This document shows positions 1 through 64,000 of a stretch of DNA of 64,000 nt, in pieces. Made by a program: the position numbers and the translations under genes. Source of the stretch: Pyronema omphalodes (lineage: Eukaryota > Ascomycota > Pezizomycetes > Pezizales > Pyronemataceae); the NCBI GenBank assembly GCA_024516155.1, contig JAJJXM010000094.1:62001-126000 (forward strand), written 5' to 3'. Every line of letters begins with the position of its first letter. The first letter of the stretch is position 1. The notes beneath the pieces are model-generated. The model ran no database searches. It saw nothing but the letters and a program-made list of their open reading frames with translations, and was not told the origin of the DNA.

Positions 1-690
1 AATCGTCCGAACAATGCAGGCACGAGAAGAGACTATGGATGGGATGGTGTAACTAAGGCCGAAGCGAGGGAATGCTACGATCGTATAGATTGATGCGTGA
101 GGTGGTTGTAATCGAGATACATACATTTGGATCTTCTAGAAGGAAGCTATATGCGTTCTATGGAATTCAGTGTGTTTGAAACCATGAATTTGATTCTGAA
201 CGACATGAGCAATGACAGAGAGTGATATAGAAACGTCCGAACAACTGTAAACAAAGGAAATACAATCAACAAATTGTTATAATCAACTACATACAGGGCA
301 TCAGCTTTAGTCGAATGATGCTTCATGAATAAACCCTAAAACCAACTTTATATTGCTTGGCATCACGTTGACGTTGCGTCACACGCTAGGCAGTCGGTCT
401 AATACCGATACAGTAAGAGTCTGTGATTTCTCATGAGCCATTAGCCGGTCGCGCAAACCCAAGCACATAGCGAGCCTGCGCGACACGCTCATCCCCACTT
501 TCTCTCTCACGAACCACTTTCTCACGGACCACTCCCTCGCTTCCTCAAAACCACTTTCTTGCTCGAGAAACATACCAAGAACCACGTTCTCTCTCACGAA
601 ACAGTTTCATTCGTACCGACCTGCACTTTTAGCAGCAACACTACAACTCCCATCTTGAACAAAAAAGCTGCCAGTGGCGACACCGCAAAA
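1..690 (+). promoter_or_regulatory. SDE2 upstream region and repetitive 5' leader
   Basis: No gene is seen in the first 690 bases. From about 340 to 690 the sequence is shared, diverged, with the regions ahead of all three decayed SDE2 copies (near 38950, 52850 reversed, and 58820). Shared landmarks are the block around 358-380 resembling GGCATCACGTTGACGTTGCG and the later block reading TCATGAGCCATTAGCCGG. From about 505 to 605 the leader contains degenerate repeats of the type CTCACGAACCAC / CTCAAGAAACA. The region probably holds the promoter and 5' UTR; no core element is certain. Confidence 0.5.
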
Positions 691-1506
691 ATGATCAACG
701 CATTCGTCACTACCTTTTCGGGTCTCCCCAACGTCAACCTCGTCCTTCCACCTTCCACTCCTCTCTCCGAGCTTTTCTCAGCTCTCTACACTCGCTTATC
801 AATCAGCGAGCACCCCAACCTCGTCCTCTCAACCGTTTCCGGTCAGCGACTCAGTCCCAGCTCGTCACCACTCAACTCCGTCACCAATGGCGATTATGTC
901 TGTCTCCGCCTTACCAGCCAACTCTGCGGAGGAAAGGGAGGTTTCGGATCACAGTTGCGCGCTGCAGGTGGTCGTATGAGCTCTCGTAAGAAAAGTCAAG
1001 AAAACTCCGACTCCTGCAGAAATCTCGATGGACGACGTCTCCGCACTGTCAAAGAAGCAAAGGCGCTTGCGGCACTTCTAGAAGTCAAACCGGAAATGGA
1101 TAAGAAACAGAAAGAGGCAGCAATTGCACGATGGAAGGAGGTTATTGAGGGAGCGAAGCGTCATCAAGAGGGTGGTGATAAGAAAAGATTTGACGATGTT
1201 GAATGGTTGGAGAGTTTGGAGGATACTACGGAGAGAACTAGGGAAGCATGCTTGGTTGGATTAAAGGCATTGGGATTGGTTGCGGAAGATAGCTCTGGTG
1301 AAAGCTCGGGCGATGAAGGAGAGGATATGGAAGACCCTACGGATGTTAAGGGCAAGAAACCTGTATTAAGTCGGATTAGCGAAATCCAGGAGAAGAAGCC
1401 GGTCGTTGTACGAAAATTTGCCGGTTGGGAAGAGGAGGATGAGAGCAGCGATGAAAGCAACGATGAGGAGGAAGAGGAGGAGGAGGACGAGAAGGAGAGG
1501 GCTTGA
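691..1506 (+). CDS. sde2: Sde2 family telomere/splicing protein (intact copy)
   Basis: A single-exon gene of 271 codons. The N-terminal ~80 residues form the Sde2 ubiquitin-like fold and end in the hallmark CGGKGGFGSQLRAAGGRM (GGKGG at residues 80-84). In fission yeast, deubiquitinases cut after the GG and the freed Lys-Gly-Gly C-terminal fragment joins the spliceosome to promote excision of selected introns; Sde2 also supports telomeric silencing and genome stability. The middle part (KKQKEAAIARWKEVIEG, near residue 140) is the conserved helical Sde2 body, and the tail is a very acidic Glu/Asp/Ser tract. An in-frame ATG at 559 would add 44 residues, but the ubiquitin-like domain starts at MINAF (691), and the extension lies in repetitive leader, so 691 is preferred. 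Three decayed relatives lie at 39, 52 and 59 kb. Confidence 0.93.
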   Translation: MINAFVTTFSGLPNVNLVLPPSTPLSELFSALYTRLSISEHPNLVLSTVSGQRLSPSSSPLNSVTNGDYVCLRLTSQLCGGKGGFGSQLRAAGGRMSSRKKSQENSDSCRNLDGRRLRTVKEAKALAALLEVKPEMDKKQKEAAIARWKEVIEGAKRHQEGGDKKRFDDVEWLESLEDTTERTREACLVGLKALGLVAEDSSGESSGDEGEDMEDPTDVKGKKPVLSRISEIQEKKPVVVRKFAGWEEEDESSDESNDEEEEEEEDEKERA

Positions 1507-3501
1507 ATTCGACAGTATGTAATGGTGTAATCATATAATGGCGTTCAATTTGTGGTTTTGTCTTTGTAGCGGTTTTTTTTTGTATGCTGAATATTCATTG
1601 CCTGTTTGCTTTTGTTCTCCGTCATAACTTAATGTTTTAATGTCATCTGTCTACAATGCTCACTATATCGCATGATGTTGTAATCTTTGCATTAGATGTA
1701 TTTCCTTTTCATCTTGATATTGTAATTCGGTCTGGTTTACAAGCTGCAGTCGTATGACGCAATACACACTACCAGAGTGTCTGTGGGCAACCCAATACAC
1801 ATATGTCAATGGAAACCAATTACACGTTTCTGTATTTATTATTATCAAGATCTGATCATATCCGTTGTCGAGCAGTATTCATTGAAGTTTTTCTGAGTAG
1901 TTTTTCTGAGTAGTTTTTCTGAGTAGTTTTTTCAGCCCATAAGCGATTGATAATCTGTGCAGAGTTTCTTTGACTAAACATTTGTAAAGTTGTAGGGTAC
2001 ACATGCAACTTCTCCGAGTGGATCTGGGGAGGGTTTACTGTCCGGTCCGTTGCATCCATTCACAACTTTATCATATGTAAGGGCTGTAAGGTCATCGTGC
2101 CTTCCTGTTTCAGAAGAATAGGCGCTTGCCTCGTAGAAAGTGCGGGAAGTTGTTTGTTTAGTGTGACAAGGGCGTCTCAGTTACTTTCCAACACCGCCAC
2201 CTACCAAAGACAGGTAAGCAAATCGTGACCTCTGGGATGAATCCAATGTCATGACCAGAGGCTTTTGAGGATTACAGATATCACCATCTCTATATACGCC
2301 GCTATAAACTTGCCTACGATGGATTCCAAATGGATTATGCGTTCAGTATTATTTTGTCTATAATTTTTTGACTTTGAGATGATGCCTTACGGGGGTGTCA
2401 TCATGCATGCAGTACCTACTCCACACTTCTTCTCATCGTTGGAAATTCCATCGTGGATTCTGAATTATTCCATAGGCTTGTTAGAATTTTCATCCCGGTT
2501 TCTTTGTATTAACGCTGCAATGGATTGAAGAGGTTCGGATTACTTTCGACTTGTATTTGCAGTTGGAAAACATGATGACCGTTGTTGCTTCTTCAATGGA
2601 ATCAATTCCTAACATGAACCCTCTTGTCTCAAACAAACTTCCTACTAATCATCTTATATGTCTCAGTGACAAGCGAGAGCTCAAGTGACGTTGAAGCAAG
2701 GTAAAAAAGTACATATGTCATGAAGAAGCGGAAATGCCGTAACCGAATCAATTATGCGATCTCAAGTCACTTTCCCGCTGGTTGTGGATCATTTTGACTC
2801 CAAGAGGTATTTCCGTAGCGCCAAAATGCACCCAAGGCGACCGTTATCCCTAGAATTTGAATGATCATCTCGAAAATTAATTTGCTACTGATTATTATCG
2901 ATTTGCCTATCGGACTTAGCACGATTCGCACATCATGCCCTCATATGCGATGTACCGATATCCGAGTCGAGGCTTCTCTCCTTTGACTCTGCTCCTTCGC
3001 ATCACAGTCGCGTACACTGTGCTTCGCATGCGCGGCGCATCCCACAGCCCTTCCCTCTCCCCACACACAAGCTTCTCTGCGCAACCGAATAAGCTACGAC
3101 GACAAGTCTACTCCTTGATCATATCTGCGTTTAAGCTTCTGCTCTAAAGTGGAACACGAGATTCTCAGCCGCACAACACCGAACAGCTTCCTCCCCCACC
3201 CCCCCCGCTATCTGGAGCCCACCAACTCGCAACGACACTGCGAGTAACTCCGATCACCCATACGAGACATCTCACGGCTTACACCCGCTTACGCTCTTCC
3301 GTTGAATTCCCTCGATTCCGTTCTCTCGGTGGTCGTCAAAACTCGAAATTCAGAACATCGCCAAAACTACGCTCGTTTCGTCTACCCTGGGACCTTCGAT
3401 AGCAGTGTGTGGGGGTCCTGCAAGCTGCGCAGATACACTACCCTGGCTCTTACAAAATCCCCGCCCGCACGAAGCTTGAGGCGCGGGAGCAACTTCAGGC
3501 A
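1507..3501. other. Intergenic spacer, SDE2 3' region to arrestin promoter
   Basis: No convincing gene. The first ~230 bases are an SDE2 3' UTR that is recognisably shared with the decayed copy at 40740-40970 (for example CTTTGTAGCG and TCTTGATATT). Three tandem copies of a 15-base unit TTTTTCTGAGTAGTT lie at about 1888-1932. The last ~500 bases are C-rich and probably carry the promoter and 5' UTR of the arrestin-like gene. Short open frames here have no family resemblance. Confidence 0.5.
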
Positions 3502-4904
3502 ATGACGGAACTCAGGTCCTCTGTTGGGCGCGTTAGCAATAACAACAATGCGCAGTCACCAGTTACGGCATTCGTGAGAGTATCGGGTCCTCCAAATAGT
3601 AATTTTCTTGTGGGATATCCGGGGATATCGGCGACGTTGGTAACAGCAAACCTACCTACCTTGAAGCTCCATGACGAGGAGAGGATACGATGGAATGCTA
3701 ACGTCTGCAATCGTCCGATAGCCGCGGATAGAGGGAAAGGTTGAGATTCGCCCCAATGGTGGTGTCAGCGCTCCCGTCGGTATCTCCTACGTCTGTATTG
3801 GTCTCTATCGAAGGGAATCCATCCATCCACACGCTGACAAGGTCATTGGAAATCATTTGGCCGCGCCGAGAAGGGATATACGAGATCTGGTCGGGAAAGA
3901 GATGCGACTATTTCAGTGTTCGCCGGGGAAGCCTTTCGACAGCGTTCTAGCTATGGATTTACCGTTCGTATTGTTCATACCATTCGCAAGAGCCGGTGAC
4001 GATGTGGTTAAGGTCCCTCCGGCGAGTCTACAGCTACCCAGCCGGATTGCGGAAACGTACTACGAGCTAGTAGTGTCGGTTCAGGAAGGCCATCGTGAAC
4101 TAAAGAAGCATGCGTTTCCTGTACCCTTATGCCGATACGATACGCTATCGACCTTCGGAATGTATAACAGGCCAGAATCCCAGGAACGAGTGTCGGATCA
4201 TGTTGTTACCCTTGGAACAAGTTTATCGCGATGGTCGTTTGGGCCTGATGATCCCGTGGAGATATTCGTCCGATTAACACCGAACCCAGACTGGATGTCA
4301 AAAGCGCGAAAAGTATCAATAAAGCAGCTGGTTGCGACAATAGAAGAGCAAATAACATACAACCCAGAAGGAGATGAACCAAAGACGGTTGTGAATAAGC
4401 TTATTACCAAGAAAGAAGTGATAGCTCAGAAGTTGCCGGAGAAAGGCTATATGACAACAATTAACCTACGATTTCCATCAAGAGAATTACGGGATAGTGA
4501 TGGGTTTATACCCCGAGGAAAGCCGGCATTTCCCCTACATCGTGTGGCCGGTTTTACAACTACTGCTACTTTGTATAAAATCGAATACTTCGTTTCTGTT
4601 AAAGTTTGTACACAAATTTCAAAATACTATCATTGTGATATTTTACTAATACCAAATAAAGGCTCATATGTCAAGCTGCAAAGATATTCAGGTTCGACAG
4701 AGAATAATAGTCTCTCCCTTCGACCACCAGACCTGTATGGACGAAATGGACGCTATAGAAATGGCAGCCCGGGATGCATATCACATCAATATCGAGAATC
4801 CTATGCTACCCGCAGCTACGATAATACGACCTAATGATCCATACGCACTACATTGTTTAGGCTTGACAATGGTTGGAAACAAACGAAAGTTATTAATCAA
4901 TTAA
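3502..4904 (+). CDS. Alpha-arrestin-like protein
   Basis: Three exons: 3502-3639, 3722-4603 and 4662-4904, about 420 residues. Intron 1 (82 nt) has GTAACA, a TGCTAAC branch site and TAG; intron 2 (58 nt) has GTTTGT, TTACTAAT and AAG. Both are phase 0 and join conserved stretches. The product has arrestin N- and C-fold character: GPPNSNFLVGYPGISATLPR near the start, APVGISYVCIGLYRRESIHP, then LPSRIAETYYELVVSVQEG and the C-terminal strand segment KDIQVRQRIIVSPFDH. Fungal alpha-arrestins are usually adaptors that recruit Rsp5-type ubiquitin ligases to membrane transporters; I saw no clear PPxY motif, so the adaptor role is inference. An in-frame ATG at 3409 is possible, but 3502 lies closest to the conserved start. 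Confidence 0.82.
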
Positions 4905-7900
4905 CGATACGATAATTGAGGACTCACTCGGGGGTTTCTTGGGGAGTTCCTTGTTGGGTTTTCGTTTTATATCCGGTGGGAGCTCACTCAAATCAACATT
5001 GAAGAATAAGAGCTTCTCCCAGTACTTACAAAACTTGTAAGGATTATTCATTGGTTTTTGCATGCGGGGACGGGGTTCGACATCTTTTGGCGCTTTTGTA
5101 AGGTTGGGCTGGGCTGATGATATTTTTTTTTGCCATTATTTTCTAAAGGCACTACATACGTGGTTATTACTTAAGTTTGGATTTTCTTGTGTATATGATT
5201 TTGATTTTTGATGAAAGTGGCGTTATTTGTTTTTTTTTTGTCTGTTGATTTTTTTAGTCTTCATTTTTCCTTTTTTCTATTTTTTATTCTTGTCCGTCTA
5301 ATTCCTTTTTTTTTTTTTTGCTCATATTATATCATGACATTTACGTTTAGCTGGCGTCTCAACCAAAGGACCTGACCTGGACTATTTACCTTCTTCTATA
5401 GGTCTTTTTTTTTTCTTCCAAGTTTTACACAAAGCCAGCAACCAATGAGAAACCATCGGGAACCATAGCGACCTGATCCAGTCATAATGTTTCTGGCAAG
5501 GCAAGTTGACTAGTCGGCTAGTCGGCTAGTCTGGCAAATGTTAATCTCTCTCTCTTATAAGGAGTTTTTTTTTTTTTTCTTCTTTCGGGGATCGGCTGCT
5601 GTATTTCTTATTTTTCTTATTTCTTATTTTTCTTATTTCTTATTATTATCATTATTTTTCTTTTTCATTAGTTGAACTGAGGAATGGTCTGCCGTTGGTC
5701 TATCCTAGGTCTGCCACAAACGCGCAGGACTGTCTTGCAAACTGCAGCTATACTATACTATACGCACCTCAGTCCTCTTTGTATGAAGAGAGGACATTTT
5801 ATTGTTTGTATGAAGGATTGATTAGGTAGATAGTATATATCTATGATAAATTGATAATAAGTGTTGATGATACATAGCAATGATATTTTTTTTAAAGAAA
5901 AAGTGGTTATCTGTGGTAGTTACTAGTTGCTGTTGTGAAGATATTGTGATGGTAGGATAATGCGATAATGGGAGGATTTTGGATGGGAGTTTGGGTGGCG
6001 GTTATTGTTTGGTGTGTTTTAGTGAGTTCAGAGGCCTGGAAAAGCTTTGCAAAGCTCGGCAAGGCAGGCAAGGCCCGGCAAAGTCCAACAAAGTCCAACA
6101 AGCTCCAACAAGTTCCGATAAACTACTCCAACATCCGATGAATTTCAGCGCGCCCCAGGGGGGATGGATACATTCTTTCATCCTCTCCTCCACCAATCAA
6201 CTCCGTATAAACAAACCCGCCTTTCAAGCTCCAAAATCACCATTTTATCTTTATGTCTTCATTATTGCTATCTGTATATCATCTATATTTAGGATACTAT
6301 ACTTTACTAAATATATGCCGATAGAGTAGGATTTAATGGATACTGGACAGGAATCGTTATTTGGTATTGCAGGTATTGCAGGTACTTGCCGGATATGATA
6401 TATCTCTATGGGCGTCGGTCGAATCGGCGATGTTGGCTGTGGGGTAAGTAACTACCTAGCTAACTAATCAACTAACCAACTAACCAAGTACAGAAACATC
6501 ATCATCATCATCATCAACTTCTCTCTAAACAAGGCTCAAGAAAACATTAGAGATTAGTATATATATATACACTTTCATAGAATTGTATAGGCTATAGCTA
6601 TGATAATCTACGCTATTCTATGCTATGTTATACTACACTCCAAATCCATTCACCGCTCTAAATTCATACAAGCCTCTAACCAAAAACCCAGCGACTTACA
6701 ATGATTACTAGTCTGCCAGTCTGATGGATTCGGGATCAAAACATGGGTTATCACTCGTTTGGACTTCATAGCTGGTATGCTGTCTGCTTGGTAGGCTGCA
6801 GGAATGGATTTTATGGGCTGTAGTAGGATTTGATAGGAATTGTGTTTGTTCTTTTTTGGAAATAGATGGATGGGGTGTGCTTATAGTGATACTGGTATAT
6901 ATATGTGTATATATATATCAATGATATCAATGATATCAAGCGGTTGAGGTTTGGATGATGAATCTATGTATCCAGAATAAGATCCAAGATCCAAGGTCCA
7001 AGATGCAATCATGCAAAACGATATTAATATTCCTTCTCACTTCTTATTCCAACATCATATATCCTTGTGATCATTCATTGTTAAAAATTATATCTGAGGC
7101 CTGGTTTTTTTTATCTTCTTCCATAGCTGATGTTTTTCTAAGTGATTTCGTGTCTGATATCTTCATCATGATTAATCCAGTAGTATGGTATGGCATGGAA
7201 CACAGCTTCAGCTCCAGCTCAGCCCCAGCTCAGCCCCAGTGAAGAGCTGCGAGATGTAGATTTACCAGGTGCCCAGGTGCCCAGGTTCCCAGGTGGTCAA
7301 GTGTATACTATACTCCCAGATCCCTTGTCCCTGGCCCTAAATCTCTCACATGCGCCTCCTCCCCCAGCACCGAATTCCAGCCGTCCTCACAACATTTTTA
7401 TATATGCCATTATGCCAAGTCTCAGGATAAGATACACCAATACACCAATAGACCAATACACCAATACACCAATACACCAATACACCAGCCACCAGCCACC
7501 ATTCTACACGTATCCAAAATCCACTTTCTGCATCCTCAAGCTAAATAACTACCATTCCATACTGGCCGACGGAATATATCAGGCGTCATTATGTATCACT
7601 CATAGTATGATAGGGGTTAAGAATTGTGAATGTGCTGGTTAGTAAGGGAGGTTACTGGGGTGGAGGATAGAGGGCCGAGGGCCAAGAGTTGAGAGTTGAG
7701 GATGGAATATGGAATATGGAATATGGAAGATGGATGGAGATGGCATGTGGATAGAGATGCAAAGCAATAGCTAGTAATGACTACTAACGACTACTAACGA
7801 TTACTAACGACTACTAACGACAAGCAATATCCCGATCTCTCGCTTGTGATATCGATTTATCAACAACCATTCAATCCTCGCATTTACATAGGACAATTAC

Positions 7901-8203
7901 GATTTTGGTCTTTTGGTTCACTCTTGGAAAGGTTAACAAGAGTTAACACTATGCTGGAAGATGTATGGTTGCTTCAAAGATTGATTAAATGTATTATGTG
8001 ATGGGTTTTTATGGGTTTGAGGAATGATGTGAGAGAGTTTGTTATCTGTGGACTTTTGTTTCGGGGCCTGGATTTTGTAATGGTGGGACATGATGGAGCA
8101 TACGCTGTGGGAGGGGAAAAGATGGAGTTTATGGTTAGAAGTTTGATGCGGTGTGGGAGTTGTATAGGGATTTATTTAGATTTATGGAATGTGGGGTTTT
8201 TTT

Positions 8204-8237
<34 letters not shown>

Positions 8238-8470
8238 AAGGGTTGGCTAAAATATGGTCCACGCAAATACATAAAATTCAGGTACAGTTATTTTCATTCT
8301 TCATTTCCGAATTACAAATTTTCATATTGATATCATAACCTCATTAACTCTCCCCTACATGTATCCTTTCAAACCCACAAGCCACAAAAGGTATCATGTC
8401 CAAACAATTCACAACAATTTCTCTCAGTCCTAATCACAGCTCATCACGCTGTTTATCCCTTCATAACTTC
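4905..8470. repeat. Gene-free AT-rich spacer with many short tandem repeats
   Basis: No gene supported. Contents include poly-T runs (5100-5620), CTTATTTTT-type repeats at about 5608-5645, a degenerate 10-base family (AAGTCCAACA-like) at about 6045-6130, TATA-rich stretches (6560-6600, 6890-6920), CAGCTCCAGCTCAGCC repeats at about 7203-7240, CCCAGGTG repeats near 7270, an ACACCAAT array at about 7433-7490, GGAATAT repeats near 7710, an ACGACTACTA array at about 7780-7820, and a T-run of about 30 at 8200-8236. Open frames here are translations of repeats. Confidence 0.6.
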
Positions 8471-9700
8471 TCACATGAAATCCCCGCTTCCATATCTCGA
8501 GAAGGGATTAAACGGCGCACCACCCATTCCCCCAAATCCACCTGGACCACCCGGCCCACCTCTTCCCCCTCTTCCACCTCTTCCCGGTCCACCAGGCGCA
8601 CCAAACCCACCCGGTCCCCAAGGACCCTGTCCATCTCCACCTGGTACCTCACCAGGGCCCACAGGATCATACCTAGCGCCATAAGGCGCCTGCCCATAAC
8701 CCTCACCTCTAATCCCGCCTACTCCGCCTCCAAAAAAGTCCCTATCCGGGTGCATACCCCCACCTAGTCCTCTTCCGCCACCAATAAATAACGGATCAGG
8801 AGCTTGACCGAGAGGGTTCAGGTCATCTGCTCCAATACTTAGAGGGTGGCGACCTGTACCGGCGTAAGGATTTCCCAAATTTCCAGGACGGTGGGGTTGG
8901 GGAATTTCGTATTCATTTGCGAAGGTGGGCATTGGGTCAGGCATGGGACGGGGATTATGGATGGAGGGGGGGTTAAAGAATTGTGAGGGGAGACGAAGAG
9001 GGTCGGTGTCTGATTGGGATTCTTGCTTTTGATTGTTGCTCTGGGGTGGGGCTCTGTGGGCTTCGCCCTCGCGAAGACGGGAGGTGCCTTGTTCTTCGGA
9101 ACGTAAGATGTTCTTGATGAAGTCATTTATGCGGCGGATAAAGGCATCAACTCCTTGTTGTCCATGGAAACCATCTTGGAGGGGTTCGGAGTCATCCCGT
9201 GGGTATGGGAAGAAATATTTGTTCGCAAAATCTGCGATTTTAATTTCCAGGGAAGCTTTAGTGCCTTCGTTTGCGTCTTCTGCTGTGATTGATATGGCTG
9301 TGTCTCCGTTTCTGGTGATCTGCAAGGTGGGGTGAGATAAAACGATATAATCGTCTGAATCGGTGAGTTTATGGTGTGAGTATCGGAAGATGTAATTGTG
9401 GTTTTTGTTCCAGGTAGATGGAAGGGCCTGGATTTCTTCAGCGCTTATAGGAGATTCTATGACGTGGCGAGGTTAGTAAAGCTTTTAATGGAGCTCTAGA
9501 GTAAGCTATTGTAGCCTTATGTCTGCACTGCTACAAGTCTACGTACTGAGTTCATTCTGAAGTCCAACTAGCGCGAATCCTGCTTTAAGCATACAAGCAT
9601 GAACGAAGATTGCAATGGCATCTTGAGCGGAGTTTAGCTTCTCGGGTACCGAGGTCTCGATTAGGTTGATAATCTCCTCGTGGGAAGGCAGCGATTCCAT
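8471..9700 (-). CDS. PI31-type proteasome regulator
   Basis: Two exons on the minus strand: 9547-9700 and 8471-9456, joined by a 90-nt intron (GTACGT donor, TACTAAC branch-like site, TAG acceptor); about 379 residues. The N-terminal ~170 residues match the PI31 N-domain (start MESLPSHEEIINLIE; later LQALPSTW-type segment, YIFRYSHHKL, YIVLSHPTLQITRNGDTA). The C-terminal half is the Pro/Gly-rich PI31 C-region with DDLNPLG and a long Gly/Arg/Pro tail. PI31 (yeast Fub1) binds the 20S proteasome and tunes its activity or assembly; this is known of the family. The tail is richer in Gly than usual and its codons form a GGTGGACC-type low-complexity tract. The start is the only ATG in frame ahead of the domain. 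Confidence 0.88.
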
Positions 9701-10100
9701 TATGACTACTACTGCGGCTGTGGTGTGGTATCGTATATGGTCGTTTGTTGTTTCAAGTTTGATGTTGGTGGTTAGGTTAAGCTCTGATGCTTACGATGCC
9801 GCCGATAGTAACTGTAGGCGATTTAGGCAGACGGAGCTCGAGGAACGCGGGTAGCTTGGCGGTGACGTAGGGCGGGGCTCGTTGCGGCACGCGTCTGCTC
9901 AGCCACTTGTTTAGTAAGCGATGATTACACAGTAAGCAACGGGTGAATATTGAGCAACGATTGAACAGTAAGCAACAACCGAGCAGTAAGCAACGATTGA
10001 ACAGTAAGCAAGCAGAAAATAGGCCTCGTTTAGTAAGCAACCATTGAACAGTAAGCAACTACAATTAAGCCTCGTTTACTAAGCAGCTTTCCAATGTGTG
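9701..10100. repeat. Degenerate AGTAAGCAAC repeat tract upstream of PI31 gene
   Basis: Between about 9910 and 10085 the sequence is built from about ten imperfect copies of a 15-20 base unit centred on ACAGTAAGCAAC(GATTGA), several preceded by CCTCGTTTAGTAAGCA. Spacing is irregular. It lies ~210 bases upstream of the PI31 start, on the far side of its probable promoter. Function unknown. Confidence 0.6.
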
Positions 10101-12000
10101 CACCATAGTTCATAACTCCTTGCTCAATGGGCAAACCATCCATCAAGCCTTATCAGCCTTACCAGCGCTGTCATCATGCATAATCCTCCTCGGAAATATC
10201 GGTTGTGGCGGTGCACTCATCGATGTGGCATTTGGCCAGGTACCGATCCCATCACTCTCCCTGTCCGTTTCCTTTCGAGCATACGGCACAGCATGACCAC
10301 GCAATCGGATCATTTTCTTAGTCTCCGCAGCACTTCGGTGGCGAGAGCGGTTGTAACCGAGGACCGGGACAAAAGCGAACCCGTCACCTAAAAGGAAGGC
10401 CCTGGAATTTCCCGGACAGTTAGTTTATGCGCATAGTAAGCCAATCGATCGTGAAGCAGATTCGAATCATCGGCTAAGCCATATACGGGCGCGAAACAAA
10501 TTATGTACTTGAATGGATCACAAAATAAACGAAAAGGATAACAGGCAAGCGAGCAAAAACCGGTGGATATTTTGTGATATGATGCATGATTAGATTGTAG
10601 GTTCGTTAAGGTGCAGTTTGAACTGTCTCGGGATTGGTCGGACGGCTACTTGCATATTCCACTGGTCAGTTGATTCGATGCAAGGCTTGTTGAATGAAGG
10701 TCGATTCGTTGGGCCACCAGCAGCTGAGGCGGTAGAGGCAACAGCATAGTATTGTGCTTGAGACTTTGTGGATGCAAAGTCTTGGTAAGGCTTGGCAAAT
10801 GTCCAACATACTATACCCCATTACTAAGCATTGGGTAATCTCTGATGAGCATGAATTGCCATGTAAATACCAGCAGCAATAACAATCAGGAGCATGAGAA
10901 CCACCAGAGGCAACATGCCAAAACGAGCTTCAAAATTCATGCGTTGTGGGGAATCCCCGCTATGTCGCAGGTTAAAAACGCAAACCGGTTCAGCTGCGTA
11001 TGCGCGAATAAGTCAAAAATCACTTCCTTTTCGTCTGAAATGTTATGACTTCCGCAGTCATGGCCTGCGTCTAGCCGCTGCTTATCGCAAGCACCCGCAA
11101 TCTTTCACAAACTCCCGGGAAATCACACTTGCAACTGCAAACCATCAAAGCAAGCTTCCGTAAAGCAAGGAGGAGTCGTTTGACACCACGTTTGACATCC
11201 CCCACCCACGATTATTTCATGTGAATCTGCCAACAATTCTCCGTAAACTATTATGCAATCAGCCTGCTTTTCAAAAAAAGAATATCTACCGCCCGATATA
11301 CATCTTTTACGTAAGTTCATACGCGATATCCGCGTACCTTGGGGGTATACGGCGCCAACACCGATTGTTCGCACCAGCATGACCTTCCTTATCGTCATCA
11401 TTCCTTCACAAGCCGCGGACATAGTTATTTTAATGATCCACATGTAGCGAAATTCTTCGTGACGATCGTTGATTATCACAACTGCCGCGCTTCTCATCCT
11501 ATCTTTGCTCGCCACCGTAGCGTAGGGTAGAGTAGGCGACGGGATTGGCCTGTGACTACCGGCGTAAGCACAACAAACGGCGTCACACACAGCCGCCTTT
11601 GCCGAGTGGGGGGTAATGCATCGCATGGTTCAACCACTATGAACAGAAGAAATTTTACCGCTTTCTGCGGTTGTTCCGGTTATACGCAACATCTGTCGAC
11701 CGGTGGGAACACCGTGGTGGTTTAAAAAAACATGCTTGTGCTACGGACTTTGCACTCCAATTGGTCGCGGCTACCATGTCAGTCGGTTGTGCAATTTCTG
11801 GCTTTTTTTGTTATGTACGACAGCTGCTGTTGCTGCTGCTGTTGTGACTGCCGACGATGTTGCCAGCGTATACTCTAACTTTTTTTTCTTAAAAAAAAAA
11901 AAACAAACAAACCCCGCACTGAGTAACATAAGTAACATGATACTTGATCACCATAATTACTTCTTATTATGCATCCTCGTTTACAAGATTCTTTTCTCCA
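10101..12000. other. Gene-poor region with an island of mixed composition
   Basis: No gene could be assigned. Bases 10840-11630 are less AT-biased than the surroundings and lack microsatellites. On the minus strand at about 10840-10955 an open frame ending at a stop near 10839 encodes a plausible membrane span (GMLPLVVLMLLIVIAAGIYM), and a separate 167-codon minus-strand frame spans 11123-11626. I recognise neither and could not join them by splicing. They may be chance frames or remains of an unrecognised gene. Confidence 0.3.
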
Positions 12001-15000
12001 ACTAAACTCCTCGCGGGAAGTTGATCAGCGAAATAAACGATCTCCTGTGCTTGTTCCCCGCTGGCGAACTTAGCGAACATGGTTTTTTTTCGGTTGCACC
12101 AACACAGTCAGCTTTTCGTCTTTCGGAGTTAGGGGGGGGGGGGGGGGGGGGGGGTGTACATACTACATGGCTGCTTCCGCCCCAGCTAGAGCCACTTGGT
12201 CTAGTAACAGCCACTTTTGGCTGAAAGCCAGGTGAACTAGTTTAAGAAGCTAGTTGATCATCTAGGAAAAACCAAAAGTTGACATGTCGGTCGACCAGGC
12301 CTTTTTTACATGACCCGAGTATCTGGTACGCTATTATTTCGCCCTTGTTATTGCCCATATCTCGATACTCTAGTCTATCTCCTTAGTCTCTATTGCTGGT
12401 CGTTGATTTCAAAATAATACCTCGGGAGTGAGTAATTTAGGAGCATATCCGTAATCTTCTGCCTTTTTACCCTAACTGAGGGAAGTAGCTAACATATTTT
12501 GGAGTGGCCGTTCTGGATAAAGGATAAGAAACATCCACCATCCTAAACAAGACATTCCGAAGGATAGATAGCTTATGCTTACCGGTCCAATTCTTCGGTA
12601 TAAATTAACTTTTTTAACATACTTCCAAGACCATGGAGGAAATGGGATTTTTATGGCAATTCAGCCATATTAATGGAAGTCCTTAACACCGATAGTAATT
12701 ACATAGCATTGATTAATATTATCTTAGTATGTATAGGTCTAATCCCGCAGACTCGGAACGAATTAACCGCCAGTCGACAGCCAGGATAAATTGGTAATAA
12801 TAAAGACTCAGACGACACTTTTATTTTTTTCACGTGGTGAAGAAAAAAATTCCAAATTCTTGTCTGAAGACAAACTAACCTAACCAACCTAACCAACTCG
12901 ACCAACCTAACCAACCTAATCAACCTAATCAACCTAACCATCTTACCTGACTCAACTAACAAACTATACTGACACAAAACTACATAGGGCGATGGTTCGC
13001 AGGTCCGCGGGTTCACAGGTACACAGGTACACAGGTCTACAAATTTTCAAGATGAGCACGAGCACGAGCATAAAAAGCATATACGTAACACACATAACAC
13101 GAGTACATAATAAAAAAAAATTCAACGGAACGCTTCCGTACTACTTACCTTCAGTATCTTTTGATTAAAAGATTTTGACCCTTTGAAGTCCTTTAAAAGC
13201 CTCTTGAAGCCCTGTGCAGTATATCAAATCCTAGCACAGCCCATGGAATTCAATCGAAGCATTAGCAAAGCCTAGTGAAGCCTAGCAAAGCCCAATAAAG
13301 CCCTTTAAAGCCTCATCAAGCACAGCAACGCAAGCAACGCAAGCAACGCAGCAGAACATATTCAAGCCGACCGCAAGATAGAGCACAGAGGTATAGGAAA
13401 AATCCTAGTGAAGTGCATGCAGCGAAGCAGGGAAGCATAAAAGTACCCTGCCTTGTCATGTACTCTCTTGTCATGTACTCTCTTGTCTGTTCCTGTCTTG
13501 TCCTGTATATTATTCTTATTCATGATCTGTACCTATAACTAAACAGGCACGAGTAAACGTTACACATTTTCCTTCCCTCCTCATTATTGTATCTATTTCG
13601 CTTTCGCCAATCTTGAAAAATTTCCGAGTCTGGAATCTTGAATCCGGAATCTTGAATCCGGAACCTAGAATTTGGAATTTAGGAAATGAGTTTCTCCTCC
13701 ACTTCCATATCCATATCCATGTTCATGGCTTTTTTTCCACTTCCACTTCCTTTTACTTCCGTGATTTCCGTTAGGTTTTGTGGCTTATTGCTTTTTTTCT
13801 TCGGGGGGGGGGGGGGGGGAGGAGTAATGGAAATAAATTGGAATAAAATAAAAATAATGCTGTTAATCTTGATTATGATTTGATTGTGATTGTGATTATG
13901 ACTATGATTACCAACGATGATTATTATATCTTCCAAGTCTTTAAGCGGTGGTCTTAAAGAATATTGTACGGTACTTAGTATTGGAAATTGCCAAGTTCCA
14001 AGTTCCAAGTTCCAAGTGCCAAGTGCCTGTCGTAGCCGTAGCAGTAGCAGTAGCAGTAGCACCGGCCTTTAGTCTTTAGTCTTTAGTCCTTGGTCTTTGC
14101 TACGACCACCCGACAGTGCAGCCTAGATAACTTAGGAATAGTAAGGGTAGTAATACAGACCAGTAATTAACACCTCGCTATATGTCAACGTACTAAAAGT
14201 TCCTATTGACTTGACTTGTGTACTTGTGTACCTGTGTACCTATGGACTTATAAAAGATCTAGGGTTTCAAGAACTTTATGTATGTATGTATGTGTGATAC
14301 ACCATAGTGTATTAAATTTCTGTCACGATAATGGTTTACAGGTATGAGGTATGAGGTATTAGAAGTACTAGAAGTAATAAAAAGATTAAACACAGTGATA
14401 TAACAATACTCGTGCACTGGAAAATTAGTAACGCGATGGAAGATATAGTATAATATTACCTTACCTTACCTTACGTTGCCTGATTCATACCCCGTACCCT
14501 TGTACCTGACTACACCCTTATTATAAGCATCGGAATCGGGGAGCATGTGCTGTACTGTACTGTATTGTATTGTATTGTATGGCTATATCTATCTTCGCTG
14601 CTACATAGACACCCCCAAAAAAACAAAGAAAAAAAACAAAAACCAAAGAAAAAGAAAAACAAACCCCCCATCAGCCGCAGCTGAAACCAATGCGTAGCAT
14701 GTACTGTATGTAGTCTCAACTCCCAACTCCCAACTCTTCACTTCTAACCCATAACTCCTAGCTATTGGCTGTTTACCATCGCCCTGGCAGTCTGGCTACG
14801 TCTTGGCTCTACATGTATGTCATATTTCATTACACCATATAACTTATAACCAAAACACGCGAATCGAAACCCAGTAAATCGAAGCCAAAACACATTTTTA
14901 AGATCCGGGGTTCCTAGTTCATAGTTCCTAGTTCCTAGTTCATAATTCGTCTCGATTTTGATCCCTCTGGATACTCCCGTAGATCGGGGGTAAGTTTTTC

Positions 15001-17099
15001 AAGGGCGTGGTGTCATACATATTACAGCACCATACAATACAAATTTGTTAGATGGAGCTAGACTTGATGGAGTTAGGCATAGCTATATAATGTGAGATGA
15101 AGAAGCTACATACATACATACAGACATAGAGAAAGTCTGACAGAATCTGAAAACGTCCGGCGAAGTTGAATAAAGTCCGAGGCCCCGAGGCCTGACGAAG
15201 CTAGACGAAGCTAGATGATTCAAGTTAGCGGCTAGTTTATACCGCGCTAGACAAAAGCCAGATGATGCTAAACATAAGAAGCTAGACGAAGATAGACGAA
15301 GCTGGTTAGCTAGCTAGTTATGACGCGCTATACAAAAGCCCATAAAATCTTCGGACGCGAAGTACGTATGCTAAATATGCGAAATAAGTGAAATAAGTGA
15401 AATAAGTGAAATAAGTGAAATAAGTGAAATCTAGATACCATCCTATAAAATCAAGTGAAATCAAGTGGAGTGAAATAAAGTGAAAGATCAAATGTAAGTA
15501 ATAATGCTTGCACTGATTGCACTTTTTAACCCCCCCCCCCCCCCCCCAGCCAGAATCAGAATCAGAATCAGAATATCAAAAAGCCACTTTTTTTTTGCTC
15601 CAAATCGGAAGTGAAAAAGAAGGAATAAGGGAATGAGTGAACGAGTGAATGAGTGAACAGGTCAATTGAAACCTATTGGAAAGAAGGAAAGAAGGCAGAA
15701 AGGAAGGGGGGGAGGGAAGAATATGGCAATCAATTATGGATGATTTATGTATGTATGATTTATGACTATACTTACATATATCGAAACTGTATATACCAGG
15801 TGTAGCTATAGATATAGGGATAGATAGTTTAGTCCTTTAGTCCTTGCAAGCGCAAGATACATTTGCTTCCAGAAAGCAAGCAGACAAGCAAGCAAAGAAA
15901 AGCAAAGAAAGCAAAGCAGCAAATCATGTCAGACCTTGTAAGACCATTTAAGAGTTTGTAAGACCCTTTAAAACCTTGTAAGACCTTGTCAGACCTCGAC
16001 AGACCTTGTCAAGCCACCACCGCGGAGATATCGCGCCAACACCTATAAATCACACTTAACTTAAAGTCCAAAGGTAAAAGCATGTCTCAGATGTTAGGTA
16101 GTTTTTATTCCTCCCCCCCCCCCCCCTCTAATTGATAATATGCGTGTTAAGTACATATGTTCATACCTCAAATTCCGATGGTCGGCGGCTGATGTTATTT
16201 TTCGGGGCTTATCATATCGCCTCATATACACGAGGAACTGCTTGCTACAAATTGCGGCAAATATGGTCGTGGTTGTACTGGTGGTTGTTGCCGTTGTCGT
16301 TGTGCATAACTCTAGATCCCCCCCCCCCCCCCCCCCCCCTCTTGCGCCCCAAAAGATAAGTACATAAGCACCCAAAATCCACTTTCATCAGAGGAAAAAG
16401 ATGCGAATGCTAAACTAAACCAAACCAGCATCTGCCTCTGTCTCTGTCTCTGTCTCTATCTAACCCACTATCGTAATTTATCATGATCGTCCGGAGTCTC
16501 GCGTACCGATCAAGCCGCTTGCAAGGTCTGAGGCGTTCATAGGGAGTAACATTTGGGTCCTAGCGAACGTGCATTGAAAATGTTACCGGGACTCCAAACC
16601 GTACATATTAACATAATCAACTAAAACTAGGCTGTAAACATACAACCGGCACATCCATCAAACCAATTTTCTTTACATCCGTTGACCGAAGTTTCATAAT
16701 CACAGTTATACCCCAGAAAGCCGTTCGATCCCCATAATCATTATACCTAAATTTAACATACAAGCATTATGCAAACAAAAATTCAGATTGCCATCGACCC
16801 CGTTAGAACCCAGACAAAGGAGAGAGAGAGAGACAAAAAGTGGAAATGAATAAGAAAGAAAAACCAAAAACTCCTACGTAGCTTACCGCTGAGATGAATC
16901 ACTGTAATACAGAGACAGCCTATTACCTGCAACAAATGAAAAAAGGTCTGTAAAGAAGACAAGATATGAAGAGAAAGAAAAAAAAATAAAAGAGATAAGT
17001 GTTCTAAGAGTGACCTATACAGCAAAATACCAAACCCCAAATGCGCCATCCCCACCCCCAAATACTCAAAGAAATTCTCTTTTTGGTGATAATTTAAAA
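12001..17099. repeat. Five-kilobase microsatellite-rich gene-free stretch
   Basis: No coding region supported. Main contents: G23 at 12132-12154, an AACCTAACC-type array at about 12875-12945, AAGCCTAGCAAAGCCC-like decamers at about 13260-13330, G17 at 13803-13819, GTTCCAA repeats near 13995, ATTGT repeats near 14560, C18 at 15530-15547, six copies of AAATAAGTG at about 15380-15430, a diverged duplication of about 100 bases in 15200-15345, GTAAGACC-type repeats at 15935-16010, C14 near 16113, and C22 at 16318-16339. Open frames are repeat translations. Confidence 0.6.
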
Positions 17100-18222
17100 T
17101 TACCAACCAATCTTCTCAATTGTGACCATACCACTTAAGGGCGGTAATCCGTTATCGTAACCTTGGGGTAATTGTTCATACTGAGAATAGAATAGCTGTT
17201 GTGGTGGCTGTTGTTTTTGTCCCATTTCCGCCAGGCATGCGTTAAGTGCTGTGCTCTGGATCGTCATAGGCCTGTTCTTTGCGTGACGACTGACAATATC
17301 GACTCGCTTAGGGCAGCCATCATCTTCGTGTCTGTAGAACATCAATTAGCCTCGTTTCACTCAAATATTCAATTGGAGAAATTTACCGTCTCAAAGTATC
17401 CTTCCTAGCAAACATACTATTGCAAAGTCCACAAGAGTATCTCTTCTCCCGCTGATGAACACACTGGGTATGCCTGGTCAAATCCGTCCTGCGTACAAAC
17501 GCCTTTCCACAGTCCTTTTCAGGGCACACGTGAGGTCTTGGCCGGTCTAGACGGTGAGTATCAAGATGGGCATTGTAGTTCCAAACTCTGCTAAAAAGCT
17601 TTCCGCACTCTTTACATTCGTACTTTGCTTCAGCGGGTTCTGTAAGATGTCTCTTCTTCCGTCTAGGTGTTTCTCGCATCCCCTGAGATCCATGGTAAAG
17701 TGAAGGAGATGGAGAATGACCAATTGAGCCTCCAGAGGAATATTCAGATCCCGATCCAGGTGCCATCTCGGGATAAACGTCCCGAATATCCCGGACCCGC
17801 CTTTTGATACCCTGTGCGTCTGTATAGCTTTGTTCCATAACATTTGGATCTTGCTGAAAAATATCTTCAATGAACATAGTTGGTGGTGTTTGACGACCAG
17901 AAGCGTATGTTGGGTATTCTTTGAGGGAAAAACTGTTTTGGGGTTTCCAATGCATGTGAGAATTCATCTGGGTTTTAGCGAATTCATGTCCAGGAAGAGG
18001 CGGAGACATGATGCCATCCGATGCTGGGGGGGACAGTGGTGCGTTGTTGGGATGAAAGGCGGGGTACTGCACGGAATATGAGTGATAGTCTGGGTGTAGC
18101 GGAGGTTCACTGGGACGGTCGCACTCAGTGCGGTGTGATTCGGTATAGCAAGGATCGGGGTTGAGACGAATATCGGGGGAGTATTGGGGGGAAATGTATC
18201 CTAGGGATCTGGAGTTGGACAT
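17100..18222 (-). CDS. C2H2 zinc-finger transcription factor
   Basis: Two exons on the minus strand, 17387-18222 and 17100-17331, separated by a 55-nt intron (GTAAAT donor, CTACAG acceptor, phase 2); about 355 residues. The N-terminal ~190 residues are Pro/Ser/Tyr-rich and disordered, followed by a basic RRKKRH. Three C2H2 fingers follow at about residues 205-290: YECKECGKLF...HLDTH, HVCPEKDCGKAF...HTQCVH and YSCGLCNSMFARKDTLRRHED. The intron cuts inside the third finger, just before its first His, which supports the splice. The tail is Gln-rich. It is probably a nuclear DNA-binding regulator; I do not recognise a named orthologue. Upstream DNA is long and repeat-rich. Confidence 0.85.
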
Positions 18223-20920
18223 TATTGCAGTTGGTAAAGCTGTTGTAGATATAATTGTTTTGTTCGAGTATTTCGTTTAATGTATCTTGTGGGGAGGGGG
18301 GTAAAAGGTAATGTAAGTTTGGATCAAAATTAACAAGTAGGAGCCAGGTCTTTCCGCGCCGCAGAGAAAACGATAAGAGCTGATCCTGTGATACCAAAGC
18401 AATAGGCGCGTGGATGAGGCGAAATTATTTTCAGAGTATTCTCTACTCCAATGAGCGGCCAATAATGATGCGCTGTTTTTTTTTTCTGTTGTCCACCGGT
18501 ATGTTGTAGAAGTTTTGTGAGAAGAGAGGTGATATGTTGAATTAATGACGATGTACACAGGTGAGATTGTGAACCCAAGTTGAAGGCTTCGGTTGGCTGT
18601 ACTTTTGTAACGATGGTTTCTCAGAATTGGTACTGGGGAAGACGAGACACTTGTAGCTCTCCACGTCCAGGTGGAGGCGTCTCCCGCTTAATATATCACA
18701 TCTCTTTTTTTTTCTGTTGCGAAGCCTTGTCACTTTGACTACCAAGAAACTGGCAGCCTGTGCAATAAGATCGGGGGCTGCTTGCTGCTGCTGCGTCCAG
18801 TAGGACGCTTGCTCTGCTCGCAAAAGTGAGCTAGGGTCGATCCCTCGTCCTCGTCCGCCGCTTCTTCTTCTTACGGTGGTAGACAGACGCCTGACATCCT
18901 TGTAAATTTGGACCTGTCTGCTCGTGGCTTCGCCATCCCCGCGTCAATGCAAGTCGTTCACCGTATACGCCGAGAGCGGTTCAATGACAAAGAGGAGAAC
19001 CCACCCTCCACTTATGGTCTGGTGTTACTGATATTAATCACACCATTCACACGACCGCGTTTAGCGGCATCGGCAAGTGGGAGGGTATGCGATAGAGGAG
19101 GGTGAGGGCGAGTAGCGGAGAGGGGAAGTGTAGACGTATGCGCTGGTCAGCGTTTGCTTTTGTGACAATGACGATTGCTGGTGGAGGTGGATGTAGCGAG
19201 TGTTTGGATGGAAAGGAAGCCTGGAGGGAGGCCGGTTTCTGAGAGGGAATGAGGGCTCGTTCCATCTCGAGCTCCACTGGTTAGGATGCAGAAGCAGGAG
19301 CACTGGCAACACAGAACTCGTCACTGTCGGTGGCAGCACTGTGAAATCACAATTGGCAACAACACTCACTCACTCACATCTTCAAATTCACTGGCAGCGC
19401 CCACATCTCTACTTCAAACTCGCAATTGGCACAACACTTGCATCTTCAAACTCCCGCCTCTCGTAACACGCATCTCCAAACTCCGACCTCTCACAACACG
19501 ATCTCCAAACTCCGACCTCTCACAACACACATCGCCACCCGCATTCATCCTCTGTCGGCAGACGTGGAGTGCACTCAATGCTGGAACACTCTCCTGTAAT
19601 TCTGCCCTCTGGCTGTCATTATTTCCCTATGGTGTTCTCCCCGATCTTGCCCTACTTCACAGGAACTCATCTGGCGCTGCCCTTTCGATTATACTATGCC
19701 TTCTTTCTTACGGATCAAGTAATGCTTCCTGGTCCTCCGATCAAGCAATGCCTTCTACCCCAGACCAGGCCACGCCACTTGCGCCACTCCCCCCGACCCT
19801 GTTACGCCTCACCTGGACCATCTCCATCCAATGGCGACAAACCTATGCTTCACTATGCCAATTCTATGCTTTATATACTGCTTCCCGATGCTATGCTTCT
19901 ATGTGATACTCTGTTTCTGTTTCTGCTACTAGAGTTCTATACTCTCTGTATGCGTTCTGTGTTCTTCTCGATATTGGAGTTCTATACTGTCCGCACTATT
20001 TTCTCATGATACTACCCTTCCAAATCAGGAATTCTATACTCCTTCGTCCTATTCTTCGCCGGTCATCCTGTGGCTCTCTTCTGGAATTGCTGTCCATCGA
20101 TATCCTCGCCGGTTATGCCCTTTGCCGTGCTTCTATGCCATGCCGACGGCCATCGGTCCAATCCCTCCCACTGCCGTCCAATCCTCCCCAACCTATCCTG
20201 CCGGCGTTCTTCTCGATCTCACCTTGTATTTCTCTGGGACAGCCCTTTCCACACCGCCCTGCCATGATATGCCCTTGCCATGCCTCTCTGACTACCCTTT
20301 ACCCCGTGGCGGACGTCGCATACCGTGAGTGAAAGAATGCAAATTGTTCTTTTCGTCCTCCCTTCCTTCCTTCCTTCCATTCAGTGCAAGCCCAAGCCAT
20401 CGTAGCCAGCCATAATTGCAGGCAGCAGCCATTAAAAAAAAACTAGGCCGGCTCCACACACGAGATGTCAGAGCATTGGACGAACTTCTCAACAATGCAT
20501 TATCATTCACTTTAAACTGGAATCTTGCGAAATTTAAAGCTGCACCTTGTTTGCGACGGCCGCAGACGTCACTTACATGCCACAAGGAGTTCTAATCACG
20601 GTATGTATGTATGTATGTATGTATTCTAACCTCAACAAGTTTACGTTTCCATTTTCAACTAGACTATATCCATCACGTCTCTTTACCGCGAACGAATTAT
20701 ATGAAATTCCTGCATATTTTTTTTTTCTTCTTTCCTTTTTTTTTTGTTTTTTTTTGTAGCATGACAATCAATCAATCAATCAACCCAGCATCATCATCAT
20801 CATCATCATCATCATCATTATACAAACTATAATTCCCGTTCATATTACCACCACGCTTCCTTTTTTTTTCTTTCTCCCCTACTATCTCTCTCTCCCTCCA
20901 ACTCTAATCTAGGTATCTAA
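18223..20920. other. Spacer with C/T-rich and tandem-repeat DNA
   Basis: No gene supported. The first ~700 bases are probably the zinc-finger gene promoter. At about 19440-19535 there are three copies of a ~29-base unit containing CTCCAAACTCCGACCTCTCA. From 19560 to 20330 the plus strand is C/T-rich with several overlapping open frames that lack family resemblance and look like compositional artefacts. GTAT repeats lie at about 20600-20622 and ATCA/CATCAT repeats at 20767-20820. Confidence 0.5.
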
Positions 20921-23900
20921 TCAACATCTAATTTCTTCTTCTTCTTCTGCTGCTGTTTCTTCTTCCCCCAATCCCTTCTCCACCACCACCGGCTTAGCAA
21001 TCTGCATAGCCAATATCGCATCCATCTTTCTATGCAACTCCTCAATCTCCAACCTTAACCGTCTTAATTCCTCTGTCGACGTAGACTGTGTAGACTGTGT
21101 AGACTGTGTAGACTGTGTAGACTGTGTAGACAGTCCAGCCTGCCCAGCAACATTCTCCTCCCCCCCAAACCGTTGATAAGAAACAGGAGCTCTAATATCT
21201 CGTTGCGGTATCTGTAAACCTCTAGAATCACCGTGATGGTTCCTTGTAGATGGAGATGGGGTGATGCAGCTTTCGTGATGTGGCATGTTTTGTTGTTCTG
21301 ATGGTCTTGTACTGGTTGTACTACTGCCGGTACCAGCACCGTGATGCTGATGTTGGTGTTGGTGTTGATGTTGGTGGGTTACGGTAGTAGTAGCAGTAGC
21401 AGTAGCAGTAGTAGTTCCATCCCCAGTAGCAGTACCAATACCATCCCCACTACCACTACCACCACCAGCAGCACCAAGCATACAATCCACATCTCCCCCC
21501 CGCTGCGAAACACCAGCAACACCAGGAACACCAGCAGCATACAACCCCCCACCAACTCCCAATCCCAATCTACTCCCCGCCAACTGTAATCTTCTCGAAT
21601 TCCAACCTGTATTATTACTCCTAGTAAATAATGATATTCCCAGACCTGCGTTGCTGTTGATATTGCCGCTGCTGATGCCGATGTTGCTGCTGCCGATGTT
21701 GCCGCTGTTGCTGTTGTTGATGTTGCCGCTGCTGATGCCGATGTTGCCGCTGTTGATGAGCTGGTGATGGTGGTATGGAGCACCGAGATATGTAACCCCG
21801 AGCTTTTTGTCGGTGAGGCCGTTGGAGGGTCCCCAGCCGGTGCTGCGGGGTTGTTGCTGCAGTCGCTCGAAGATTATGATCGTGTAGGCCTGGGATGGGG
21901 TTAGATGGGGTTTGTGGGGGTTTGTGGGGGTGATGGGGGGTGAAGGGGGGGGGGGGGGGAATAGGGAGGCGGGGTGAGGCGGGGGGGGTGAGGCGGGTGT
22001 ATAGCATAGCATAGGATACAGATGAGGGAGAAGTGATAACTTTTTCTTCGCTGCATGTGTTTTGGGTACTTTGGGCATGGGTATAGGCATGGCTATAAGC
22101 AAGCTTTCGTACGCAATAAACGCTTGCTCGGGTGTAGTGTGCGGGCGCATGCGGGCGTGTGAGAGTGTATGAAGGGATAGGAGGTGCTATAGTGCTAGAC
22201 TGTAATAGTCCGGTTCTCAAGAAAAATCAAGAAAAATCAAGAAAAAAAAAATACTGAGGAGTTACATACCAATCCACAATGCGATAATTTCAATAGCATG
22301 ATTCTCCCTATATTTGATAAAGCAAACAAAAGGTTAGATTGGATACCGATTGATGGTAAAATTAAAGAAATAGAAGAAATTGATGAAGAAATGAAGAAAT
22401 GATTCATGTTTTTTTTTTTTTTTACGGGGAGGATATTTTAGGAAGTTTTTTTGGGGGGCGGATATTTCAGGAAGGGTTTTATGAGGAAGTATTTTCTCGG
22501 GAAGTATTTTTGGGATAGTACTTACATTTTCTAATTCTCGAAGAACTAAGAAACAATCGGAACGGACGTAACAAAATCAACGGTAATAGATTCTACAAAA
22601 AAAATATATGAAACCGACGGTCAAATATAATTAGCCAATATCCCCTTTCAAGACCCGATCGTTCTTTTCAGGGTAATGTTCTCAGGGTATTTCAAGTTGA
22701 ATTGAGATAAAATGGAGTAATGAGGGCAAGAGGGGTGCACTTACAAGCGGCGGATAATATACTACTAATCTACTACTTGATGACGCTTCAAGAACCATAA
22801 TCGAAAACCTTTGATGGCAGAATATATCATGTTAGTTGTTCATTTTTAACAAGAATAGAAAAAAATGAAATGAAATGTTGATGCATCATGGCTTGTTATG
22901 CGGTTGTGGCTGTAGTTGCGGTTGTAGTTGTGGTTGTAGTTACGGAAGAAAAGAAGGAGGGCCTTACATGAATAAATATTCCTCCCTAAATACGAAAGAT
23001 CAGAATTAGTCAAAGCCCTCTTCGATGAAAATTTATTTGATTGATGAAGGTAAAGGTGAAGGTGAAGGTGAAGGTGAAGGTGAAGACGAAGGTAATTTGT
23101 GGGTAGGTATCCGGCTCAAAACACCTAACATACCTAGCATTCGACAGCATCTAATACACGTATCCTATTAGCATATATTCCTAATCCCCAATCTTCAACC
23201 GCCCCCCCCCCCCCCCTTCCCCAAAAACCAGAAAGCCAGAAAACCAGAAAGCCAGAAAGCCAGAAAGCCAGAAAACCAGAAAGCCAGAAAGCCAGAAAAC
23301 CAGAAAACCAGAAAGCCAGAAAACCAGAAAACCAGAAAACCAGAAAGCCAGAAAACCAGAAAGCCAGAAAACCAGAAAGCCAGAAAACCAGAAAGCCAGA
23401 AAACCAGAAAGCCAGAAAACCAGAAACAAAAAATCACAAGGCAACTCACAGTAGTAAGACTATTCGACAACAAACTAATCAACGAAGTAATCAAAAGGAT
23501 ATTCGTAATAGTAACAAATATCTACCCTCTCTATCATCAGCTTTGCTCCCCCAATCAAAAAAACATAACGGTTATTTCGCTAGGATGATCAATAACATAC
23601 CAACATCAAAGGCGGTCCCAAAATCGGGGATATCTATAAATTTTCCGAACGCATCAGTATCATTTCATCTTACCCCCCCCCCCCCCCCACAATCCCCAGA
23701 CTCCCAAGACTGGTGTAAAAGATCATGATAAGACATACCTCTCTCATAGCTTGCTATAAATCGATGGAAAATTGATTTGTTAGCTGGAAACGTGATGTGG
23801 GATTATGGATGGGGATGGGCATGGGGATGGACTTACGAATCCGACGGAACTCTGTTGTGTCCCGAGAGAAAAATAGAAAGAGTGGTTAGTAAGATACGAT

Positions 23901-26900
23901 GAGATGAGATGAGATGGGACGGGAAGTTATTTTGGATGGGTTGTAGCATAGAGATTATAGGATCATGGGATCATACCGAGCCGAAGAATACTATTGTAAT
24001 CGAAAAAATGGTTAGATTATTGATTCTAGGGTTCAAAAGACAAGATAGGAAGGGATAGGGATAGAATGAGAAGTGATGAAGGGCAGAAACTGGAGGAGGA
24101 AAGAGGACATACCACTAACAAGCATCCAGAACACATTCGCAAAAGACATTCGATCCCTTGCGAGTAACGAGAAGGTTGTAAGGAATCCTAGTGATTGGTG
24201 TTAGTTACTAGATCTTCCTGCTTACCGCTTCCTGCTTCCTGCTTCCTGCTTCCTGCTTCCTAATATCCAAAGCTCCCAAAGCTCCCAGAGTCCATGACAC
24301 CCGGGACCAATCCCTCTCTCACTCTCCCCCTCAATCTCTCAATCACCAGCAATCACCAACCACAATCACCACCACCAACAAGAGAGTCAAGAAAATTTCC
24401 CAACACATACCGAAATAAAGAATCACAATCTACCCACGATAACAAATACCAATTATCGATAATATTAGCTTTTCACAACTTTCCACAACTTTCCAACGCA
24501 GCAGCAGATATCATCCGACTTGATGATATATTTCCAGCTGGTGAATTTTGTGACTTTTCTATAGGTGTATAGAGCACTACATACCAAAACTAAGAATTTC
24601 AAAAACTATTTCACCAGAGGAAAAAAAAAGTATATCAGCATCCAGTATCCATTTTCTAGCGGGGGGAAGAGGGAAGAGGTGCGAGATTAAGTTAATTAAA
24701 GATAGAAGAAACAAGAAACCTACTTCTTTCGACATTTGTTTCAAGCAAGGGATTAAGACACCTAATGACGGGGTATATTGTTAGTATCGATATACAATAA
24801 ATACAACGGATTCAGCTACATAGCTACCAATAGCACCTTACTACGTACCGAAAAATGGGATTAGGGAAAGTAGTGAGAAGATCCTGGAAAGTAGGAGGGG
24901 GGTTTGTTAGCTCTTGATGGGATTGGATGAATTGGATGGAATGGGCAAGGTTTATGATTTACCTGGGGACGAGAAGTAATGCTTCAAGTGAAAGAATGTC
25001 GAATGCTGTGTCGGTGATTCCTTCGTTGTCTTCGACTACTCCGATTATTCCTGGGTTTTGTTAGTGGGTGTTGGGTTTGTTTTTTGGGGGTTCTATGATG
25101 TGTAGCCCGGGTGATGCACACCCTATCTCCCCCTCACTCCCACCTCCGCCCATGTGCCTCTCAGCACCCCCCCCCCCTCCCCCTTCCCCAAGATGCAAGA
25201 AAAGACTTACTATATATCAAAAAGACAACCCCGACGGAAATCATCATCATATCCAACCAACTCCAAACATTATTAAAAAAGATACCACTATCTCTCATGG
25301 AGTTAACACTATCAACCCCAAACGCAGCAAACATAACAATCAGAGCAATTTCCGCCTTCGTAATCCTATCCGGATTTCTTTCCACCAGCACGGCAAAATA
25401 AAACACCAACAACGCCGCAAAAAAAATCGCCTCAAAAGTCTTCTGATACTTAGGCACTCTCAATCTACAAAACGGATCGGCGGTTCTCTGATTCCAGAAG
25501 TGAGGATTCTTAGTAGCCTCCACATCCAACGTTTTCCAAAAACTAATACTCCCATCCCAAATCCCCGTAATAATCCTCTGTACGGGACGATGAGAAATAA
25601 ATTTCTTCGCATCTGCAAGAACTGCGATTTCTAGGGTGTTCATTCCTTCATATTGTTTTTTCCGATTACTTTCGATATCGGAGCTTGAGCCGGTACCGTG
25701 ACGAGTACCGCTTAGGAGGAAGGTGGTTTCTGTGATGGGGGTTTCATTGCTGTTGCTGTTGTCTTCTAGAACCGGAAGTGGGTGGCAGAGATATTGTAAG
25801 GCTTCTTGTGCGCTCAAGTTGCTGGTTAGGTCGCAGGCTACCATTTCGCAGGCTAGGGCTCGGGTTGATCCGATGGCGTCGGTGCCCAGGCTGAAGGTAC
25901 TGCCTTCTTCGTCGTAGGAGGCGAATTCGGCTCGGCACCAGCTGGGAGAGGGGGTTTGTTAGTAGGGGGTTTTTGGTTTGGAGGTTGGGGGGTATTGTGT
26001 ATGAAATGGATTTTGAGATCTCTGGGGAGGTGGGAATAGATATGTGTTGCTGGATGAAGGGAATATCTTGGTGATATTATGAGAATCATCGGGAATCACC
26101 AGTAGTTACTACCACCAGTCACTCCCGAGATCCTGCAAAGTGCCGAGAAACACCGGGTAGGCATGGATGGATGTATGAACCAACTCTCCGGGACTGACGT
26201 AAAGGAAAGAGAGGGGAAGAAAAGGCAATAAAAACAGTCCCGGGCATTATCCAAAGAAATCAAACCAAAGTAAAAGATGAGGTAAGTACTACAATAACAA
26301 TTCAAAAAAAAAAAAAAAAAAAACAAGAACCTACAGCAAAGCAGCAATAGTACAAGGATTATGACCTATATCAAAGTATCAATCAGCCCACATACCCCAA
26401 TTTATTTCATATCATTTCATATATCCACAAAAACCACTTACATTTATCAGTTAAATAATTCGCCAAAGTCGTTACCGCAATCTTATGTGCCGTTGTCGAG
26501 GAATGCGCACCGTTATCTATGTTTTCAATAACTGCGCATGTTATGTTAGTCTTGGATCCTTTTGCTGCGACGTTGCGATGATGACACAAGAAGCTTGGCA
26601 GAGGTAGTGAGTGTAATAGTGCTTCGAAGCTGCTTCGACTGCTTCGTTCAGACGGACAGACAGCAAAAGGAAGCGACCTCTACGCCCAGTCCAAACCTCG
26701 AGTAGCTATCATCCTGTGACATAACGTAACGAACAAGCCGAACCAGCAGACCGACCGACCGCCGACCGCAGCAACCAGCTGCCAGCAACCAGCAACCAGC
26801 AGCAGCAGCAGCAGCTATCCCATAGACTACCCGCAGGCATCTACAGCACAGTAGACAGTAGACAATAGAGTAGACTCTAGCCCGGGCGTCATGTCTTGTC

Positions 26901-27189
26901 TTGTCTCATCATGTCATATCAAGTCATGTCATAACTAGTCCAGACCAGCAGCCAGCAGCCAGCTGCATCTCCGCCCAGGAGCCATTTCGGAGGGGAGGAA
27001 AAAAAGTTACGTACAATAAGTCTTAAGCGTTTCACACAGATCCGCAAAGCTCATATCATCTTCAATAACGACCGGTATGTTTTGTTGCTGTGGCTGTGGT
27101 TCATCCGAGGTGGTGGTTCCATAGTCTGGTCTTGGACTTCGGGTTGCTGGTGTTGCGGGTTGGGTTCGTGTTGATGTTGATGGTGGCAT
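20921..27189 (-). CDS. yvc1: Yvc1-like TRP cation channel, about 21 exons with micro-exons
   Basis: Exons in transcript order (plus coordinates): 27015-27189, 26442-26531, 26335-26365, 25211-25941, 24963-25050, 24849-24883, 24724-24761, 24585-24605, 24411-24429, 24113-24187, 23977-23990, 23837-23851, 23739-23753, 23601-23633, 23450-23521, 23134-23150, 22968-22985, 22745-22808, 22526-22592, 22270-22307, 20921-21889. They sum to 2625 nt (874 codons plus stop) with every junction in phase and GT-AG. Ends may be off by a base in places. Family landmarks: RADPFCRLRVPKYQ-like segment, TAFDILSLEALLLVPR, CLKQMSKE, GFLTTFSLLARD, pore VFFGSS..GF (about residues 435-444), NILLITSLISLLSNSL, EASSSSRL, then a C-terminal coiled coil (EELRRLRLEIEELHRKM). 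Fungal Yvc1 releases vacuolar Ca2+. The last exon encodes Asn/Gly, His-Gln and STQ repeats. Eleven exons are under 40 nt, which is extreme for this group. Confidence 0.85.
23047..23096. repeat. GAAGGT hexamer array in TRP gene intron 16
   Basis: About seven copies of AAGGTG/GAAGGT, ending in slightly changed units. On the transcript strand this is a CACCTT pyrimidine-rich run between two micro-exons of 17 and 18 nt. Confidence 0.8.
23215..23430. repeat. CCAGAAAR 8-bp minisatellite inside TRP gene intron 15
   Basis: About 25 head-to-tail copies of an 8-base unit, CCAGAAAG or CCAGAAAA, in irregular alternation, next to C15 at 23202-23216. On the coding strand of the TRP gene it reads as TTTCTGGC/TTTTCTGG, a pyrimidine-rich tract close to the 3' part of the 299-nt intron 15. 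Open frames across it encode only FWLSGF-type repeats and are not genes. Confidence 0.9.
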
Positions 27190-28618
27190 TGTTTATTACT
27201 CGCTCGTGTTGCTTGCTGCTTTATTCCTTCTCGTAATTGCTTGTTGCTGCTGCTTGTTGTTGATTTTAGTTACTGCTTCTTGTATTGATTTTAGTTGTCG
27301 CCCTCGGTATCAGAGTCCCTCGTCGACAGCGTACAGGCTTTCTTGCTCGCTCACTGAAGCCAGAGAAGCCAGAAGCCAGAAGGGTTCCAGATATTTTGTA
27401 TCGCTGTCTGTCTGTCTATCTGTCGAGTCGCAGACGATAGCAGCGACGGCATACATAACCAGGCCAGGCTTCTTCCCAGGACCCAGGGCCTACCTGCAAC
27501 CTGCACCATGTGCGCTGCCATCATCCTACACAGCATGCCTGCATGCCTGCAGCTTTGGTCTTGGGGGGGGGGGGGGGGGGGGGGGGGGTGGGTTGGATAA
27601 GAAGGTGGCCCCCTCCCTCCCAAGTCAGTAGGGTTTCAAGTGTTCAGTGGTTCACATCAACACCCAATTAACGAACAGAAAGCGGGGCGCCGTTGGATAG
27701 GCGATGATCGGGATGATCGGGGTTTAGGTCTAGCCTCCACCTCCACCTCCACCTCTACCTCCAGGCTCCACCGTCCACGACTCCACGACTCCATGGGTTT
27801 CCGGGATGGGACGGGAGCTCAGGAAAGAGGAAAGGAAGGGAAGGGAAGATACGCAAGACGCAAGACAAGATACGCACAGTCACCGCACAGGGCGGCCAAA
27901 AAAGATATCAGATCATACAGATAGAGACATTCATACATACAGATAGAGAAATTTACACATAGAGATAGAGAAATTTACACACACAGATAGAGATATATCA
28001 ACCTCCCTTTCTCTTTCTCTATCTCTATCCCGAAATGTCCCTGCGAACCTGCCACCTACGGACCCGCGGTGGCAGCATACATACACGGACGTCACGGGTG
28101 TCACGGGTTTCACGGGATACCCATACATACGCACTAATTACATGTAGTTATCCTGCCATGCCATGCCATGCCATGCCGTGTCATGAAGCTTGGTTATCGC
28201 GGGGTGTGGGGTGGGGTGGGGGAAGCTTGGTGGGTCAACTACCATGTGAACCATGCTCGATTCCAGAGAAGATATGACGAGGTATGTATGGTCACCCTAT
28301 TATGCATTTGGATTTCTCTTTAATTGCATCCAAGTTCCAACCACTGTTTGAACTTCGAATTTCGCACGCAGCATCAGCACCATAACCACAACTACTACAG
28401 CTACTATGTATAGCCAACTGGGTTTACTTTATTTAATTCTACGATTTCAACTCAGAGGATTTATTATCGATATCGACATTACAACTTATCGATCAGGCAT
28501 TACATACTATGTATTCATATTTTTTTGTATGTGTGTATGGACGCGCAACAATTTTGAAACTACGTGGTATTAAGAAAAAAAAAATAAATCCCATATATAA
28601 AGCCTTCAGGGACCAATT
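27190..28618. other. Spacer: TRP gene promoter and simple repeats
   Basis: No gene seen. The first part is the probable promoter and 5' UTR of the TRP channel gene, with TTGCTGCTGCTTG-like repeats. G26 lies at 27563-27588, CTCCACCTC repeats near 27735-27765, ATAGAGA repeats at about 27915-28030, CATGC repeats at 28152-28176, and GTGGGG repeats near 28205. The stretch next to 28619 is the 3' UTR of the U2 A' gene. Confidence 0.5.
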
Positions 28619-29704
28619 TTATTCCTCCATAGCATCAGCGGAAGGACCCTCCCGTAGCTGGCGTTCAAGACTTGCAATCTCAGAGAAGCTCTTTGCAGAT
28701 CTGATTTTCTCCTCGATTATCCGTTTTTCGTCTTCAGTCAACCTGACTGCGTATTCTTTCTTTCCACCGACTGTTGATTCGCCAAGGTCGAAGGTTGTAG
28801 ATTTGATACCCATGATCTATAATATAAATTCTCGTTAGCATCCTGACGAAAAAAAAACCGTCGGTAGCAAACAAGGAATATCATATCATATCATATCATA
28901 TCATATCATACCTTTGAAGCCAAATCCGTGGGCTCAGTCTCAGTTCCAAATAACTCTTTCGCCTTCTTTCTTTCCGCATCCTTCACCTTTTGATAATCCA
29001 AAAACCTAACCGAAGGACATTTCCAGATAGTCCAAAGTCTATAATTCTACACCATTCCCGAGCCATTAGCCTCAACCTCATTCTCCGCCTTTCAACTCCA
29101 CGGGGCCCTTATGTTCTGGAGCACTCACATCTTTTCTAGCAACCGGGTTTTCTAGTAGCGACAAATGCGTAAGTCTTTTAAACCTTCCCAGCGGTTCGAG
29201 ATCCGCCAACTCGGTCATGTTATTTGCGGTTAGGATAAGCGTGGTGAGGTTTGGGATGGAGTTGGCGAGAGTAGGTTGGATGACTGAGATACGGTTACGC
29301 GCGAGGAGGAGGGTACTGAGACGCTCTGACAAGGGGAAGTTTCCGAGTTGTTGGATATCATTATCGGTGAAGTCGATAGCATCTTGTGGCTATTAGTAGC
29401 AAGCGGTCTGTCAGTAACGGCGTAACTCACGCGACCGCAGTAGACAGATAGATAGAAAGAAGGGAAAAAAAAAAGGCGATCAAAAAGTAACAAAAGGATC
29501 AAATAGGAACTCACTCCAGCAACACCCAAGTTCTCAATAGCAGGAATCTTGTGGCCTTTATATTTCTTATATGTTCAATACAGCTCATAGATCAAAAGTG
29601 TAGTACCTGTATCATTTTCACGCACCTCTAAGATCCAGCTCTCTATCATTAATTGGGTTCAGGAAGCTCGGCGCTTGCTGAAGAAGTTCGGTCGTAAGTC
29701 TCAT
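28619..29704 (-). CDS. lea1: U2 snRNP A' protein (Lea1 family)
   Basis: Five exons on the minus strand: 29626-29704, 29515-29555, 29129-29389, 28912-29046 and 28619-28816; 237 residues, all junctions in phase. The product starts MRLTTELLQQAPSFLNPIND and continues RELDLRG-KIPAIENLG, the classic leucine-rich-repeat start of U2 A'. LRRs follow (DNDIQQLGNFP, LSTLLLARNRIS, LTTLILTANNMTEL), then the capping motif LSLLENPV..DNYRLW, SVRFLDYQKVKDAER and a charged C-terminal helix. U2 A' binds U2 B'' on stem-loop IV of U2 snRNA and is part of the branch-site recognition particle. Intron 4 contains a CATAT repeat run (28880-28910) directly at the 5' splice site, so the donor GTATGA is itself part of a pentamer array. 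Confidence 0.95.
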
Positions 29705-30449
29705 GATGGCCGTGGATTTGCTTCCGGGAATGCGCTGCGTTGGATTTGTCGCGGAATTGGGACGGCTAACACGACGGCGGAGACGTGATTAGGTTCGTGA
29801 CAGTTCGTTCGTGAGGAACTCTGAATCGTGGTTGTTAGGTTAGGCGCGAACAAGCACGTCGTGACTTGGCATGTCGTGTTTGGGGCTTGGGTGAAAAAGC
29901 GAGCAGGGTTCATCCGAGTTTGAAGCTCGCAGCAAAGCCAGCAAGGCCCGCAACGCCCACAAGGCCCGCGAGCGATTGAGAAACGGTACTGCAGCCAGCA
30001 TCAACCAAATTATTTCAGTCAAATTAAAACAACGTGGTCTTTGCAGGGAGTTATTATTAATTTGTGTACGTTGAATATAAATCATGGCCTCAATCACCAG
30101 TTTATGTACACCTACAGCTGGTTTATAGCTTGTAATTGAACTCTTTCGACCTTCTTCAAACCCAGCTCTAAAACGACAGTAAAATCTATCATCATTCCCT
30201 TTCGTCTTTTTGGAAATCTTTATTTTATTCCTTATTCCAGTACTTTAAAAAATAGCATCCCTATGTATGCAGCGTTCATAAAGCGAAGCACCTTTAGCTG
30301 CAACTCCAAACCAGACGCGGCAAGCACGTGAGCCTCAAAGCATCTCCCCGCAACGCGTCGCGTCCCCAAGATGATTCACACCACATCTTCCAATACTGAC
30401 CATCATAGCTTTATTTTTTAAACTCAGATATAACCCCATCGAAGAAACT
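29705..30449. other. Spacer between U2 A' and elongin C genes
   Basis: No gene supported. It holds the U2 A' promoter side and the 3' UTR of the elongin C gene. A run of GCAAGGCCCGCAA-like repeats lies at about 29930-29970. Open frames on the minus strand here have no recognisable family. Confidence 0.45.
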
Positions 30450-30925
30450 CTAGCAGTCCAAAAAGTCGGCTACACAAAGTAACTCCAAAGCCAACTCTGG
30501 GGTGATGAAATCGGGATCGGGACAGTATTCTTGTCCTTTGTACTTTTCGTAATAGTAGAAATATTGACAGACCTTTTCGAGGACTGGGGCACTATTGTAT
30601 AGTTATCTGTGTTAGTGGTTTGAAGAAAGTAAAGCGAAGCATAGTAGCAAAGAAAAGAGAAGGAGGGGGGAAAACCAACGTAATATTCTTAAACACAATC
30701 CTATTCTCAACCGCCTCAACGAACGCATCTAATAACCACATTAGCATCCTATCTATACCCTCCATGCCCCAACCTAGTTTCCAAGCACAAAACGTATGGT
30801 ACCATACTTTTCTTATCCAGCATACTCCGAATCGCAGGCGATTTCGAAGCTGCAGATTTCCGAACAATGAACTGGAACCCGTCACCTGATTCCAAGATCA
30901 CCGAGGTTTGATCTTCTGCCGACAT
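30450..30925 (-). CDS. elc1: Elongin C
   Basis: Three exons on the minus strand: 30808-30925, 30680-30728 (49 nt) and 30450-30591; 102 residues, all junctions in phase. The sequence starts MSAEDQTSVILESGDGFQF and ends VLEKVCQYFYYYEKYKGQEY...ITPELALELLCVADFLDC, the standard elongin C end; length is normal for the family. Elongin C has the Skp1/BTB fold and links substrate receptors to cullins; in yeast Elc1 works with Ela1 and Cul3 to ubiquitinate stalled RNA polymerase II, and with Rad7. The donor of intron 2 is GTTGGT, slightly unusual. The gene is on the same strand as the U2 A' gene, about 750 nt upstream of it. Confidence 0.95.
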
Positions 30926-31769
30926 CTTTTCTGTATTTCCGCGTGGTGCTTTATATTTCTGTGGTGTTGTGCGGTGTGGTTTGCTGTTGTTTGCTGTGGT
31001 GCGGTGATAGTTATCGTTGGTGGTGGTTGTCGTTGTAGTGAAAGTTTCGTACCTATCGTTAAGACCCCGGAGCTGAGCTTGTTAAGTAAAGTAAGTCAGG
31101 ATGACGAGCGAGAGCAAGTAGCGACAGCTAGAAGCTTGAGCTGTGGCAAGGTATAAGTCACGTGCAAGTTCTGTGGACATGGAATATCACTCATAGCTGC
31201 TAGGAAGATTTGAAAAGCACCAAGGGCTCTCCATATAACGGAATAAATGGGTTCCAAGGGATGGGCTCCAGGGGAAGTTATTAAATGCTATGGCCGATAA
31301 ATATCATGCTTGGATTTATTGGTTTGGGGATGCTTTAGTTGTTTTGATGGAATGTTTGGTGGGGATTAAGGGTGGTGTGCATGGGGCGTCACTCGAGGGA
31401 GAGGTAGCAGGTGAGCTCGGACTTCATAGGAATTGATGGATCTTATTGGTTTGCTCAATTTACCCCAGATCCTAAAATGGACATGTCTGTAAATTTAGTA
31501 TGGGATGGATCATACAAGCAGCATAGTGTTTCAAGAGTTTCGAAAAAAAGATGCAATTTGGATGATTAAGCTACAAAAAGTCATAACCTAATTATTCCCA
31601 TAGGACTAAAGAGCAGTTTGTAAGCAGAAAGATATGAATGAGACAATACCTTTGCTTGGCATTACTCATTGACATCTCTGGGAAACGAAATGCAAAACCA
31701 TTGAAATCGAAGAGAAAAAAACAGAACATCTATTTACTACTAGGTATGTATATATACAACTAACTTTAT
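30926..31769. other. Spacer between elongin C and She9 genes
   Basis: No gene seen. It contains the elongin C promoter (GTGGTG-rich near 30960-31030) and the downstream region of the She9 gene. An open frame at 30908-31156 is compositional. Confidence 0.45.
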
Positions 31770-33273
31770 CTATCTATTTGCAATAATGAATCCCAATCCC
31801 GTAATCGCGGCACCCGCAACCATACTGGTTGCAGCTGTTATCGTGATTTCCCTCTGTGTAGTCACGACCTCCTTTTCGCTCACCAACTCCTCAGCAGCGC
31901 GCTTGATCTGGTGGTACGCATACTGTGCTTGATCGAGTGCCTTCTCCTCCCATCCCACTGGCTCCGGCCTTGTTACTATCACGGGAGTCTCTACTACTGG
32001 CTCCTCAATAACCTGTACAGGCTCTACCTCCGCAACGACCTCCTCCTTTGCTGCCGCCTCTTCCTCTGCCACTACGGCCTCTACGGCCGCAGCAGCCGCG
32101 GTCTCTAGTATCAGCTTCTCATTCTCCTCTTTAATAACCTCCCTGACCTTTTCTTCAAAGCCTCCCACAAGGCGCTTCCTCTTCCAAGGTTCCAATCCTA
32201 GCTGTACCACCACAAACAACAAAACGTTAAATCCCATCAATCCCCAAGTACCCCATGTCGACGCCCGACGGATCTTGTCACTCCAAATCTGTTCCTCGTG
32301 GTACCTCGCCAAGATGCTACGGGCAAGTTGAGCCTGAGCTTCATCTGCGGCACTCTCAGATTTTGATAACCGCTCCTGCGCAGCAAGCTCTTCTTGTTCG
32401 TTGGTATGGTCGCTACGGTAAAGCTGGGTGAAACGTTCGAGATCTGTGGATGACCACGCGTGCTTGCGTTGTAGAAGCTCATTTACTTCGCGTTGAGAGG
32501 CTGAGCGACGGTTGATAGCAGCGGTGTAGTCTTCTTTTGCTTGACGAACGGCGGCACGGGAGGCACGGACGTGTGCTTCTATAGGTGGGTTAGCCTCTAC
32601 TGCTACTGTGGCTTGCTGCAGAGGACGAATAGCAGAGGGAAACAATAACAAGGGAGAAAGCCGTACCCTGAGCTGAAATTGCCCGTTTTAATGCTTCAAT
32701 CTCGGTATAGCCAGTCAGGTCGTTTAACTTCTGTCCGGCGGTGAAGACAGCGGTTTGAAGGTCATCCATGGCCTTAGAAAAGCGTTTGGAGTATTCTGAT
32801 CGCCGCCGTTCTAACTCGGAAGGGAGGTTCTTGCGGAAATCAGCGATCTGATCTGCGGGTGTGGGTTTCGAATCCGCCGTCGGCTTGAAGTCGGCAGCGG
32901 GCTTCTCTGCTGCTTCGGGGGCATTTTGAGAGGCATTGGGCTCAAAGTCAAGGGGCTTCTCTGCGGGCTTATCGCTAAATAAGTTATTAGGAGAGGGCTT
33001 CTTGTCTTCGGTTGAGTAGAACCGGGCTGTGGGCGGGAATTGACATCTGATGCACGCTGGTGTTGACTGCCGGGGGAGTTTCGAGAGCTGCCGGAAATGA
33101 AGCTGGGAATATGTCGACGCCGCGAACTTTGCGGTAGGCTGTACAGTGAAAGTTCGTACTAAAGGTCTCATCTCGGCGTCGGGGAGGGAGACACCGATGC
33201 CGGATTGAGGGGAGAGGTGAGGTGGGAGCTGGATGACGGAGGTGCGGCTCTGGTTGGGACGAGTAGTTAACAC
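31770..33273 (-). CDS. she9: She9/Mdm33 mitochondrial inner-membrane protein
   Basis: Two exons on the minus strand: 32667-33273 and 31770-32578, with an 88-nt intron (GTACGG donor, TAG acceptor, phase 1); 471 residues. The start is an Arg/Ser-rich mitochondrial targeting region; a second ATG at 33171 ([16 protein letters not shown]) looks like a better presequence and may be the true start. The She9 domain follows: [30 protein letters not shown], long coiled coils, [20 protein letters not shown] and the membrane segment [20 protein letters not shown], then an Ala/Glu-rich stretch and a C-terminal second hydrophobic segment. Yeast Mdm33 acts in inner-membrane fission and mitochondrial shape. 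It is transcribed divergently from the HAD gene. Confidence 0.93.
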
Positions 33274-33727
33274 GGCTCAGGCGGAACTACCAACACATCG
33301 GCGTGCATAGCGTAGCTGCGGGGAGACGAGTGATGAGGTCGGTAGAGAGTTTAACAAAATATATAAACCATAACACCTTAAATGCTTTTCAGTTTTGTAC
33401 AATTAGCTTAAGCTACACTAAGAAAATTGAAGGGAAATCGAGGGCGTTTCATATACCCCACCTTGTATGTCGTGGTAGCTGGAAACCTCCGAATGTGGAA
33501 GAAACCCCACGCAAAAGATCTACAACACATTCTCGGCGTCAAGAAATTGTAGATAGCCAAATATACCCGTGTTTGAAATTCGTAATCCGTCGGGACCCTT
33601 AGTCTAGTTCAAGATCTTACATATAAACTCATGGTCCACTCTTCGTCTTCAAGTCCCTGACCAATCCGCTAGAAGTCGCGACATCAGAGCTGCAACCCTA
33701 GCTCCTTTATACAACTACCCCGCCAAA
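33274..33727. promoter_or_regulatory. Shared divergent promoter, She9 / HAD phosphatase
   Basis: 454 bases between two divergent starts, so both genes' promoters must lie here. A plus-strand open frame of 99 codons (33303-33602) has no family features. No specific regulator site is recognised. Confidence 0.5.
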
Positions 33728-34724
33728 ATGACTACCATTTACGACCCCGCCCACACTCTCGACAAGACACACCCTGAGCTTCTCCAGAAGAAGTTCATTG
33801 TCTTTACCGACTTCGATGTAACTCCTCAATTCGTTTCAGACTCCTCTCAAAATAATAACCTCTCCGAGTAGGGAACTATTACGCGCACCGACAGTAAGCC
33901 GAACCAACGCGCCCGCAATTGAATACCTCGAAGCTGACGATCTCTCCCAGGCAATGACTATCTAACTGACAACTATGGAATGGGTTTCGCAGCCCGCCGT
34001 AAGCTCGCCGATAAAATCCTAGCAGAGGAATTGACCTTCCGGTGTGCTTTCCTGTCCCATCACCTCCAGAGTCCCTTTACTGACCCCTTCCAGTGATGGC
34101 TTCAAGCAGATGCTCGACTCAGTGGCCGTCAATAAGACCTTTGACGAGTGCCGTCAGATCGTTGTCGACAAGATCGAGCTCGACCCTGGTTTCAAGGTTT
34201 TCCTCGAATACTGTTTATCCCAGGACATTCCCGTCATTGTATTGTCAGGAGGAATGGAGCCTTTGATCAGCGCTCTTCTTCAGAACTTGGTTGGACCCAA
34301 TGAAATTCCCATTGTCTCCAACGGTGTTGGAAAAACTCCTCAGGGAACTTGGGAGATTACCTACCATGACGACAGTGGTTTTGGTCATGATAAGAGTCTC
34401 GCTATTAAGCCTTTCACCGAGGCTCGTAAGAACCTCCCTGAGGGTGAGAGACCAACTTACTTTTACTGTGGTGATGGTGTCTCGGATTTGTCAGCGGCAA
34501 AGGAGACGGATTTGTTGTTTGCGAAGGAGGGTCATGGTAAGTTCTTGCAAGGAGAAGTAAAGTAAGAGGAAGCGAGAGCTAATACAGGATTTATAGACTT
34601 GATCAACTACTGCAAGTCTTCGGGAATGCCTTACCGTGTCTTTAAGGATTTCTCCACCATTCTTGCTGATGTTAAGGATGTTGTTGAGGGTCGTAAGACT
34701 GCTGCTGAGATTGCTGAGAACTAA
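33728..34724 (+). CDS. HAD-superfamily phosphatase (MtnX/Pho-like)
   Basis: Five exons: 33728-33817, 33872-33893, 33951-34041, 34094-34536 and 34597-34724; 257 residues, all junctions in phase. HAD motif I is FTDFDGTIT, and intron 1 cuts exactly between the second Asp and Gly (FTDFD/GTIT); exon 2 is only 22 nt. Motif II is VIVLSGG and motif IV is YFYCGDGVSDLSAAKETD. Relatives are annotated as phosphoserine-like phosphatases or 2,3-diketo-5-methylthio-1-phosphopentane phosphatases (yeast YNL010W-like); the substrate cannot be read from sequence. A longer frame reading through the last donor to 34565 is an unspliced artefact, because exon 5 supplies the conserved C-terminal helix region. Confidence 0.88.
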
Positions 34725-37166
34725 GTTAGAGATGAAGCGCAGAAGGCGGGAGTGAAGAGGGGGAAATTACTTTGGAAAGATAGGGAGGGATAGTTAGATC
34801 GTTTATGAATATATAGCTAGATATAGACTAGATATTTTTTGGAATACCAACTGGTTTTGGATCACAGCTTATCACCGAAGGATCGCGGAATTTAATCGAC
34901 ATTGCTTATCTAGCTGTGGACTCAGCGAACTGAGTCCATCGAAGGATTACAGCAGTTCAGTCTCCTCTTTCTCTCACATTTCATTCTCCGTTCCCACCTC
35001 TACCGTCTCAACCATTTCCACCTACCTCTCTATTCGCATCCCTCCTCTATACTCCCAACTATCAACCACGTATATATCCTTCATCCAACCTCAGGCACCT
35101 TTAACAGCTCTCCTATCCCACCCGCCCCCAATTTCCAATCCTTACTCAAAGCATCTTCTTAATGCCTATAAAACCCTCAGCTCCCTTCATTCGTTATATT
35201 CCCCTTCTAATCTCCACCAAACGCACTCCAAGTTCAAACTCCAATAATAAAGGGTTTGTTTTCCCCCGGATACTAAAATTTCTTGAGATCCCAGAGGTTC
35301 TGAATTCTGAATTCTGAATACTCTCATTCCTCTTATTACTCCTGTTCTTTCCAAGCTTCGTATAGCTTCTAGTGTTGGAGTCCCCTGAAGCTTCTGAGGA
35401 TAAAGCAACCATAATCTCCCTCTCTTCCATATCACACGCAACCAACCATATTCCTATACAATACCCATAGCTAGATCCAGTTCGGCTGAGTATATCCTGT
35501 ACCTGACACCGCAAACTGCTGGTATCACAATGCGGCGGATTCCTTTGCTCAATGCTACGAGAAGCAACGTTGGATAGATGAATGGGAGATAGTGATGTGT
35601 GTTGTAATCGTCAGTGGGACTATTGGCGGAGTTGACGAGGACGGGGTGTATGTATCGAACCTGGTCTTCTAATGGAGGAAACTGGGGTATGTAATCTGAC
35701 AGCATGACATGGAATGACAAAGGCAGGCCAAGGGACAGGAAGCGGAGGGTCGGGGGGGGGGGGGGGGGGGGGGGGAGGAGGAGGCATTCCACGTATATAT
35801 GATTTTCAACCGCACTACCTCCAAATGCCTCGCAGTGCAGGTTCCTAGATAATATTCGATTTAATTTGATTTCATTATGACGATGCACTGGTTGGGGCCC
35901 TTAGAAACCCATGCAGGACAAGAAAATTCCACATCCTGTCCTCGTGGCCTGGGCTACCTACGCTTACTGAGCCCCCATGATATCATAAACACACAGAATC
36001 TACCTTACAACAGACAACTCTGCTTCGATTAGCAAGGGTTGATAGATTTATCATATGATACCGCGCAGCCTTTGGGGTTTTGATAGAGGTATGGATTCTG
36101 GAGAGAGTCTTGAAGATTGAAATTGTAAACTTGGATACGCCGGTGGGGGAATTTATAAAGTAGAATGGGATGCTCGGTTTCCGGAGTTGCTACGCAGAAG
36201 AGCTCGTATGGGTATTAGTACCCGGTTTATGATTAATTTACAATCTTTTCTGTGGTAGAAGATGTGGGAAAGGCATCGCCTAGTTTTGAAGGCCGAGGCC
36301 TAAAGGACCTATGCGACTGTAGGATAAAACAAGAAACGTCTACTTCATCCCATCCACCTGATCGAGGCCCTTAGACACTTTGTAACGCCCGCGGGGATTC
36401 GAATATTCAGAGTTGTGGGATGTGAATTCTAAATTAGGTCTATCATGATTGTGAAATTATTATTTTTCTGGGTAAGGCTGGCACAGGAATTTAATATTCA
36501 TTTATGTAGTTGTTATCCATTCAATCATAATCCGATCGAGGTCTGATGAGCCAATGCAGGGAAAAAAAATAGTATCCAAATCTTGTCCTAGCGTTCCCAA
36601 GCCGCCTAATGAGTCCTCCTAATACTCTCAAACCATACAATCTGCCTTACAAAAGAAACTCCTGCTACGTGCCCTTCACTACTTCTCTCCACTAAAAAAA
36701 AAATCTCCTTGCAAGACTATGTGCTGCCCAGCCTTGCCTCTCTTCCGTTTTTATCGTTGGTTTGATATTTGCCATGTGCCTAGTCCCTGCACTGGACTTC
36801 ATGAACTTCGATACTTTCCGGGGAATATAGATATTGCATCAAAGCAATCATTCAATCCCCCTAGAATAGAACCTAGGCACCTACAATCTCCATGACTCGA
36901 TATTTGTAGATTTAACAAGAGAATGCATTTAATGGGACCGAAACCACCGGTTTTACTTTGTTTTCACGTTTTCACGCGTAGAAAGAAAAGGCTAAAGCCT
37001 GTGGTTTAAGTATATAATTAAACAAACACTACAGTATAAAGATATCAGAAACAAAAATATAACATCAATACCCAAACCGTAACCATGCTTATCTTCATCC
37101 GCCCCGCGGATTAATCAATAAGCCGTGCAAAAATTGAAAATCCCCTCTCTTGTACTCTTGCTCAGC
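34725..37166. other. Gene-free spacer with a hairpin and a diverged repeat pair
   Basis: No gene supported. A 9-bp perfect stem with a CGAA loop (TGGACTCAG/CTGAGTCCA) lies at about 34917-34938, 195 nt after the HAD stop. G24 is at 35752-35775. The segments 35905-36025 and 36545-36665 are diverged direct repeats sharing CATGCAGG.., TTCCAAATC/CACATC..TTGTCCT and CAATCTGCCTTACAA-like blocks. The last ~150 bases are probably the 3' UTR of the membrane protein gene. Confidence 0.45.
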
Positions 37167-37673
37167 TTAACCCCTATTACAACAGTTCAAAAGATTATAT
37201 TTCCTTTTATCATTCCCAATAAAGACCCGGCACATCCAAATAGCAAGGGCCACAGCGATACATCCTCCAACCGCAGATGCAATAATGGTTTCTTTCTTGC
37301 TATTGTTTTTCCCTTGCTGTGTTTCCTCGGGTGATTTATCCGGTGATGCACCAACGGATGTTTCAGCACCTTTACCGGTGTTGACTATTGCTATGGAGGA
37401 AGAGGAGGAAGATTCGCCCTTGCTGTTGCTGTTGGAGGTGGCATTGTTTCCGGAATCGGAGGGATCTGGTCTGCGAGGGAGTAGCCTTTCACTGATGGTG
37501 TTCATGAAGGGTACTAGTTCCTGCAGATGATGCCAATTAGAATTTTCGATTCATGAAGAGGATGCAATGACTGGACTGAATACCGTAACTACGGAAGGGT
37601 TGCCGGTTGGAGCAGCGTGGGATAAGGGGAGAATGAACAGAGAAAGAAAAAATATGACTTGATGGAACTTCAT
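37167..37673 (-). CDS. Small signal-peptide, single-span membrane protein, copy A
   Basis: Two exons on the minus strand: 37584-37673 and 37167-37520 with a 63-nt intron (GTATTC donor, GCAG acceptor); 147 residues. It begins with a signal peptide (MKFHQVIFFLSLFILPLSHA), then a Ser/Asn-rich linker with SSSSSS, then one membrane span (ETIIASAVGGCIAVALAIWM) and a short basic tail ending NLLNCCNRG. A homologue with the same exon structure lies at 54349-54831 on the opposite strand (shared AAPTG.PS, LLPRR, NTxGKGA, TIASAVG). I do not recognise the family. Both copies stay open despite clear divergence, which argues for function. It probably resides in the secretory pathway or plasma membrane with the Ser-rich part outside. 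Confidence 0.75.
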
Positions 37674-39059
37674 TGTGATTTATTTGCGAATGCAAAAACG
37701 AACGATAGTGGAACTGCTGCCGGAGTAAAGGAACGACTTTAAACAAACAATATACTGAGGAAAGGAGCGGCACTGATATTGTAGAGCAGGAAGACACAAA
37801 CCGTTCAAATCTTCATATTTATATTGTGAACCCCAAAATCACACTCCTTTCTAAAGTCTCGGAAGTTCTTGCCACAGTCCATAAGGCAGCCTGTGGTAAG
37901 AGCTAAAGTGAATAACCCTTTCAGACGTTTAAGATGCAGGTTCCCTGTAATCAAACCTTTTCAAACACCTATACGCGCAGGTAGACGTCTTATTCCCCCT
38001 CTGGTTCGTTTCCTACGTGATTCAAATGAACCAGCGTGTAAATATTTCGGGCTATCGTGGACCAATATAATCTCACGCAACCGGGTGTGCCGGAATTCAA
38101 AACTTTCACGTATACGCGTATCTACAATTAATGTGTAGGAGAACGGCGGAGCAAGGCTGGATATTCATCCTTGTGCAAGGTACATATTTCCCTTTCACCA
38201 ACAACCCGCAGAACGTTCAGTAAGGCTACAGTAGCGCTTTTTCTATTGCCTTTTACAGCAAAAAGCAGTACTAACTCATCGATTGAAAAGTTGTCACTCA
38301 AAAATTCTAGAGTGAATAGTGCTAGGAACGCCCTCAATCAACATAGAGAAGTCGAAACAATCTATGATTGCAGTCTTCTGTCAGATGCAATAGAAGTATT
38401 GTCGCTTCTCCATTTCTACTCTCCAATAGCTATGACCGTGTTGATGTTTTAACAAGAGACGGTGTAAATACGGTTTTCTCGGTTGGTATTTAGGTTTTCG
38501 GCTTTCATATTTCATAATTCCCTCTCTCGCCGCTTTCGGAAAGCAGTGTGAAAGAATGCGCATAAAAAGCTGAGGATGAAGTAAGCGGTAATATCTATAC
38601 CGCCTCCATATTTTTTATGACACGAATTATGCTGTCGTTTTTGGTTACACTGTAGCATTTCATAATAACGGTGGATATCAGACGGCGCGAATCATACTTG
38701 CTATTTCAATTCGTGGCGAGTATGTGGCCAAAATATCAGCTGAGGAACGAGATGTGCATGTGTAAGTTTACCAGCCGCAAAGTTTAAATAAGAAAAAGTT
38801 GTATTGGATGTAGTGCTTCTGAAGATGTATGGCTGCTGCCAGTGTTTGAAATACCCTGGCTTCTCTTTGGCTCACTCGGATTTTGCAGTCAATGAACCCA
38901 TGTCATGACAAGAAGGCGATGAACCATTGTAGCGACGATGTAGATTTGAAGTTTTTTGGTATCAGGTTGACTTTGCTTCAAGCCATAATCAATTGCTCTA
39001 TGTGAATACCCATACAGCAAGATAGTATTATTTCTTATGGGCCATTATCCAGTCACGCA
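37674..39059. other. Duplicated intervening segment, arm A
   Basis: The whole stretch is shared in inverted orientation with about 52850-54348. At 38128-38337 (minus) a 69-codon frame (FSIDELVLLFAVKGNRK...) is open, but its counterpart near 53700-53940 is frameshifted, and both have a stop just upstream, so I treat it as a remnant or conserved non-coding DNA. A second minus frame at 38381-38563 is likewise only partly conserved. Confidence 0.5.
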
Positions 39060-40980
39060 CAACACAGCTATGTACCGAGCCTGCGCGACACTCTCGTCTT
39101 CACTTTTTTTCTGACGGGCTACTCCCCCACCGACTACATCTTCTCGATTCCCAGAAATATTCAAGAAACTATTTTTCGAGAAACACAATGGAAGAAGTAC
39201 TTCCTTTCTCAAGAAACGTACCTCAAGAAACTATCTCTCGATCTCGAGAAACATCATCGAAAGACTACTTACTCTGTCAAGAAACACACCTCAAGTAACA
39301 TTCTCTCAAGATGCATATTTGGAGATCTACGTTCCATCTCCAGAAACAAAACTCAAGAAACACTCCCGAGAAGAGGAATGAAAGAACTAATTCCTCGCCC
39401 AAGAAACACACCTCAAGAAACACACCCCAGTAACCCCGTCCTCTCTCTCTTCTTAAACTACCGTTTCTCCCACAAATTTCAATATTTTCCTAAACCAGCT
39501 CTTCCAGCAACAATCACAAAACAGCCACCAGTATCGCCACCCCAATAATTATCAACGTATTCATCACAACCTACTCAGGTCTGCCCGACGTAAACGTAGT
39601 GCTCCTTGCACCTTCCTCATCTTCCTCCGAGCTATTAATATTCCTCTATACCCGCCTATGCCTCACCGAGCATCCTTACCATCTCTGGTTATCGCCTCAC
39701 ACTCAACTCCATCAACAACGGCGCTTATGACTTTCTCAGCTTTACAGGCCAACTCTGAGGAGGAGGGGATGGGAAGGAAGGATGCAGTTCCCATTCACGT
39801 GCAGTAGGTGGTCGTATGAGTTATCATCAAAAACATCAAGGAAACTCTAGTGACACCTGTAGAGGGATTCCTGGACGAAAATTACACAGTGCCAAGGAGG
39901 CAGAGGATATTGCGGCATTAATGGAAGTTACGCCGGGGATGGACAAGAAGCAGAAGGAGGCGGTAGTTGCAAGATGGATGGAGGTTATTGAGGGGGTAAA
40001 ACGGCATCTGGAGGATGAAGATAAGAGGAGGTTTGCTGATGGGGCATGCGGCATGCCACGGTTTTGTAGTTTAACCCAACCACGCCGAACCTGGGCTTGA
40101 AAATTAAATCCGGTGGTAGCATCTACGCTGCAATCCTGCAGTATATCAAACAATGCTGCAACATCGGTGTTGGTCCTGCATGGGCCTTTTAGGCCTCGGT
40201 CAGCGTATGATTCAACGAATACATAATAACATCGGTGTTTGAATCAAACGACGGGGTGAGATCTACACTACGTTTCGCTCACATAAAGGCATGACATAGC
40301 AAAACTTTGTACCCTAGGGCAGGTAGCCACATATGAATACCCATAAAAAGAACCAAGAAAACTCCGACTCCTGCAGAGGGATTCCTGGACGGCGACTACG
40401 CAGTTTCAGGAGGGGAAGAAGCTGCGGAATTGCTGAAAGTTAAGCCTGGAATGGACAAGAAGCAGAAGGAGGCGGTAGTTGTACGATGGAGGGAGGTTAT
40501 TGAGGGTGCGAAACATCAAGATAGGGAACTATTTGAGGATGGAAATGGCTGGGGAGTTTGGAGGATATTATGACGGGAAGGAGGGCGGCTCGTTGGGTGC
40601 GGTTGAAAGCAAGTGTTAAGTTGGATTGGCCAGGCCCAGGAGAGGAAGAAGCCGGCGGTTGTACGAAATTTTCATGGCTGGGAAGAGCATGATGAGAGTG
40701 GTTATAAGAGCAACGACCAGGATGAGGCGTAATTCTGATGACACGTTATGATGTAATGGTGTTATGGTGTTGTGTTTATGGTATTATCTTTGTAGCGATT
40801 TTCATGGTTATGGGATAATATGTTAAATATTTTTTTATTGCCGGTATATTGTTTTTTGCCTGTAATGATGTTATTTTTTAGTTTTATTTGTCTACAAATC
40901 ATCTTGTATCCTTTTGTATAAAATGCATTTTATATCAAATCTTGATATTATTCAGAAAACCTTGCTAGCGGATCTGGAGA
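39060..40980 (+). pseudogene. Decayed SDE2 copy 1 (with internal duplication)
   Basis: Leader repeats (CTCAAGAAACA-type, expanded to 39140-39430) precede a recognisable ubiquitin-like region at about 39550-39770, in which the start ATG is replaced by ATT (reads ..INVFITTYSGLPDVNV..) and the GG-KGG site is destroyed by a stop or frameshift (CTCTGAGGAGGAGG). The Sde2 body is open at 39816-40045 (DKKQKEAVVARWMEVIEG). An unrelated ~300-base block (40046-40350) follows, then the same body region starts again (AAGAACCAAGAAAACTCCGA, about 40351) and runs, frame-broken, to the acidic tail near 40730 and an SDE2-like 3' UTR. Not able to make normal Sde2. Confidence 0.88.
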
Positions 40981-41057
40981 CTCATAACTTATAATTTCTA
41001 ATCTAAAACTTGCACATCACAACAGCCGTAAGAGTTTACCTCCATCTGTCTTATCTA

Positions 41058-41325
41058 TACCCAAATCCCAAATCCCAAATCCCAAATCCCAAATCCCAAA
41101 TCCCAAATCCCAAATCCCAAATCCCAATCCCAAATCCCAAATCCCAAATCCCAAATCCCAAATCCCAAATCCCAAATCCCAAATCCCAAATCCCAAATCC
41201 CAAATCCCAAATCCCAAATCCCAAATCCCAAATCCCAAATCCCAAATCCCAAATCCCAAATCCCAAATCCCAAGACCCAAATCCCAAATCCCAAATCCCA
41301 AGACCCAAATCCCAAGACCCAAGAC
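41058..41325. repeat. AAATCCC 7-bp minisatellite
   Basis: About 35 copies of AAATCCC, nearly perfect, with one AATCCC slip near 41126 and AAGACCC variants at the right end. Because 7 is not a multiple of 3, all frames stay open, which explains the long false frames on both strands. It lies directly after the 3' end of decayed SDE2 copy 1. Confidence 0.95.
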
Positions 41326-42855
41326 CCAGCACACAAACGCCCAATCCCGCATCACCAACAATTACAGCCTACAATGCTAAGAAAAAAAAACCATGATTCC
41401 AATCCGTAAATCAAACCAAAATGCCTCTAATTTCGTTATCTCCAGTTACCTCAAGATCATTCCACTATGTGTTTACAGTCAATAAGGAAAACGTTAGAGA
41501 TAAACAGAGTGGCCAGGTCTCAAAGTAAGAAACTGTGATATCATGCCTTTTCTAGCCATTAGCGGGGGCAGGGGGGGGGGGGGGTTGAGAAAAAAAACCC
41601 CGAAGTTTCAACCAGTGCAGCAGGTGCAACAGTCACCATTGTTTTAATGGAGGAAGTATTACGACATCTCATATTCCCAGCAAGTTCAGAATTTGCGCTC
41701 CCTTCATTAACCAATTTATGAACTATCAAATAAAATGTTATAAAGTACCGCTGCATTTGTATCGATTCATCATAGCCGCAACTTATTTATTCGCGCTCAT
41801 AGAATATTCAGTGCGATCTACTTAGCAAATATGTATTCATTCAATACGTGCATGCAATTTTATGGTGCGCCTCTACATATTTGTGTTTTAGTCAGCGGTG
41901 TGGCTGTGTTGTTGTGGCAATGTTGACATTTGGTTTGTGCTTTTATGACCAGAAATTCTTTTGTCCCTCCATGCGTAGCTATACACGATCGTACCCATGA
42001 ATCGGAATCACAATTCCTTCCGCACATTCTTATCAGTCTATCTGACTCCTCCCCCATAATCCCACAACCCATAATCCCCATAATCCATCCCCATAATCCC
42101 CAGAATCCCAAAATCCCCATAATCCATGCATAATCCATCCATTATCAATTATCCATAAAAACCAACACCACCCCTCTCTCCTCCTCTCCTCTTACGATAG
42201 TATCCGCACAAACAAAAAAAGAAAAACGGAAGTGATTCCCAACATCAACATCAACATCCCTAAACTCCAACACCGGAGCGGCGGGGGAACAAGGGCAGCA
42301 GGGCAGCAGGGCACCAAGACGACGCACCATCACAGCATAGCGCAAACATATACTCCACCGAAAACCGTGGAGGCCGCGGGGGGTTATCTATACTCACAGA
42401 TAAACAAACACCCGTTCATATCATCATATCATCATATCGTAAATCGATATACCCCATCTCCAGTCTAATAAACACATCCCAATCTCGCTACACGGTATCT
42501 GTCTATCTATATCTACATCATACATGCACATAGCCCATACGGTCATAAGGCATCACTCGTCATTTACTGACCTATTCAGATCTAAGATTTCTTGGTGGAT
42601 GGAGAGGGGTTGTTGCTGGGGAATTTATGGATACGTGGGGATGTTGTATTAAGTTTTGACTTGAGAATTACTGGTACTAATAGTACCAATAGTACCGTTA
42701 TAAATGAGAATTACAGTCGCGGTATCTACGTCCAAAATATGGGTATCAAATATCGTATGAAATATCATCCCTCCCCCCTCTTTTCCCCTCTGTACCTCTC
42801 TTCTCTCTCTTCTCTCTCTCCGCCCCCCCCCCCCCCCCCCCCCCCCCTCCTCTCA
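41326..42855. other. Spacer downstream of the Lcb3 gene
   Basis: No gene. Contains G14 at 41571-41584, CATAATCC-type repeats at about 42050-42130, GGGCAGCA repeats near 42293-42315, ATCATATC repeats near 42418-42435 and C25 at 42823-42847, only 9 bases beyond the Lcb3 stop codon. Confidence 0.5.
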
Positions 42856-44601
42856 TCAAGCAACCACCCGTCTCTCCCCAAGCCCCAGTCCAACCATTTC
42901 AAAAACCACAGGACTTCCCTCAACAGCCCACCAAGCAATGCCCGCATACACCACCAACTTCGTAACCACCTCAACATCATACCTAACCCTTGGTTTATGT
43001 ATCTCGACCTTTCTCCAGACCTCTCTTTCTTCTGCTTCGTTCCTTAGAGCGTCGAGGTCTACTCCTCCTGTACCCATTTCTTTTTCATATCGGTGAAGAT
43101 TATCGGTGGTGCTGGTGTCGTTGCTGTTGGTAATGTAGGTTCCATTGGCTCCATTACCCCCGCGACCGCCATTACCTTGAAAGTCTCGGCTAATACTCTC
43201 CCTTCGTCTCTTCTCCCGATATGCCAAAGTTTCATAGGCATCAGCCACAGACTGAGGGCCCACACTATCGCTTCTAGCCCGACGGATAGAGCGGACAAGG
43301 CCAGGAAGCTCGTTCAGGCCGGGAAGGGTATCATCGGGAAGCTGCGGGACGGCTTTATAGGAGGTTGCTGGGGTGAAGTGTTTTCTTGGGAGGGAAAGGC
43401 CTAGGCGGGAGATGATACGGAAGACTGGAGGGAGGAGGAGATGGAGGAGGGGTTTAAGGAGGGAGCGGTGGAGGAAGATTATTAAAATTCCTATCAGGAG
43501 GGTTAGTTATGTGTGGAATTTGGATATTTTTTTGCCTTGGCAAAACTACACGACGGCAGTGCAACTGGACTTACCTATGACTACCCTCAATGCACTTTTT
43601 ATAAACCCAAGGTCTTCGTAGCTATAGGGTACCGTTCCAAGAACTGGATAATCCCAACTAAATCTAGTTTTGGAATAATGCCAGCCGGCAATTTCTACCC
43701 CCGCGGTAACGGCAGCAAATGCAACTCCATCATCAAAGCAAGGACATGCATCCGCCGGCTCTGGATGGATTCTAACCAACACTAAGATAGTGATGATGCA
43801 GATAGCAATAGGCCAGAAACTTTCTCCAAATACGTATTCGTCAATTTTATCTTGGAAAACCCATTGAACAATGGCAATCAAAGCTCCAAGTAAGATTCCA
43901 ACGACAACATCGAGGAAGCCGTGCATACCACAATATAGTCGACCGAATACAATTGAGAAACTGTAGATGAAGGCAAGAGATTCGCAGAACAATACTTGTT
44001 TGGCTGAAACATCAGGGGTGGAGTAGAGAACGAGGAGTCCGTATAAGGCCACAGAAATAGCGTTTGTGGAATGAGTGGAGGGAAACCCGTATTCGAGAGC
44101 GGCACTGCCGGACATTGTGATGCGGTGAAGAGGCGGGGAAAGAGGCCGGGGAAGACATAAGAGGTCTTTTAGGAAGCCGCTGAAGAATACACCGGAAGCG
44201 AGGACATGGACTACACTGTGTAACAATTGTGCGTTAATTTCGGTTCGAGATTTATAAAACAAGATATAGTAGTTGATTTTTTTGAGAAAAATGGGAATTC
44301 ACGAACCCTCGGGCAATTGTTGTGTATCCAAACCAGAATAATATCGGTAGCATAATCATAAAAAATGTATGGGTACCAAGATTTGCCGTCAAGGCAAAAT
44401 AGGAATCAAGAAATGGTGTTCGACATCGCTCCTGCAAGAAGAAACCTTATTAGAGACATTTTTTGGAATTCAATTCGCAGCTGCGGATTCAGTGCGACTT
44501 ATGAAAGCTTCTTTACTTACCTGCATCCATGCTAGGTACGGAGTTTCTAGACGGACTATAACCAATAGCTTCTGACGAAGCATGTACCTCCACCGGGGCA
44601 T
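42856..44601 (-). CDS. lcb3: Long-chain-base-1-phosphate phosphatase (Lcb3 family)
   Basis: Exons on the minus strand: 44521-44601 (partial at 5' side), 44307-44431, 43575-44215 and 42856-43490; 493 residues from the ATG at 44601, all junctions in phase. The PAP2 catalytic motifs are intact: KDLLCLPRP (K-x6-RP), YGFPSTHS, and GRLYCGMHGFLD (R-x5-H-x3-D). Several hydrophobic spans fit an ER membrane enzyme that dephosphorylates dihydrosphingosine/phytosphingosine-1-phosphate. The frame upstream of 44601 still reads like the family (NYWLRLQDKH) back to about 44640, then hits a stop, so a further 5' exon is likely; an ATG near 44812 (MTTTTAATDIPSD) could begin it, but I could not find a phase-correct join. 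The ~115-residue tail is hydrophilic. Confidence 0.88.
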
Positions 44602-47279
44602 ACGGTGTTTGTCTTGTAGGCGCAACCAGTAATTGTCAGTTTCGCGAGTTCTTTTTCAAAACTTTTGCAGCGCAGAAGTTACACGCACAGTGATCTCGTG
44701 GCAGTAAACCTGCATCTACAGTGTTCACACCATTCCGTCCTTTCTCGGTATCAGCGCAACATAGTTGTTGTGTGTCGCTTGGAATATCGGTAGCAGCTGT
44801 GGTTGTAGTCATTCCGAATTTCGATTTTGGGTTCGCAACTCAACACGAGCGCATTCAAGGGATGCAAGTCGTTGGATCGGGTTGAAATTGTATGAGACCC
44901 CTCAGCATCAAGAATTAAAACGAATAGAACATGTGCTGGCGAAATTGGATAGTTGTCGTCGCAGGACGAGTCGGCAACAACCCTGTGTAACGGGCGGACG
45001 CGACTCAGCACAACCGTGGCTCGAATTGCACTATCATCGCTGAGTAATCATCACGTGTAACCGACAGCTCCACATTTGAGCTTTAGATCTTGGCGAGAGC
45101 TTCACACTTCCCTGCAGGGCTGGGACGAGGGTAATGTATAGCGCTAAACCTTAATGGAATCGACTAAAACCCCGCCTTTTTAGGGCTCATCCAGACAGAT
45201 GTTTGGACGTTTGCCGCTCCATCTCCGCTTCTTTTTACATCATGGCGTGCGATGCCCTTGCTTAAGCCAACATACAGCGAACGAATCATTATAGATGAAA
45301 CCACGCACAAGAATGAATTTGGGGGATGGCGAGGCGAAGGGCGAAGCTTGCGTAATAAACTAATAGAATACGTATCTACCCGGTGCATGGACGCTGTCGG
45401 AATGATGGCGTTGTTGACGAGCGAAGCATAGCTGATCTTCCCGGAATTTCCTCTCAGCGTTTTCTATCAAATCAAACTGGTTGAGTATTGGTATGCCTCC
45501 TGATTATTCCCAGTTTTTTTGTAAACTTACCTTTCAAATTCAATTCATCACAAATTCAATACTTGAGTACATCGCCAATTGAATGTTTATATCCATCTTG
45601 TGGATGGTGGTTGGATGATGATTGTGCGATAGCTTCGTGCTGGCTGCAGACAGGCCATCACTCTGATCACCATGTCATCCCACACGATGATGGCATGTCG
45701 ATAGTATATGGTGCCGGCCACTTAGTAGAGCTAGCGCGACAGGGATCTGAGGCCTCAAAACAACCCCCCCGCGCCGACCGTATCTCCTCCTCGCGACAAA
45801 AAAAATTATTAATTTTAATGCCCCAACTTTGTAGAATAGACGTCAGAGAACAATTCTGGGGCGTCAAAATTCGATTTGGAGGCGTGGTTGTGGAGTAGAT
45901 AGCGTTTGAAAGTGACCCAAGTTTTGGTGGCAGAGGGAACTTTTGAATGCATCACTAGCGAGGCTCTATTATGCACGCCATACCCTAACAGGCATAGTAT
46001 ATACCGTATTGAGCGTAGTACAAACCGAGTGAGAAATGATGATATTGCGCTAGTATCTTTTCGGTGGCCCTGGATTAGGAAACCAAGTTCAGGAGTCATC
46101 ACTCGATACTTACTAATCAGGTCTTGGAAGGCTTTGTATGGGAAAACTGGCTCATAAGTCATCACTCGGCGCTTAGTAATCAGAATTTATGTTTTGTATA
46201 TGCCAAGACTTTGCCAAGACGCTAGCCCTACTAAGTGGCCGGCACCATACATAGTCGCGTGATTTGTCGCCGCACCATCCTAAACCTGACCTGTGTGCTG
46301 TTTAACTGGATTGGCGTGTGTCTGAGTGAGCGTCATCTGGGACCTCAACAGTTGAGCGGTGATCAAAAGAAGTTTATCCCTCGCGTAAAAGGGGTGATCA
46401 AGACTGGTCGGGAGAGTTCGGAGATGTTAAAAGTATGTAAAATGGAACCAAGCAGTTCCTGTTCCAGAAGAAGATGAAAAAGCCAAACAAGCACCAGCGG
46501 CAAGCGGACTGACTGCATCAACAGGTGTTGTTGAACCTATCCTTCGAGTTTCCTGAAGCCGACGAAAGGCGGACAGCGGAGACACTGAAACACTTATTAA
46601 TTGTTCAGGGATTTCTGAAGTTGGTTGTTCATTTTGACTGGTCCGTATGATCGAGTATTATTATGCTCGCTTCCATCCTGTCGTGATACTCGTCCATTCC
46701 GTAGATACATACAGTAGCAGAGATAGAGATCCGGTAATCGCTAGTCGGCGAGAAAGAAGCGTGAATAATATTCTAGCTTGCGCTTCTAGAGAGAATTTAG
46801 GAATCTCTAGCCTGGAATGAAAAGCGAAAACCGCCCTTTGAGGCCTAGAGAGGCTTATTTCAGCAAAGCCCATATCGCGACTTCTTATATGCATTAAAGA
46901 CGTCTTCCGCCCTGGAAGGTCAGCCAGCAACAACAACAACCCACGACACCACCACCACCCCCTCCTCCCCCTCTATACATACCCTGCGATCACCATAACA
47001 TAAACCACCACCCAACATTCTCGGAAGTTGAACACGACATCCCCAGAACAGCATACGAGCCCCCGCGCGGAGTGCAGCTTGACCCGCATCTGCACTTTAC
47101 ATTCGTTCGCAGCTGCTGCACCTTACTTAGCGACACTCAATATCCAGTATATTGTCAACCGCATACAGCCCTATATAAACATCTGTGGTGTACGAAAACA
47201 AGATATCTTCGACATCTACAAACTATCTACCTTCAATTTCAACATCTAGTCACCACTACGAAGCAAATTCGAAATCACC
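44602..47279. other. Spacer with a possible MITE and the Lcb3 5' region
   Basis: 44602-44830 probably contains the missing first exon and promoter of the Lcb3 gene. The rest has no supported gene. 45707-46249 is a candidate MITE (separate entry). A CCACCACC-rich stretch at 46935-46980 and the presumed promoter of the 47280 gene follow. Open frames here lack family features. Confidence 0.45.
45707..46249. mobile_element. Candidate MITE with 30-bp terminal inverted repeats
   Basis: The 30 bases at 45707-45736 (TATGGTGCCGGCCACTTAGT...) reappear as reverse complement at 46220-46249 with a single mismatch. The interior is 483 bases and has no transposase frame, though it holds a diverged internal direct repeat (AGTCATCACTCG..CTTA.TAATCAG) at about 46095 and 46157. 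Size and structure fit a non-autonomous DNA transposon. Target-site duplication is unclear; a TA dinucleotide is possible. Confidence 0.5.
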
Positions 47280-48947
47280 ATGGCCTTTCAAGCCCGTAGA
47301 CAACGGCAGGTCTCCATCTCTCGAGCTCAACTTGCACCAACAACAACCGCACAGAGCTCTCTAGCTCCGTCGCTGTTCACACCCGACACAGAAGAATGGG
47401 TTGTCTTTTCGCCAGGCGCTGTAGCAGGCTCCAGTGAAGTCGCATCTATTCTAACCGCTAGTTCTCCCGTAAACGAGCGCCATTTCACCGATTTCCCAAC
47501 CGCCTCCGATGACGAATTAGAACTCGAAGTCGAAGAAGAAGAAGAAGCGGAAGAGGACGATGAAGTTGAATCGTCTTGCGCGCTGACAGAAACCGACTCA
47601 TTACAACCCTTCCGAGAAGGTGTGCACGCTCCCATTCTATTACCGACTCACAACGGTTTGGGTATGTTTCAGAGCACACCTACAAGTCGAAGCTTCGAGG
47701 AATCGTTACGTTTAGCTGCCCAGGGTGGTCCAACGGATACCCATTCACGTATCCAGAAATGGAGGTTAGAGCAGGGAAGTGTATTTATGGATGAAATCGA
47801 GAAAGCTACTCGAAGAAGGCGGGAGAGTTTAAGCCGACGGAGTACTGGAGGTGCATCACAGCGAAAGCTCGTCAAGTCTGCTAGCGAGGAAGAGGAGGCC
47901 ATAATAGCAAGCTTAGCGAACCTAGCTACCCCGGATGATGAGCTCTTACGGAATCCATTAGCGCCTCGCTCAGTCAGCGAAACCCAGGGAACCCTGGAAA
48001 CCCCAGCATCTCTCGATGAATCCCAAACCGATGAGGAGCTACAACAAGAAAAAGAAGACCGTGAAAACGAGACCTTCTGGACGCGTATAACCCGAACCTT
48101 CATCCGGGACATCATAGGAATCGACGACCGGTTACTAGAAGTAATCCTAGGAGAAACCCTCCCAAATACTCCCACCCAGGCTGGTACGTCCAACAATATT
48201 CCCGCACCAGAAGACCGGATTCTTTCCCGCATTGCAAAAGAACTAGGGGAGTTGGTTCATTTATATACCCATCCCTCGGACTCACCACCAGCCTTTACCG
48301 CCGCTGCCGCCTCTGCCGGGGTAAATAGACCCGATATTGAAGGTGAAGCAGGTACCAAAACTCCTGTAGCAACCGTCGAAACAACAAAACAACCACCTCA
48401 TCCATCCCATCAACGTACCCCATCCTCTGATATTCACTTCCTCCCAACACTTCCAACCCCCGACCAAACCCTCGAAGAAACTCCCACAGAAACCAGTAAA
48501 ACAACCAGCACAACCCCCTCAACCCGTCGTCAAGACTATTGGGAACAAGATCTCGACATGCGCCTTGTCTTCTCCTTCCTGAAATCCAAATTCAACGGCC
48601 TGCATCGATCCAGCTCTAGTACATCTGTGAATACCATCCATACCTCCAGCACCACCACCATCCCGACAACAGGAGGGGTACATTCAACACCAGTACACCT
48701 GCAACATCCACTAATAGACCGTCGAAGACACCCGGGGTCTCTTCGAACCGCTCCAGTAGAAGCAAGAATCGACTCCCCACAAGTAACTGGTGGGTACTTT
48801 TCGAATCCGGGATCTTGTGCAAGGAGTGAGAGGACTAGATCTGGGAGGGCTAGCACGAGAAGAGGGGGTTATTATTGGGAGGTTGCGAGTAGTGTTAGTG
48901 GGAAGACGGGGAGTTGTGCAGGGGTGGGAATGTGGGCGGCTATCTGA
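47280..48947 (+). CDS. Large acidic, disordered protein of unknown function
   Basis: A single open frame of 555 residues with an ACCATGG start context. Features in order: basic N-terminus, a short hydrophobic patch (TPDTEEWVVFSP), an acidic tract of Glu/Asp near residues 80-95, a basic helical segment HSRIQKWRLEQGSVFMDEI followed by KATRRRR (about residues 155-180), and a conserved-looking core FWTRITRTFIRDIIGIDDRL at about residues 265-285 followed by LEVILGETL. The second half is Thr/Ser/Pro-rich. The last ~60 residues are Gly/Arg/Ser-rich and could be read-through of a missed intron. I do not recognise the family; I believe similar proteins occur in other filamentous ascomycetes, but that needs a search. 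Confidence 0.75.
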   Translation: MAFQARRQRQVSISRAQLAPTTTAQSSLAPSLFTPDTEEWVVFSPGAVAGSSEVASILTASSPVNERHFTDFPTASDDELELEVEEEEEAEEDDEVESSCALTETDSLQPFREGVHAPILLPTHNGLGMFQSTPTSRSFEESLRLAAQGGPTDTHSRIQKWRLEQGSVFMDEIEKATRRRRESLSRRSTGGASQRKLVKSASEEEEAIIASLANLATPDDELLRNPLAPRSVSETQGTLETPASLDESQTDEELQQEKEDRENETFWTRITRTFIRDIIGIDDRLLEVILGETLPNTPTQAGTSNNIPAPEDRILSRIAKELGELVHLYTHPSDSPPAFTAAAASAGVNRPDIEGEAGTKTPVATVETTKQPPHPSHQRTPSSDIHFLPTLPTPDQTLEETPTETSKTTSTTPSTRRQDYWEQDLDMRLVFSFLKSKFNGLHRSSSSTSVNTIHTSSTTTIPTTGGVHSTPVHLQHPLIDRRRHPGSLRTAPVEARIDSPQVTGGYFSNPGSCARSERTRSGRASTRRGGYYWEVASSVSGKTGSCAGVGMWAAI

Positions 48948-51830
48948 GCGGGATGGGCGCGGGGATGGGAACACAGCAGTGAGGGATGGGGGGGAGGGGT
49001 TGCAATATATCATGAGCTGGAGTTAGGAGGTGATATTCTGCATACCATTTTGGGTAGCAATGTTTATGTTATGTGTTTTTTTTTTATCTTTTCTCGTTTT
49101 AGCGTTGATGGCTTTTCCAGTTTTTTTTTCTACTGTTTTTTGTTGTGATTTTAACGGATATCTCTTTCCTATCTTTTTTTTTTCTATTTGGATGAGCATG
49201 TAATGAGGCATTGTAGAAGGCAGGTAGTGTGCATCTTTTTAGGTTTTTAGGGTTTTAGGTATTAATGGTATCTATCATCTATCATCCATCATCCATCATC
49301 TATCATCTATCATCTATCATCTATCATCTATCATCTATCATCTATCATCTATCATCTATCATCTATCATCTATCATCTATCATCTATCATCTATCATCTA
49401 TCATCTATCATCTATCATCTATCATCTATCATCTATCATCTATCATCTATCATCTATCATCTATCATCTATCATCTATCATCTATCATGTTTTTTTTTTT
49501 TTTTCAGGCAATCTTTAACCGACTTACTTACTTACATACTCGTGTACGATGAATATCAATATAACTAACTAACTCATCGAGGTTCGTAGTTATAATATAT
49601 ACCTTCACTCACTTCTGTAACTATACTAATTAATAATTACCTGTAAATATACCCATTACAGATGTTTCGATTATGAAGGATGGTTTGATGAAGGTTAGTT
49701 TGATGGATGATGGATGATGGTCCGCTGGATATATTACCTCTTCAGTACATTGGCAGCTTGATAAAAATACCAGCTTATATAAGCTACCTCTTCATTCCTA
49801 TGAAATCATGTCAATCTGTCGGGCGCGGGGGGGGGGGGGGGGGGGGATGCCTACGCTTGGGAGTATATATATATCCATATCCTACCGATTGCTGCAAGAA
49901 CATAGCCGAGGGATCATGACAGTTGGGACTAACTCTGAGAACAGAGAACAGAGAATAGAGGAAGGTGGAGGTGGATGAAATTTGAATAGATAAGTGTTAA
50001 CCGATAGTAATCACAAATCCGACAGAACAGCTTTACGGCGGTAATGGGTTGTAGCGTGCCTATCCACCTCCCCCCGCACTCCCGCACCCCACCAGCACCA
50101 TATTAACGGACACAGCTTCACAGGCAAATCACGAAACCTGTGACCAATATCTACCTCTATTTCAGATAATGGATGATGGATGATGGATGATGGATGATGG
50201 ATGATGGACAATATTTCCCAACATCAAAGCGATGTGATGAGTATAAGTACGTATGGGTATGAAGTAGACCAGGCATGCAGTAATCCGCGCTTCCTCTCTA
50301 CGCTTTATATACACCAATTCAGTGTTATTGAAACTTGAGTTGATAGACACAATACAGGCAGAAGGGGAAGCATGATGCATGATGCAAGACGCATCAGTCA
50401 CCAGGCATCAATCCTCAATCATCACCCATCACTCGATTACCCAATCACCCCAGCACATGCCTTTTCTGCTTTATCTGCTTTATCTTCCCCAACTCATGAT
50501 ACTGGTTATTCTCATACCACTACCATAGCTTTTTCAACCGAAATTCCAGTATCTCTACTCCGACAACCTTTGTATTCCATAACCATAATCAATCCGATTC
50601 AACCCCTACTTTTTTTTCAGTTTTCCGGGCACGTTTTCCACAGCATCTTCCGGCTGCGAAATTTTTTTTTTACCACTTTCTTTTACAGAAGATGGTCAAT
50701 AAATATCACTTACTTAAGATTAATCAGTGCGGAAAATTGGCATGTTTTTGATCTTCTTCGTGATGTGTGTGGAGACTGATGGATATAGCCACATACCACC
50801 CCCCCCCTCCTTTCAAGATTATATCTATTCGACAGGAAATGCGCAGGCTCATGTCGTGAGTGGTATATCAAGACGATCCAGTACCTTCTTCGCAGCGTAG
50901 GGAATTATTTGTAGCATGTAACTTTTACTTCACTATGGAATTTTCCGAGAATCCGAGAAAAGGTATTCTGAACTGTGCTGCAAAACGGAATGGCTACTGA
51001 GCGTGGTTATGATGAACGAAGGCTGGCCACGGAAGATGCAGTCCAGACTCCGCGGTATTTCAAGAACGGTTGATTATTGTTTACTACAAGATGAGATTGT
51101 GAGGCTTGGTTAAATCTGGTCTACAGCCGGGAATGAATGAGATGGGCCAATATGGGGAGCTCTGATTTTAAATGATAAGCTACGCTGCGAATGGTTTGCT
51201 GTATAAGATCTAGATTCGGAAGGAAAATGCAGTTGATGCGAAATATTACCGGATGATTGGTAGATGGATGATGTGATTTGTTATAAGAAAGACTTTAAAA
51301 CAGTAAATTATTAGAGAGAATGAAAGTACACAGTAAATAACAGGTACATCTTCAAGTAGACATTATGCACTCATCAAAAATATCGCTGCAAGGATAAAAC
51401 CACAAATACAACGCCGAAGCACCATCACATGATAACACATCATCAGAATCACTGCGTCATCCTTGTTGTTGCTCTGACGACCATTCTTATTTCCCTCTTC
51501 CCAACCGGAAAGCTTTCGTACAACCGCTGGTTTCTTCTCCTCAACTTCCGTGATCTAACTTACCACACATTTCCTGCCCTTACCATCCTCGTGATCCACT
51601 ACGGTAGTACCTTCTCTACCTCATCACCTGCTCTATCTTCCATCACCACTACCGTTGCCTCGAACCCCACTCAACACGCCTAAGCCCTCTCTATCTTTCT
51701 TCAGCATATCCTCCAAACACTGCCCCTATTCCCGATCCTCAAATCTTTCCCGATCTTCACATTTCACAGCCTCAACGACCTCCTCCATTGTTCCATCACA
51801 ACCTCTTTCCATTTTCTCTTCATCTGCGGT
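48948..51830. other. Spacer with ATCTATC minisatellite and other repeats
   Basis: No gene supported. Besides the 7-bp array at 49269-49487, it has GGATGAT arrays at about 49700-49715 and 50168-50205, G20 at 49827-49846 and TTTT runs. Frames at 50372-50779 and 51429-51924 have no family resemblance and are probably chance. Confidence 0.45.
49269..49487. repeat. ATCTATC 7-bp minisatellite
   Basis: About 31 copies of the unit ATCTATC with two or three ATCCATC variants at the left end, closed by a T-run. All frames remain open across it (translations such as YHLSSII), which explains a false 95-codon frame. It starts about 320 bases after the stop of the 47280 gene. Confidence 0.95.
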
Positions 51831-52850
51831 TCAATGTCCAGTAATGATGCAAGTACTGTTGTCTAGTAATCGTCGCCCATGGACCCCTCTACAGCAGTCA
51901 AAATTTTCGTGGCCCTTTTCATGAGCATTTATACGACTGCCTGCTGTACATAACTGAGGATCTAATCCTCCCTTTCTCTCTCTCTCTCTCACACACCCCC
52001 CCCCCCCCCCCCCTTCCCCAGAGTTAGGTTGGAGGACGGAGGCAGATGTAACTGCTATTGGTGATGGAGTTGAGGGAGGATCCGGCCGGAGACGGTGAGG
52101 ATGCTTGTTGAGGGATAAGCGGGTGTAGAGGGATGTGAAAAGATCAGAGAGAGGTAAGTATGGAGGAAGGACTAACTTGATGTTGGGGAGATCTGGACAT
52201 GTGGTGATGAATGTGTTGATCATTTTTGGGGGTGTCGGTACTGGTGGCTTTTTTGTGGTGGTTGCTGAAAGGGATTGTTTGTGGAAAATAATGAAATGCG
52301 TAAGAGAAACGGTACTGCGGAGTAAAGCGTGCTGCTTGAGACACGACGTGGTTCTTGAGGTGTCGTTCTGGAGGTATAGTTCTCGGGAGAGCAAGTATTT
52401 GCTAGATTGTTCTTCTCAATAGAGTGTTACTTAAGGTGTGTTTCGTGAAAGAGGAAGTAGTTCTTCGCTGGTGTTTCTCGAGATTGAGAGATAGTTTCTT
52501 AAGGTACGTTGGTTGAGCGAGGAAGTAGTTCTTCAATTGTGTTTCTCCAGAGGTCGTTTCTTAAAATATTTTCCGCGAATCCAGAGAACGTGTTCCGTTA
52601 GAGATTAGCCTGTCAGAGAAAATGTGGAAACGAGAGTGCTGCGCAGGCTCGCTATAAGTTGTATTGCGCGCGACTGGCTAATGGCTCATGAGATATCACA
52701 CTTACTTGCTGCATAGGACTATTGGGATTACATAGGGCAATTGCTTGGGGTTCCCGCATATGCCTTGAAGGCCTCGAACTGTGTATCATTAAAAATCAAA
52801 AATTAAAGCAATTGCTTAGGGTTTAACGCAACGTCAACCTGATGCCGAAA
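51831..52850 (-). pseudogene. Decayed SDE2 copy 2
   Basis: Minus strand. The ubiquitin-like start is preserved (MINTFITTCPDLPNIKLVLP from 52223) and the frame stays open to 51831, but the region that should hold GG-KGG is replaced by a simple-sequence tract (C18 at 51996-52013 next to a CT run), so translation reads poly-Gly then RERERKGG. Homology resumes as LDPQLCTAGSRINAHEKGHE and stops about 20 residues later; the Sde2 helical body and acidic tail are missing. The leader (52400-52640) keeps the shared repeats and the block near 52830. Not expected to give functional Sde2, but a ubiquitin-like fragment could be translated. Confidence 0.85.
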
Positions 52851-54348
52851 AAATGCAAATCCATGTGAGCGCTTCCATCACTGTTGAAGAACATAGTGGG
52901 GAGAGAGGAAGAAGATGGAGGTGGACAACGACGAGGTGTGACTTAATGGTAGACAAACAAGTGCAACGAGAAATGCTGCACATAGGGTATGCATGTGATG
53001 CATGCTACATCCACATCCACCTCCAGTACACGGCGAACCAAGCACCTTGTAGCAATCATATATTTCTCTGCGGAGTCAGCCTGGTTCATCGCCTTCTTGT
53101 CATTACAAGGGTTCATTGACTGCAAACGACGAGTCAGCCAAAGACAAGCCAGGGTGTCTCAGATACTGCCGGCAGCCATGGAACTCTAAAAGCACTACAT
53201 CTGTCATCCGACAACACCTATCCTTATTCAAACTATGTGGCTGGTAAAGTTAGACATGCAAATCGTGTTCCTCAGCTGATATTTTCGGTGCATACTCGCC
53301 ACGAATTGAAATAGCAGGTATGATTCACATCGTCTGTTATCTATAGATATTATGAAATGTCATAGTGTAACCAGACATGACAGCATAATTCGTATGATAA
53401 AAACGTCGTGGCGGTAGGTATAGAGTTACCGCTCACTTCATCCTCAGCTTTTTATGCGCATTCATTAACACTGCTTTCGAAAGCGGCCAGATAGGGAAGT
53501 ATGAAGTATGAAATACGAAAATTGAAACCCTAATTACCAACCAACAAACCATCATTTACACATGTCTCGCTAAAACATGAACACAGTCGTAGTTATTGGA
53601 GTGACAATTGAGAACTTCCCGTGAGACTATAGCAACGCTATAGCGACAATGCTTCTATTGAGTCTTACCGAAGACTGCAACCAGAGATTGTTTTCACTTC
53701 TCTTTATTGATTGAGGGCGTTCCTAGCACTATTGACCATTCAATTCTGGAGTGACAATTTTTCAATTGATGAGATAGTACTGCTTTTTATTGTATTAGGC
53801 AATAGAAAAGCGCTACTACAGCCTTACTGAACGTTCTCCGGTATGTAGATGAAAGGGAAATATGTACCTTGCACAAGGATGAACGACCAGCCTTGTTCCG
53901 CCGTCCTCCTACACCTCAATTGTACGTACGTGCATACATGAAATTCTTGATATCCAGTACACCCGGTTGCGTGAGATTATATTGGTCCACGATGGCCCGA
54001 AATATTGGCACGCTAAACGAACCAGGAGGGGAATGAGCCGTCTTCCTCGCGTGTATGTGTTCAAAAATAGTTGAGCACCAGGCGTCTGCATATCAAACGT
54101 CTGGAATATTTATTCACTTCAGCTCTTACCATCGGCTGCCTCACAGATTGTGGCAAGAACTTCTAAGACTTAGAAAGGAGTGTGCTTTTGGGGTTCGCAA
54201 AATAAATATGAATAGTTGAACGGTTTGCGTCTTCCTGCCCTACACTATGATTTCAGCCCCCGTCGTCGATATATTATTTATCTTGAGTTATTCATTCTTC
54301 GTTTAACAGTTTTTCCTGACGGTTTTTTGTTTTCAATAATAAGTCACA
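52851..54348. other. Duplicated intervening segment, arm B
   Basis: Inverted, diverged copy of 37674-39059. Clear shared blocks include the one around 53080-53130 (GCCTTCTTGTCATTACAAGG) matching 38885-38925 reversed, the block at 53440-53470 (CAGCTTTTTATGCGCATTC), the ORF-like block at 53700-53940, and TTATATTGGTCCACGATGG at about 53978. No intact gene. Confidence 0.6.
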
Positions 54349-54831
54349 ATGAAGTTTCGCCAGGTTATATTTATTCTTTCTCTATTCCTTCTCGCTTTAT
54401 CCTGTGCCGCTCCAACCGGTAAACCTTCCGCAGCTATGGTATTCAATCACGTCATTCTATCCGCTTCATGAATCCAGAATCCTAATTGCCATTATCCGCA
54501 GGAACCTGTACCTGTCATCAACACCAGTAGCGAAAGTTTACTCCCTCGCAGAGAAAAACCAAAAAACCAAGCCACGGCCAATACCCACAGCAAAGGGAAA
54601 TCCTCCTCCTCCTCCTCCGTTTCAGTCGTAAACAACGGCAAAGGAGCTCGAATATCCGTTGGAAAACAGAAAGAGAAAGACGATAAGAAGAAAGAAATTA
54701 ATGCCACGATTGCATCTGCGGTGGGAATATGTTTTGCTGTGGCCTTTGTTTTGTGGATCTGCTACCGTCGAAACAGAAACAAGGAAATTAAATGTAATTT
54801 TATTTGCTGCGGTAGGATTCAGGTTGAGTAG
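54349..54831 (+). CDS. Small signal-peptide, single-span membrane protein, copy B
   Basis: Two exons: 54349-54438 and 54502-54831, 63-nt intron at the same place and phase as in copy A; 139 residues. Signal peptide MKFRQVIFILSLFLLALSCA, Ser-rich linker (SKGKSSSSSS), membrane span ATIASAVGICFAVAFVLWIC, basic RRNRNK stop-transfer residues and a Cys-containing tail (CNFICCGRIQVE). About half the residues match copy A, with small in-frame length differences in the linker. Function unknown. The copy is on the opposite strand to copy A, in the right arm of the inverted duplication. Confidence 0.75.
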
Positions 54832-55699
54832 TGGTAGGAGATAAAGTATTCTTTCATTTTTGGACGGCTTATGGATCGATCAGTTGAGAGGATAATATAA
54901 GTAGGGTTACGGCTTGGCTCTTGATGTAGTATTTGAATATATGTTATCTTGGGCATCTGTTTGACTATATTTATAGCGGTGGTCAAGGAATGGAGAAATA
55001 GTGGATTCTAAGCAGGCTGGGTTATTGTGGTTGATTTTCTGAACGGAGTTTTACAAGGAATTTATGTTAAGGATTAATGCACGGTCCGATATAATGACCC
55101 GCTTGCATTCGGAAAACAGCGGCTCAGACTCGCCAGTCAACGCGGGAACTGAGAGTATGCTCACCGCCATTTCGTAGAGGTTGGGGAACCTAGTTACCAG
55201 GAACTGGTGGATTAAGGGGGGTTAAGATGCTGGCAGACTCGGCCATCGGTGGGTTCAAACGAGGTTGAATGCACTATTTATTCCTGCATGCACTGGTTCC
55301 TGATGGAGTTAAACTGGTTCGTATTTACCGAGTCCGTTTAATCAGTGCCCTGCAGTTACCTGGTTCTACAGACCCCTCAAAACTGAACCAACTGTGTATG
55401 GGGGATACCAAAACTGCACCAAGTAACTGTGAATCGTCAGTTCAGTTAACCTAGTTTACGATTTTACCTGGTAAACTGGCTATACGTTGGGAGGTCTGTT
55501 ACAAAGTCTTTCTACGCCATGTAAGATGTGAGAAAAAAATAACACGTCTAAATAATAGAACAACGTCGCTGAAATGCTCGAGACAGATAATCAAACAAGT
55601 ATCATAAAATTCATACAGTAAAAAAAGTAAATAACATCGCATAGCAACGCCATGATTCCCATCTAACCCTTCCCAGAACCATCTACACCGTTCTCGTAA
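54832..55699. other. Spacer with dyad-rich DNA
   Basis: No gene. At about 55180-55480 several short inverted or direct motifs recur (GGAACCTAGTTACCAGGAACTGG, AGTTACCTGGTTC, GTTAACCTAGTTTACG, TACCTGGTAAACTGG), suggesting a decayed palindromic element. The last ~100 bases are the 3' UTR of the acyl-CoA dehydrogenase gene. Confidence 0.4.
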
Positions 55700-57052
55700 T
55701 TATTTCTTCTGGTACTTCTTCTGCAACAACTTCGAAATAGTCTGAAGCTGAATGTTTGAAGTACCCTCGTAGATAGCACCGATCTTGGAGTCTCTCCAGA
55801 ACTTTTCACTCAATCCCTCACGGACAAAACCCATTCCACCCTGCCACTCAATAGCCTGCCCAGAGACTCTCTCAGCAACCTGGGAAGCGAAAAGCTTGGC
55901 CATAGAAGCCTCCTGAACGAATCCCTCACCGGCCCTGACTCCACCAGACTCCTTGGCACGGACAGCGTTGTAAAGAAGTGCTCTCGCAGCCTCGATGTCA
56001 ACGTATGCCTGAGCAATCTGAAACTGCATTCCCTGGAAGTTACCGACGTAATCACCGAACTGCTTGCGCTCGTTCCAGACGTATTTGACGGCGGTCTCCC
56101 AAGCTCCTAGAGCAAGACCGGTCATCTGAGCGGCAATACCGATACGTCCCTCGTTCAAAATAGAGATGGCGTATTTGTAACCCTCACCCTCCTTTCCGAT
56201 CAAGTTCTCGGCAGGGACCTCAACATCGTCGAAGGTCAAGACACAGGTGGAAGAGGCTCTGATTCCGAGCTTCTTCTCCTTCTTAGCGATGTTGAAACCG
56301 GGCATTCCCTTCTCGAGAACAAAGGCGGAGATACCCTTGTGTCCGCGCTCAGGTGCTAGGTTTGCGAATACAATGAAGATGTCGGCCTCGTTGGCGTTGG
56401 TGATCCACATCTTCTGTCCAGAGATGGTGTAGGATCCTCCAGACTGGGACTTGGTAGCCTTGGTCTTGAGGGCGAAAGCATCGGATCCCGAAGCGGGCTC
56501 AGAGAGACAGAACGATCCGACGGAGGAGGTGGCGAGACGGGGAAGGTATTTGTTCTTGAGGGCCTCTGATCCGTAGGTCTTGAAGACGGTGTTGACGAGG
56601 GTGTTGTGGACGTCAACCATGACGGAAACCTATTTTATCATCAGTAAACTTATCACCACCAATTCTACAAATCATGGGTAACCAACCGAAGGGTCGACTT
56701 TGGCAAGCTCCTCAATGGCAACGATACATGCTCCAAAGTTCATCTCAGATCCTCCGTACTTCTCAGGAATCTCAATGCCCATGAGACCCTGCTCGAAGAG
56801 CTGGGAAACAATTCCCTTGTCCATCTGCTCCGCCTCATCCATATCTCTAACCTTAGGCAAAATCTCCTCATTTGCAAATTTGGAGACTGATTCCTTGAGC
56901 ATTTCCTCGGTCTCAGTCAAGGCAGAAATCGGTGTAGGAACTCCCAAATCGGAGAAGCTGCGAGTGGTAGCAGCACGGAAACCATTGCGGCGGAGGAGAA
57001 GGCTGGGACGCGCGGCGGCGAGAGTGGTTGCGCGACGAATACAGGATGCCAT
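55700..57052 (-). CDS. Mitochondrial acyl-CoA dehydrogenase (short/branched-chain type)
   Basis: Two exons on the minus strand: 56687-57052 and 55700-56629, with a 57-nt phase-0 intron (GTTGGT donor, TAG acceptor); 431 residues. The N-terminus is an Arg/Ala/Ser-rich mitochondrial presequence (MASCIRRATTLAAARPSLLL). The acyl-CoA dehydrogenase N-domain includes LFEQGLMGIEIPEKYGGS, the FAD-loop signature is CLSEPASGSDA, the middle beta domain has MWITNANEADIFIVFA, and the C-terminal domain ends KIGAIYEGTSNIQLQTISK, with the catalytic Glu of YEGTS present. It resembles short/branched-chain enzymes used in Ile/Val or short-chain fatty acid breakdown; exact substrate is not decided by sequence alone. 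Electrons would go to ETF. Confidence 0.95.
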
Positions 57053-58790
57053 ATTGATGGTGTTGTTTTGGTGATTTTCGGTAACGAATGTATGGGACTA
57101 CTGAAGCTTTAAGACTGTGGGGTTACCTTTGGGTTGGCTTTGCGTGCCGATGGAAGCCGAGGCACTTGATCATGTGAAGTGCAACCACCACAGCAGAGCT
57201 GTCTCCCTGTCGCCCGTGCACCGAGATGCCTAGGACAACGGAAGCTGCAACAGTGACCAAGCAACCATCGAGCTACAATTATTAGTCCTACCTCTCACAC
57301 GGAGCTGTAACGAAGCCAAGCCGAAGCTTTGCAATTGCAATTGCGACGCGGGGGACGCCAAACCGTCTGTGGCGGGGAAGAACATGACGTTGAGCCTTCG
57401 CCGGAGGCAGTGTGGGGCATTTAAGCGTCTCCGATTGAGAGTAGTGGACAGCTCAAGACGAACGGTCGGGACCCGAGCTGAGCTTGGGAGAGGAGACCGA
57501 ACGCCGACCAGAGTTCTAGCGTATGAACGGACATGCATCGTGGGGTTTGGTGGGGTTGCTTTGAGATTATCTTATCTGACCCGCGAGATATCGCTTATCT
57601 AATGTCATCCGCGCGGCAGGCCTCACCTTTCCACATCGGAGATCTAATCAACCGTGATTGAGATGGCGAGACGCTTATATGCGGTTGTCACGATCGAGAT
57701 TTGTATATAACGCTCAACGATATCATTGAATCACAGCAAAAGTCACGGCAGATTACTGAAACACATAACTCGGGGCGGAATTAACTTGAAGAAAAATGCT
57801 TTAATTTCCTGTGATAAACCGCGTAACTCGTGATGCTGTCTAATATCTCAAAAGCAGTTCGTCTCTTCTTTCTCCAAAATCTTGCTCCCAGTTTTCTATC
57901 TCTACCTCCATCTTGCTATCCCTCTCGCGATACTCCCAAATCATGCCAAATTGAACTAGCAAACCACGTTTATATCCGTCATTCACATGCGTTGCTCATT
58001 CATCTTCGACTCCTCGGACACTCCAGTGTTTTCTCAATTCCTTCGCATCCAAACTCATTCATTCATATCCTATAGAACGCCACAGTCCTATATATCTTCA
58101 CCTTAACTGTCCCACAATAGACCAGGTCTCAACCCAATATATCTACCAGTTTCAACCGGGCTGTAATGAGGTGTTAATGTCCCCCTGCTACGAAGATCAC
58201 TCAACTGCCACTGGTCCCAGGTCTGCCATCACTGATGTCACTCCTCTTAAGTCCGATATCCCTGAGATGACCGTGGGCTGTAGCTTCTGATGTTGGAGTT
58301 CTTGGAGTTCTTGGGGTTGTTGGAGTTGTTGGAGTTCTTGGAGTGCTTGGAGTTCTTGGAGTTCTGGGAGTTCTGGGAGTTCTTGGAGTTCTGGGAGTTC
58401 TTGGGGAATGATCAACTGTAACCTCCTCCGCTCGGTATACACAGTAGACAACGGTCCGCGTCCCCTAGACATTTCAAGTGGCTCAGCATAGACTGCATTC
58501 CGCTGCAAGCTACCAGAATCACATTTTGGTGAATGTTTTGCTGGAAGAAGACAAATTCGATTTGGAAGACGGTGACGGATATTCGTAAGTTCTTTCTAGG
58601 GCTTGTCTGATGGTGAAGTTGCTGATGATGTTCTTGAGCAGTGCTGATGAGCTTTTGGCATCATTAACACAGTTGTCGACCGAGACGGGGGAAGGGGTGA
58701 GGGGAGGGGGGGGGGGGGGGGGGGGGGGGGGGAGCAGCAAGGAGAGAGAGATCGGTGCCGATTTGAACGATGGGTAAGCTTTCAATTTCT
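57053..58790. other. Spacer upstream of acyl-CoA dehydrogenase gene
   Basis: No gene supported. The first few hundred bases form the dehydrogenase promoter. At about 58283-58405 there is a 9-base array, GGAGTTCTT with variants (about 13 copies), that translates on the minus strand as ELQELPELQ repeats. G27 lies at 58706-58732, immediately upstream of decayed SDE2 copy 3. Confidence 0.5.
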
Positions 58791-58794
58791 TTTG

Positions 58795-59695
58795 ATAAAC
58801 CCAAAAACAGAATTTACCTTATTTGGTATCATGTTGACGTTTCGTCAGACCCTAAATGATTGCTCTTTGTAATACTGATGCAGCGAGAACGTGTGATTAC
58901 TCATGAGCCATTGGTCGGCCCCGCATAGCACGAATATAAGACTAGCTAGCTGGACACTCGTCTACACCGACTCTCCCAGGAGCTGGTCTCTCACGGACCA
59001 CGTTTTCTCGCCTTTAAGAAATATTTTGAAGAAACCATCCATTGGGAAACAAAATGGAACGACAACTTCTTCTCGGAAGCAATACACCCTAAGAAACACA
59101 CCGTATGAAACACACCCTGACAAACAATCTTCGAGCTACGCAATTGAAGAACTGCTTGCTGTTTCAAAAAAACACCGTCCACTCCGCAGCACCGTTTCTC
59201 TTACAAATCTCCATGTTTCCTACAAGCCAGCTCTTTTATTAGCAACGACAAATATTCTGTACTCAAAATACGCCAGTAGCACCCCAATAAAAACACTCAA
59301 CTCCTTCATCACCACCTCTCCACGTCTCCCCAACATGTAATACTCCTTCCTTCTCCGTCTCCTTCCAATCTTTTCTCATATCTCTCCACCTGCCTACCCA
59401 CATCTCGTTCTCTGAACCATCTGCGATCACCGCCGCACTCCGAACACCTCACGCCTCAACTCCATCGCCACTAGCAATTACCTCTTGATATTTCTCGGCC
59501 TGACAAGCCCCCTGGAGGCGGTGAGGAGGATAGGGGGGCAATGATTCGCATGTCAGTTACGTGCAGCAGGTTGTCGTATGATTTCTCATAGAAACAGCCA
59601 AGAAAACCCCGACTGCAGAAAAAGTCTCGAATCTCCATGAACGATGCGTTTACATTGTCAAGCAGGCAAAGAAGCTTCATGTCACTAGATTTTCT
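58795..59695 (+). pseudogene. Decayed SDE2 copy 3
   Basis: The shared upstream block (TTGGTATCATGTTGACGTTTCG, 58820s; ATGAGCCATTGGTCGG, 58903s) and the repetitive AGAAACACAC leader (59035-59120) are present. The ubiquitin-like region starts at about 59290 with the ATG lost (reads ..TLNSFITTSPRLPNM then a stop at 59338). The position of GG-KGG reads as a degraded GGAGGCGGTGAGGAGG; beyond it CAGTTACGTGCAGCAGG and CAAGAAAACCCCGACTGCAG match the real gene, with more stops. Homology ends near 59690 (TCAAGCAGGCAAAGAAG). No Sde2 product possible. Confidence 0.85.
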
Positions 59696-61264
59696 TTATG
59701 GTCCAAGATTCCGACAAAAGCGCAGGGGGGGGGCGTTTGTTTAATCGTCAGCGGTGTCAATCACACTATCCTCGAGTTCGGCCATAAAACATGCAGGCAG
59801 ACACTCTGGAGGCAATTGATGGACCTCAAGAGCTTCAAAAGCAGGTGTCACTTGGGATTTCTGGGGACACTAATCTGTATACGATTTTACTATGTATGCA
59901 TTCAATAATATTTATTGGCCTTTCATAAACCAGCTCCTCTGAACAAAACAATTTCCGTAGTGTCGAATCATTCACCCGGTTTCTAAGAGCCTTGCCTTCG
60001 GTCTAATGGTTTACGTGCTTTGTCCAGTTTATACTACTGACTGCAAACTGATTAAGGTCGCCATAGGGTTCTCACATACGAATGGTTTATACAGTCTGTT
60101 TTGGTCATCATGTGAAATTGGTTTATAAGACTGTAAAGTCTACTCTGTAGAAGGCGAAATTGGTATATCATGAATACACAGTCAGTGCGGTCTTGTAATC
60201 TGTAGGAAGCCATCGCATGCCAAAAATCGGCCTTGCCAGGCGCCAGCGTGACTCTTATCGTCGGACGTCCACACCATGGAATGACACTGGATACCTGGTT
60301 CGATTGCATTTCAATTGAACTCTGTTGGAGGTATGTATGGATCACGTGGAGAAAGAAGAAAGTGCCTGTGTGAGACCGGGACCTGAACCACACAATCTAT
60401 AGAAAGCGAATGGCGAATATCGGAAAAGATCATGTCCCACCACATCTGTAATGGGAGACACCAGTGTAACTGTTCTTGCAAGTTGTTTTAATTTTTCTTT
60501 GATCTGCAATCAAAGGGCATTGAAAAACTCCGGGCCATGTGCGGAAAACTGAAAGTGCTGATATCCCGTCCTGGTGGTGCGGAATCTGCGAGTGATTACA
60601 TGTGAACAGATGTCGTGCGATTTATTTATTTATTTATTTGTCATACGCGCTTGCAACCGTAAGGTTATGGCGGGTACTACGTTTGTGGTACAATGCTTAC
60701 CTTAGGGGGTTACTCCGACCGTCACTGGGTACGCCCCAGAGCGGTCTGTATAAGTTTCTGGCAGTAGTCACCTCTGTCTTCCTGTCTGTGTCTTTCCATC
60801 TCGTCGTTGTGTCCGTGAGCGCTGTTTGCTCCAATGCCTTTCCTCCACCCGCCCCAGGTTCAACCGTCTGAAATCCTGACAATGATATGGAAAGTAAGGA
60901 AAACAAGGAAAAAAAGAAATCATAGAAAAGTTGTTGCTCCCGCCCCTTAGTTCCCCATTGTCCCACTTCCCGTTTGTCATCTGTAAAACAAAAGAAAACA
61001 TGTCATAAAGAAAAAGCCAGGAAATCCGAGTGAACCTGGGTATTGAGGCTTTCAATACAGAGGCTCTCCCGATCAGTTTTCGCTTCGTCTGGAAGATATT
61101 CAACAAATAGATTTCCCCAAGAGCTAGGAAGTAAACTAATCGATCACAGGCCAAACAAACTTAATGGTCTCTCTCGAGGTAACTGGTCCAGATAGGTGTT
61201 GTCGTAACAAGACATCAGGTTGCTGATGATGGAGGAGACGGTGGGAAGACTTAGGGTCTTTTAT
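59696..61264. other. Spacer upstream of retrotransposon
   Basis: No gene recognised. It has short repeats (ATTT at about 60622-60642) and open frames on both strands around 60602-61154 without family features. It may include older transposon debris, but nothing can be assigned. Confidence 0.4.
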
Positions 61265-62128
61265 TGTCACGAACCGCTAAGGATATGCTTCTAGCGGGAA
61301 TTGTAACCACAGCCGGGCTTTGGTTCGTGGGCGTGACACTGGGGATGGCGTATGTCACGGTTAGGGTTTAGGCGAGGAGGTGGTGCTAGGGTTAGCCGAG
61401 AGGGAGGAGTTACGGTTTAGGCGAAGGACAAAGGGGTAAGTTCGGGATGGAACGAGGAGGGTTTCCTCTAGGTTTGGAATACGATTTTGTGTTATATTTT
61501 GATCATGTTTTGTATTGTGTTTGGATTATGTTTTGTATTGTGTTTTGTTTAAGTTTTGTATTGTGTTTTGTTTATGTTTTAGTTAGGTTTGGAAGTCACG
61601 GTGGAACGAAGGGTGTCTCATGATGGATGGAATATCTGCGGGACACATAAGTTGGGAAATCACATGAGCACAGGAACGAAGGTATATAAGGGGACATTTG
61701 TATTTCATTAGTTTAGTACGCAATCAATTATCTATCTACACTATCCTATCTACACACTGAAGTCCTAACATCCAACCGTGAACACAAACCCAGCCCATTC
61801 CCACCTGCTTCCCATCCCACCTACTTACCCATTCCCAATACTCACCCATTCCCCCACCAAGACCAATCCTCGACGATTATACTAAAGGCAACGCTGCAGG
61901 GACATCCCGTGTACGAGGTAAGTACTGCCTGAGCCCGTGACTAACTTACCTAGAAGTCCAGAGCCGAACCCCATTGCATAGCAATCTGACCGTTGTATCG
62001 CCTGTCGTCTGCGTGTAGCTGGATTTTGACATTTGATTGCGTCCTCCAAACGACACCCGATACAACCAAAGGAAGCACGAAGAGCTTCAGAACGTAACCA
62101 AGAAAACGAATAAGAAACAACCAGTACC

Positions 62129-63211
62129 ATGGATCCGTTCCGATTGCAGGAGCTGAGCGAGGTCATCGAAAGGGAAGCAACCGGTCCAGCGAGCCCAGTA
62201 ACCCCCGAGCACCGATCCCGCCCGCAGACTCCGGATTCACCGGGACCAGCACAGATCCCCGCGGACCTAGAATCACCAATGGCCTCCCAACAAGGAACGA
62301 GTGGTATGACACCACCCTCGGTCGTGATGACCCAGGAACAGCTCCAGCAATTGTTCCAACAACTCACCTATCGCCCCTCCCTGACCAGTAATCCCAAGGT
62401 CGAGGACGACGAACTGTATCACGGCGAGAGGACGAAGCTTCGGGCTTTCCTGACTCAGTGCGAGTTGAAGTTCAACCGTGAACCGAACAGGTTCGACAGT
62501 GACATTAAGAGGGTTAATTACGCCAGTTCGCGGTGGCGGGGAAATGCGTGGTCATGGATTGAGCCCTCCATCGAGAAGGGAAGGAGCACGTATACCACCT
62601 GGGAGGCATTCAAGACTGCCGTCTCGAGGGAATTTGGAGAGGCGGACTCAAGGGAGGTGGCGAGAAGGGAATTCAAGAATGTCCGTCAAGGAAATCGGTC
62701 CGCTGCAGCGTACTGGGCCGAATTCCAGAGAATTATCGCGGACCTGCATTATAACGACGAATTCTATATTGATCAGCTCAGCGATGGACTTCATGTGGAC
62801 GTGCAAAGACAACTCGCCATCCTCGAGACCCGTCCAACGAAGATAATCGACTTCGCAAACAAAGCACTTGCGTTGGACAACCGGCTGTTCAATTTCCGGA
62901 CTCTGCGAAACCGATATGAGCCCCAGTACCAGAATTTCCATCCGAAGAACGGCCACCATGGGTCGACCTTTTCGGAACCCGAACCAATGGAGCTTGATGC
63001 CACCCGGAGCGGCAGGCCTAGGGATAGGAACGAGGAAGAGAAACGACGTAAAAACAATGAATGCTTCAACTGCGGAAAAACGGGCCACTACGCCGCAAAA
63101 TGTCCCCACAAGAAACCAATGGGGGAACGAAGGACGTACCGGGCGGCAGCAGCCAACATTGACGAGGAACCAGTGGATGAAAGGACGGGACAAGAGGATC
63201 CCCAGGAGTAA
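62129..63211 (+). CDS. gag: Gag polyprotein of gypsy-type retrotransposon
   Basis: An open frame of 360 residues. The Retrotrans_gag domain spans about residues 90-240 (YHGERTKLRAFLTQCELKF, WRGNAWSWIEP, YWAEFQRIIADLHY, IDQLSDGLH). A zinc knuckle CFNCGKTGHYAAKCPHK (CX2CX4HX4C) lies near residue 310. The N-terminal 80 residues are Pro/Gln-rich and disordered. The protein would form the virus-like particle and bind element RNA. It ends in TAA at 63209-63211; the pol frame (-1) is already open at this point. The frame is undamaged, suggesting recent activity. Confidence 0.92.
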   Translation: MDPFRLQELSEVIEREATGPASPVTPEHRSRPQTPDSPGPAQIPADLESPMASQQGTSGMTPPSVVMTQEQLQQLFQQLTYRPSLTSNPKVEDDELYHGERTKLRAFLTQCELKFNREPNRFDSDIKRVNYASSRWRGNAWSWIEPSIEKGRSTYTTWEAFKTAVSREFGEADSREVARREFKNVRQGNRSAAAYWAEFQRIIADLHYNDEFYIDQLSDGLHVDVQRQLAILETRPTKIIDFANKALALDNRLFNFRTLRNRYEPQYQNFHPKNGHHGSTFSEPEPMELDATRSGRPRDRNEEEKRRKNNECFNCGKTGHYAAKCPHKKPMGERRTYRAAAANIDEEPVDERTGQEDPQE

Positions 63212-63276
63212 AAGAACAAGGTGGACTACTGGGGACAAAGAGTTCCGCCGAACCAGACAATCCGGAACCAGCCTAC

Positions 63277-63945
63277 ATGATATCAAGCGTAGGGCCATAC
63301 CGACGAGACGAAAAGATCATATTAGAAGTAGTAATAAAAGGAAAAGACAATCAAGAACACACCACGACGGCCATGGTGGACTGTGGAGCGACGGAGAACT
63401 TCATCGATAAGGAATATGTGGAAAGGGTGGGGATCCCGTTGAAAAAGAAGGACGTCCTACGAAGGGTGTTGGCAGTGGACGGACGAGAGATAGCTAGTGG
63501 ACCAGTCACCCACGAAGCTATGGTTAGACTACAGATCAACAACTATCAGGAGGATATTCGACTGCATTGTATCGCGATTGGAAACTCACCTATCATTGTG
63601 GGGCTTCTATGGCTCCGGACGCACAACCCCAGTATCGACTGGAACGAGGCAAGAGTTACGTTCGACTCGGCGCATTGTGCCAAGAGGTGCCTAGAGACCT
63701 CGACCTCACCTCACGCGACCACGGTAACGGAAGACGACACTATTCAACAATATCAACTGGACACTGCGCAGGCCGCAGCCAGGGAAGAAAGAATATGCGA
63801 AGCAAGATGGGAAGAGAGGATGGAAACCTGGGGCGATCCAACGAGAAAGAAGAAACAAGAAGATCATCCGTGGGGAAGAAGGATCAAAAGGGACCAGGAA
63901 AAGGAGGGGGAAGAGTGTAACGGCGAACAAGGGAGAGATAGCTGA
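63277..63945 (+). CDS. pol: Pol start: retropepsin-like aspartic protease region
   Basis: First ATG of the pol frame at 63277; the frame is open further upstream, overlapping the end of gag, so expression by -1 frameshifting is possible. The protease core is MVDCGATENFIDKEYVERVG (active-site D-C-G form of D[ST]G) with a flap/hydrophobic loop and SPIIVGLLWLRTHNPSIDW, typical for gypsy proteases. The frame ends at 63945 after a lysine/glutamate-rich stretch. The reading frame that stays open to the window edge (...EGSSQLFTLEFNED) is a different one, so either there is a frameshift mutation near 63900-63930 or translation shifts. Reverse transcriptase and integrase would lie beyond the window. 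Confidence 0.8.
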   Translation: MISSVGPYRRDEKIILEVVIKGKDNQEHTTTAMVDCGATENFIDKEYVERVGIPLKKKDVLRRVLAVDGREIASGPVTHEAMVRLQINNYQEDIRLHCIAIGNSPIIVGLLWLRTHNPSIDWNEARVTFDSAHCAKRCLETSTSPHATTVTEDDTIQQYQLDTAQAAAREERICEARWEERMETWGDPTRKKKQEDHPWGRRIKRDQEKEGEECNGEQGRDS

Positions 63946-64000
63946 CGGAGAACCTGAGGGCTCTTCTCAGTTATTCACGCTTGAGTTCAATGAAGATAAC

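Follow-up and report, generated by a model that had tools for sequence, protein, structure and literature searches.

In a 64,000-nt window of the Pyronema omphalodes genome (contig JAJJXM010000094.1), we identified a fungal TRP channel gene in which 21 exons on the minus strand (27189-20921) join without a stop codon to encode a protein of 874 aa, and 10 of the 21 exons are 14 to 35 nt long (Table 1). This is probably a working TRP-type cation channel gene with conventional introns, the micro-exon structure of which is mainly inherited. The gene stands at the extreme of an already known gene type and is not a manifestation of a new splicing mechanism. An original prediction for this DNA called for a TRP channel gene with about 20 introns and a series of micro-exons, and this much is borne out by the model: it contains 20 introns, and the 15 proposed exon lengths (35, 38, 21, 19, 75, 14, 15, 15, 33, 72, 17, 18, 64, 67 and 38 nt) are those of exons 6-20 (24883-22270). 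A further micro-exon, exon 3 (31 nt, 26365-26335), lies 5' of the range covered by that prediction. Exons 5-20 harbor 17 introns in 629 nt, that is, 27 introns per kb. The micro-exons had also been described as in-phase, which is accurate inasmuch as the joined frame is open but not with respect to exon length, given that only 7 of these 16 exons are multiples of 3.

Table 1. Exons of the TRP channel gene and a tandem array in one of its introns (window coordinates)
Feature	Position	Strand	Length and content	Support
Exon 1	27015..27189	-	175 nt, start codon	present in deposited protein P0001
Exon 2	26442..26531	-	90 nt	gene model, P0001
Exon 3	26335..26365	-	31 nt micro-exon	gene model, P0001
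Exon 4	25211..25941	-	731 nt; linker domain, beginning of channel core	gene model, P0001
Exon 5	24963..25050	-	88 nt	gene model, P0001
Exon 6	24849..24883	-	35 nt	gene model, P0001, blind scan
Exon 7	24724..24761	-	38 nt	gene model, P0001, blind scan
Exon 8	24585..24605	-	21 nt, in S5 (predicted helix)	gene model, P0001, blind scan
Exon 9	24411..24429	-	19 nt, in S5 (predicted helix)	gene model, P0001, blind scan
Exon 10	24113..24187	-	75 nt, last part of S5 plus pore helix (predicted)	gene model, P0001, blind scan
Exon 11	23977..23990	-	14 nt, filter VFFGS	gene model, P0001, blind scan
Exon 12	23837..23851	-	15 nt, SSVGF	gene model, P0001, blind scan
Exon 13	23739..23753	-	15 nt, QAMRE	gene model, P0001, blind scan
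Exon 14	23601..23633	-	33 nt	gene model, P0001, blind scan
Exon 15	23450..23521	-	72 nt, S6	gene model, P0001, blind scan
Tandem array, 8/16-base unit	23224..23426		inside intron 15
Exon 16	23134..23150	-	17 nt	gene model, P0001, blind scan
Exon 17	22968..22985	-	18 nt, absent from Rhizina model	gene model, P0001, blind scan
Exon 18	22745..22808	-	64 nt; deposited model continues into intron 18 and stops	gene model, P0001, blind scan
Exon 19	22526..22592	-	67 nt	gene model, blind scan, homology; outside deposited model
Exon 20	22270..22307	-	38 nt	gene model, blind scan, homology; outside deposited model
Exon 21	20921..21889	-	969 nt, C-terminal tail with stop codon	gene model, first residues align to family; outside deposited model

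As predicted, all 20 introns are of the GT-AG type. The donor conforms to GTRNGT in 17 of the 20 introns, compared to 119 of the 3589 other GTs on the same strand, and CTRAY starts 14-42 nt before the end of every intron. At this distance, it precedes only 24 of the 215 other AGs within the span of the gene and, strand-wide, 278 of the 3852 other AGs. A scan of 264 kb on both strands that was blind to protein similarity recovered the 15 predicted exons as a single open chain; the second-longest chain consists of 5 exons, and the 20 other chains are at the chance level. Because the blind scan recovers the same exons and the longest chain in 30 resampled controls reaches at most 10 exons, the 15-exon chain is not a chance product, although the scanned DNA amounts to 0.4% of the genome and the scan does not show genome-wide uniqueness. 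The deposited protein P0001 from the same contig is identical over 517 residues that span exons 1-18, after which it runs into intron 18. Homology and splice signals suggest that exons 19-21 belong to the gene as well; a search with the C-terminal part detected no other Pyronema model that covers them.

The precomputed domains of P0001, PF23190, PF00520 and PF23317 (presumably the LHD_TRPY1, ion-transport and YVC1-like C-terminal domains, respectively), identify the product as a fungal TRP channel (TRPY/TRPF); a 227-aa frame within exon 4 shows a weak match to PF23190, below the cut-off. Residues 342-552 align without gaps with 6 of 9 Pezizomycete homologs (65-79% identity), and the other 3 homologs lack 4, 6 and 9 residues. 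The AlphaFold2 model of P0001 (mean pLDDT 78.5) contains a six-helix core, a pore loop and a long S6/TRP helix (the helix naming is our own), and its best Foldseek match is TRPY1 (6whg, E-value 4.4e-12, TM 0.53). The filter VFFGS indeed maps to the 14-nt exon, but the suggestion that the pore is built from a 14-nt and a 15-nt exon does not hold for the rest of it: the predicted pore helix (residues 425-436) is encoded by the 75-nt exon, and both 15-nt exons come later. By analogy with its relatives, the product would be an intracellular calcium-permeable channel.

The assignment of the gene as a Yvc1 ortholog has to be revised. Within P. omphalodes, TRPY1 finds its closest counterpart in the gene at G000:C168, the compared region of which contains one intron: a 280-aa piece of its product matches 6whg with an E-value of 4.6e-71, compared to 2.8e-12 for 597 aa of the channel product. 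Hence the channel gene is a paralog of Yvc1. Helotiales, suggested for the comparison of orthologs, gives way to Pezizales, the order of P. omphalodes. By hand reading, neither C168 nor another paralog, C112, clearly shares an intron position with the channel gene; in C112, three introns are offset by about 5-20 nt relative to junctions 4, 5/6 and 16, and a fourth lies near junction 12, but none of them was counted as shared. In the genome searches made, only such divergent paralogs, and no second close copy of the channel gene, were detected.

Taken together, the splice signals, the blind chain, the gap-free alignment with 6 of 9 homologs, the fold and the match to TRPY1 (6whg) support a working gene. 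It is very improbable that the copy is decayed and non-functional or that the splice model is wrong: the deposited model does end inside intron 18, but the joined frame is open, the splice signals are complete, the product is conserved, the exons were recovered blindly and no other copy was found. The candidate decayed copy was rejected on these grounds.

The original prediction invoked special exon definition or recursive splicing. None of the 20 exon starts reads GTRNG, that is, in no case is an acceptor directly followed by a donor; three exons start with GT but read GTCATA, GTGTCT and GTTTTC. Since a donor, a candidate branch site and an acceptor are present in each of the 20 introns, and there is no recursive donor, ordinary intron definition suffices. 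The 20 conventional spliceosomal introns would each be recognized across itself, with the donor and the branch site bridged as in yeast, in which case exon length would hardly matter and neither special exon definition nor recursive splicing would be needed.

No orthologous DNA from a confirmed relative was found in a related-locus search of genome contigs and viral contigs, and therefore breaks in deposited proteins, counted among the 138 proteins listed (best matches, not totals), served as the sole, indirect guide to intron positions in other genomes. Among these matches, 6 of 8 Pezizomycete breaks fall at junctions of our model, compared to a mean of 1.5 in shifted controls (4 of 662 shifts as high). 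Outside the Pezizomycetes, 5 of 25 breaks among the matches listed do so, a count not above the controls (229 of 662 shifts as high); the pooled value for all fungi, 11 of 33 among the matches listed, is borderline (44 of 662). In the Rhizina model, precisely exon 17 is missing, the Kalaharituber model breaks at junction 15, a gap in the Tirmania model ends at junction 17, the Peziza model breaks at junction 5, and P0121 (67% identical) breaks at junctions 4 and 5. Thus, among the matches listed, junctions 4, 5, 15, 16 and 17 leave marks in other Pezizomycete models, and, within the counted breaks listed, marks at junctions 5 and 15-17 are confined to this class. In models from outside the Pezizomycetes, the breaks at junctions 4, 12 and 18 open with S-E-S, V-S, V-K and V-R, the residues expected from right-phase read-through into GTRNGT.

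Since the models of other Pezizomycetes are broken at the junctions found here, the structure is in part older than Pyronema. The recent burst of intron gain in one gene of one lineage, possibly from introner-like elements, that had been envisaged originally is therefore quite unlikely. The average of 1.83 introns per kb in Pyronema genes (PMC3778014) and the lack of any other chain beyond chance in the 264 kb sampled are in line with such a burst, but the introns themselves are not: a search with introns 1-3 and 5-20 yielded no introner-like similarity, only short matches, mostly at simple repeats, and in intron-versus-intron alignments 6 of 190 pairs scored above the shuffled maximum, the 5 listed lying in stretches rich in G, C or T. 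Apart from simple repeats and tracts of low complexity, the introns searched resemble neither one another nor other loci.

A more serious contender, albeit still the less likely one, is a burst in which this gene gained introns long ago, in the Pezizomycetes stem, and which was inherited by the genera and left splicing ordinary. The density in exons 5-20 exceeds the 7.6 introns per kb reconstructed for the fungal ancestor and far exceeds the 0.98 per kb that the same reconstruction gives for the Pezizomycotina ancestor (PMC8476143), which favors some intron gain. The restriction of several marked junctions to the Pezizomycetes, the paralogs without clearly common intron positions and the four exons in each Colletotrichum TRPF gene (PMC4928787) point in the same direction. 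However, the introns searched show no introner-like similarity and hence no trace of a mobile source, and the isolated breaks that non-Pezizomycete models display at junctions 4, 12 and 18 resemble retained introns. It is improbable that the pore and TRP-helix micro-exons serve cup fungi as an ancient, conserved means of regulating the channel by splicing, whereby skipping of in-frame micro-exons (compare the Rhizina model) and intron retention at junction 18 would produce subunits whose gating parts are altered or absent, a use that would prevent intron loss. We favor mainly inherited introns: part of the structure would have been in place before the sampled Pezizomycetes split, those introns that lie at junctions 4 and 18, and perhaps 12, may be older still, and, in our reading, this gene kept a dense set of old introns in Pezizomycetes, most of which disappeared in Leotiomyceta. 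With a dozen orthologous loci, this locus could separate retention of old introns from single-gene intron gain. Its core, given the intron density and exons as short as 14-15 nt, lends itself to testing whether intron definition alone can sustain splicing, and the breaks at its junctions suggest why gene callers truncate the channel in several fungi.

In schistosome micro-exon genes, very short exons arranged in runs form much of the product and are mostly symmetric; the Pyronema gene does not belong to this type, with 7 of its 16 core exons divisible by 3. The channel shares its fold and domains with TRPY1/Yvc1 and with CgTRPF1-4 of Colletotrichum graminicola, the genes of which are described as having four exons each, compared to 21 here (PMC4928787). 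Micro-exons are reported in other fungal genes, namely the P450 genes of Phanerochaete chrysosporium (the shortest is 6 bp), but there they occur in a basidiomycete and across many genes, whereas here ten exons of at most 36 nt are found in one ascomycete channel gene (PMC1184071). The lipS gene of Dactylellina haptotyla, from an early-diverging class of filamentous ascomycetes, has more than 10 introns and two 3-nt exons, but it is a different gene, and P. omphalodes is reported to have lost all lipS introns but one (PMC5639578). Xlr2 of Trichoderma virens likewise represents a micro-exon in a filamentous ascomycete, but a single, regulated one in a transcription factor gene (PMC11121469).

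The predicted fungal TRP channel gene of the window is composed of 21 exons (numbered from the start codon, with junction n and intron n between exons n and n+1) that join into a single frame, 874 codons long and closed by a stop, the continuous reading claimed in the original prediction; 10 of the exons are no longer than 36 nt and 12 no longer than 51 nt. The 20 introns, about as many as had been thought necessary, range from 76 to 483 nt (median 150) and all have GT-AG borders. The donor GTRNGT is present in 17 of the 20, compared with 119 of 3589 other GTs on the same strand, and all 20 have a CTRAY at branch-site distance; of the other AGs, 24 of 215 within the gene span do so, and 278 of 3852 along the strand.

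Exons 6-20 form the run of 15 exons on which the original prediction was built. A scan that asked for nothing more than a relaxed donor (GTRNG), CTRAY, AG, bounds on length and no stop in the joined frame detected in the window a single chain of at least three exons, namely these 15, in order (24883-22269). Extending the scan to 264 kb, or 0.4% of the genome (the window and 200 kb of contig C112 of the same genome, both strands), yielded 21 such chains: 15 of three exons, 3 of four, 2 of five and 1 of fifteen. When these 264 kb were resampled 30 times with a second-order Markov model, the longest chain of each resampling had 5 to 10 exons; chains of three, four and five exons averaged 18.8, 5.6 and 1.9 and so roughly matched or exceeded their frequency in the real DNA. 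Because the 15-exon chain exceeds the resampled maximum and chains of three to five are at the control level, this chain is real and alone in the sample.

Coordinates of the TRP gene, its paralogues and neighboring features (window positions unless a contig is named)
Feature	Location	Strand	Remarks
TRP channel gene	27189-20921	-	exons 1-21 (nt): 175, 90, 31, 731, 88, 35, 38, 21, 19, 75, 14, 15, 15, 33, 72, 17, 18, 64, 67, 38, 969
Intron 15 tandem array	23224-23426		203 bases, 8/16-base units; similar stretches at several other genome places
Intron 18	22593-22744	-	
Sde2 splicing-regulator gene	559-1506	+	Pfam SDE2 and Sde2 N-terminal ubiquitin domain
ORF about 50 kb from the Sde2 gene	51831-52394	-	start looks Sde2-like by eye; may be a truncated duplicate
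Retrotransposon gag and aspartyl-protease reading frames	62129-63945	+	near window end
TRP paralogue L006	contig C168, 1423-2586	-	
TRP paralogue L008	contig C112, 1400-3350	+	

The top protein match of the gene product is the hypothetical protein BZA77DRAFT_328871 from Pyronema omphalodes (hereafter P0001), which we regard as the annotation deposited for this locus. It is a further gene call made on this same DNA and not independent in sequence. P0001 is identical to the 21-exon model over 517 residues (exons 1-18, 17 introns) and diverges after that, its tail reading, by eye, like the start of intron 18. It contains the domains PF23190, PF00520 and PF23317, and its predicted structure shows a core of six helices together with a pore helix and a long S6/TRP helix (the helix names are our own assignment), with TRPY1 (6whg) as the top structural match. 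Judged by sequence similarity, the gene is not the Yvc1 orthologue that the original prediction implied, because a 280-aa piece of the C168 paralogue matches TRPY1 far better (E = 4.6e-71) than do 597 aa of the window product (2.8e-12); the C168 gene is likely the true Yvc1 orthologue of P. omphalodes. The Helotiales origin was likewise mistaken, the genus Pyronema being placed in Pezizales. Alignment and reading reveal one intron in the part of the C168 gene matching residues 194-516 of the window product. The third family member, on C112, shows roughly seven introns when read by hand, none clearly at window-gene positions; several lie 5-20 nt off the junctions of the window gene, through intron sliding or coincidence. 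Genome searches found no close copy of the window gene besides these two members.

Breaks in deposited proteins were used as marks of introns mishandled by gene callers. Automatic comparison of 138 proteins among the matches listed (120 of 498 and a further 18 of 28) over residues 335-556 produced 34 breaks, 33 without Pyronema's own, counts that retain natural loop-length variation and chance alignments of the database protein P0131. A break was scored as a hit if its edge lay no more than 0.67 residue from a Pyronema junction, with 662 shifts of the junction set as the control. Among Pezizomycetes (including P0121, 67% identical), 6 of 8 breaks fall at junctions (4, 5, 15, 16 and 17; shift mean 1.5, as high in 4 of 662 shifts). 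The other fungi, with 5 of 25 (junctions 4, 12 and 18), are not above the shifts (mean 3.9, 229 of 662 as high), and all fungi pooled give 11 of 33 (mean 5.4, 44 of 662). Two Pezizomycete breaks miss the junctions: one in Kalaharituber falls inside exon 11, and one in Wilcoxina was placed at 379 by the automatic comparison, although by eye that model departs from the family just past junction 5. The Rhizina model lacks precisely EEYLFM, the 18-nt exon. The Xylogone model carries 17 additional residues, V to Q, precisely at junction 18; database protein P0135 departs from the family at the same junction with V-R, Caloplaca at junction 12 with V-S, and Seirophora and P0134 at junction 4 with S-E-S-S, the residues that in-phase reading into GTRNGT would give. 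As a counter-case, Diplocarpon rosae (P0101) has a similar-looking insertion at residue 503, a site without a junction in Pyronema. Judging from these models, we conclude that junctions 4, 5 and 15-17 predate Pyronema; junctions 4, 18 and perhaps 12 may predate the Pezizomycetes. Models of three fungi (Pyronema, Xylogone and P0135) read on at junction 18, which would be either a shared annotation problem or real intron retention.

Residues 342-552 align gap-free to 6 of nine Pezizomycete homologues (a set that leaves out P0001, being the same gene, and the truncated model P0011) at 65-79% identity; the remaining three are short by 4, 6 and 9 residues. Identity within Pezizomycetes is 87-97% for exons 11, 14, 15 and 17; in other fungi it is 17% for exon 13 and 33% for exon 16. 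In the predicted P0001 structure, three introns interrupt S5 (386-418) and four the S6/TRP helix (455-506); the exon borders do not follow structural modules. The pore had been described as built from a 14-nt and a 15-nt exon: the filter VFFGS indeed lies on the 14-nt exon, but the pore helix is on the 75-nt exon and the two 15-nt exons encode the stretch after the filter.

All the introns are complete and no exon starts with a donor, so the recursive splicing implied by the original prediction is not indicated by the sequence. Its alternative, special exon definition, would not be needed either. Exons of 14-19 nt fall below the length that exon definition requires. Intron definition is the expected mode in fungi with short introns, and the introns of this gene would thus be recognized in that way, with nothing special required. 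In worms, one report states, micro-exon inclusion needs PRP-40, which is proposed to work by intron definition, as in yeast (PMC8378409).

Intron gain, of which the original prediction proposed a burst, fits the local density (17 introns in the 629 nt of exons 5-20, or 27 per kb) and the paralogues with fewer introns, but junctions 4, 5 and 15-17 appear older than Pyronema. Retention of old introns fits these junctions and also an intron-rich ancestor: one reconstruction puts the fungal ancestor at 7.6 introns per kb and Pezizomycotina at 0.98 (PMC8476143). The window gene has 7.6 per kb overall. One source reports averages of 1.83 introns per kb for Pyronema confluens and 2.49 for Tuber melanosporum over 747 genes (PMC3778014). 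The suggested introner-like elements did not emerge when introns were aligned to one another: 6 of 190 pairs score above 13.5, the highest value among six shuffled sets, five of them in G-rich, C-rich or T-rich stretches, the sixth being introns 3 and 4. Genome DNA searches with 22200-24980, 25942-27014 and 21890-22270 (intron 4 lies outside), using a tool that skips common words and so gives no proof, returned only short matches elsewhere, mostly simple repeats and above all the intron-15 array. On balance, we rank retention slightly ahead of gain, without attaching much weight to this edge.

Judged by titles and abstracts, no account of the exon structure of this gene was found in the literature, and we file it as an extreme case of an already known kind of gene. 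In one description, the four TRPF genes of Colletotrichum graminicola have four exons each (PMC4928787), compared with 21 here.
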